In this document: positions 1 to 64,000 of the stretch, piece after piece
Layout of the letters: every line of letters starts with the position of its first letter
Position numbering within the stretch: the first letter of the stretch is position 1
Origin: Liolophura sinensis
Lineage: Eukaryota; Mollusca; Polyplacophora; Chitonida; Chitonidae
Direction of reading: 5' to 3'
Assembly (NCBI RefSeq): GCF_032854445.1
Contig: NC_088303.1
Span: 18,049,501 to 18,113,500, forward strand
DNA length: 64,000 nt
Notes under the pieces: generated by a model
What the model was told of the DNA's origin: nothing
The model's input: the letters and a program-made list of their open reading frames with translations, nothing else
Databases searched by the model: none
Made by a program: the position numbers and the translations under genes

Positions 1-701
1 GCTTTGATAAACACACAAATCATGAAAGTATCGAAATGGGACAAAATAAAATGGTGAATTTTCAGTTTCCATATTACATATTTTGATTTTTTTATTATCC
101 TTTCACTCGCAAAATACAAAATTAAGTTGGTGTCACCTTAAGACAGCTTTTGCATGATTAGTGTTCATCAGTGTGCAAGAATTATTTTACTTGTATGAGA
201 GCAGAAAGATTTATGGGTGGAGAAAACCAGAGAGCACAGGTGTAAAACCACCACTTACTGCCATGTTCATGGTAAATCCCTTGACTTAACGCTCCTTTAG
301 AGCTTATGCTCATTTGATCAGGCACTCATTGTCAGCAAAGAGAACAATGCCTCAAACAAATGACCCAGTAAGGGCACTTTAGCTCCTATACTGGAAATCC
401 ATACTTTATGCTTCAATATTGAACTATTTGCCTAGTTTTTATATCAATACCTGCTTATGTTCAGACTGAGGAGTCACATATAATATTCTATGAGCATCGT
501 ATTGCTGGAAGAATCCTTAGATCTTGGAACACAAGACAAAACTATCCATCATACAGAAATGTTGAATTATTTAAGATTTCTTTTCTAATTCTCTTTCTCT
601 TACACTTTTTTGCATCTACGCTCCATACAGGACATAGGTGTTTTCTTGAACACAAATCTCTTCAAAAATTAACAGTAAATTTGGATGCATCCAGTACTTA
701 C
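1..701 (-). other. RPL14 intron 4 (continues off the left edge)
   Basis: Follows the exon 4 donor GTAAGT on the minus strand. I looked for the basic C-terminal exon of eL14 here and did not find it, and no snoRNA boxes flanked by a stem were seen. Confidence 0.6.
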
Positions 702-3700
702 TGCCTGCTTGGCCTTCATCAGTTTAAACCTGTCAAAGTCGGTGAGCTTTGTCCTCTGTAAATTAAAACAAGAGTGTCATGAAAAAACAAGATGTAAAAT
801 GTTTGAAAAACAGTACATGGTGAAAGCAGATGATCTGTTCACCTGTCAGATTAAGAATTGTCTTTCAGTTGATATTTCAGACGGCAATTCCTATCAACAA
901 AGGCTCATCATTTAGGTGAACAGTCAGCCAGGTACATTACCAACCTAAATAATGATTTGTATGCTTGGGGTTTAACACTGAACTTAATAATTTTTCACAT
1001 GATGACGAGGTGTCATTAGGTGCGTGTACATATACTTTGTATCTTCTTGTGTTTGTATACAGAACATGATGAGATAGTAGGCCATATGAGGAAGTCAAAC
1101 TGCCCATTTTGAAGGGTTACAGAATCAATGCTGATTGGCTCACCACCATTGAGGTCTGATTTCCCTGGCTGTAGCTTTGATCATGTTTCAATGATTGTAC
1201 AGTACCTAACATTTAGTTCAGCCTATGAGCCAGGATTTGAACACAGCTTATTTTACTCTGGTCTCATTGCCAGGGGCGGAAAGGGGATTGTGGGAGCAGG
1301 TAGAGACAGAAAGCTCTAAACACCCCCAAAGGTCAAAATTCAGGTGAGAAGTAAAAGCAGGGAGTTTAAAAAATAGCATTACAAATATATCTGATATAGG
1401 CTCGGTTCAACAGCGAGTGAGTGAGTGTTTGGGATTTAACGTAGTACTTAACAATTTTTCAGTCATATGACGACGAAGGAATCCTTAGAGTTCATGTAAT
1501 GTGTCTCCTTGTTGCAGTACGGATTTCCACCGCTCTTTTATCTAGTGCTGCTTCACTGAGACGCCTTACCAAAGGCAAGTAAGCCGCCCCGCCCGAGCCA
1601 TTATCCTGATACGCGTCAACCAGTCGATGCACTATCCCCATCATGCTGAACGCCAAGCGAGGAAGTTACAACTTCCTCTTTTAAGGTCTTAGATGTGACT
1701 TGAGCCAGGATTTGACCCTGGATCTACCGCTCCTGAAGCAGACACTCTACACACTGTGCCGGTCAACAGTAATGGATACTTTATTTCTACTGGATCTATA
1801 TATACTGTATTGCACCTAAACTTTGGAATGTAGAAATGCACTTTCCAACGCATGTAGAAGTCCTAAAATTACACATCTGATGTCAACAGTTAAACTTAAA
1901 GTTTTCTGATACGAAATGAATTAAACTTTACAAAAAACAACTCATAAATGGCACTATAAAGTGAATGAATCAATCAGAATCAAACAAAATGTGTCACTTA
2001 AAAAATATTACAGTAATAGTGTGTTGTCCACTGAAGGAAGCCCTGATTTCTTCTGCAATACCAGGAAAATGAAAGAACTTTCGCATGTCAGATTAGAGAT
2101 TGTCTTCAGTCTAGATCAGACGGCAATTCCTATCAACAAAGGCTCATCATCCATGTGAAAGTGCTATTATACACGACTGACAAAATATCCACTATAGTCT
2201 TCCTGTAACTTTCACTTCCATTTTCCAGTAAAAAGAGATCAGCTCGTGTAAGGACATGGTTACACAACAGCATGATTAACCAGATTGCCATGTGGCAGGA
2301 AAACTTACCTAATTGGATACAGTTGTATTAGATCATAGTAAAACAAAATTGTGTTTATCAACAATGTCAGAGTTATGTCAGAGTGACTAGTGTCCAAACT
2401 AAAAATCTGTTTTACGACACCACTGGCAGATATATGGAAGGTGAGGATTAAGGACGTGAAAACTATTGCACTTGACCAGATACCAGACAAATGTCTTCAT
2501 ACTAGAAACCAACACAAGACCTTGTGCATCTAATGTTTTTAATAGAAGGTGGCTGATCTGACTAATATCTGAATTCATGAAATTTTCTTGACATTGCAAA
2601 TGGTGTAAATGACACCATAATGGCAAAGGCATTTGTGACGTAGTGACACCATCAGACACAAATACAGCATTATGCACAAAATGTTATATCTTTGTACATG
2701 TCAAACCACCACACTAAGGCCTTCAGAAAAGATCCATAAAACTCAGGTGTCAACGTACCCTTTCCCGAGCTGCCAGTTTCTTTGCCCATGTTGTCTCTTC
2801 CCATTTCTGTGTGATCTCCTTGGCCTCCCATGCTTTCTTCACTGTGCCAGTACGTGCAGAGTGGAGAATTGGGATTTTGAACTTGGTTAAATTCAAGGCC
2901 TTGAAGTTCATACTTTTGCGTCCCACACCTGAGCAGGGTCCATCCACCAAAGCCTGTACAAAACATCATAAACAGGTGTCAAACACTACGATCTCAGCGT
3001 GCCGACAGGACTACTGTATGTGAATTTGAATATGAACTTTCTTTAACATCTTTCATTATCTGATTACGGTTTTATCGCCGAGCTTAAAAATTTTTTCGTT
3101 TAACCTTCAAATTAGTGAGCTGTGAAAGTTAAGGAGAGCCTAACAGTAACGACAAAGCCTTAGCCAAACAATGGGAGCTGGATTTCAACATCAGACCCTA
3201 TTGGTCAATGCCATGTTGTCTGCAGTGACAAGAGTGATTATGATTACTACAGCTGCATCTTCACTGAAAACCGATAATTAACCAAATTACCTGATAGCTG
3301 AAAGTAACTCCTTAGTCATACAAGAGATGTTAACAGAAAAATTTACCAGTCAGATTCAGAAATGTCATTCAGTTAAATTTCAGACGGCAATTCCTATCAA
3401 CAGATGTTCATCATCCTGGTGGTGTTCAGATTAAACATCAACCTTTTCAGAATATACTTTCAAAATATCAGCAAATCGTGCCTGAAGAATTATCAGGCAT
3501 TACATCCACCTTCACAAACCTTCCAGGGAATTATAGCACTCACCCTATTTTGGTCAATGACATCAACGATGACGCACAGTTTCCCTTCATCTGGGCCAAA
3601 GGCAATAAAGGCCACCCGGCCGATTTCCACAAGGCGTTCCAACACCTGTGCACAGAAAAGAATGGAATGAAAGAACAAAACACACTGTCAGCCATGAAAT

Positions 3701-5788
3701 CCAATCCTGTCAGTGGTGCCTGAAAAAAGTTCACACACAAATAACATAGATTATATTGAAAACACCAACTGGATAAAATGGGTTTTTAGATTTGTTGGCT
3801 ACGCCCCAAAAAGTCATTTGCAGGTCTGCAGTGATGTGTTACCTAGATATGTATTTGATTTTTGTATTGTCTAGCATGCTATAATTTCAGGTTACCAGGC
3901 ATAGTCTAGGTGATCCACTGAACAGCTCAGAATAATAAACAAGCAAAGTAACTCTTAAGAAATTCATTTTTATGACCTCAATATTTCAACTTTAAGTCAT
4001 ATTCGACTTTAATAAACTCAAAACACTGAGATCGTCAAAATGAATTTCTTTGCAATCACTTATTTATCAGGCCTAGTTCTCACAATTTCATACAATGTTC
4101 TTCACTTACCTAACCCCTTCCATGTTATCTCTCACTTCTTACTTATTAATAATTACTTTAATAGTACCTACATGTGTAAGGCCATGACACTAAAACTATA
4201 AATCAATGAAAGCTTTCACGTGTCAGATTAGAGATTGTCTTCAGCCTAGATCAGACGGCAATTCCTATCAACAAAGGCTCATCATTCACGTGAATCTTTC
4301 CTTTATACACTCTAGGTGTTTTACCTAAAGCGACAGATTCTCAAGAAAAAATATGAGAGATTGTCTTTGACAATTTTTGTGTCACTGGGCCCTATGCATT
4401 TTGTTTTGACTATAGTTAAGAATCGGTTGCTACCATGTGTTGCAGGATGTTAATTCACTAAGAAATCTGCATTTCACAGCACCCGATTCTTTACTTGTGC
4501 CATTGTTTTCCCATTATAGTTGTATTCTTCATCTTGTAGATTCCCCGTTGAGTAACTGAGCGCTTGGGGTTTAATGTCGAACTTAACAATTTTCAATCAT
4601 ATGTCGACGAAGGAATCCTTAGAGTTCATGTAATGTGCCTCCTTGTTGCAGGACGGATTTCCACCGCTCTATTATCTAGTGCTGCTTCACTAAGACGCCT
4701 TACTGAACGAAAGTAAGCAGTCCCGCCCGAGCCATTATACCGATAACCAGTGTCAACCAGTCATTGCACTTTCCCTTTCATGCTGAACGCCAAGCAAGAA
4801 AGTTACAACTGCCGCATTTTAAGGTCTTGGGTGTGACTCGACCCAGGATTGACACTGGATCTACCGGTCCGGAAGCAGACGCTCTACCACCAAGATCCCC
4901 GTCGAAGTCACATATCTGCTGATCTGTATCTAATTTGTATCTTTGTTTATACTGGATATAGCACAACAATGACACAACATAGATGATCAGTAACACAACT
5001 AAAACTGACCAAATCATCTGCTAAAGACATGGCAAAGTATGTAAGTGAAACGTCCACATCTTTTCCTATTTCCCATATACATATATACATGCTGCAATTT
5101 GCAAGAGAATTGATCTAATCCCCGTGCCAGGTCAAAATCTGTATCTTACTGCAAAAGTATGCACAAGCCAGAAGTATAAACGACAGAATGATTTGGATAG
5201 CATCGGACGAGGAAATGTGTGTCAACAATGAAAGCGCGCATTGCTTCGAGTCTATTCTATACAGTAGATACCTAAAGGTGGGGTTGCAGGCCGACGTTTT
5301 CAACCTTTCCTTTATGAAAGGCTTATGGCAGAGGGTATGGCATAGTGTATAGCATAACACTATCTACTGATCTCATACAACTCGCAAGACCCTTTGGTTC
5401 TATTTCTAGGCATAGTTCTGGAGCTAGTTAACACTCATCGAAGAGAGCAGTGCCTGTCAACTGTTCAAGGGTTCTTGCTCACTGTACTCAATTTGTACTC
5501 GTATACATTATTCTGACAATGCCGGAAAAGTCCGAAATGTGTTTAAGGGGAAAAAAAAAGGTAGGAAATGTATTTAGCATGTGCACGTGTCTGCCAGCCA
5601 TTCGGACTGTATGGAAACAAAACGCCATCATAAATAAGTCCACTGTTCCTTGAGCAAACAATTTTAATTCCCAAATGTTCAAAATAACCCAAACTTTGAC
5701 GTGAGCCCGTGTTCACTCGATTTTCATTATTGTTTTGCTTCACAAAAGCCAATTTTCAGACGTTCACGTGTGGACATATCCTCACCAT
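702..5788 (-). CDS. RPL14: Ribosomal protein L14 (eL14), 5' part of gene, 3' end off window
   Basis: Structural protein of the large ribosomal subunit. Four coding exons on the minus strand: exon 1 holds the 5' UTR and only the ATG (5788-5786, then donor GTGAGG); exon 2 is 3645-3544 (34 codons); exon 3 is 2953-2759 (65 codons); exon 4 is 755-702 (18 codons). All junctions are phase 0, giving 118 codons so far. Exon 2 reads [18 protein letters not shown] then VIDQNR, the KOW-like N-terminus of eL14, and the first 35 residues match the length I remember for human RPL14. Exon 3 starts [17 protein letters not shown] and exon 4 carries [16 protein letters not shown] pyrimidine run (CCTTCCTTTTC, about 5814-5804) marks a TOP-type transcription start, giving a 5' UTR of about 26 nt. 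The basic C-terminal exon(s) must lie left of base 1. The introns host four C/D snoRNAs and two SINEs. Identification is confident. Confidence 0.95.
835..923 (-). ncRNA. C/D box snoRNA copy 1, RPL14 intron 3
   Basis: On the minus strand this unit has a perfect 10-bp terminal stem (914-923 with 835-844), a C box ATGATGA (905-911), a D' box CTGA (877-880), a C'-like box CTGAAAGA and a D box CTGA (846-849). That is the full C-guide-D'-C'-guide-D order of a box C/D 2'-O-methylation guide RNA. It ends 80 nt upstream of RPL14 exon 4, the usual distance for intron-processed snoRNAs. The guide before D' is shared with the three other RPL14 copies. The target is not identified. Box assignment comes from the sequence; function is inferred. 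Confidence 0.8.
962..1012 (-). mobile_element. SINE family B tail fragment next to snoRNA copy 1
   Basis: CTTGGGGTTTAACACTGAAC then TTTTTCACATGATGACGA is the minus-strand tail of family B. It lies about 40 bp 5' of snoRNA copy 1 in transcript order. Confidence 0.7.
1414..1762 (-). mobile_element. Full-length tRNA-derived SINE, family B, RPL14 intron 3
   Basis: Read on the minus strand, a tRNA-like head is followed by a B-box-like GGGTCAAATCCTGG, a body with the perfect hairpin GAGGAAGTTGTAACTTCCTC, and the tail CATATGACTGAAAAATTG...GTTAAATCCCAAACACTCA. It is flanked by TCAACAG duplications (1407-1413 and 1763-1769). Confidence 0.85.
2078..2161 (-). ncRNA. C/D box snoRNA copy 2, RPL14 intron 3
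   Basis: Second C/D unit in the same intron as copy 1. C box ATGATGA at 2144-2150, D' CTGA at 2116-2119, C'-like CTGAAGA, D CTGA at 2088-2091. The terminal stem is 10 bp with one mismatch (2152-2161 with 2078-2087). Its second guide (CAATCTCTAAT) is identical to that of copy 4 and differs from copies 1 and 3. Two snoRNAs in one intron is unusual in animals, so one may be processed less efficiently. Confidence 0.78.
3345..3420 (-). ncRNA. C/D box snoRNA copy 3, RPL14 intron 2
   Basis: C box ATGATGA at 3408-3414, D' CTGA at 3380-3383, C'-like CTGAATGA, D CTGA at 3350-3353, with a short terminal stem ACCAG/CTGGT (3345-3349 with 3416-3420). This is the most diverged of the four copies: CATCTGTTG replaces the usual CCTTTGTTG next to the C box, and the second guide is CATTTCTGAAT. 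The D'-side guide is unchanged. It lies in the intron between RPL14 exons 2 and 3, about 390 nt before the acceptor. Confidence 0.72.
4215..4294 (-). ncRNA. C/D box snoRNA copy 4, RPL14 intron 1
   Basis: C box ATGATGA at 4279-4285, D' CTGA at 4251-4254, C'-like CTGAAGA, D CTGA at 4223-4226, with a perfect 8-bp terminal stem TTCACGTG/CACGTGAA (4215-4222 with 4287-4294). Both guide regions match copy 2, so these two are the closest pair. It lies in RPL14 intron 1, about 570 nt upstream of the exon 2 acceptor. Confidence 0.8.
4553..4892 (-). mobile_element. Full-length tRNA-derived SINE, family B, RPL14 intron 1
   Basis: Same element as at 1414-1762. The head shows A box TGGTAGAGCGTCTGC and B box GGGTCGAGTCAC, and the tail ends GTTAAACCCCAAGCGCTCA. 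A diverged duplication of about 14 bp (AGATTCCCCGTTGA and AGATCCCCGTCGAA) flanks it. Confidence 0.85.
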
Positions 5789-6076
5789 GGTCAAATTGTG
5801 GCCGAAAAGGAAGGTGCAGGATGTGACGTCACTCGAGAAGCCATGTGGGATAAAGGTACGAACATTTTTGTGTTCCGGCGTATAAACAATACCTAAAACG
5901 TACATTAATTGTGTCAGACTAATTGGTTTTGTTCATGTTTTCCTTTCAGTTATGATTTCCAAAAGTATACGTCATAAAATACAAAATTGTCTTCAAATAA
6001 ATGTACGAGTCATTACACAAGGTTCCGTTAATTTCTTGGCACAGTTGTGCAAAGAAAAAAGTCGTCTGCAAGAGCC
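5789..6076. promoter_or_regulatory. Bidirectional RPL14/LDHD promoter and 5' UTRs
   Basis: The two start codons face away from each other with 288 bp between. The stretch holds a perfect CRE palindrome TGACGTCA (5824-5831) about 10 bp upstream of the RPL14 TOP start, followed by CTCGAG (5833-5838). An E-box CACGTG (5765-5770) lies just inside RPL14 intron 1. There is no TATA box in a useful place on either side. The LDHD transcription start is not visible; the rest of this interval is presumably its 5' UTR. Confidence 0.7.
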
Positions 6077-9000
6077 ATGCTTAAACTTAGGAATATTTTT
6101 CGACGCAGTTCTGCGTTGAAAACCTTCACTTTGGGTGTTGCAAGATGTCTTCAGCACACAGAGGTCAGTGCAAGTCATAATTTCTGAAATTTAAGCTTGA
6201 TATGTGGTAAATCGCTAGGTAAATCCTGTGGCAAAGTTGTTGATAATGACAACTGAGAAAACTCATCATGAAATAGCCGACATTGTCAAAGTAATGAACT
6301 GTTAATATCTCGCTTAAAGGGGAACTGCGGTATTTTTAATTTTCGCACAGATTGTTATCATCAGGCTTCTCCTGTTAGTGTATAAGATTGTGGATGTTTT
6401 CTTTGTGAAAATAAGTCATGAAGTACCGGTTTTGTTTGGCGAAATTTTGCTCGGCCATCCTTTGCCCCATACTAACGTCAGAGCGCGCAACATTGGAAAA
6501 CCTGATGCAGTTATCTGTCCTTGTTGGAAAAAAAAAGGCCATGTCGAGGCTGGCAGTACGACAGGCAATCATTACTGATCGACGTTGTACTTGCAATGAA
6601 GCCATTATAATCAACAGAGAGAAAGTTAAAGTGCTACTTCAGTCTCAAGAAACCAGGATGAAAATACTACGTTAAACCCCAAGAATACATACATACAATT
6701 CATTATTTAGATTGGTAATATAGCTGATTGACTTTTCACCTGAATGATTAACCTTTGCTCATAGGAATTACCGTTCAAAATATCAACTGAAAGACAATTC
6801 TTAAATAGAATTTTTGAAGAATTATTTCAACATCATTTGGAGACATACAGCATCCCCAGGCCTTAACAGGATATAAATTTGACGTTACTGTCAACTATAG
6901 TATTCATATTGCCATTGGCTTTATTTCACTCTCTTAACCCAGCCCCTAACATATTTACACCTCAGAATAAGCTATTCCATCATTGTGCATACCACTTTCC
7001 AGTAGTAACATAATACCACAATTTTTATGAATAAGCACTCCATATACCTCTCGCTAGTCAAATGCTCATCATAACGTTTATTCTCATCACCCTACAATGT
7101 ACCCTGTGACGTCAAAGCTCAGGACTGTTACAACCGTTCGATACACTATATTTTGTTGCTGCGCTTCCCTTGCTATGTGATGTGTTACTGTATATATGAC
7201 CAGTCGTAAACCAGATGTCTTTGTAATGCACCTGATGTCACTTACAGAGCTTGCAGAAGACATAAAGGAACCAGACAGCTGTATCATGCTACCTGTCAAA
7301 ATGTTAAGCAACTATTTTTGATTTGTTTTACTATAACATGGTAATCTGTAAACAGTTTCACAAATAGTTATTTATATCATATTTATTTATTTGATTGATC
7401 TGTTACGCTGTGCTCAAGAATATGCTTAGAGTAAAAAAACATTGCATCTCGTATTTCATTTTACCTCCTGTGGCAGCACCACGAATCAGATTTACATGTT
7501 TGCAACTGATAAACATGTCATCAGATATACCAGTATAATACTGTTGCACAGAGCAGTGATTTACATGTAACTATAAGTTCTGGTATAACAGGTAACTATG
7601 ATTGTGTACCTAAAAATAATCGCAAAGAAGGCGAGTTATTTACAATGAGGAAGCCAATGAAGGCACAATGAACTATAAATTAAAACAGTTATCTGTGTTG
7701 GTCATGTACAATTTGAATCATTAGTTTACATACACATATGTTCTGATATGTGAAAAGAACATTTGAAGTTGCATTGTTACATCTGGCGTTGTTACATCTG
7801 AGGAAATAATGAACTTTGCTCACAATGGCAGATAACAAATGTAGATTATACAGTGTTGCCATATTGGATATTTCTTGTAGCAAAATTCACTTTATCTAAC
7901 ATCTGAAACAGTTATTTGATGACCCATTCTATGTAGGCGTATGATGGAGTAAAACACCTATTAGATAAATAAATAATTGTAGACCTGTGACAAGTTTGCT
8001 TTTCACACATCTACAGTGTATATAACCTTTATTGTGCCTTGTTTTGACTTCCTTCCCTAAAACCATAACTTGCCCTCATTGCATTTTCGTGCAATAATTT
8101 TTCGAGATTATGTGGTAGATGTAAAGTATAGAATCGATCAATGCAGTTGGGAGAGCTGGGAAAATCCCCCCCCCCCATCTCCTCACAAATACTATCTTAT
8201 TCTTTATGAAATATACACAAATCTGGACCTCATCCTCTACTGACAATGAATGTTACCCTTAGCCATATTTTGAAGTGTTCAATTCTAGCCACAGGCATGG
8301 AATTTCAAGATTCCTTCACTCTCATTGTTCGTGGGGCTTTTGTGACTGGTCAGTCACAGAAGCAGAGTTAGTTCCATATCGTTGGTATTTAAAAGTTATC
8401 ATGCTGCAGTTTTGTTGAGAGTTACTGACAGTGTCACAATGAATACCAGAACTTTAAAATGTTGCAGAAAAATTAACCCTGTTTAATACCACAGCTTCAC
8501 AAGAAAACGAAAAAAAAAAAAGAAAAAAAAACTAGAAAAACAAACAAAGACATTGAATTTCCATGTTATATTATGGTTCAGAGGAACGTGGACCTGTATT
8601 GAAGTGGTGCAAAAAATGTGGGTAGAGTAGTAGATATAGCATCTTAGATAAATTGCGGTGTCAGCATTTCTTTGTTTATATATGCTAAAGCATTTTCTTG
8701 CATCTCTCTTGTAGGCAGCCTCTGCACCAAACAGAATATCCTCATCAGTTGTGGAATCACTTGCAGCAGTTGTTGGGGAGAAACAGGTGTCATCTGCTGT
8801 GGCAATTAGAGATCAGCATAGCCATGATGAGTCACATCACAGGTGATCTGCAATTAATGAATATTATGTCAGAGTTCTGAAATTCATTCAGTTTAAATCA
8901 TAATTTTGCTTTGCTTTGTTTAGCTTAAATATGAAAAAAGATTAGGTCAAGACCTTGTCTTTTTCTGTTCTATTTTTAGATTTTCATTAAAAATAGAAAT

Positions 9001-12000
9001 AAATCTTAAAGTATAAGTTTATTATTTATCTGTAATTAGATGCAGCTTTAGAAGTTTGTTAGGTTGGTAGTCCACAATCTGAGAATCTCACAATGTATTT
9101 GCTATACATGTAGATCATAATTCATAGTTTATGTGAAACAACTTTGTTGTGCCTTGAAGATATAGTTATCTGTCTAGCCTGCCTTACTTATTTTGTATGA
9201 TATGAAGTTATGTCTGTGGCTACCTTCATATCTGTTCACAGTATGATATTGTCAGGTAGTGTGTTTGCATTACTGTGACCTAATGATCTACATCAGAAGT
9301 TCAGAGGTTGTAATCTTAGACCCAAAACTTCATCTTATGTTACATGGTCAGGTGAAAGAGATTTAACCATGTACGTGTAGTGCTACCTACACGCCCCTGG
9401 CTATTTGGTGTTTAGAGACATTGAATCTCCCTCTGCTGCTATAAGTGTTAATAGACTTCAATTCAATATATAAATGACTAAAGTATTTATCTTAAAATTG
9501 ATTCTATGCACAAAAGAGACGTGGAGGTCGTGCATTTGGTAATTTACTATGATTTAATCCACATTCAGGCATCAACAGTAACACTCCCTTATTATATTTT
9601 TTACATGTCAGCAAAACCTGAGCTCAATACATGCAGTACTTCTTGAGATACCAAACCAAACATTAACCTTAACATTGATTATATTATGCACAAGACAACA
9701 TGGGTTGAAGTTTGTAATTTAAGGTAATAAGTTCATCAAAGTACATCAACTATAGAACATCTCCCTCACATTTTTGTGCTTTACATGTATACATGTATTG
9801 GGGTCATTCAATACATGAAGTACTTTTCAGATACCACCCGTAACATTTACCTTTTATTAGATGACTTTCATTGTTACTGGACACCAACACTGGGGATATA
9901 CAAATGATAGTAGCTAAGTATGTGCATATTCATTGGGAACATCCCAACTGATCCTCCAAAAAAGGGCCGTACTCAAAGTTTCTGATGGGGTTTTAATAAG
10001 ATGGTCTTTTTTCTTAATGTTTGTTTAACATCCTTATCCTTTTCATATAAAACCAGAGTGTTAAAAAAAAAATATCTACCGACCTTCAGCCGCTTACCCT
10101 ATTTTTTCTGATGGTATCAGATTATGCTAACAAGGTGTTTTGTAAGGATAACCTGACCTGAAAAAGTGTTGTGATTGTTAACATATTGTCAAAGTATAAA
10201 ATCTAGCCCTTGCTTGCAGCAGTTTCACATATATGATGACCATTTTGGAACATTAATGGCAATCCCTTGTCTTTCTTAAGCGATACCTGAAATGTAATTG
10301 TTTTGAACTAATTTGGTTTGTGACATCATCTGACATGTATGGATACAAGAAGTATTTCAGTTTTCGTATTACAATGTTCAAATGGCTTTAAAGGTAATGC
10401 TCTTTGTTTATCTCGAGTGCTTTATCATATTTTACTTTATGCTACTTCAGGTGTTTGCTATCTGACCAGATTTATACCCATTCGTAAAACTTAAAGGTTT
10501 TCAAATGTAGATACATTAGTCTCATACTGTTAATTCTGATTCATCTGCAGTTGGTACTTGCCAGACTTGGTTGTTTTTCCGAAAACTGTGGAAGAAGTCA
10601 GTCAGGTGGCACGAATATGTTATGACAATGAGCTGCCAATCATCCCATTTGGCTCCGGAACCGGTCTTGAGGGAGGAGTCAATGCTGAAGTTGTGAGTAG
10701 ACCAGTTAAGCTGTTCACATATATCTAAATGTTAAACATATTCTTTCAGAAAGAAAATTTAACATTTAATTTTGTATATGAATTTTTGCAATTAATTGCA
10801 TTGTCAGATTATGGTTAGTGTTAATGTAGTTAAAAGACTTGTCATTTTGAATGTGTTTTATTAGAGTATGCTTTGTAGAACTGTATTGTTAGGTTTTGCT
10901 TTTTATGGGCAGGGTGGTGTGTGCATTGACTTGAACAAAATGGACCGAATCCTGTCTGTTCACCCTGAGGACTTTGACTGTACCGTGGAGGCAGGAGTAT
11001 TAAGGAAGACCCTCAATAATTACCTGCGTGACACTGGTCTCTGGTTTCCTATAGGTTAGTGCTACGAATACTCTCATATCTTAGTCTTTGCGCATGTTAC
11101 ATTGTTGAGTCTGAGGGGTTTTTTTCAGGGTCGACTCAGGGATTGCAATTGTTTATGATAATGGGTTTATTAAATAGTTTATAATGGCTACCTAAATTTA
11201 GATAAAAGAAAGATTCTGCACTGACTGCTGGGGACTTACGAAAACTGTAGTTTAGAGCCGTTTTTAAGCCCCAAAAGAAAACTGAACATTTAAGCACTTT
11301 TGTTCTTTTATATGTTAATTCATATCATATACTCCATATTAAGAAATAAGAACAAGCATTTCATGTATTCTTTAAGAATGTGTGACTAAATATTACTTAA
11401 ATTAAGTAATTAGTTTAGACTACATCATTTCAGTATTTTCTTACATTTGATGCATGGGGCGTCCGTGTCCAAGGCGATTAGCCTGCCAGCAGTTTCCTCC
11501 TGCCATAATGCTGGCCGCTGTCATATAAGTGAAATATTCTTGAACACGGCATAAAACATCAATCAAATAAATAAATCAGATTAATTCATTTGGTGCAGAT
11601 GATTATAGTGGCCTCCGTTGCCAAGTTTTTAGCATGGTAGCACTGCACAGTGACTCAGAAGCCTCTCACCAATGCGGTGGCTGCAAGTTCAAGTTCAGTT
11701 CATGCTGGATTCCTTTCCGATGGAGGGGTTTGTGAGAAGGTCTGTCAGCAACCTGAGGATGATATGTGTTGGTCTCTAAACTTTAAATTATTTCACGGCA
11801 TTTTTCTGTTCGGACTGTTTTTCTGAACTTCATCAAATGGTGAATCAGTCCGGAAAACCTTTGTTTTGTGCCAATACTTGGAGAAAATATTGAAGGAAAA
11901 ATAGTAATTCCTAGATGTTAATTTCAGTGATAACAGTTCAGTTAGAATATTTTTGCATGTTAAATCATGTTTGTGAAATGAACTGTATATATTTTCAGAC

Positions 12001-15000
12001 CGGGCTGCTGATGTGGAATGCCCATGCCAGCGATGATAACGTACAGTTCATACTGAATTGTAATGTGTCTTCTATTCCTATTTCTCACTCAGTACTATTA
12101 TCTTGTATTTTCAGACCCAGGAGCTGATGCCTCCCTGTGTGGGATGTGCGCCACGAGTGCATCCGGCACCAATGCTGTGAGGTATGGAACTATGAGGGAG
12201 AATGTGCTGAACCTAGAGGTGGTCTTGTCAGATGGCCGAGTCATTAACACTGCAGGAGCTGGACGGAGAACAAAGTAAGGCTTCATGTACCTATACTGCT
12301 TTGTGTTCCTCTCAGCCATAGTAATTTATTATGTCCTAGTGGTGCACATCTGCTGGTCCATCTGTTACTGCAATATTTGGAGAACAAATTCGTGTGTCGC
12401 TACATATCTTGTGGTTCTACTCAGACGCATGCAATGAAACTTCACCCATGCAGTCATTTGCATCTCCCTTAGATCATAATTCATTGTTGCCAGCAGAACT
12501 GAATTGTTGACGTATTTTCTTAGGTTAGAGATCATATTTTACTTAATAGCGTTATGTACCAATACTACCGGGACAAACACGATGAAACTTCAGTTCTCTT
12601 ACAGGATGAGATTTTGGTCAGCACAAATGACTTTTGACCAGCTTTCATATGTAATAAGGTCATGATCAACTCTTCAGTTCTTGTGCACGCAGTGTTGTCA
12701 AAACTGTGTACAGGACAGTAATGTATCCCGTCCGACCATAATGCTGACTGCTGTCATATAAGTGAAATATTCTTGAGTATGTTGAAAAACACAAATGAAA
12801 CAAATGACTTATCCAAGGTTTATTTTGATTACATATAAGTGGAGAGCCAAGGGTTTTCAATTAGTGCATTAAACCCCAAGGACTCAGTCACTCAGTTAGC
12901 ACAATTTCATATTTTTTCCTTAGGCTATTTTTAAATGGTGCAATATGTACTTGGGAAAAGTTTGTTTGTTGAGAACAAGTAAAATTTTGTGGTTGAGAAC
13001 AAGTAAATATCCCTAAACCACAGAGACCTTACCCCAACATCTTCAAAGAAGATACAAGGGTTAGCAGTTTTGACACTTTCATGATTCATCCAAACTATAT
13101 CCTTTTTCTTTTCTTACAGGAAGACATCAGCAGGTTACAATCTTACCAATCTGTTTGTAGGATCTGAAGGAACTCTTGGTATTATTACAAAGGCTACTCT
13201 GCGATTGTATGGAATACCAGAAACAGTGCGTATATTTGAATCCAATCGGTAATTGCGTTAAACCTGGTTTGACTTAAAACATGAATGGAGACACTGCATG
13301 TTTTTTAATCCGCTGAGGTGGCGCTAATGTGAAGCAAGACCTTGAGCCACTGTTACATCAAGAATGGACTGTAGTGTAACGACTACACCATTACAGTGTA
13401 TCAGTTTCTGTTGTAACATACTGTCTTTAATGTAACGATATCATGACGAGTTGGGAATGGAGCATTAGACGTCAGTAAAATGAACTCAGAGGTCTGCAGC
13501 CGGGCGTTTGACAGGGCCTCATTGAAACATACAAATTTAAGACTGCAGGTGGCTTCAGTTAGATTGTCCACCTAGTAGTCGTGAGACCTGGAATCAAACC
13601 CGGTTCTGGTCATACCAAACACTTGAAGTCATACGTGTTGCTGCCTTGCTTGCCGCTCAACACTGAGAGGTTAGAGCAAAGACAGAACTGGTTGGCCCAG
13701 TTTCAGTATAATGTGACTGGGTGAGGTGTCATGTCTGGTGTCTTTGGCATGGACGGTATATGTATGCACACCTATGACTCGTCATCGTCACATTACTGAA
13801 AAATTGTTATGTACTACTTAAAAACCCAAGCATAAATATATAGTTACATTTTGAACTTTAGTGAACATAATAATTAAGTTTTAAGTGTGGACATACATGC
13901 ACCTGTTAGTTGGAAATCACTTTGGGGAACGTGTGTTTGTTTTTTGTTTTTTTGTTTTTTATATCAACAAAGGACTCTAGTTAAATATCGGTAAGTGTTG
14001 ATCTCAGAATTCCTTGATTTCCTTACTATTAAACTTCAGCGATACATGAAATATTCTTTCATTCTGATAATTGGTCTTTTGGGTCCATAACTAATACTCA
14101 CTTGGAAGTTGTTAATGGGTGCTTGTTGTATTTTATTTCAGACAATATCAGCAGTGTGCTCTTTCCCCTCTGTGCAGGCAGCTGTGGACACAACAGTCCA
14201 GGTATTACAGTGTGGAATACCCATGGCTAGAATAGGTAAACATTCACTGTTACATTATCTTTATCAGTACCTGACGTCTGCAGGAGTCATAGATCTCTGA
14301 GGCATAACTTATGTTCATTGTGCATTACAAAAACTAGTGCGGCTAGTGCCTGTTGAAAATATTCAGCTCTGCCTTTGTGCAATACAATGTGAATGTCTTT
14401 ACTTACGCTGTTAAGGAGAGTATGCACTTTTCTGCTTCGCAGAAGGATTTATTACACTGTTAAGGAGAGTATGCACATCAATGAGAAAGATTTATGACAT
14501 CATCTTTGTCTGATTTTCATACACAATAAAACTGTTTGCGAATCCTGGACATTGCTGTTACTTGCATTCACAGCAACACACCCAGTTGATAAACAGTTTT
14601 ATGATATACCTATGGCCTTTACCCAATTGATACAGAGGCATCCTTTATTTTTCCGTATATGCATCCTCTGAAAACAGGGACTACGTTCAATGGTTACATA
14701 GGGGAAACCCTGAACTAACATTGGAATTTGGTGTGACGCAACTACAACAACAACTTTAAATTACAAAGAAAAAGACCACATTTAATGGTCTTCGTTTTAG
14801 AACACAAAGAAACGACAAGCATGTCCCCTACAGCCTGGGGGAAATTATGTAACTCTTAAGAACAAAATTGCCCAAACTTTGATTGTCTCCCAACTGTACT
14901 TGTTCTACACATTAAGCATGGTTAACACCATGAGGTTGCAGTATTTGAAGCTAAGTGAAAATATGGATGACCTTCTTGGTGAATTTCTAAGCAACTTAAA

Positions 15001-18000
15001 TATAAGATCCCATATAGTCAGTGATCTGATCTCGTTTCACTCAGGGTTGATGATACTTGCCACATGAATCGGTTATTTGCCGTTTCCAACACCTGATATG
15101 ACAGGCCGACCTCAGACAACTCTAGCTGATACATCATCACAGATTACACACAGGTTAATGGCTATGTAGAGAAAATCAAAGGACAGGCATATATGCATAC
15201 AGGGATTCCTGGCTTTATAGTTAGAGTAGAATTTTTAATCTTCATACTATATATGTATGTCACTGATGCTACTGAAGTCCTGTAGTGCCACTGATGAGTT
15301 TAAAATAATACACGATTAATGTTACTCCGAAAAAAGACTTCATTGTGACTCAATATTTCGGCATTTTATTTAGCCATCATCAGGATGATGCATAAATAAA
15401 ATACAGTGAAGTCTTTCTTTGGAGTTACACCACTCGTGTATTATGATGCTTCTGTTTAACAGTGATTTCATCCAATATTCTACTTATCTTATTGCTTGTC
15501 TTTTTCAGAGTTTCTGGATGATGTGATGATGAATGCCTGTAACCTGTACAGTAATCTGAACTATAAAGTGGCCAATTCACTTTTCTTGGAGTTCCATGGC
15601 TCAGGGAAACATGTGGAGGAACAGGTGGCTGTTGTAGGTTAGTTGAGTCTCAGAGTTCAGCTGGTGTTCGTTATTCACCAGTACTGTTGTGGCATTGTCA
15701 TATCTATGCCTGTGTGTACCTCGTTAAGTTACTTTTACAACTTTAGATATATGATGTGTTAATGGAATTTGGGGTGGAGGAGTGAAGGTATTAAAACGCA
15801 GCATAGGATAGCCACTTAGCAGACTTGAGTTTTGCCATGTTATATCAAAGTAGCTTTTGATATGGGATGTATCTTTTGATTTTGTAGGAGGTCTATCAAC
15901 ATGTGACATATTCTGATGCTTTATTTTGGAATTGTGCTCTAAGTTAAATATATAAATATAAAATAACTTGTAGCCTCATGATCGGCACAGTTTCGGGAGT
16001 TTACAGAGTTATTCCCCTTTGCAATATTTTGCTGTTTGTACTCCAGGAATAACATTTTCTATCATTATGAACAATTTTAGAGTAGTCTTATATGGGAGCC
16101 ACAAATGTCAAAGGTGTTAAGGTGTTGTGTTCTTTTCAACCTATGTAGATGTCAGGAATAGGGATAGGTAATACTACTTTTAAAGGGATATACCACCGAA
16201 AGAAATTAAGAATTTTCGTCTTGGTTCAGCTAAATACAAAAATGAGTTGCATATGACTCCTAATTAAACCTCTTGGGCCTGTACTTTCTGAAAAATATCA
16301 ATAAAAAGGATTATAATGGTGAAATGTGTCACTGGTCTAAACTGTCTGCCTGGTGGGTTATTATGCAAATGAGGCAGCACAAAGATACCCACAGAGCAAC
16401 GTTTGATCGTGGATAGCATGTGTAACAGCATGATAACTTGAAAGCGAATTATAAGGCTAGTAAACCAAATACAATCTTCCTTTCTTTTAGTTATGTATTT
16501 TAAAGTATTCGTAATCCCCAATGATCTGTACGGCAGAACTGAAGATACGTGGTTGGCCACATAATTACAAGACAATCCTGTGTCTTACATTTCACTGTAA
16601 TCTGCACAGTGAAAGGAGATAACCCGGTCAAAAAAATTTGTCGTCAGCCACTAGAGTGGGTTGATGGTTGAAGGGAAACCCGGGATAAAAGTGAATATTG
16701 GATCGTTCACTCAGTCAGATACATGTCAGTAGTCATCTGGAAGTCTCAACTTTATGTAGATGACATCTAAAATAACAGTACAATTTTTTTCTCTGTCTGC
16801 GATGTGTCTCTTTAAGATCTACTTTTTATTTATATTGCTTACTGATGCTGAAACAGAACCGGGTTTCCATCTGCAACAACAATTCATACTGAAATGTACG
16901 TAATAGTCCCGTCCAAAAGGATGTGATACTTAGATCTTCTAGATACGTTGTTGTTTTGCTAAACCACTTGTAAAATGCAATCTGTGATGAAAACAGTAGA
17001 ATAAATGAAGATTTTCACTTCAAAGTGAAGCTTCACAGTCAGATTTCTTATGTGTCAAATGTCCTAGAAAAGAAACACTGTTTTACTTTAGTTAGATTAA
17101 TTTACATTAATTTCACACAAAAGAAATGGTGCATTAGTCTTTATGCATGATTAAGGGGAGATAACTTTCTGTGTCATTCTGCCATATATTCTATCACAGA
17201 GGAGCTAGCAAGTATGAATGAAGGTGAGAACTTTGTCTGGGCCAAAGAAGCAGAAGAGAGGAATAGGTTGTGGAAGGCCAGACATGACATTGTTTATGCT
17301 TCAATGGCTCTGAAAAAAGGAAGCAAGGTAGGGGTTTTCTTTTTTTTGGATAGCAATTAAGAACTGAGAATTGATTGTACATAAATAAATCTTTTCTTCA
17401 TTTTTACCTCTCCAATAAAATTAGTGGACAGGATATAGCATCTTTCTGGTCTATCTGTATGTTCAATTAACCTTTTCTTTTAAGGTCCAGTTTTACTTCT
17501 ATCAACTGGTCCAGTCATGGTGAAACTTTGTGTAAACAACGCAGAACATCCAAGGAGGGGAGCATTGTAAATTCTGCACATTTGAAGCTTATTAATAACC
17601 TTCCTCTCTTTGTTGGCTAAATCTTCTTGTTTACATTGTTAAGCTACTTTTATTTCAGTCAGGTTGCCTGGTTATTATCAGACTTCATGTACAATAAACA
17701 CATACCCTTTTGGGAGGTGAATGTACAAGGATGAGAATTGTCTGCTGATCAGCTGATTTCATGATTCAGGCAATCCGGATTTTCAGCAAAGTATATAATC
17801 TTTGACCAAGATGGCGAAATCTATTCAATTTTACTAATGGGGCTGAGCTAGTAGAAGAAATTTCTGTTGATTTTGTTCTGAAAGATTCTCTTCCTTGAAT
17901 GTAGCAAATTCAGCAGATGTGATGCTTATCAGTTGCCGTAAAGAAGAATTTCATTAAAACTTTGTTAAGGCATTTTGTGCTATTCTATGAAGGGACTTAG

Positions 18001-20966
18001 TCTGAGATTATAAAAGAGAAGGGTCTAGCATTCATTGAAGACCAGATGTCTTGTGTTATTATGGTATTCATATCTGCATGCACATCACATGTGTAAAACT
18101 TTGTCAATCACTTGTGAAAAATTGGTGGATTACTCAAAGCACTCATCACTCAGGTTTCCTCTACCCATAAAGCTGACCGCCATCATAAAAGTAAAAAGTT
18201 CAGAAAACGACAGTCGCCGAGTGGGTAGCATGGAGCCTCTTGCCAAAGCGTTTGCTTTGAGTTCATGTCCAGCTCATGCTGTCTGATGGTTGTGGGCTCC
18301 CCAAGGCTCTGCCTAGTTTTTCCCAATTGATGAGAATGCTGGCTGCCGTTTGGTCATATATATGTTCTTGAGTGCAGTGTTAAGAAAATTAGATAAATCA
18401 ATCAAATATATCAACAACCTAACAAAAAAAAAAAAACATCATCACAGCTGTTTTAGGCATTTGTCTTAACTAAGCGGCTACTTTGTGGAATTTTTGTGTT
18501 GATAGTGCTTTTTTGATTTGAAATTGTCTTGAAAATCAGTTGTTTTTTGTTCCAGCCTTACTCAACTGATGTGTGTGTACCTATATCGCACTTGCCTGAA
18601 GTTATTGTAAAAACCAAAGAGGATATTGCGGAGTCAGGTGTTGTAGGTAAGAATACAGCAGCAGCGAAGAATAATAAGGAATATCCTGGTATGGAAATTA
18701 CACTTTTATGACCTGTGATGATTGGTCTGTCTCTGGGTGGCTGTAGTTCCCACCAACACATCATGCAATGGACTCCAGACTCATTACAGCATCCTATGGC
18801 TTACATCGATTTTAAATATATTCCTGTGACTACCCAAAATATCTTTACTTCATGTTTGTATACCAAGTATGTTGTTATTTTTGTTAAGATGATCTTATTC
18901 AAGGCTTGCCACAATGTAGCGGCATTACTGCCGTTATGGTGTTTAAACACCGATCATTCATTCTTATTGAGGTTTTAAATTGCCATTTAGAACAGGGATC
19001 TGCAGAAACGGAAATAGGATTTCAAATACTACATTGTATTTGTGATTGTGTTGTTTGCTCTGGTTGTGCAATTGAGTTTGGTTTTCCATCATTCCATTAT
19101 TTATAGTTCCAGCCCAGTAAAATGTGTTAAATTGTATGTCCAATAAGTATTGCCTGTCTAGCTGATTATTTTAGTGAGGCTGTTTGAATTCACAGAGAAT
19201 AAAAGTATACTTGTTTTCAAGGATTCCTTTCTTTTCATACTTGTGGTGATCTTGCAGATGATATTTAAATAACTTTGTGCGTATGTATACATACTGTTTA
19301 TACTATTACATGAAGACCATACCTGTTTACATTAGTTGAAATATTCTGCAATTTCTTACAGGTGTTTTTATGTGTGTTGATCTCTCATAAAATGATAATA
19401 TTGTTTACTTTTACCCAGGGCCTATCGTAGGACATGTTGGCGATGGGAATTTCCATGTATTTTTCCCAGTAAACCCAGACAGGCCTGATGAACTCAAAGC
19501 TGTCAAGGAATTATCAGATAGGATGGCAAAGTAGGTCTAATACACATTTGTTTTACTGGGAAAGAAATGGGTAAATTTTCCCATTTGCAAGGAGTTCCGA
19601 TTGTGCTGCAAAGATTCAGCGTATTCTGTTTGAGCAAGTTTTAAGAAAAAAAATAAATAGTCATGAATGTCCCCGTCATGAATTGTCATGAAAGATGGGC
19701 ATGAATTTTGACATTTTTGGAGAAAGTCATGATTGGTTTTCTCTGGGCATGTGTACATGTATACGTACTAATGTTTGTGTTGTGACATATTCATTGTAAG
19801 AACAGTCATTGTTAGGTTGCTATTAGTTTATCATTCCAGTTCCAGGATGAAACATCCGAGATACATTGAGTAAGTGTGTAATAATGGCCTTCAGATTTTG
19901 TTATTTTGTGTAGTAGAGGCCATGAATTGTCAGATTTAGTGATAAAAAAGTCATTATATGTTGAGTTGGGGGTGGTGGGGCCAGGGGTAGGCGTGTACTG
20001 ATATCACCCTGTCTGTCTTTCTGTCTGTCTGTCTGTAGACCTTATTTTGTCCATACATCTCCTGCCCAACTATTGGGCCTATTTTGAAGGAACCTACCAT
20101 ACATCTTGCCTATCATCTGAAATTGTACTTAATTAAGGGTAATGGCAGTCAGCTAATTATTTCCAAAATAGGGCTTCCATGACTGAGGGGGTTAGCTCAT
20201 CAGCAAGGCACACTGACCCAGGAGCCTCCCCCCAATGCGGTCACAATGATTTCAAGTCCAGCTCATGCTGGCCTCCTCTCCTGCGGTACGTGGGAAGGTT
20301 TGCCTGCAACATGAAGGTGGTCGTGGGTTTCAAGCCGGATTTTCTCCCACCATAATGCTGGCCGCCATCGTATAAGTGAAATATTCTTGACTACGGCATA
20401 AAACACCAAACAAATAAATAAATATTTCCAAAATTACCCCCATTTGGGACTGTGTAATAGTTCTTTTCAAATTTTGTCCTTGCAACTGTTCCTAAAGTAC
20501 ATGAAACTGTATTTCGATGAACTAGCCATACGTCGTCCCTATGACATCTAAACTTGTACATGCTTAAGTTTAAGTACAACTGGATAATTATTTTAATAAT
20601 TACTCCAGTTCAGGCACTTGGTGCAATGATGGATTTCCACGTGCACAGATGGAAGAGGGGTATTTCAGACTTCTGGATCCTAGTTGATTTTTGTTTGGAA
20701 ACACCTTTGGCAATCATTGCTATTATGATTAACAACTAAGTATCTGATGTGGATATAGGATACTGCTTTTCAGACAGTGTGATGTTTGACATTTCAGGCG
20801 AGCCTTAGCTCTGAATGGCACCTGTACAGGGGAGCATGGGATTGGCATGGGTAAAAGACACCTCTTGACAGAGGAGATCGGGGAGACGGGGGTGGAGGTG
20901 ATGAAGCAGCTCAAAGCCGCCCTCGACCCAAAGAACCTCATGAACCCAAGTAAAGTGTTTCCTTAA
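6077..20966 (+). CDS. LDHD: D-lactate dehydrogenase (cytochrome), mitochondrial; complete, 12 exons
   Basis: FAD enzyme that oxidises D-lactate and related D-2-hydroxyacids to 2-oxoacids in mitochondria, passing electrons to cytochrome c. Exons: 6077-6163, 8715-8842, 10551-10692, 10913-11054, 12115-12274, 13120-13225, 14142-14235, 15509-15637, 17200-17327, 18556-18646, 19419-19530, 20798-20966. All have GT/AG borders and matching phases, and sum to 1488 nt (495 aa plus TAA), the normal family length. Residues 1-29 (starting [15 protein letters not shown]) are basic and lack acids until the end, a good mitochondrial presequence. The FAD-binding loop [12 protein letters not shown] is at 102-114, [16 protein letters not shown] follows in exon 5, and [11 protein letters not shown] in exon 6. 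The C-terminal metal/substrate motifs are GHVGDGNFH (407-415) and [11 protein letters not shown] (from 450). No frameshift or stop is seen, and identification is confident. Exon 1 rests on phase, targeting character and donor; the rest on family match. Confidence 0.95.
6672..6812 (+). pseudogene. Decayed snoRNA copy with flank, in LDHD intron 1
   Basis: Plus-strand relative of RPL14 snoRNA copy 1 together with about 65 bp of its 5' flank, starting in a SINE-tail motif GTTAAACCCCAAG. The C box has become ATGATTA, the D' CTGA is lost, the D CTGA is lost and the terminal stem is broken. Similarity stops at the 3' end of the snoRNA. It is probably non-functional. It could be a retroposed copy or an inverted duplication across the shared promoter. 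Confidence 0.65.
9494..9860. repeat. Diverged tandem duplication, about 180-bp unit, LDHD intron 2
   Basis: Two adjacent units (about 9494-9671 and 9672-9860) share the order ATTGAT..TGCACAA, GTAATTTA, TTTACATGT, CAATACATG(C/A)AGTACTT and AGATACCA. They are old and diverged. Confidence 0.5.
11484..11578 (+). mobile_element. SINE family N, 3' part
   Basis: Carries the family's conserved 3' domain (CATAATGCTGGCCGC, then AAGTGAAATATTCTTG) and an AAATAAATAAA-type tail. The tRNA-like head is missing. It lies in LDHD intron 4. Confidence 0.8.
11608..11766 (+). mobile_element. SINE family N, 5' part
   Basis: Carries the tRNA-like head (GCCTCTCACCAATGCGG, a B-box-like AAGTTCAAGTTC) and the start of the body (GGTCTGTCAGCAACC). 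The 3' domain is missing. It lies only 30 bp after a complementary 3' fragment, suggesting one element broken and rearranged, or two insertions. Confidence 0.7.
12727..12812 (+). mobile_element. SINE family N, 3' fragment
   Basis: A diverged ACCATAATGCTGACTGCTG segment followed by AAGTGAAATATTCTTGAG, in LDHD intron 5. A piece of the other SINE tail (ATTAAACCCCAAGGACTCA) follows at about 12862-12900. Confidence 0.65.
13545..13832 (+). mobile_element. tRNA-derived SINE, family C, LDHD intron 6
   Basis: The head carries a B-box-like GGAATCAAACCCGG. The body runs through CAGTATAATGTGACTGGG and GTGTCATGTCTGGTGTC, and the tail (ACTGAAAAATTGT, then a damaged copy of the ACGTTAAACCCCAAGC end) is shared with family B. 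The same body sequence has been amplified as a minisatellite near 61.2 kb. Confidence 0.7.
15306..15443. mobile_element. Fold-back element (MITE-like), LDHD intron 7
   Basis: The two ends are inverted copies of each other over about 41 bp with about 8 mismatches (TAATACACGA at one end, TCGTGTATTA at the other). The centre contains a second inverted pair, CATCATC/GATGATG. There is no coding capacity, so this looks like a non-autonomous fold-back transposon. Confidence 0.65.
16184..16811. mobile_element. Possible TTAA-flanked non-autonomous DNA transposon, LDHD intron 8
   Basis: The segment lies between two TTAA sites (16180-16183 and 16812-16815). The ends read inward as AAAGGGATATACC and AAAGAGACACATC, differing only by transitions. 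That pattern fits a piggyBac-type MITE. No transposase is present, and the weak end similarity leaves real doubt. Confidence 0.35.
18212..18413 (+). mobile_element. SINE family N, old diverged copy, LDHD intron 9
   Basis: Recognisable head (GAGTTCATGTCCAGCTCATG), middle (GGTTGTGGGCTCCCCAAGG) and 3' domain (GAATGCTGGCTGCCG, TTCTTGAGTGCAG) with many changes. A smaller fragment of the same domain lies just upstream at about 18150-18200. Confidence 0.6.
20011..20037. repeat. (CTGT)n microsatellite
   Basis: Short run of CTGT units, slightly interrupted, in LDHD intron 11. Confidence 0.85.
20181..20425 (+). mobile_element. SINE family N, near full length, LDHD intron 11
   Basis: Head with an A-box-like GGTTAGCTCATCAGC and a B-box-like ATTTCAAGTCC. 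The body carries GTGGTCGTGGGTTTC, the 3' domain CACCATAATGCTGGCCGCC then AAGTGAAATATTCTTGA, and an AAATAAATAAAT tail. This is a good reference copy for the family in this window. Confidence 0.88.
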
Positions 20967-23900
20967 GATCTCCCTCAGGCCGAGTTTCTAAAGGAGATCT
21001 CCAGCCTAGCTTATCACAGCATGGAAGATGCATGAAGTTAGCTTGAGGGAACCTGTGTCATGCTGTGTTTAATGAGGAAGCACATGGAAATGAAAGCATG
21101 CCTCACTTCCTCATTGTCTTAAGCTAAGCTATTTGCCCATGTAAATATTGATGTTAGAAGCGTTTTAGCAGTACATTCCACACCTTATCAGAGGTTCTTA
21201 CTTTGACCACTATCTTTGACATATCAGAAATGTCCTTTCTAGGTGTCTAGACCATTTTTGGTCATTCTTTAAATGTCTGTGTAGACACTGAAATGTTCTT
21301 TCTAGGTGTCTAGACCATTTTTGTTCATTCTTTAAATGTCTGTATGGACACTGAAATGTTCTTTCTAGGTGTCTTAGACCATTTTTGGTCATTCTTTAAA
21401 TGTCTATATAGACACTTATCTTGCCCTGTATGCACTGTGTCCTTTAATTTTCTTGACTGTTGATAGCTATGTACATTCAACAGTATTTTACTCTTCCATA
21501 AATGCACAACTGACCAGCCTCAGTAGAAGTTTGTCCAGTACTTGTCAAGGCTTGGTGGTTTCTCAGCAGGTTTAAATTCAGTTCAGAATCATCAAATCAA
21601 TATTACAACATTAAACACCAGTAATATCTTAAAGAAATACTTGTACATGTACAATGTATGTGCTATCCAAATTCTGTCTTTTTTCATTTTCAAACTTTTG
21701 TCTTAGTTTACTTGTTTTATAAAATATCCCAGTGATGAATTGGCTAAAGTTTGACTGAATATTGTCTTCTACATCTTGTCCTGTTTCTGTCCCTTGAAGG
21801 TGTGGAATAGATATGTACATATGTATTTGTATGGCTTTGTTTACTTGTATTTATTATGATTTGTTACACTGTTAAAGAAGTGCAGTGATAGTTCATCCAG
21901 TGTGTTCATGGTTTATGTGTGCAAATGGTACATAAATAGATTTACTTAATGATGGAAGTTTCATAACTTTTTATATAACTTTTAAAAGTTTTATACAGGA
22001 AGAAGGTATGATGTGTGGTATTGATTAACATGTTTGTTTTTGTGTTGAGAAATTTATACAGAATCAAATATATATGTGTGTCATAACAATTTTTTTTGAA
22101 ATATGATAAATTTTAATACTCAGACCTCTCAATAATGTATGTGTAAATTAATGCAATTCAGCACTTATATCATCCAGTCTCCTTTGCTTAATCAATAAGA
22201 CTTGCTTAAGATGTGTTTCGGTTGAAAGAAAACCTGAAGGGCATTGGGTCTGTTTTCTTCAGTGTTTATTAAGTTGAATTAGCTGATATGTGACAATAGC
22301 AATCTGATGTAGACCTCTTAACAACGGAGTAAAGTTAATGTTAGCCAAACCGTCATATTCATTCTGCCTGTATGACCTTCCAGATGATGTTAATTAGTCT
22401 GCCTTTCATTTCTTGAGGCTGTTTGCTCACATAATGCCAGTAGGATTTCACTCTTTTGTTAAGTAAGAAAAGCTGCAAAATCTGCTTGGCTACAATTGAC
22501 AATGAATAATCCAGGGAACAAAGTAGACAATCAGTGTGTCAGGTTCAGAGTTTGAAAATTACTGTTGTTATGCTCATTATACTTCCCTGTGATAAAGCCT
22601 ATGTTTTTTTTTTATATGCAGGATTAATCATTATATTATGCTCAGATAAATTTGGAAAAAAGTATAAAAGGTTTTTTTCACGAAGCTAGAACAGTAGTAT
22701 GTGATGAGAAATAATTTTTACCCACTTGCTGCTTTAACCCTTCATAAATTACTCAAGGGTCAAAAGGTTGGGTCTAATTGTGTCAGTATTTACAGCAGTT
22801 AAACTGGAAAGTTCAGTGTAGGGTTTCCGCTTTGATTCAAATGATGTTTTGATATGTGTTGATGTTTGGGAAACTTAATTCCTTTAACTAAAAATTGTTT
22901 ATCAGTTGCTTCTTTCATTTTTATTAGCCATGATTGTGCTGCCGGTGTTTTTTTTTGTTTTTTTTTTTGTGCATTAAATGTCACCTGGTATCCTGCTCAT
23001 CCTGAACACCTTCATGAAGAAGTATTTCACATGGTTAAAAGAGGTTAAAAAAGATGTAGTGGTTACTGAGAACTGGTGATCAATTCTTGAGCGCTACCTT
23101 AAGCATGAATCAAAAATATATTTAAATAAATAACTGGTTATGAGTTGACAAGAATAAGTAATGCTGTTGTATGTTTCTCCATGTCTTCTGTATCTATGCA
23201 ATTGATGGTCATAACATAAAACCTCAAACATACATACATTCAGTGTTCATAATATGTATGGGGATGCAGATGTCACACAGCGCATAGTTCAAGCCGGACA
23301 TAATGGCAAATCTTCCAGCTGTACACATTATTAAGAAAGTCATTTACATGGCAGTTTTGTCCTGTACAAAATGGCTGGCCCCTGTCAAACTCATGATTGG
23401 CAAAGGACACTTATCCTGGTTATGTCCAGGCTGGCAGTGTGTTTATAATATAGTGGATTGTTTGGAATGGAAGTGCTCAGGGTTGACTTTCATATATATA
23501 TATATCAATTATTCACTGTATATGCAATAAGTATTCTTTATAAACTGTATCATTCATGTTTTGTGCATGTATTTAGATTTGAAGCTGAGGCCCAAAGAAA
23601 GGTTAAAGGATTGTTTTCATGCTGGTTAGTCTTTCTTACAAGGTGTTAAAATAGAACTAAAACTGTAAACTTTGTATGATGTGAGCATTGATGCTACACA
23701 ATGGAAAGACCCCTTTGAAAAAGCTTAGGACAGATTAAATCCTGCACTTTGTACTCTAGAGACTGGTGTATTAAGTGCAGTTTGACATCCATGTACTGAA
23801 TATACCAGATGTGATGTAAGGTGCTAGTGAACCTGCTGTGAACTGTGAATCAGTTCCTCTCCAGACCGCATGCTTGCTGTACACTGTGGTGAAAGCATTT

Positions 23901-24094
23901 TTATTGTTGTAATATTTAAGGTTATGTCTCTTTTTCAATTTTTGTTTACTACTTAATAGCCCTTTTTGCCATTGAGGTATTATTGGTGTACATATAGCAA
24001 AAAACCGAATGTTAAAGTATACCTAGTATTGTGGCAGTTGTGAGAGGTGTTTTTGATATCGTTTTTTGTAGCTTTTCCAGTGGCCTAAAATAAA
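20967..24094 (+). other. Likely LDHD 3' UTR and downstream sequence
   Basis: No coding sequence follows the LDHD stop. AATAAA hexamers occur at 23125-23130 and 24089-24094, so the 3' UTR could be over 2 kb, but which site is used cannot be told from sequence. It holds the 63-bp tandem repeat at 21224-21417 and T-rich stretches near 22.6 and 22.95 kb. Confidence 0.35.
21224..21417 (+). repeat. 63-bp tandem repeat, 3 copies, LDHD 3' UTR
   Basis: Three copies start at 21231, 21294 and 21357 (period 63, the last 64). Each unit contains two small inverted repeats, GACCATTTTTGGTC (GACCATTTTTGTTC in copy 2) and a TGTCT...AGACA-type pair, so an RNA of this region would form a row of hairpins. Confidence 0.85.
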
Positions 24095-27000
24095 GATATT
24101 TGACCACTTGTAACTGTACAGGTTCACTTAAGTGTATGTTCTCACAGGTACCACTGATGAACGTAGCTGTCGTGACAATAAGTCCTTTAAGATTGCCGCT
24201 GAAGTTGAGTCACAGGCAAACATAATAAGGTATTTTTTGTGAACTAAGCCTCTGAACATGACGTCATACACAGACCGTCTTGTTTCACCTCCAGGTGTTT
24301 TTTTTAACTTGGCGTTTATTGAACTTAGTCATGGTATGAGGATAACTAGGTCAATGACGTTCCAAATAACTGCAAGATATTGTTTGTATTGCATGTGAAG
24401 TAGGCTAAAACAGATATTGTATAACATGTTTCAGACAGTGACACTGTTATGCTCGTCTGATGGGTAATTTGTTTCATGTCATTTATTGCAAAAAGTGTAA
24501 AACCCAGCAGACTAAGTTTTTCAGCGAATCGAGATAAAACTGCCATCAAATAAGTTGGCTAAATTAAATTATGTATGCCCAGTTGTGCCTTTGACTGTGT
24601 GCCACGCACACACCTGTCAAAAGTGCTCAATAAATAGTGGTCCCCTATATTTTTTTGACCTTGTCTTTAACTTGTATGTTTTAATTAAAATATTGGTAGG
24701 CAAAGTGGAGAAATATCAGTTGTTCCAAACCACTGCAGCCAGCGATGGAATTTCGAATCTCGTGGTGGATCAGCTTTGCTAAAACAGTCACTACAACTGT
24801 TCTTTTCCAGGTATGTCTTCGACTGTGTTAGAGCACCATGAAGCAGAAAGAGTTTTGAGCAAAGGCAACAGAAGACTAACAGGTGTCTCTTTTTCTCACG
24901 GCAATTATAGAATTAAAGAAGTGAATTTTCAAGCTTCATCTGCTTCCATTTTTCTCCGGGAGTTGATGGCAGTTTGTTGGAGACCACTTCCTTTTCACTT
25001 TTATTTTTCTCCAGTTTTAGAGGCAATGGTGACTGACTTGTCTGTGGTTTACTACAGGCACTCCACGGCTCATAAAATTGGTCGTCATCGTAGAAACTTC
25101 TTGACTGTGGTGAATAAAATCAGAGCCGAGTTTCATCTTAACCATGAAGTCAAGGCCATACAAGTGAAATACTCCTGAAGACGAGTCAAAACCTAACAAA
25201 AGCTTTTCCCGAAAGTACGCTAGCTCTATAGAATGTTTTTGTCACCAAACTAAACGCAACCTCAAGATCACGTATAAATCCTATCGTCGATTTTAGCTAC
25301 GATACCGCGTTGATATAAACCAGTATGCTTAACGCGACCACGCAGCGTGTTGCATGAAGCCAACAATATTATTTGCATATTGTACTGCATTTATTTTGGT
25401 GGAAAGCAAAAATATATTGACGACTTTTTTTTTTATCTTTTTTTGTATTCTACGGGGTTTTTTTTATTTACATACCGATTTTGACCTGGTCGAAAGCAAA
25501 CACGAGAGTCCTGAAATCCTACACATTTATCGTTTTTCAGTTCAGAGTAGCACGAACGAAAACTTCAGCTTATAGGTATTTACGTGTTCGGTGTATAGAA
25601 CTTTAATCTTCTTTATGTCCAATAGGTCATCAGTGGACAATGTACAAGTTGCACAAAGGAGAGATCAGCTTCGCTCAGAAGTGTTGTCTCCGCTGAAATT
25701 GGGCCGTAACGCTGAAAACGGACACCGAAAATACAGGTAACAGAGACAAAGCCCTTTGATAGACGTACCTCTGCGTGCAAAAAATATGCCCGATCAGATT
25801 CTCTTGGCTGTCTCATCTCTCTAGAGTTAAAGCCGCACATATAATATATATACAGGTGGATAAGCCATGAGGGTCAATGGCCAGCCATACTTGATACGAC
25901 TCTGCAATTTTGACCTGACTTGAAACTATGTACAGTAAGTGATTGATGGTACTCAAGATATGTGGAATGATTTCCACCGTAAAAAGTACAAATGTATATA
26001 GTACATATCCCTGTATACAACAGACAACATGGGTTACTCTGGTGTAGTGAACCTAGGGGCCGATTCCAGGAAGCCCTTTCTGACTTCATTCAAAATTTAA
26101 AACTGTATGATGCTTTGTTTTTAGCAATGGATGTTGAAATTTTGAGAAATTTGTTTTAAGACAACATTGATGAGAGGGCAAAATTTATAAATGAGTTTTA
26201 ACTGTTAAGTGTATAGGTTTAAGTTCCATGTGATTTTTATTTACATATATCACTTTTCCTTTGGGTGATACTCGCGAAAGGCCCACTCAAGAATTCATGA
26301 AATCGCACACTATCAACTAAATAACATAAAAAGTAGGAACAATAATTTATTGATTCTCCAAAATACTTTATCCTGAATGAGCTGCACAATATCAGACAAG
26401 GTACAGTTAACTGAAAACATAACGACTAGCTGAAAACCACTTTTCTGGAAGAAAGAAGACTTATCATAACCAAGCCGTGTATCACGGAACATTGAAATCA
26501 AAACGCACTCTTGCAGCAGGCAACGAAGACGAAACCTTTCCAGAGACATACTCGATGCGCCGGCAACAATTTTACCTGATCGGATTTTAGCCCTCAGATG
26601 CCTCTCATCTCCAGGACTGAAGCTATATATGCTTGGAAAGCAGGAGAGTCACTGTCCTGTACGGGTGTATATACCGTGGATGTTTAACAGGCTGCATGAG
26701 ATTTTAGCCTGCCATTTAAACAGTCAAGTCAGATTTTTCTTAAGAGTCGGTTTGTGAAGTGATGTGCTTAGCGTTGGATTTATACAAATTCACTCTTGAA
26801 AATTGTGAAATAACAGACTGGTTAAAGTGAACATAAAGTCTGCCACTATACATTCACAGAAAAAATGATACAGGACATAGTTATGACAGAAAAATATGTA
26901 AAAAAATTCTGTAAAGTTTTGAAAGCCGAAAAGATGAAGTTCAGCACTGGGGATGTGGCACTAACGGACAATTCACTCCGAGTAGTCCTGTTGAAGAAAC

Positions 27001-27221
27001 CCTTATGAACTTGGCCAATCACTAGCACTGAAAGCGTAACGTGATAACTGGCTGTTACGTCAAAAACTTATAAGCTCTCGAGTGTCAGTGTGGTTTCTTA
27101 CAGTGGATAAACAGATATCGATGCAATAAACTGGATTTTGTGGTTAGTTTAAGTGTTTAACTAATGCATTTTGGACCACACATTTCTGTGCACGGAAGTG
27201 AGAACGGCTGCCTACGTCACA

Positions 27222-27378
27222 ATGCGTACATGGTGTGCAGGATTCTGCAGTAACTCCTCAAGGTGAGCTGGCAAGCAAACCGCCTTGGGAGAATCATAAC
27301 TTGAAGAAAAATATTGTGACTTTGCATTATTTTTCCTCGGCAAAGTCAGATTTATTGCGAAAACATCTTCACCAATTC
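27222..27378 (+). pseudogene. Possible THAP zinc-finger relic
   Basis: An ATG after CTACGTCACA begins MRTWCAGFCSNSS (27222-27260), with a C-x3-C and the following N as in the start of THAP domains, then a GTGAGC donor-like site at 27263. Fifty bases on, 27316-27378 reads VTLHYFSSAKSDLLRKHLHQ, resembling the SLHxFP...LRxxW part of the domain, and then hits a stop. The C2-H half was not found. It could be a decayed gene or transposase fragment, or chance. Confidence 0.25.
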
Positions 27379-29072
27379 TGAATGAAACGGTCTGTTATCA
27401 ATCAGAAGGCCCTGCTATGTTTGGTAAATTCTCTGAAGTTGGCGCAGTCAGCTAGGCCAAATGCCTACACCCATGCAGGAGGAAGACGAAAAAGGACGCT
27501 AAAACACGACGCTTGTGTCCACAAACATCGCCCTGACCGAACGTCAAACTAAAAGAAGTATCGGCCCTTTGAACACGGAGCAGAGCTGATAGCCTTTGGT
27601 TATGTATCAGGCGTTTCTGTTTGTATTTTCTCATTGTCACATTGTTTAATAGCGATGCTACGGTAGATCTCCTAGGTTTAGTGACGTTTCCACTCTAGAC
27701 AGTTATTACATGGCAAAATGGCGTCACCAAATGAGTGGCTAGGTACTGACGATTGTTTGCTATTTATTTTGTTGATAAGCGTGTAGAATTTTTAAGTATT
27801 TTTAAAACATTTCTGGAATAGTATTTTAGTAATTAATTCAGCTTTCGTGGCTGACTTTATGTTTACATTAAGTAATCCTTTAACTTGGAACTATAAAGGC
27901 CTCTTTCATAAACTCTAATGTGAAAGTGAAAAATCGCGATGACGCCACGCTATTTCCTTTGCATGTGACATCTTTGGTAACTTCACAAAGACCAAAGACT
28001 ATTGAGATCATGCCATCTCTAACAAAGAACAAAAAAACAACAACAACAATGACGATGACTTAGATAACTCATAACTGTATGGGTTCTTCAAAAATATATA
28101 AATATTACAAAAGTGCACAGATTCTGTAGGCCCTGTAGGTAATATTGCATATGTCCATTACAGTATCTAGAACCAATCGTGTCTCTGACTATGTAGTACT
28201 TATACTTTCTATACATGTCACCTCGCAAACGCAGTAAGAGTCGTTCTCTAATCTCATACTTCAGTAGACACACCCAGACTTTCCCCTTAAAGTGCTATAT
28301 TTATAATGTGTACGTGCATTAGCCTTGCTATTGATATAGTCTCTCTTCTATCATAAGCTGAACTCCCCAATTCCCATGCTCTATCTCTAGCGAGACCATT
28401 GTATATCTACAGTAGGCCTTACTGAAGATAGGTATGCCGGATATATATATATATATATACATAAGACAGACTGAAACTCTAATCTGTCATACACTGCACG
28501 CATCACATACTCATGCTTTTGGAGAAAATGTCAAGATCCTTATCAAGATGGACGTGTACATGGATAGGGGTCAAAAGCGTGAATGTCCTTGTCCGAAGAA
28601 GTGACGGTTTGGTCATTTGGTCCACTACCAACTTAAGAAAGACATATATTTAGGATCTGTATATCTTGTGTATGCAGTGTGGCTTTTTCCACCCGTTTGT
28701 CACTCGTCTTAAGGGTGTTTAATCGCCCTCATTATGGCCGTTTTATGGCCCTGTCTTCAATACCTCTTTCCTTCAGCTCTAAAATATGTGGCATCGAGTT
28801 GGCACTAGGTCGAGTTCTGGATCTGAAGACCAAAGGGTCAATCCTTAAACGCTGGGAAGTTTATTACATTATACGTTGTTAAATATTGCAGAGCACAGTA
28901 GATAAACATAGGCCTATACTAATGCTGAACTTACATGCTCATATACTTTAGTTTCTGGCGCTCCAATCTTAAAGCTTTTTTTTTTCTTTCTCAAAATCTA
29001 TGCATGGTTTTAGTTGATCGCATATATTTTATCCGTGTAATAATATACCCTGTGCTACTCTGGTGAAATCCA

Positions 29073-29078
29073 TTTATT
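29073..29078 (-). terminator. Candidate polyadenylation signal for the aquaporin gene
   Basis: AATAAA on the minus strand (TTTATT on plus) about 690 nt after the aquaporin stop codon, the first perfect hexamer I see in that direction. Confidence 0.3.
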
Positions 29079-29321
29079 TTCTAAATTTAATTATAATGGT
29101 GGCTATAATGTTAAACATGAAAGGCTTAGCCTATATATATAGTGGAATTTGTAGGGTGTATCAGTGGAAGCCATTATATTGCATATTGTTATGACTGAGA
29201 CAGTTTTCCGCGAACTGGCGCCCATATAGCTTTTAACAGCTCAGTTCCAACTTCTCACAGTGACTTTGTCGTACTAAAGTCATTCATATCTTTAAAACAA
29301 TGTTTGTGGTTAACTGTTACA

Positions 29322-29390
29322 GAAGTTAAAATTGTGATATATTTTGCCTTCACCAAACACCATCAAGGAGGTGTTCACAATTTTAACTTC
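29322..29390. repeat. Perfect 16-bp inverted repeat hairpin
   Basis: Arm GAAGTTAAAATTGTGA at 29322-29337 and its exact complement at 29375-29390, with a 37-nt loop that contains a further CACC/GGTG pair. It lies in the presumed aquaporin 3' UTR. Confidence 0.8.
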
Positions 29391-29760
29391 GAGGGAAAAA
29401 AAAAAGTTAGATAAATCTAAACATATTTTCATATATACTTTGATCGGAAATCGCTTTGCGGCATACGTAGGTCGAGTGCTGTATACTTTTATATTCTCTG
29501 TTGATCTGAGAACAGTCGCATGACTGCCATTTTATAAATGGTCAACTGCGCTTCAAATTTAGCCCACTGGTAATGTCTGTGCAAGGGAATTTCACCAAGC
29601 AGTCACCGCAGTCTTGGCTTTCAAAGGTATAGATAAGCATGCATGTACAGGTTCCCAGCTGCCACAATCGTGCAGATTAGTTCGTTTTAACCTATATGCG
29701 ATGCGATGGTTATGAAATGCTGCATGCATGCAGTCAAATGAAGACACGTGACTAGTGACT

Positions 29761-32700
29761 TTAGACATTCGATTCTGGAGAATCGTCGCTGAGTCTTTTT
29801 TTCTCCGAGATCAGGTCCGAGCTGTCGTCGTCGATGATTCGAATTTTCGTTTTAGCCGCTTCATATTTCCGGTCGTCATAATCGCTGGATAACATACAGG
29901 CTCTGGCTTTCTTCCACGAAGAGTTGGCAGCGAAGACGTTATCATAGATTAGCCCAGCTACTACACCACCTGCCAGGGGACCCAACCAATACACCTGTAG
30001 TGGAAACAAAGTCTCGAATTACATATACATGTATAACGATGTCACTTTATGCATTGTCTTTGTCCATGAATTACATATGACTCCAGGCGCACGTGGGGAG
30101 GTCATCCAACAATCTGAGCTGCCGATCGTGGTGCGTTTCCCCAATCCCAGTTTCCTCCCACAATAATGCTTGTTTTCTACTTTATATTAATAAAATATAT
30201 AAAGCTTATATTGTCTGGTTTTTCAACCGTGCATATTGTATAATGTTGCGTACAACGACGTCACATGTATTTATTTTTACTTAAATAATCACCTGTAGAT
30301 ACAACTCGCTTAACACCGGTGGTATTGGACATGAAGCGAAACAGGGTATAGATCTGACATTTGAGTACACTCCTTAAGGTGGAAAAATACCAAATTAATG
30401 CGTAAAGATATTTATATGCATATAGTTTTCACTGATCTTGCTGATTAGGATTATGATAATTTTGAATAATCTTTGGTTTGGTTTTAATTTATAATTTGGC
30501 GTCACAACACGAAATAGATATATTCTATGCTCATGAGAGTGATATTTTGTCAGACTCGTGTCAATATACTTATATTAGGTCTATCATACGTTATCGATAA
30601 TACCGATTACAATTGTTTGCATATCAACTTAACACCTCTGTTTATAGGACTGCTTGTTATGGAAATACAATATTAATATATGATCTATTTGTTTAATGCA
30701 AATGAGTGAACAATTGTTTATTGTGTGAAGGTCGATGATACAGGAACAGTAATATATTCATGCACTAATGACAATAATGACTGTATACCCAATGATGGTC
30801 CCACGTTCCCATTATGGTGGGCGGCCCGAAGCTCCTAGCTGGGTTCATACTGGATCCTGTATAACGGATCTGCAACAAAACAAAAAAAACATTCTAGTTT
30901 TTTTTTCCCTAAAGACCGCAGGAAGGTTATGGGTCACAGAAAGCGAGCTGACTACTGGTCAAAACTAAACAGTCTCACGCTAGGTACATTCAAGTACGCT
31001 GCAAGGCCTTATGGTGAATACTAGTATACGATTTATACAATGTGAACTGCTTCTATTCGAAACGCCGTTTAAACGTTTCACCCACGTATTTTGAGCTGCA
31101 TATAATATTTGTTTTGCACATCGAGTTCACGGACACAAAAAAACAGTCGCATATAAACTTCATACTCATGGCATCATTTATGAGTAGACATATCAGACAT
31201 ATATAGTTGTATATATTGATGCAATAAAAATAAAACATAAAAAAACAACAGAAAAGTGTCGGCGATATCAGAACAGTCAAAGAAACCTACAGGACAAAAC
31301 TAGGTAAATATACCGTAACCTACATTACACAATCACTCGCCAGGTATATGGTCAAACACACATGCTTCTGATCGACATGCCTTAGAGGATATCTTTTATA
31401 CGTCGTACCTTTGTAAGTTATTATACGAAATCTGTAGATTTGAACTGTGACTGTGTATAAAGTGTGTTTGCACATCGTCGCACGGCCACAAAACCCATCC
31501 ATAGGCCTATAGACTACTATCACACAGCAGCGCTTATCAGTAGGCCCTATATATCAGAATTTATGTTGGTGTGTATCCTAACGTAATAAAAAACAGAAGG
31601 TGCATGCCACGTAATATGAGTCACTGAACATCAGTGTTTTCTCCGTTGTTTGATATACAGACACCACATTGTCATTTATACAGTCTGTACCTAGTTGGCG
31701 TGGGCATGAACACGAAAAAAATATGTTCAAATTTCCACAATCGTAAACCTATTGTTCGAAGAAATTGCTCATTGTTTTGTCCCGTTAAACTGTCTTTGTA
31801 AAACGCAATAAGATGATTGTTGGCTGTTTACCTAAGAGGAATCTGTTTTTAATGAAATCAATTTGTAAATGGTCTCATTGTATAATTTTAGTATTGCTCA
31901 AACGTAAAGAATGCCAACAGAAACAAAAGAACTATAGTAGGCTAAGGATCCAGCCACCAGCTGAAAGCAGTTTGAGCATGTTTGAGCAGTGCGCGTATTT
32001 CACGATTATCGTATCAAATGAAGGGCCATGTGTAAGTCTATTTCAAATTACTTCTACATAGTTATCGTATAATTATATATTCTCTTGACAGTTATAGTTT
32101 CGGGATACAGTACAGATTTAATAATACGTACATTTATACGACCATAGTTTTCGTACAGCGAGTGCGCCGTTTACGTTTTGTTATATAATGGTGTGGACAT
32201 GTTTACATTTTCCAAAACAACAGACACTGGTGTTGAAAGATTTGGTATCAACATCAATGAGAAATGTATGCTCGCATACTTGTACTAGTACAGAGCACTC
32301 TTATGAACCATATAGCATTAAAATATATTTGCGCCATCTCACGTTACACGTTTCACACCTATATACAGTTTGACTAGTAAACAGTTTGAGATGTGCATAC
32401 AGTTCACCATGAACTGACGCCGCTATATTTGTATATCCGGTGACCTGAGTATGCATCGGTTGCAGTGACACAAAATCTACAAAAATATTCCATTTATTTT
32501 TTTTTGTTTAGTTGTGCTCCCTGTGGTGAAATGGCCACGCAATCTCATTATAGATTGAATATAATTTTAACCAATGAAACACTTTTGTATACGAGCCTAC
32601 GTCATGCGAATATTAGAATAATGGTACTTTTTTGGCCTCTATTTTTGCGCTTTCGATCCTGTTATAGATAGTGCCGGAGCTATACAACCTTGCCCCACCG

Positions 32701-35700
32701 GATTTTATGCCCAGCTGTGCTGCGTATGTATGCTTGGGTTTATACGTCGTCACCTTATACGTTGGTGTATATATACTGTGTATTCTTGAGGAAGGGCGAG
32801 TCCATGCTGCCAAAGTTACTGAAAACACCTGAAGTGACTCCCTACCCAGTCGAATTATACTGACACTGGGCCAACTTGTCCTGTTTTCTTGCTCTAACCT
32901 GCAAGGGCCAAGCGATTGCGCCACAAGTCCCATTTTCAATGCTGTTCAATTGATCAATTATAAATGTATGTGATAGTTCTTCGATATATAGCATATATGA
33001 ATATTACTGATGTTCCCTGATGAGAAGGGAACTTATACTGAAGAAATAGCTGCGCTATACATACAGCGCTTCTTGAGTAACTCAAGGGATAGCGGTCTTA
33101 TCATTTGGCGGGTCGTGCGCAAAATCTCAACATTTCGGCGTACACAGCCATGTTTTATTATATTATTTTTCATCCATGGACGGCGTTGTTTATGGGCATA
33201 GTTCGTGCAATGAATAATTCATGGATATTTTCCACTCAACAACAACTCAAAAAAAAAAGCAACTAATTTTATATAACTGAGTGGTTATCTTTAACCTTAT
33301 TAATGTAGCCTGTATGCTTGCATGTCCTTGTCATCTCTACATTCTGTGTTTACGGTGTATAGATGCGCATCTGTATCTATGTACGTACATATTCAACCTT
33401 TGTGACCTTTAACGTTCTGGTTATCCAGTACAGCCTAACGATCCGTGCTTTTAATCATACGAACTGTTTTACTTAATTAGTTTATACTATTAGCTCACCA
33501 AAAGTCACGCAGTAAGGTTGTGTTTACTTTCAGATTATTATAAATGTCACACTAATAGCTTAACAAAGAAGCGTATTAATCAACCAGACAATACAGAGTG
33601 CATGTACATATATACAAGTGTTTTGTATATAAATGATAAATGAATTTCTGAACGTTGTTATTTAGATAATAACCCAACTGGCTTGGGAACAAAACCTCAG
33701 TTGACCTGCTGTGACCTTAAAAGTTAAGTTAAATTTATTTTTCTACGTAGTTTATCATGAGATGTTTCTTACGTTGTTAGATTTGTAATAGTTACAATAA
33801 CTTTTTGACAAAATAATGGGTTAATTAAATCATTTAAAATTGACAAATATACTTCACCTATTTTGAACACAGCCATGCATTTAAAGCCAATTACAACACA
33901 AAACCCATACCCCAAATGTATTACAGCCAATTACCACACAAAATCCATCTTTTAAATGTATTACAGCCAATTACCACACAAAACCCATCTTCTACATGTA
34001 TTACAGCCAATTACCACACAAAAATCCATACATAAATAATAAAATAAATAATCAGATATTAACATCAATATCCATGCAATTTCTGCATCGTACAGAAAAC
34101 ATCGTCTATGTCAAACGTCAACAAACATTACCATGAGTGAGTGAGTGCTTAGGAACATTACCATGAAGTAAAGGTATAAGGGTGTTAAATTTTCATCCTA
34201 ATTTAAACTAAAAACACAAATTTAATAGAGTCTGTCTCCTGTGAGTGTCTTTTTACGCCCCATGCATGTAATATTGAAAACAAAGATGTTTATAAGCCCC
34301 TATTACATACATATAGCCTCTGGATGAGCGGAATGAAACTGAGCTACGTGACGCACAACGCCAAAGTTCGCGAACGTTCCATGTATATACCTACAAATAC
34401 GAGTGAAAGAGTAATAAGGAAACATAGAATAAAGTCATTTGATAGAGTACCCTTGAAAAACTAGTTTCTTAATAAAACATTTGTGACGTAGATTGAAGTC
34501 ATCACATAACTGATGGGATCCATGAAGACATCTATATAGGTATAGTTTGTATATGCCGTATAAAACATGTAGGCCCTGCAGGTATTTGCTGTCTACGTAT
34601 AAGAAAAAAAAACTATGCAGTAAAAACTGAAATTAGCCCTGTTATATGATATAAAAGTGACGCGGAAGGCGGACATTATATACATGTATGTACATAGCCA
34701 ATAAGTCACCAAACTTTGAAAGAGAATTGACGCGCTTCAAAGTTATAACCTTACGTCCGCTTTTGTGTATATGCCGGTATAGTCGCATTTATTTATGATA
34801 GAGGAATGTTAAAAATATAAGCAGTTGTGGAACAGAGGAGGGCGGGGGGGGGGGGGGGTGAGGGGTAAAGGGAACAATCTGTACACTTCTGGGGGGGGAA
34901 ATGTCGTCAATGATAAGAATTTCTCCGTATTTCAGGTATAAATATCATCGACAAGTCAATGAAGATTGAAATTTGCGAATTATGCTAACCTTAATATTGA
35001 GATGAACTCAAGACGCCCTTTTGACTTCTGACATTAAGGCACAGTTGGCCTGGTGTAGTGCTCACCGAAAAAATAATGACGGAATTCGGGCAGTTAAATC
35101 TCGGAAAAGAATGGTAGTATGAAAACTCCTACGTGGATAAGCCTATGTACGATACGTTTCCTTTAGCGTGAAGCTCTTATGTTGCCTGTACGTTTTGGCT
35201 GTTAAGAAAAATCCAAATAATTTAACACCTGAGATTTTATTAAAATACATATTTAATCCAAAGTGACATGACTTTTCAGACAGTCTAAACTGTTGTTAAC
35301 AACTCGAACAGGCACCCAACAGTCAACAATAACACCAGTTTTACGCCTGTGAAATGAATGAAACATACATCCTACTGTACAGTGTGAGTAAATGGCGAGT
35401 TGACTTAACCGCCAAATACCGCGTGCATGAAGCTCTGAACTTTGTGTGATACGTAAAACTATATGCACAACGCATGAACAATTACGATAATGGGTCTCGA
35501 GCATAAAGGAAAGGCTTTAAGTTTATGTGACATTACCTGTCACCCCTTCTTTTCACGGGCTAGATCACCATTAGGTCAGTGACATCGTTACGTCGTCTTA
35601 ATACCTTACCTGTCTCAAGTATACGAAGAATGTCTGCCAGGCAGGGTAATACTCTGAGGAGGGTAATACTCTGTACACATTTATGGTTGGTTTTTCGATA

Positions 35701-38338
35701 TACACTTTCCTGACATTTTGTCTACACATTACTTTACGTATTTATTTAGTGCTTTACGCCGCACTCGAGAATATTTCAGCACTATGGCGGGAGTAAGCCG
35801 GGCAGACGTGATTTGTGGGTGACTGCATTGCATACTTAAACTGTAAAATTTAAAAGTAAAATTTTATATTTTAGTTATATTTATATTTACAACCTATATT
35901 AATTCTTAAAAAAAGCCACAGTACGATTTCCAGGCTGAAGCTGGAGTACTTTCCCAAAATACGAACTACATGTTAACCAAATGTAAGTAACAGATTATAT
36001 ACTTGAGAATGCTGAAAGGATGAGATAGCTATATAAAAGATTGTAAAAGCTTGAAGACTACAAGGAAATAACTGAATGCACTCCGCGTATTTTACTCCAA
36101 CCTATACAGACCCCGTGTAGCTTAACCTGCGCACTCAACACCCCCCACCCGCCCGACACGTTATAAATTCATGCGAATACACGCTGATTATGCGAAATTT
36201 GATTAATGAATACTTTAATCTCATAATGTCAGCAGATTACGTGCATGTAATTATTTTTAATGAAATAATCCAATCATTCGTATGATGTACTAATACTTTC
36301 ATTTTAAAACCTTCCCTTAATTACGCATTACGGATGAAGTACATTATATATATATACGGACTTATATATCTATTGCCGTGAAGAGCGGTGGATATCATAA
36401 TTACCAGAATATACAAATTGTTCTGGTTTTTTTTTACAACAGCTTGATTCAGATGAATTACTTTGATCTACATGTCATGTCATTCTAGACCGCGATATAC
36501 ACAGCAGATCCGACATTCCAATGGATGTAAGGATACAAGGAGATATCAGAATTTGCACTTATACAGAGGTGATCGCTTCAGAAGCCTTAATCACATATCT
36601 CTACAGACAGATGCGTTTTTCTGTACTTACATGCTGGTGACTTGCTCTTTATCAATCGGTATACCACTTTATTTTTATCATATGTATATACACAATATGT
36701 CTGCAAGAGTTGCAAGCTATTTTCAGCGTATAATACAGATATAATGCGGATTCAAAGTTATAATATGCACGTCCCTGAACTGACCGTAAGCCGACCAGTG
36801 TTTCAATGTTCAAAATAGTAATCAGGGAATTGAACACAATTTTTGGACAGATCAATCTTAATATTTCCGATCAGGCAAGGGCATTTAGCATTAGTTCTTT
36901 TAATCAAGCGTTCTTTGCACTACTTCAAAGTACTACTTCTGCAAGACTTGATCTATGTAAATTTTGACATGTTCCCCTTGAATTTTCTCTTCATCTATGC
37001 CATTATGATACTATTCCATAGACAAAAAGTCTTCCTCATGAGTACACATGTAGCTTGTTTTTCAGGAGTAAATTACTGCACAGTGCCAGCAATCAAAGGA
37101 CGGTGTAGGGATGGAGGGTACAGGTGGTCGTGCTAATTAGAACATATATCTGTGGAAATACAAAGAAAGCAGAAATGCAAACCGTCCACCAAGATACGTG
37201 CCCTTCATACCAGACCCTGAAAACCTAGGCTGGAATGTGCATGTATAGCTTCAACCCAATTTGGAGAAAGTATTTGATATTTTGAAAGTATTATCTTAAC
37301 CTGTCAAGAGAACTATAACTGATGTCCTGTTGAGTTTTTCTCAGCAACGTATACCTTCAGGGCAAAGTTAATATCACCTCTGGATATCTCATTTATGTTC
37401 GAGTCAAATATGCTTAGCAAAGGAATTATGATCAAGAACTTCCGAATGTTTCATTTATGTATTATTTAGGTATAACTGCTTCTCAAAGGTAATACCATCA
37501 GGAATTTCGTGATGTCTTGTCATTGTTTATGTCTGATACAAGAATATAGCCGCTTCGCAAAGGTAATATTACCAGGAACTTCGCTCTGTCCTTATTTATG
37601 TCTGATACAAGCATACCTACCCCACAAAAGTAATATCTTCAAAAACTTCGTGATGTCTTATTTACGGCTGATACAGGCTTATAGCTGCTTCGCAAAGGTA
37701 ATATCTGCAGGATCTTCGTGATGTCTTATTTACGGCTGATACAGGCGTATAGCTGCTTCGCAAAGGTAATATCTGCAAGATCTTCGTGATATCTTATTTG
37801 TGGCTGATACAAGCGTATATCTGCTTCGCAAAGGTAATAGCATCAGGAACATCAGGATGTCACATTTGTGTCTGATACAAGCATACCTGCTTCACAAAGG
37901 TATCAGGTCATCAAGAACTTAGAAGCCTATATACCCGTTTCAAATACGTTGCATGTTTGATCACATTAATTCATGGCACGATGTTGAAAACACGCAGTCT
38001 ATTTGCAAACTGTTGCAATGACCTTTTATCGGTTAGTTTAGGCTTCGGGAACAGATTTCTCAAACTGCAAAAGTGAGAACTGAGATTTTTTTTTACAAAT
38101 TAATTGGAATCGATTTCAAGATGATTTACATCTTCAAACTGCAAAGATTCTTTGTTACTCAATGCTAAAGCAATGTAGACTTCAACTCAACGGCAAAGGC
38201 CTACGACCTCCAAATAAAGAAACCGAATATATTATATACGGAACTATTTCAGCGTATTCGAAATTCAAGACGCAATACAACGCACATAAAATACAAGAGA
38301 ATGTAATGATTTCCGTGAAAGTTAGTTAAGCAATCAAG

Positions 38339-38410
<72 letters not shown>

Positions 38411-41400
38411 GAAAGAAAAAATACATAGCTGCAAGTGTTTGGCAAAAGAACACTGATCTTCTTGAGATATCCGCATTTGCGTTTGTGAGAGATCTTGTCA
38501 TTCTCCTCCCTGTATGCATATAAACTATGATTTAAGTTTTGGGTGCATATGGGGTTTTGGCAGGAAGATGGCGACTGCATGGATGCATGATATGTATATG
38601 CGGCAGAGCGCAGATTGCCGCGCAATGACGAGCTGGGCCAGAGTTGGGTTGTCAATTGTTCTCTTGTAATATGTACATTGGTTTGACATTGCCATTTGTC
38701 CCACAATCGCAAAATGTAGGAAGGAACACAGAACATAATACAGCTTTGGTCCGTTAATTGGCGTCCATGATATCCAGTTTCTATTTAAAGCTAAAGCATA
38801 AAAACCGTACATTTTTTTTTGTGATTGGTGTTTTACGCCGTACTCAAGAATATTTCACTTATACGACGGCGGCCAGCATTATGGTGGGCGGAAACCAGAC
38901 AGAGCCCGGGGGAAATCCACGACCATCCGCAGGTTGCTGGTAGACCCCACATACGGCCGGAGAGGAAGCCAGCATGAGCTGGACTTGAACTCACGGCGAG
39001 CGCATTGGTGAGAGACTCCTGGTTCATTACGCTGCACTAGCGCGCTAACCAACTGGCCGTACAATAATTTAACCGACATTTAGAACACTTTCTGCAGTGT
39101 AATTAGCTCTATAGTATATGACCAGCTGTTTTTCGTTGTGACCAGATACACCATTTACAATGATCTCGTCGCTGATTTGCTTAAATTTACGGTCATGCGT
39201 GTGTGTGTGTGTTTTTTTTAAAATCCAGTATATAGGTCAGGTGTTTGAAATAATACTTACAAAAATAGCACATTTTCATTTCTTTAACTATTTTTTTAAT
39301 GTGTCTGTTGCTTCTCACATGAAAGTGTTTCTCCGTCTTCGATTCATGCCTAAAATTCACCAAGCAACTTTACGTACTGGATGCAATCATGCCTCCATGT
39401 GAGCGGTGGGAGCGGGAAGGGTGTGTTAATTTTCTTTGATCTTTGATATCTCCAACATATTCGACAGAACATGACCCAAGGGTCTTATGGCTGAACAGAT
39501 GGTATATAGCTGGTAACCTAATCGTACAAGTTAAGGCAGTAATTGTTGATATCTCTACGATACATGACTGAATATTAAGCGTTCGCCTCTCAGCTCATCT
39601 GGCTATATATACATACATAAGGAAACTCGGAGAATGAACACTTTCCCATGTGCAGGGTTGTCTATACATATATACCCGCATTGTCAAGTCATTTGACTGT
39701 TACCTATCTGAAGGAGTGTCCGAGTAGGCGTGCGACTCGGTGCATTGACCTGCTATATACTACACACGTACTGCATGTATTTAACTGACATAGTTTTTCC
39801 GGACGACAGCGTAACTTGTGAATTCGACACTTTGGCCGGGTGTTCATCTCCTCTTTATATATGCCTTTAAATGATCACCCCTAAGGTATTTTAAATAACA
39901 TCCGGCTTTCTGCCTTTTTTTCTGATGACTTCAGAAAACCTGAAATGACTGTAAGTATTAATAAAGGCTTCACGCTGATAAAGTTCAAACCGCAGGCTAC
40001 ATCGCAATTTACACTAACGAACAACAGCAAGGAAAATTTCTGTATGAATCACCAGGTATATATGTCTGACAAAAATGAATCCGTCGATTTTTGGAGTAAA
40101 TTAATCATCTTTTTTTTTTATAAATTTCTGCTAGATTGCCCGCAAATCACAAACCCATTTGATTATTTGCAGTTCCTCCTCGTGGTATAATGTTTACCAA
40201 AGTTGAATGACGTTTAAATGAAAATGAAACGAATGAAAAACCAATATCAACTGCAAAAAATGGTATTGAAAGATACATTTACTTAATATATATTTATTTT
40301 AATGGAGTTTAAAGCTGGATAATCAAGAATTTTTAGTTTGACACCAAATGATTTTTTTTTTTTTTTTTTTTTTTTTGATTGGTGTTTTACGCCGTACTCA
40401 AGAATATTTCACTTATACGACGGCGGCCAGCATTATGGTGGGTGGAAACCGGGCAGAGCCCGGCGGAAACCCACGACCATCCGCAGGTTGCTGGCAGACC
40501 TTCCCACGTACGGTTGACACCAAATGCGGCGAGAAGAAAACATTAGATGAGTCAGGCGGAAAGAGTATGATATCTTCGCTATGAGATGATGCATGAGAGA
40601 TTCCATGTTTTATTTCAAACTGATTAAGAAAAGTTAGTCATGCTTGGCTGAAGATCATGTTCTAAATAAATACGTGGTCCTTCCAGACGTTAGCACGACT
40701 TTACTGACAAAGAACGACACACTATAATAAATTTGAGAACTTGCTCACGCAACTTCTCAAAAGGTCATGCACATGGTACACTATATCCAATTTGGTTTTC
40801 ATCAAATAACTTTTTATAAACACCTTTGAAAAATTTCCAAACGCAGACAGGATCAAGTTTAGAAAACGATGTTGATCTAATTTCGAGTTTTGTATACGTG
40901 TGTGTGGCATTCTTTTGGGCGAGATCAGGCTTTACTCCAGCAGGTTGTGTGGTGTGACAGCGTCTACTAAGTGGTCACCCACATATGGTATGAGATATAA
41001 GCATAAAACGTGAACTCATTAGAAATAAAACACATTGTGCAGAATCCAAATTGTGTGTACCGAGCTCATGTGTGTACTGAGCTCTTGACTATTTTTTTCT
41101 TTCTTTCATGCGGACCACCACTGGAAATGGTACACGGCTGCTCCATCTTCACAAGCTATGTCCACATTGTCGGTTTAAATACATGGTGATTTATACACCA
41201 TGTCATTGTGAAGATGGGCTTTCCAAGGTTAGTGATGACAATCTTGATATTGATTGTTCAAAGCTTTATCTGTTTATTACTGACAGCTGTGTAATATATA
41301 TCAGGGTCAGGAAAGTGCTGGTATATACGAACAAATGGGGGCACACGAGCTCGGTTCATAGTGTCTAGCGATAAACACAGGTATGCAGAGCGCGCGTGCG

Positions 41401-43821
41401 AAGACAAGGCTCAAAGGTAAATGTATATATACTATACTCTCTGCTATAGTGATCGATATATGCATCTAAATAAACGTGTGGCGAACAAACACAGATTGTG
41501 TGACGGGTTCTTATAGCCTGTGAGGACCGGGTACTTATAGCCTAGGTTTTCTTGCGGCTATAATGTGGCTGTAGTGTGAGAGTTAGTTTAAGTTAATGTC
41601 AATAGTTTTGTATTAAACTCACATAAAATACGTCAGCTATTGAATGTGTAAACACAATCCTAGGCATCTAGTCTCTATCGTAAAGAGCGTTCATACATAG
41701 ACTGATTTATGATCTCTCAGACGAAAGAAGACAAAAATAAAAGTATTAAAAAATATCAGGGTGTTTGTCTTGCTTATCAACGACGACAAAAGAAGAAACT
41801 CTACAGCGAAGCTGGGAAATAGTATTACGTCACACGATACATGAGGGTGACGAGAATTAAGTGGGAAGCCGTCAAGCATGTGGCCACAAATAAAAATGAA
41901 ACAAAAAGAAATGAAGATTGAGGTGAAAACGGGTGGGTTGACATTTAAATGCTTTTTTACAAACCTTTGTGTGTTATTTATGTAACACGTATGTATAAGA
42001 TGGAGGAAGGTATAAAGAATTGTCTGCCTGGAATAATGTTTGGAACGTCTGTAAAGGAATAACGTCATACGCTTGACAGACCGTCACCCACGCTTGTTGA
42101 CTATCGTATTAATTTTCACTTGATTTATAACATGCAGGGAATATCGTCAATAAAGGACGTTTTGCGCAACTCAGGTGCTGTATTTTAATTTCATCGTGTC
42201 AAAAGTACCACCAAAAAAGCCCTGACAAAAGCTGTAATTAGTTTGATATGCTCATTATGTTGTAATTTTATGCAGCACTTGAAAATACAGCTATCGTGTT
42301 ACGGTGGTTAGGTTTTGAAACGAGGACACCGGAATGGCGAGAGCCTCACCGCGCCTCACCAGATACCTGACAAACCTCCTGACGTAAGGCCGCATGCAAC
42401 CAAACCTGCGCAATAATGGGCCGATTCAATAATGTCAACTAAAATCCTCCTCACAATGCTTTGCATTTTGTACTGCAAGTTGAAGTTTTAATACATTTGT
42501 CTTGAAACGGCATTATGAGGGGATCCAAATTTTAATTTATAGGGCCCTCGAATAAGATAAAAAATCGTATATTGAAAGTTGTGTTAAGTCAGAAATGGCT
42601 TTGTTGGATCGGGCACCTGGGGTCAGTTTCATGAAGCTTACTTAGTGTTAAGCTGCCCTTAGCTAATTGCATTTTATATCTCTACAACATACGTTGTCAT
42701 GGTAGATAAGGGTTTACTTAGCTAAGTGAGCTTCATGAAACCGGCCCCAGGATTTGACTGTGCACGTGACTGGTCAAGCGCTGCTTTTTACAATGGACAT
42801 ACAGGGGAATCCGTTGGATAGATCGGTCAGAAAGGCTTTTCCAAGCAATAGCTAGTTTATTCGTTAAAGGAAAATACAGTGCAAACTTTAAACGTCTGCG
42901 AAAACGTAATTCAATCTCATATAAATCTTCTTATTTGACTGGTCATTAACCTGGTACGTCGGAATTTTTTACATTATCGTGTGGAGGAAACCTATACATC
43001 TACTGTGGTACAGACATACAATAAAAATCATCCCCCATAGGTTGTATGTACCTTGAAACATGTTCACTACATGGGTATATGCCTGCACTACACCTGATAG
43101 TTTTTGTTTCACTCTAATTTATATATAAAGTAGTATTACTTACGGCAGCGAGATGACAGGCTGTGACAGACAGACCGATGGTTAGAGGGGCAGAACCCGC
43201 CAAGTCGGTTCGCCGACTATCGCAAGACGCAAACACCGTTAGCACCAGTACAAACGTGATGAGGAATTCTATGCCGACACCTTGTGCGGGGGTGATGAGA
43301 GGGCTAACAATTGTGGACCCGAGGGAGCCGGAGTATGGGGTAGGTGTTACCGCTTTGAGAACCCCCGCCCCAAGAATCGCTCCGGCACATTGGGCGATCA
43401 CGTAAAAGAATCCTCGCGCCAAACTAATTTTGCGAGTGACGCACATGGCGGCCGTGACGGCGGGGTTGATGTGACCGCCGCTGACGTGACCAATGCACCA
43501 GACCATGGTGGCAACGATCAGGCCGAAAGACAAGGCGATCTGCACCACTGACGGATTCTTCAGCTCCTCACTGACGTCCGATCTGTATGAACCGTTAAGA
43601 GGTGCTTCGGCAGCCGCCCAACCTGTGCAGGAACCGCACCCGACGAATACAAGAAAAATCACCCCGACCATTTCGGCCATGACCGCTTTCCAGAAGCGGA
43701 GGGAGCGGATATCGTCCAGGCTGGTCAGCATTCTGAGTGTCCGGAGAAGATGACTGGACCCTGAGCGTCCCTCTGGGGGCGCCTTGTGACTCTTCAACAG
43801 GGAGGTGTCTGGAGAGCTCAT
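29761..43821 (-). CDS. Classical water-selective aquaporin (AQP4-like), complete, 3 exons
   Basis: Major intrinsic protein forming a plasma-membrane water channel. Exons on the minus strand: 43821-43144 (226 codons), 30869-30789 (27 codons) and 29994-29761 (77 codons plus TAA); all junctions are phase 0, giving 330 aa. Exon 1 holds TM1-TM5: TM1 starts near residue 45, loop A has an N-glycosylation site NGS at 76-78, and the first pore motif [10 protein letters not shown] has its NPA at 119-121. Exon 2 starts [17 protein letters not shown], with the second NPA at 235-237. The selectivity filter reads Phe99, His223, Ser232, Arg238, the wide-aromatic/His/Arg set of water-only aquaporins; the mercury-sensitive Cys of AQP1 is Ser here. 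Exon 3 has TM6 and a 50-residue charged cytoplasmic tail ending SNV. Exon 1 ends at donor GTAAGT and the first intron is 12.3 kb. It is AQP4/AQP1-like, but orthology within molluscan aquaporins is not settled. Confidence 0.94.
30083..30190 (+). mobile_element. SINE family N, degraded fragment
   Basis: GTTTCCTCCCACAATAATGCTTG and upstream GTGGGGAGGTCATCCAACAA resemble the 3' half of the family, with the AAGTGAAATATTC part lost. Weak. Confidence 0.4.
33880..34030. repeat. 40-bp minisatellite, about 4 copies
   Basis: TTACAGCCAATTACCACACA recurs with an exact 40-bp period (GCCAATTAC at 33886, 33926, 33966, 34006). Confidence 0.88.
34844..34858 (+). repeat. Run of 15 G, with further G-tracts to 34900
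   Basis: A 15-base G homopolymer is followed by GAGGGG, AAAGGG and GGGGGGGG, so four or more G-tracts lie within about 60 bases. It could fold as a G-quadruplex on the plus strand. Confidence 0.85.
35741..35825 (-). mobile_element. SINE family N, 3' fragment
   Basis: TTATTTAGTGCTTTACGCCG then CTCGAGAATATTTCAG is the minus-strand reading of the family tail and 3' domain, but the TATACGACGGCGGCC part is altered. Confidence 0.6.
37395..37925. repeat. 68-bp minisatellite, about 7-8 copies
   Basis: The unit includes CTGATACAGGC, AGCTGCTTCGCAAAGGTAAT and CTTCGTGATGTCTTATTT. CTGATACA occurs at 37533, 37602, 37668, 37736, 37804 and 37872 (period 66-69). The central copies are most alike and the outer ones decay, a pattern typical of arrays that turn over in the middle. 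Confidence 0.88.
38341..38410. repeat. (AC)n(AT)n microsatellite
   Basis: About 27 AC units followed directly by about 8 AT units. The Cys/Val-rich open frames here are an artefact of this run. Confidence 0.95.
38812..39056 (-). mobile_element. SINE family N, near full length
   Basis: Minus-strand insertion: T-run, GTGTTTTACGCCGTACTC, CGGCGGCCAGCATTATGG, middle, then a tRNA-like head ending CTAGCGCGCTAACCAACTGG. It is flanked by a 7-bp target-site duplication CCGTACA (38805-38811 and 39057-39063). Confidence 0.9.
40351..40513 (-). mobile_element. Young 5'-truncated SINE family N with poly(A) and 13-bp TSD
   Basis: A 25-base T-run (poly(A) on the element's strand) leads into the conserved 3' domain and body, ending at CCCACGTACGG without the tRNA head. 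It is flanked by a perfect 13-bp duplication TTGACACCAAATG (40338-40350 and 40514-40526). Confidence 0.93.
41143..41217. repeat. Nested palindrome (fold-back), 75 bp
   Basis: Outer perfect 12-bp arms CCATCTTCACAA (41143-41154) and TTGTGAAGATGG (41206-41217). Inner perfect 8-bp arms ACATGGTG (41181-41188) and CACCATGT (41196-41203). Confidence 0.85.
42616..42751. mobile_element. 136-bp palindromic MITE
   Basis: The 30-bp termini are inverted repeats with 27 of 30 matches, starting CCTGGGG and containing GTTTCATGAAGCT. The complementarity continues weakly about 25 bp further in. No open frame, and no clear target duplication seen. Confidence 0.8.
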
Positions 43822-44545
43822 ACAGACACCCTATCGATCATCAGAGGTGTCCCACAACTGCTTCCTCCAACTGCACACCGAGAGTCAGACTGGTAACGCT
43901 GGTATTCACTAACGTCACCACAGTCTACATGTAAGTAGTTACGCTGGTAGGATAATTGACAGGTATACTCACTGAACCCTGGCCTACCGGCATAGACGAC
44001 ACTTGATAAGTTGTGTCAGCTGACATGTGCTATGTGTAGTCCCTATATCCGGAAACACTTTACGCACGCTCTAACAGACCTATAGCATTTGTCCAGTTAC
44101 GCCTTCATGTCAACCTCCCTTTTAAACGGTTTCTTACAGTACGTCGGTTATAGTGTCGAGATCACGTGACTCCATTAGTCAGCATACCATGGATGCAACG
44201 AAGCTAATTACTCTCACAGACGTTATGTGCGGATGGATTGTCACGCTTGTGCAACTTCACCATCATGGTTACGCTCCACCGCACTATAGAGGAGTAAACA
44301 TCTGCCGCCCGATCTTCGCACATACGTTACCTTGGCCAGGTGAGACGTACCACGCCTGTTTTCATCCGCCACCATTCGCTTTCTGACTGATAACAAAGTC
44401 CCATCACGTCGGGTTGTAGACTTCCTGAAGTTAACAAACTTTATATGGATGCCTCGTCATGAATAGAGTCAATTGGCGGTCAATTTTTTTTACCTTTCAA
44501 AAGGCTAATTAAAGCTAACATTCTTGTCCCCAGGGACTTGTTCAT

Positions 44546-44569
44546 ACGGCTACATATATATGTAGCCGT
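44546..44569. repeat. Perfect 24-bp palindrome upstream of the aquaporin gene
   Basis: ACGGCTACATAT followed by its exact reverse complement with no spacer. It lies 725 bp upstream of the aquaporin ATG. Confidence 0.85.
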
Positions 44570-45789
44570 TTTAACACTTGTCCTAATTTTACTTCACAGA
44601 CCACACAGCATTTATTATACCTTACGATCAGCAAGCCATGAAGTGAAGGCGAGTTTATCATGTCGAGGGTGAGACGCAACGAGAACCACTTTCACTTTTC
44701 CGGACATTCTTTAGCGTGTAAATATTACTGAATATCTCAGTGAGGTTGGCATCAAAACAGGCACCCGGTTTTTCAAAAGTGTTTTTTTTTCCCCAAGGAA
44801 TAAAGTTCGATATTAGTCTGGACTGGACTTACTTTGTAATGTGCAGTATATATCAGGAATGATATAATGGTTTCAGTGTATGAGATCCGTTTCACGGTAC
44901 ACTATAGTGACCAACTGGCCCTAGGTATACTGTACTCCATCCCCTGTGCGTGAGAAGGCTCGACGACGCACTGGGTTTCATGCGGTGCACTCGTTATAGA
45001 CATTAGCCTACTCCTCCAATGCACAGTTTCAAACTGTTTGTTTGCGTTTCGCCTCCATTTTTGCTGCCGTCTGTTCACTCTAAGTGCACTTGACATGAAT
45101 AAAAACTGGATGTGACGTAATCCGGCCTATAACCTTATAAACCTCGACCATGAGGCGAACCTTACAGTTCTACCATTTGCCTACTCACCTTTGATGGCGA
45201 AAAACCGCAAATTTATTTTACAGCAGTCTATCAAATCGCAATTACATAAGCTTTCAGCTTTCTCTCCAGGATTTACTGATATATCTGCAATGTCCATTTC
45301 GGCGACTATCGGTAGATCTAACAGAATAACACCACGTAAAACGTATATAGCTGACTCGGGATTTTATTTGGTGTTTTCCACCGTGCTCGTGACCTGGGAT
45401 ATACTTCAGCATAGTATATACCGAGTATATCTCAGGTATCGAGTTTCAGAACAGTTCCCGTTGATCTCATTCACAACCCACTGTCATAGCAAATGTGAAA
45501 CACAGGCAAAATAATGGTACATTTCTATATACTCAGGGTTATCCTCGGACAGACTGCGAGGTGGGTTGCGAACCGGGGAGTTCAAAATGTAGGCGAAATG
45601 CGAACAAACAGAATGAAATGGGTAAATGTATACATTGTAGAATTCCAGCCTCGGCCAATGTCAACAGAAATTTACGAGCCCACAAAAGAGCATTGCCATC
45701 GTAAAATACTCGGTTAAGACTGTAGTGCATTCTCAGCACAGTGGCGACTCGGGTCCAAGCTGGATAGGCCATTGTTTTCATCCAACACA

Positions 45790-46400
45790 CTAGTAGTACA
45801 TAATTATAATTTGCCCACAAATCCTCAGTACAAGGGCAGGCATGAACAATATGGACTCCACAGCTTGGATTCGAAGTACTTAGTAATTGGAAGACAAGAG
45901 TAATAGGTAATTATAGTTTGCTCACAAATCGTCAATGCGAATTCAGAAATGAACAATGTGGATTCCACAGCTTGGATTTGAATCACTTTTGGTGGGAAAG
46001 ACAGAAGTAATACGTAACAACAGTTTACGTACAAATCGTCTGTGCAAAGGCGGGAATGAATAATATGAACTCCACAGCTTGGGATCAAAGTATCGAATCC
46101 ACCGTTCTCGCTGTATAGCTGTCCAACTATAAAATGTACAATTGAGACGGTGGTTTCCTTTACTCACTGTATAGCCGTCCAACTATAAGATGTACAATTT
46201 ATAGATGGTTGTTTCCTTTGAATCAAATAAGTCTTTTCATAGTCTTTGGAATCAAGCGGGAATGAACAATATAGACTCACGGCTTGAATTTGACGTACTT
46301 TAGGTGGGAAAGACACGGGTAATACATAATTATAGTTTACCCATAAATAGTCAGCGCATGGGCAGGAATGAACAATATAGACTACACAGCTTAGATTCCA
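45790..46400. repeat. Tandem array, about 107-bp unit, 5-6 copies
   Basis: GAACAAT or GAATAAT recurs at 45844, 45951, 46058, 46264 and 46370 within units containing CCACAGCTTGGATT and GTAATA. The copy between 46082 and 46260 is replaced by a separate doubled motif (GTATAGC(T/C)GTCCAACTATAA). A related single piece lies at about 48540-48610. Confidence 0.8.
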
Positions 46401-47251
46401 ATAACTATTTTTATAGCTCTGAAAATGAAGGTTCCCCATTATAAATAAAGACTGGGAATCTACATTCGTGTACCATTCGTCAACCATAATGGACGTTTCA
46501 GTAATCGCAAGATCAATTTCCAAGCAACCAAAGAATTAAGAAAGCATGTACCCGATTTGAAACAATTAGGATGGATACATGCAACGAGCAGAAATCATCA
46601 GCTTTCAGTGTCGGAAATGGAAAGACGCAAAGATGTTCTTGGCACATAAATTAAATCGGTATCCCAACCGTGTTCCATGCTAGCTGATCAAAATATGTAT
46701 CTCAGTTGTGCGAGGATTGTAACCGTTCATATATCCAAGTCCCAAAGATGGATCTTAGAGTCACCTGGCGTAAGTACCTTAAATCTTATCTCTTCGACCT
46801 AGCTCACAGGGTCTGGTTGTAGCTGACAGGTCGAAATGCGGAAATGTTTGTTGTGCTTTGCTAGGAGACAGACCCAAGCTTAGCGCGATCTTAGTCTTAG
46901 TTCTTCACTAGTATATAATACTAACATAATAGCAATCTAAGTATGGAATTTTAAATTCAGTCATTCTTAATTTAGTTAGTGAGGCGTTGAATTTATTGAG
47001 CCTTAAAGAGTTAAGATTAAGTACGTTCTAAGCCTATAAGGTTGTTTTAATTGTGATCCCAGGGAATGGCCGCTAAGACAAGGCTAACTTAGACTTAAGG
47101 CGTACTAATCTTAGCTTGTGTTATATTATTTATGAACTTTCAGACTTGAACTTAAACCCTAGGTTTCAATTTTGTCATGGAAGCCTGAATAAACCCTTAT
47201 TATGAAAATAAATGTCTCCTATTTAAGTTACAATTTTAGCAAAGAACATTA

Positions 47252-47411
47252 TTTATTTATTTATTTGATTGGTGTTTTACGCCGTACTCAAGAATATTTC
47301 ACTTCTACGACGGCGGCCAGCATTATGGTGTTGGTATACGGCGACTGTATTGGTGAGAGGCTCCTGGGTCATTACGCTGCGCTAGCGCGCTAACCAACTG
47401 AGCCACAAATT
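47252..47411 (-). mobile_element. SINE family N, internally deleted, with TSD
   Basis: Tail, 3' domain and tRNA-like head are intact, but the central body between GCATTATGGTG and TACGGCGA is missing. It is flanked by GAACATTA duplications (47244-47251 and 47412-47419). Confidence 0.88.
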
Positions 47412-48285
47412 GAACATTACGACTATAAACCTGACATAAGGGAAGGATTGTTTCTGGATTCATTGTACATATAATTTAAAACTTTGGCATTAATAAGTCA
47501 AAAATCACCTTGTGGTGTCTGTCCATGGAGCCTCCGGAAAGCGTTGCTGAGGACATCTATAATACGACACCCTATAGAGCAATGACTTACCCTGAATCAG
47601 GTACATGTACAAACAAAATGCACTGGTGTTAATAGCAGTTCTTCTAAGAGAGCTGTATTTTGGAAATTTTTGGTGAAGGTTTTTGACTGAATGTTCTTGA
47701 CGCATTAGTTTTTGTAGTAAAAACTCATACTCACACACGGGATTTAACAAATGATAAAAGGCGAGACGTGGAACGCCATATGCAATATCGTTTATTACTT
47801 AAATAAGAATAATTTATGCAGTGTCAAAATTGAAAGCATATCCTTCTCGTCGTTAAGCCATCGTGACAGGAAAACGTTGTCGTCTTCGCGCACATAGGTA
47901 ATATAAGCGTCGTTCGCGCTCGTAGACAATGAATGAGTGTTCAAAGTCCACAATCATAAGACCCAAGACAACAAAAAACACCAGCCGCCATAGGAACACG
48001 TCAGAAATAATGTATAAATAGTAAATAGAGATAGTGACATGTAAGAGAGAAGCAGCCATTAAATTTTCAACGATGCAGTGAAAACATTCGGTCCTCAACA
48101 GGCATGACACCCAGTTCAGATTTCAAACTCGTACTCCATGAATAATGTCCAGGTCTAATATACAAAATACAGGTCGCGATTTGATTGCAGCTGTTTACAA
48201 AATCTCAATGTTGTTAATAAACACGAATTCTTATACATCTGCTAGCATCAGGTTAAGCGGAATGTAGATACAGCTATGACACAGA

Positions 48286-48512
48286 TCGCTAGTGCAGCGT
48301 AATGACCCAGGAGTCTCTCACCAATGCGGTCGCTGTGAGCTTAAGTGCAGCTCATGCTGGCTTCCTCTCCGGCTGTACGTGGGAAGGTCTACCAGCAACC
48401 TGCGGATGTGGGTTTCCCCCGGGCTCTGCCCGGTTTCCACCCACCATAATGCTGGCCGCCGTCGTATAAATGAAATATTCTTGAGTACGACGTAAAACAC
48501 CAATCAAATAAA
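48286..48512 (+). mobile_element. SINE family N, 5'-trimmed
   Basis: Starts in the head (CGCTAGTGCAGCGTAATG) and runs through the body and 3' domain to CGTAAAACACCAATC. Low divergence from the family pattern. Confidence 0.9.
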
Positions 48513-50380
48513 TCAGTATAGCAAGATGTACAATAAGATGTAGACAAGATGTACAATTTAGACGGTGGTTTCCTTTAAATCAAACGAATCTTCACAACCT
48601 TTGGTATGTAAGGATTGCTTAAAACCAGTAGATCATCAATATACCGTACAGTGAATAAGTGTGATCTTTGATCAAGATTAATCTTTACTAACGTCTGCAG
48701 GTCCGTATATTCACACGAGAATTAAAAGGCACTGGTCGAAAAAATGTGGGCGCAATTTTTAACCTGATGCTAAATGGGTTCCACGAATTTCACATTTCAC
48801 AGATGTTTTGATAAATGGATTTCATGACTTTCTCATTTCATAAATGTTATACTTATAAGAAATTCAAGCAACTCAGAGTAGAACGAGTATACGGAGTAAA
48901 TCACTGGCTTGTAGGAAGTAACTGACCAGATTTCCCACACAAACAGGATATACACTGATTCACACGAAGAGAATTTTTTTTTAAGGTGTTTCGCCACGGT
49001 GTCATATGTCATTGCCATGTGAAGCCAAGACGGTCCGTGTTCAATACTTTGTCTTTTGATTATAATTTAAACAACTGTGGATATGCATCATGCGAATGCA
49101 TAACGAATACAAAATGCGAAACATGTCTGAAGACACCTTAAATACATATAGCTACCACTGGAGGCCGTCATGTACAGCGAAGCTAAATACCGTCACCCGA
49201 TTTCATGAAATGTCTTTTGTGTTTTGCTTATGAAACATCTTTACCATGTCAAAGCAGGTTATGTGATTTTATGAATATTTCATTTTCTTCGGGAAACACT
49301 CCATGGAGGACATGTTGGCAAAACACTGCCAACGCAAGTAATATACTGAACTTAGGAAGTTTTTTTGAAGTCGGACCCAATGTTATGATTGTGTTTGCTG
49401 ACGTCCTATTCAGGGCTGACCATGGTTCAGGAGTGTATAGGGGAAGCTTGGTTATCGGACTATTGGATAGGGTGGGGCTGGAGGGGACAGGGGCACGCCT
49501 GTCAGAATCGTCTCACTGCAGGAGAGAAGCCAATACAGAGTTTATCCTTCAACCATGAAAGGACACTAACTATGGTATAGAAAGCTTTGCAGTGTGTGCT
49601 TGAATCCACCTTTATGCATTACCATATCTATTCATGCGTGTTTGCAAATCGGAGACTTATTGTAAAGTGAGGGTCAGTGATGGTCCAAATGTAAATATTT
49701 GCGTCAATCGGTACATGTACTGGCTTTATATAAACCCAAATGTATGAGTCTGTACAATCTTTACCAACCGAATCAGAGTCTGATCTACCTTCGCGTAACC
49801 AGGGTAAAATATCGACGAGACAGATTTTCTATATATTACATCTTAACACACCATTAAAATTAACTTTTTAGGAATTACACCATTCATTTCAATCAATAAC
49901 TAACTTGGCAAAACAATGTAACTTTGTAACTTTGAAGAAACATACCCGTGTGTGACGTACAGGCTTGCGCGCCATATTGGTGGAAGACTGGTCGTGGTCA
50001 ACGAACGCAGGTAAATGAGAGTGGGAAAAGCTTACAATTCTCTGTCCAAGGTTAGGGCTGACATCGCACCTCGTGTGCCATGCAACTTTTATTGAGCGAA
50101 AACCAGGTCGAGTAACATACCTTTATAATGAAACCGTTATAAATCACAATAACGCCGTCTGTTCCGGCTTTAACTCTTTATTTTATACACGCAACACAAA
50201 AAGACAAGTAGAGTTATCCTTTAATTTTAGAGAGGAGGGCGTTGATTCAATCGGCAAATACTAAAAAACATTACATCAAGCGTATGGTGTGAAATTCTAA
50301 TGGGCTTGAGAGAGGAGACTAGGTAGGGGAGGGGGCTGGGGTCCACTTATTTATTTATACAGGCTGCCATTTATTATAGT

Positions 50381-50425
50381 ATGTATGTATGTATGTATGT
50401 ATGTATTTATTTATTTATTTACTTT
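50381..50425. repeat. (TATG)n(TTAT)n microsatellite
   Basis: About five TATG units, then about four TTAT units. Confidence 0.9.
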
Positions 50426-51215
50426 ATTCTCTACCTTAATTCTCAGCAATAAAAGCGGATCAAATCGGTATATGCTATAACTCATCTATTTTGTCGTATA
50501 TTCTCTTCAGATCTTAGCCCTATATTGTGCACACTAATTTGACTATAGATCAGGGTATAGGACATTATTGCAGTGTCGTGCAATTACCAGGAGAGTAATA
50601 CGAGGAACGCTTACGGCATATATCAAGATGTATATACCTCCACGGTTACACGGATAACTGGTCTCGTAATTAGTGAACGTAATCCAGAAATGAGCATACC
50701 CGACGGCCTTACTGATTCAGAGAAATAAAATTAATAAAGACATATTGGATGAAATATGTCCCTTCACTGCCAAGCAAGTTAATTAAAAGTTGAGTAACGC
50801 GACTAGCATAGAAACAATTAAGCAAAGAGGAATGAGTTGTGCTGTAAATATGCTTATTGCTCCATTAATCATTCTTGTCAAAGCTTACACATGTGGGTCT
50901 GTGATTATTTGTTTGTTGTTTATGTTATTTTCAAACTTTTAAGGAATTTAACGCAACTTTTGACGTTTTGATGTTCATTTATTACATGTGACTAACGTGG
51001 ACAGCGCGCATTTCCCACCCGTACATGGTTATCCCCCATCGTGCCCATCGCAGCGTGGTTATTTCCCCCTGATTGATCATTTGCGACATAGTTCCAACTT
51101 ACGGCAGAGCTCAAAACATTCAACAACGTGCTTTATCGTTTCAGACAGACGGTTAGCTGGGCTTAATGCGTGGAGATTTCACCTTTGTAAAGAAGTTGTT
51201 AAATGACAAATGTAA

Positions 51216-63770
<12,555 letters not shown>

Positions 63771-64000
63771 GTAAGTTGCTAAATATGGAGCATGGATATT
63801 ATGATTGTCCGTCTAGAATAGTTATAATCTTCGTGAACCTGAAACTTAAGCAGATCTAACCGCTGCAGTTATCTGAGTTATGCCAGGCTGCCATGTTGGT
63901 CATTCTGTGTGTTGGAGTTTGTATTATGTGCTAGCTTGCCCGTGTTAAAATGAACTGACCTCTGTTACATGCAGTGTAAAATACTTACCTATGTCTTTAA

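Follow-up and report, generated by a model that had tools for sequence, protein, structure and literature searches.

Guides of the SNORD65/snR77/snoR77Y type are entered, in the accessible parts of published tables, for plants, fungi, an amoeba and vertebrates. The nucleotides assigned to yeast snR77 (Um578; RF01181), plant snoR77Y (Um580; RF01178, clan CL00057) and HBII-135, or SNORD65 (Um627; RF00571, clan CL00057), correspond to one site, as given in the available sections of the reports (PMC3511168, PMC8817022, PMC2780460). In chicken, the excerpt of PMC2653536 places a single copy of HBII-135/SNORD65 in intron 4 of the mRNA CR391615. Ribosomal-protein genes are described in the sections at hand as a usual kind of snoRNA host, and C/D paralogues in multiple copies across the introns of one such gene are represented by U18 in introns 2, 5 and 6 of chicken RPL4 and by SNORD58A/B/C in human RPL17 (PMC2653536, PMC8178906, in part). 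The available part of PMC13228274 names RpL14 among the snoRNA hosts of Drosophila S2 cells, and within the accessible portions of the open-licence literature no report was found of a SNORD65/snR77-type guide in RPL14.

Here we describe four units (c1 to c4) in the introns of RPL14 within a 64-kb stretch of DNA, hereafter the window. The arrangement is like that of U18 and SNORD58, but the family and the host differ, and a four-copy guide in a ribosomal-protein host is an ordinary, well-known arrangement of which this locus is a new example. The units are likely to be intron-encoded C/D snoRNAs of the SNORD65/snR77/snoR77Y type that guide methylation of 18S rRNA and were duplicated within RPL14. 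If this is true, a host gene and a copy number not found in the literature covered are added for a known methylation guide, together with a local example of copy spread, within one gene and, in broken form, into its neighbour.

Organization of the RPL14-LDHD locus

RPL14 is transcribed from the minus strand. The start codon at 5786..5788, at the end of exon 1 and followed by the donor GTGAGG, exon 2 (3544..3645), exon 3 (2759..2953) and exon 4 (702..755) are separated by intron 1 (3646-5785, carrying c4), intron 2 (2954-3543, carrying c3) and intron 3 (756-2758, carrying c2 and c1). Spliced together, these four exons encode a stretch of 118 amino acids that matches Pfam Ribosomal_L14e (1.2e-29) and PDB eL14 chains (best 7.6e-49), and the host gene named in the preliminary description is thereby borne out. 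The last coding exon is probably located about 220 bases ahead of the window start (on L023), and no snoRNA copy was seen in intron 4. Further downstream of RPL14, a 66-nt unit is repeated in tandem about 25 times (L023 1591-3251, some 2.8-4.4 kb ahead of the window start).

On the plus strand, the probable first coding exon of LDHD (D-lactate dehydrogenase), assigned from the reading frame, occupies 6077..6163, and the gene name is based on the exons at 10552-10692 and 10913-11053. The two genes are in head-to-head orientation, their start codons lying about 290 bases apart (window positions 5786-6163), and perhaps share a promoter region.

The introns of RPL14 also contain SINE-like repeats at 1415-1760, 4550-4890 and about 951-994, the name SINE being our interpretation; two of these are 91% alike over 156 nt, and one gave a tRNA match below the cut-off (21.9 of 29 bits). 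An inverted repeat with 49-nt arms, 73% complementary, is located in intron 1 at 3946-4061 and gave a sub-threshold match to MIR7504 (34.2 of 83 bits).

Four paralogous units in the introns of RPL14

The four units, 76-89 nt in length, are located in the first 4.3 kb of the window and all on the minus strand, the sense strand of RPL14: c4 at 4215..4294 in intron 1, c3 at 3345..3420 in intron 2, and c2 at 2078..2161 and c1 at 835..923 in intron 3. The positions and strand given previously, with one unit each in introns 1 and 2 and two in intron 3, were confirmed. Copies c2 and c4 share 94% identity over 82 nt. A full set of C, D', C' and D boxes had been claimed for each unit: boxes C (AUGAUGA), D' (CUGA) and D (CUGA) are perfect and invariant in 4/4 copies, but the C' box is only degenerate, being CUGAAGA-like in c1-c4. 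In the same alignment, 17 of the 27 columns of the spacer between D' and D are variable.

Each unit is closed by a terminal stem. Letter-by-letter reading reproduced the pairing reported before, that is, 10/10 in c1 (835-844 with 914-923), 9/10 in c2 (2078-2087 with 2152-2161), 5/5 in c3 (3345-3349 with 3416-3420) and 8/8 in c4 (4215-4222 with 4287-4294). The compensating changes proposed for these stems were also found, since both sides are changed in three of the nine aligned pairs of only four sequences, and the covariation score was reached by 2/500 shuffles. The percentage paired, 80.6% of 36 cells as against 22-44% after sliding the partner by 1-3 columns, was likewise reached by 2/500 shuffles; three pairs changed on both sides were also obtained in 41/500 shuffles, the alignment holding four sequences only.

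Both strands of the 64 kb were scanned for boxes C, D' and D combined with a stem of five or more consecutive Watson-Crick pairs. Three of the four copies, c1, c3 and c4, were recovered, c2 being missed because of its one stem mismatch; the same scan gave no other site on either strand of the 64 kb and none in 100 dinucleotide shuffles. The predicted single-strand folding was unusual for c1 alone (z -2.66; the other three, -0.29, 0.53 and -1.11). Between the 3' end of c1 and the 3' splice site there are about 80 nt, and the distance is about 390 nt for c3, 570 nt for c4 and 1320 nt for c2. Judged from the letters of the DNA, c1-c4 are best read as paralogous box C/D snoRNAs in RPL14 introns.

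Comparison with known snoRNA families

In the whole 64-kb window, no match reached an Rfam gathering score. A search of 3.8 kb at relaxed thresholds yielded 28 matches up to E 10, among which snoR77Y on c3 had the lowest E-value overall (36.6 bits, E 1.7e-4; cut-off 52); the other sub-threshold scores of snoR77Y were 32.1 bits on c4, 27.3 bits on c1 and 26.0 bits on c2. SNORD49 gave a better E-value than snoR77Y on both c1 (0.0013 against 0.041) and c2 (0.0027 against 0.09), and SNORD79 outscored snoR77Y in bits on c4 (34.7). Since other C/D families compete in this way, Rfam indicates C/D snoRNAs, and one family weakly.

Like the copies, snoR77Y has a D' guide, GGAAUUACCGU, followed by CUGA in equal register, and the distance from the C box to the GGAAUU core is 13 nt in both; it differs from them in its consensus A at guide position -5, where the copies have G, and is, by E-value, the top model for c3 and c4 but not for c1 and c2. 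The core common to snoR77Y and the copies, GGAAUU(A/G)CCGUCUGA, is also present in a weak match to TtnuCD7 (E 5.2). SNORD65/HBII-135 is alike in the target U of 18S, Um627 by register, and unlike in the 14 continuous pairs and the A at -5 of its consensus. Yeast snR77 is likened to the copies via its target site, Um578 by register, as given in the accessible part of PMC3511168. With no match at the gathering score and a best snoR77Y score of 36.6 of 52 bits, the copies were therefore typed by target register and are not Rfam-called members; on this basis they most likely belong to the SNORD65/snR77/snoR77Y type (clan CL00057).

When the SNORD65 model was applied to the whole genome (60 of 137072 candidates scored), 22 weak matches were listed, none at the RPL14 copies and none above the cut-off. 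SNORD65-like matches on contig C7 were rejected, as they lie inside a 43-nt tandem repeat. Such a repeat (L017 1176-1560) yields weak SNORD65 matches and is a possible annotation trap.

Predicted 18S target of the D' guide

The 3' part of the D' guide together with the D' box is located, on the minus strand, at 877..895 in c1, 2116..2134 in c2, 3380..3398 in c3 and 4251..4269 in c4, and the letters of c4 are common to c1, c2 and c3. An exact pattern for the species' own 18S found no match in the genome, in which the 18S may be unassembled. The complete, yeast-like 18S of a eukaryotic rDNA contig (L015) was used as a proxy, and the proxy rDNA as a whole consisted of six contigs chosen by a pattern containing the target. 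Six bacterial genome records (L011-L016) carry 18S of eukaryotic type, an apparent contamination.

Following the established biology of C/D snoRNAs, each snoRNA would be released from the spliced RPL14 intron and trimmed to its terminal stem, and would be bound by the standard C/D proteins. The D' guide GGAAUUGCCGU is predicted to pair with GCGGUAAUUCC in the 530-loop region of 18S, and in the register on the proxy 18S the nucleotide five before the D' box would face the U that corresponds to yeast Um578 and human Um627. With the -5 nucleotide opposite this U, the snoRNP would 2'-O-methylate it.

On the proxy, the -5 nucleotide stands opposite U578 within 11 contiguous pairs including the G.U. 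Eleven pairs in register with 578 were reached by 6/20000 shuffled guides, and 11 pairs in register anywhere on 18S by 398/1000; the real D' guide reaches 11 pairs in register at 18S position 155 as well, and an unguided complementarity search on 18S performed no better than shuffles. The assignment of the target is thus based on the register at the known site and on the shared core, and not on the length of pairing. Taken in this way, c1-c4 very probably guide a single highly conserved ribosomal position. The 5' half of the guide, GUUGAUAGG, is complementary to another stretch of 18S, CCUAUCAAC, present in 4/6 contigs, and this pairing is absent from the top two pairings of the complementarity search.

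No conservation is seen in the D guide, for which an rRNA target is improbable; in the proxy 18S and partial rDNA no target above shuffles was found for it, the longest in-register pairing being 8-9.

G at guide position -5

Guide position -5 is occupied by G in 4/4 copies and by A in the consensus of SNORD65, snoR77Y and TtnuCD7. By our own standard for the family, the U to be modified should form a Watson-Crick pair with A; in c1-c4, on the proxy 18S, it forms a G.U instead. With this wobble pair at the predicted methylation site, targeting may be weakened or changed. In an archaeal in vitro study, Watson-Crick pairing is reportedly called for at the modified nucleotide. GU is permitted at the terminal regions of predicted Arabidopsis duplexes according to the available part of PMC8053127, and the accessible sections of PMC12218551, PMC7994747, PMC6171561 and PMC5389607 gave no answer as to whether G.U is tolerated at the modified nucleotide.

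The duplex predicted with 18S consists of 14 continuous pairs (-24.8 kcal/mol) for the SNORD65 consensus, 13 pairs (-18.9 kcal/mol) for snoR77Y, and 11 pairs plus five across an internal loop (-18.4 kcal/mol) for the copies described here. The guide of c1-c4 is invariant across 19-20 nt, including the 8-nt GUUGAUAG, which is not paired in line by 18S; this stretch, picked post hoc, has no variable column, as against 17/27 in the D'-D spacer. The five further pairs are predicted between UGUUG and CAAUA, just downstream in the same 18S stretch, and this modelled contact may amount to additional base-pairing with 18S itself.

In view of the G.U at the modification site, it was considered that c1-c4 might be real C/D snoRNAs that have been retargeted, the invariant guide UGUUGAUAGGAAUUGCCGU serving another RNA or acting as a chaperone of 18S without methylating it. 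The G at -5 in all four copies would fit such a change, as would a guide that remains invariant past the 11 nt matching 18S in line (with the post hoc choice of GUUGAUAG) and a predicted 18S duplex of lower stability than that of the SNORD65 consensus; yet the snoR77Y consensus, which is assigned to the site in print, has nearly the same energy as the copies, and the guide extension may add its five UGUUG/CAAUA pairs on the same 18S stretch. A search of the genome for another RNA with the 17-nt guide complement found no exact match outside the four copies and two sites with one mismatch, equal to the two of the reversed control. Retargeting is unlikely on this evidence, and guidance of 18S methylation is retained as the preferred reading.

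A broader proposal, to which we give little credence, is that the Um627 guide was expanded in this lineage to four RPL14 copies with an A to G change at -5, an invariant guide of 19-20 nt and a second 5-nt contact with 18S, and that it would either tune the site, by methylating it in part or by acting as a chaperone of the 530 loop, with a dosage coupled to ribosomal-protein transcription, or serve a second RNA. If the snoRNA reading is true, the G.U that every one of the four copies retains at the position to be modified would be a natural test of the strictness of guide-target pairing in animals.

Distribution in the genome and spread of the copies

The guide and D' pattern GATAGGAATTGCCGTCTGA has four exact matches in 609 Mb, all at the RPL14 locus; at two mismatches, three more were found elsewhere, and two with the reversed-pattern control. 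A pattern of the C box plus guide gave nine matches in the genome, four of them c1-c4, and none with the reversed control. The other five have a CTGA D' box next to the guide in 0/5 cases, and with the sequence model of c1-c4 they scored at most 9.6 bits or were not among the matches listed. Neither these five nor five further loci exceeded 12.6 bits under the family model, compared with at least 49.1 bits for c1-c4 and a broken fifth copy, c5. As to another guide for the same 18S site, the exact pattern GGAATTACCGTCTGA had no match in the genome, a search by which a diverged guide would be missed.

Whole-unit DNA queries matched the RPL14 locus only, within about 6 kb, with three places listed for c4, three for c3 and two for c5; each query missed known copies, and diverged copies elsewhere may therefore be missed. 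Scatter over the genome in the manner of a transposon had been named in the preliminary description as evidence against snoRNAs, and the snoRNA reading withstands it, given the local confinement of both the exact guide matches and the whole-unit matches. A short transposon or a SINE-borne repeat merely resembling a snoRNA is highly improbable: the SINE-like repeats near c1 and c4, and the homology of c1 and c5 that starts in a tail shared by such repeats, speak for it, but all whole-unit matches fall within the 6 kb and the flanks of the units are not alike. With 60-nt flanks of c1-c4, 0/12 comparisons were at 2/200 shuffles or below, and with flanks of 60, 150 and 400 nt, 1/36; this single similarity was between the 400-nt 5' flanks of c1 and c4, in which SINE-like repeats are present. 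By eye, some 12 nt of 3' flank may be common to c2 and c4 (8/200 shuffles at 150 nt).

The preferred course of events is that the snoRNA copies arose by duplication inside RPL14 and that one partial copy reached LDHD, where it is now found broken. Either mature RNA or DNA may have been the template in the copying of c1-c4, whose flanks do not align.

A broken fifth copy in LDHD

A sequence-only model built from c1-c4 and run unfiltered on the window returned 36 matches with E-values of 10 or below. The four copies scored at E 2e-28 to 4e-27, and a fifth match, c5, was found on the plus strand at 6726-6809 (49.1 bits, E 2.2e-14), the 31 other matches being at E 0.07 or worse. With its 5' flank, c5 occupies 6692..6804 between the first two exons of LDHD, in sense orientation to that gene, and is 86% like c1 over 113 nt. 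Its C and D' boxes are changed, and the D box and the 3' side of the stem are not present. The homology of c1 and c5 starts about 40 nt upstream of the c1 stem, adjoining a common tail, GTTAAACCCCAAG, interpreted by us as a SINE tail, and ends just before the D box. Since it includes flank and stops before the D box, c5 is a truncated inverted copy, and what was copied extended beyond the mature RNA; c1 is the probable source, c5 being without a D box.

That decay takes place at this locus is demonstrated by c5, and together with the c3 stem of only 5 bp it raises the question of whether c1-c4 are themselves decayed or non-expressed duplicates, that is, snoRNA pseudogenes. We regard this as very unlikely, as 4/4 copies retain intact C, D' and D boxes and an intact guide while neighbouring positions vary, the terminal stem covaries, and exact patterns detected no other guide for the site, diverged guides escaping such patterns.

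The broken copy has A at -5. Retention of an ancestral A in c5 was considered and set aside as less parsimonious by our own count, the spacer and flank being shared with c1 and G being present in c1-c4. As c5 groups with c1, a later change to A in the broken copy is simpler.
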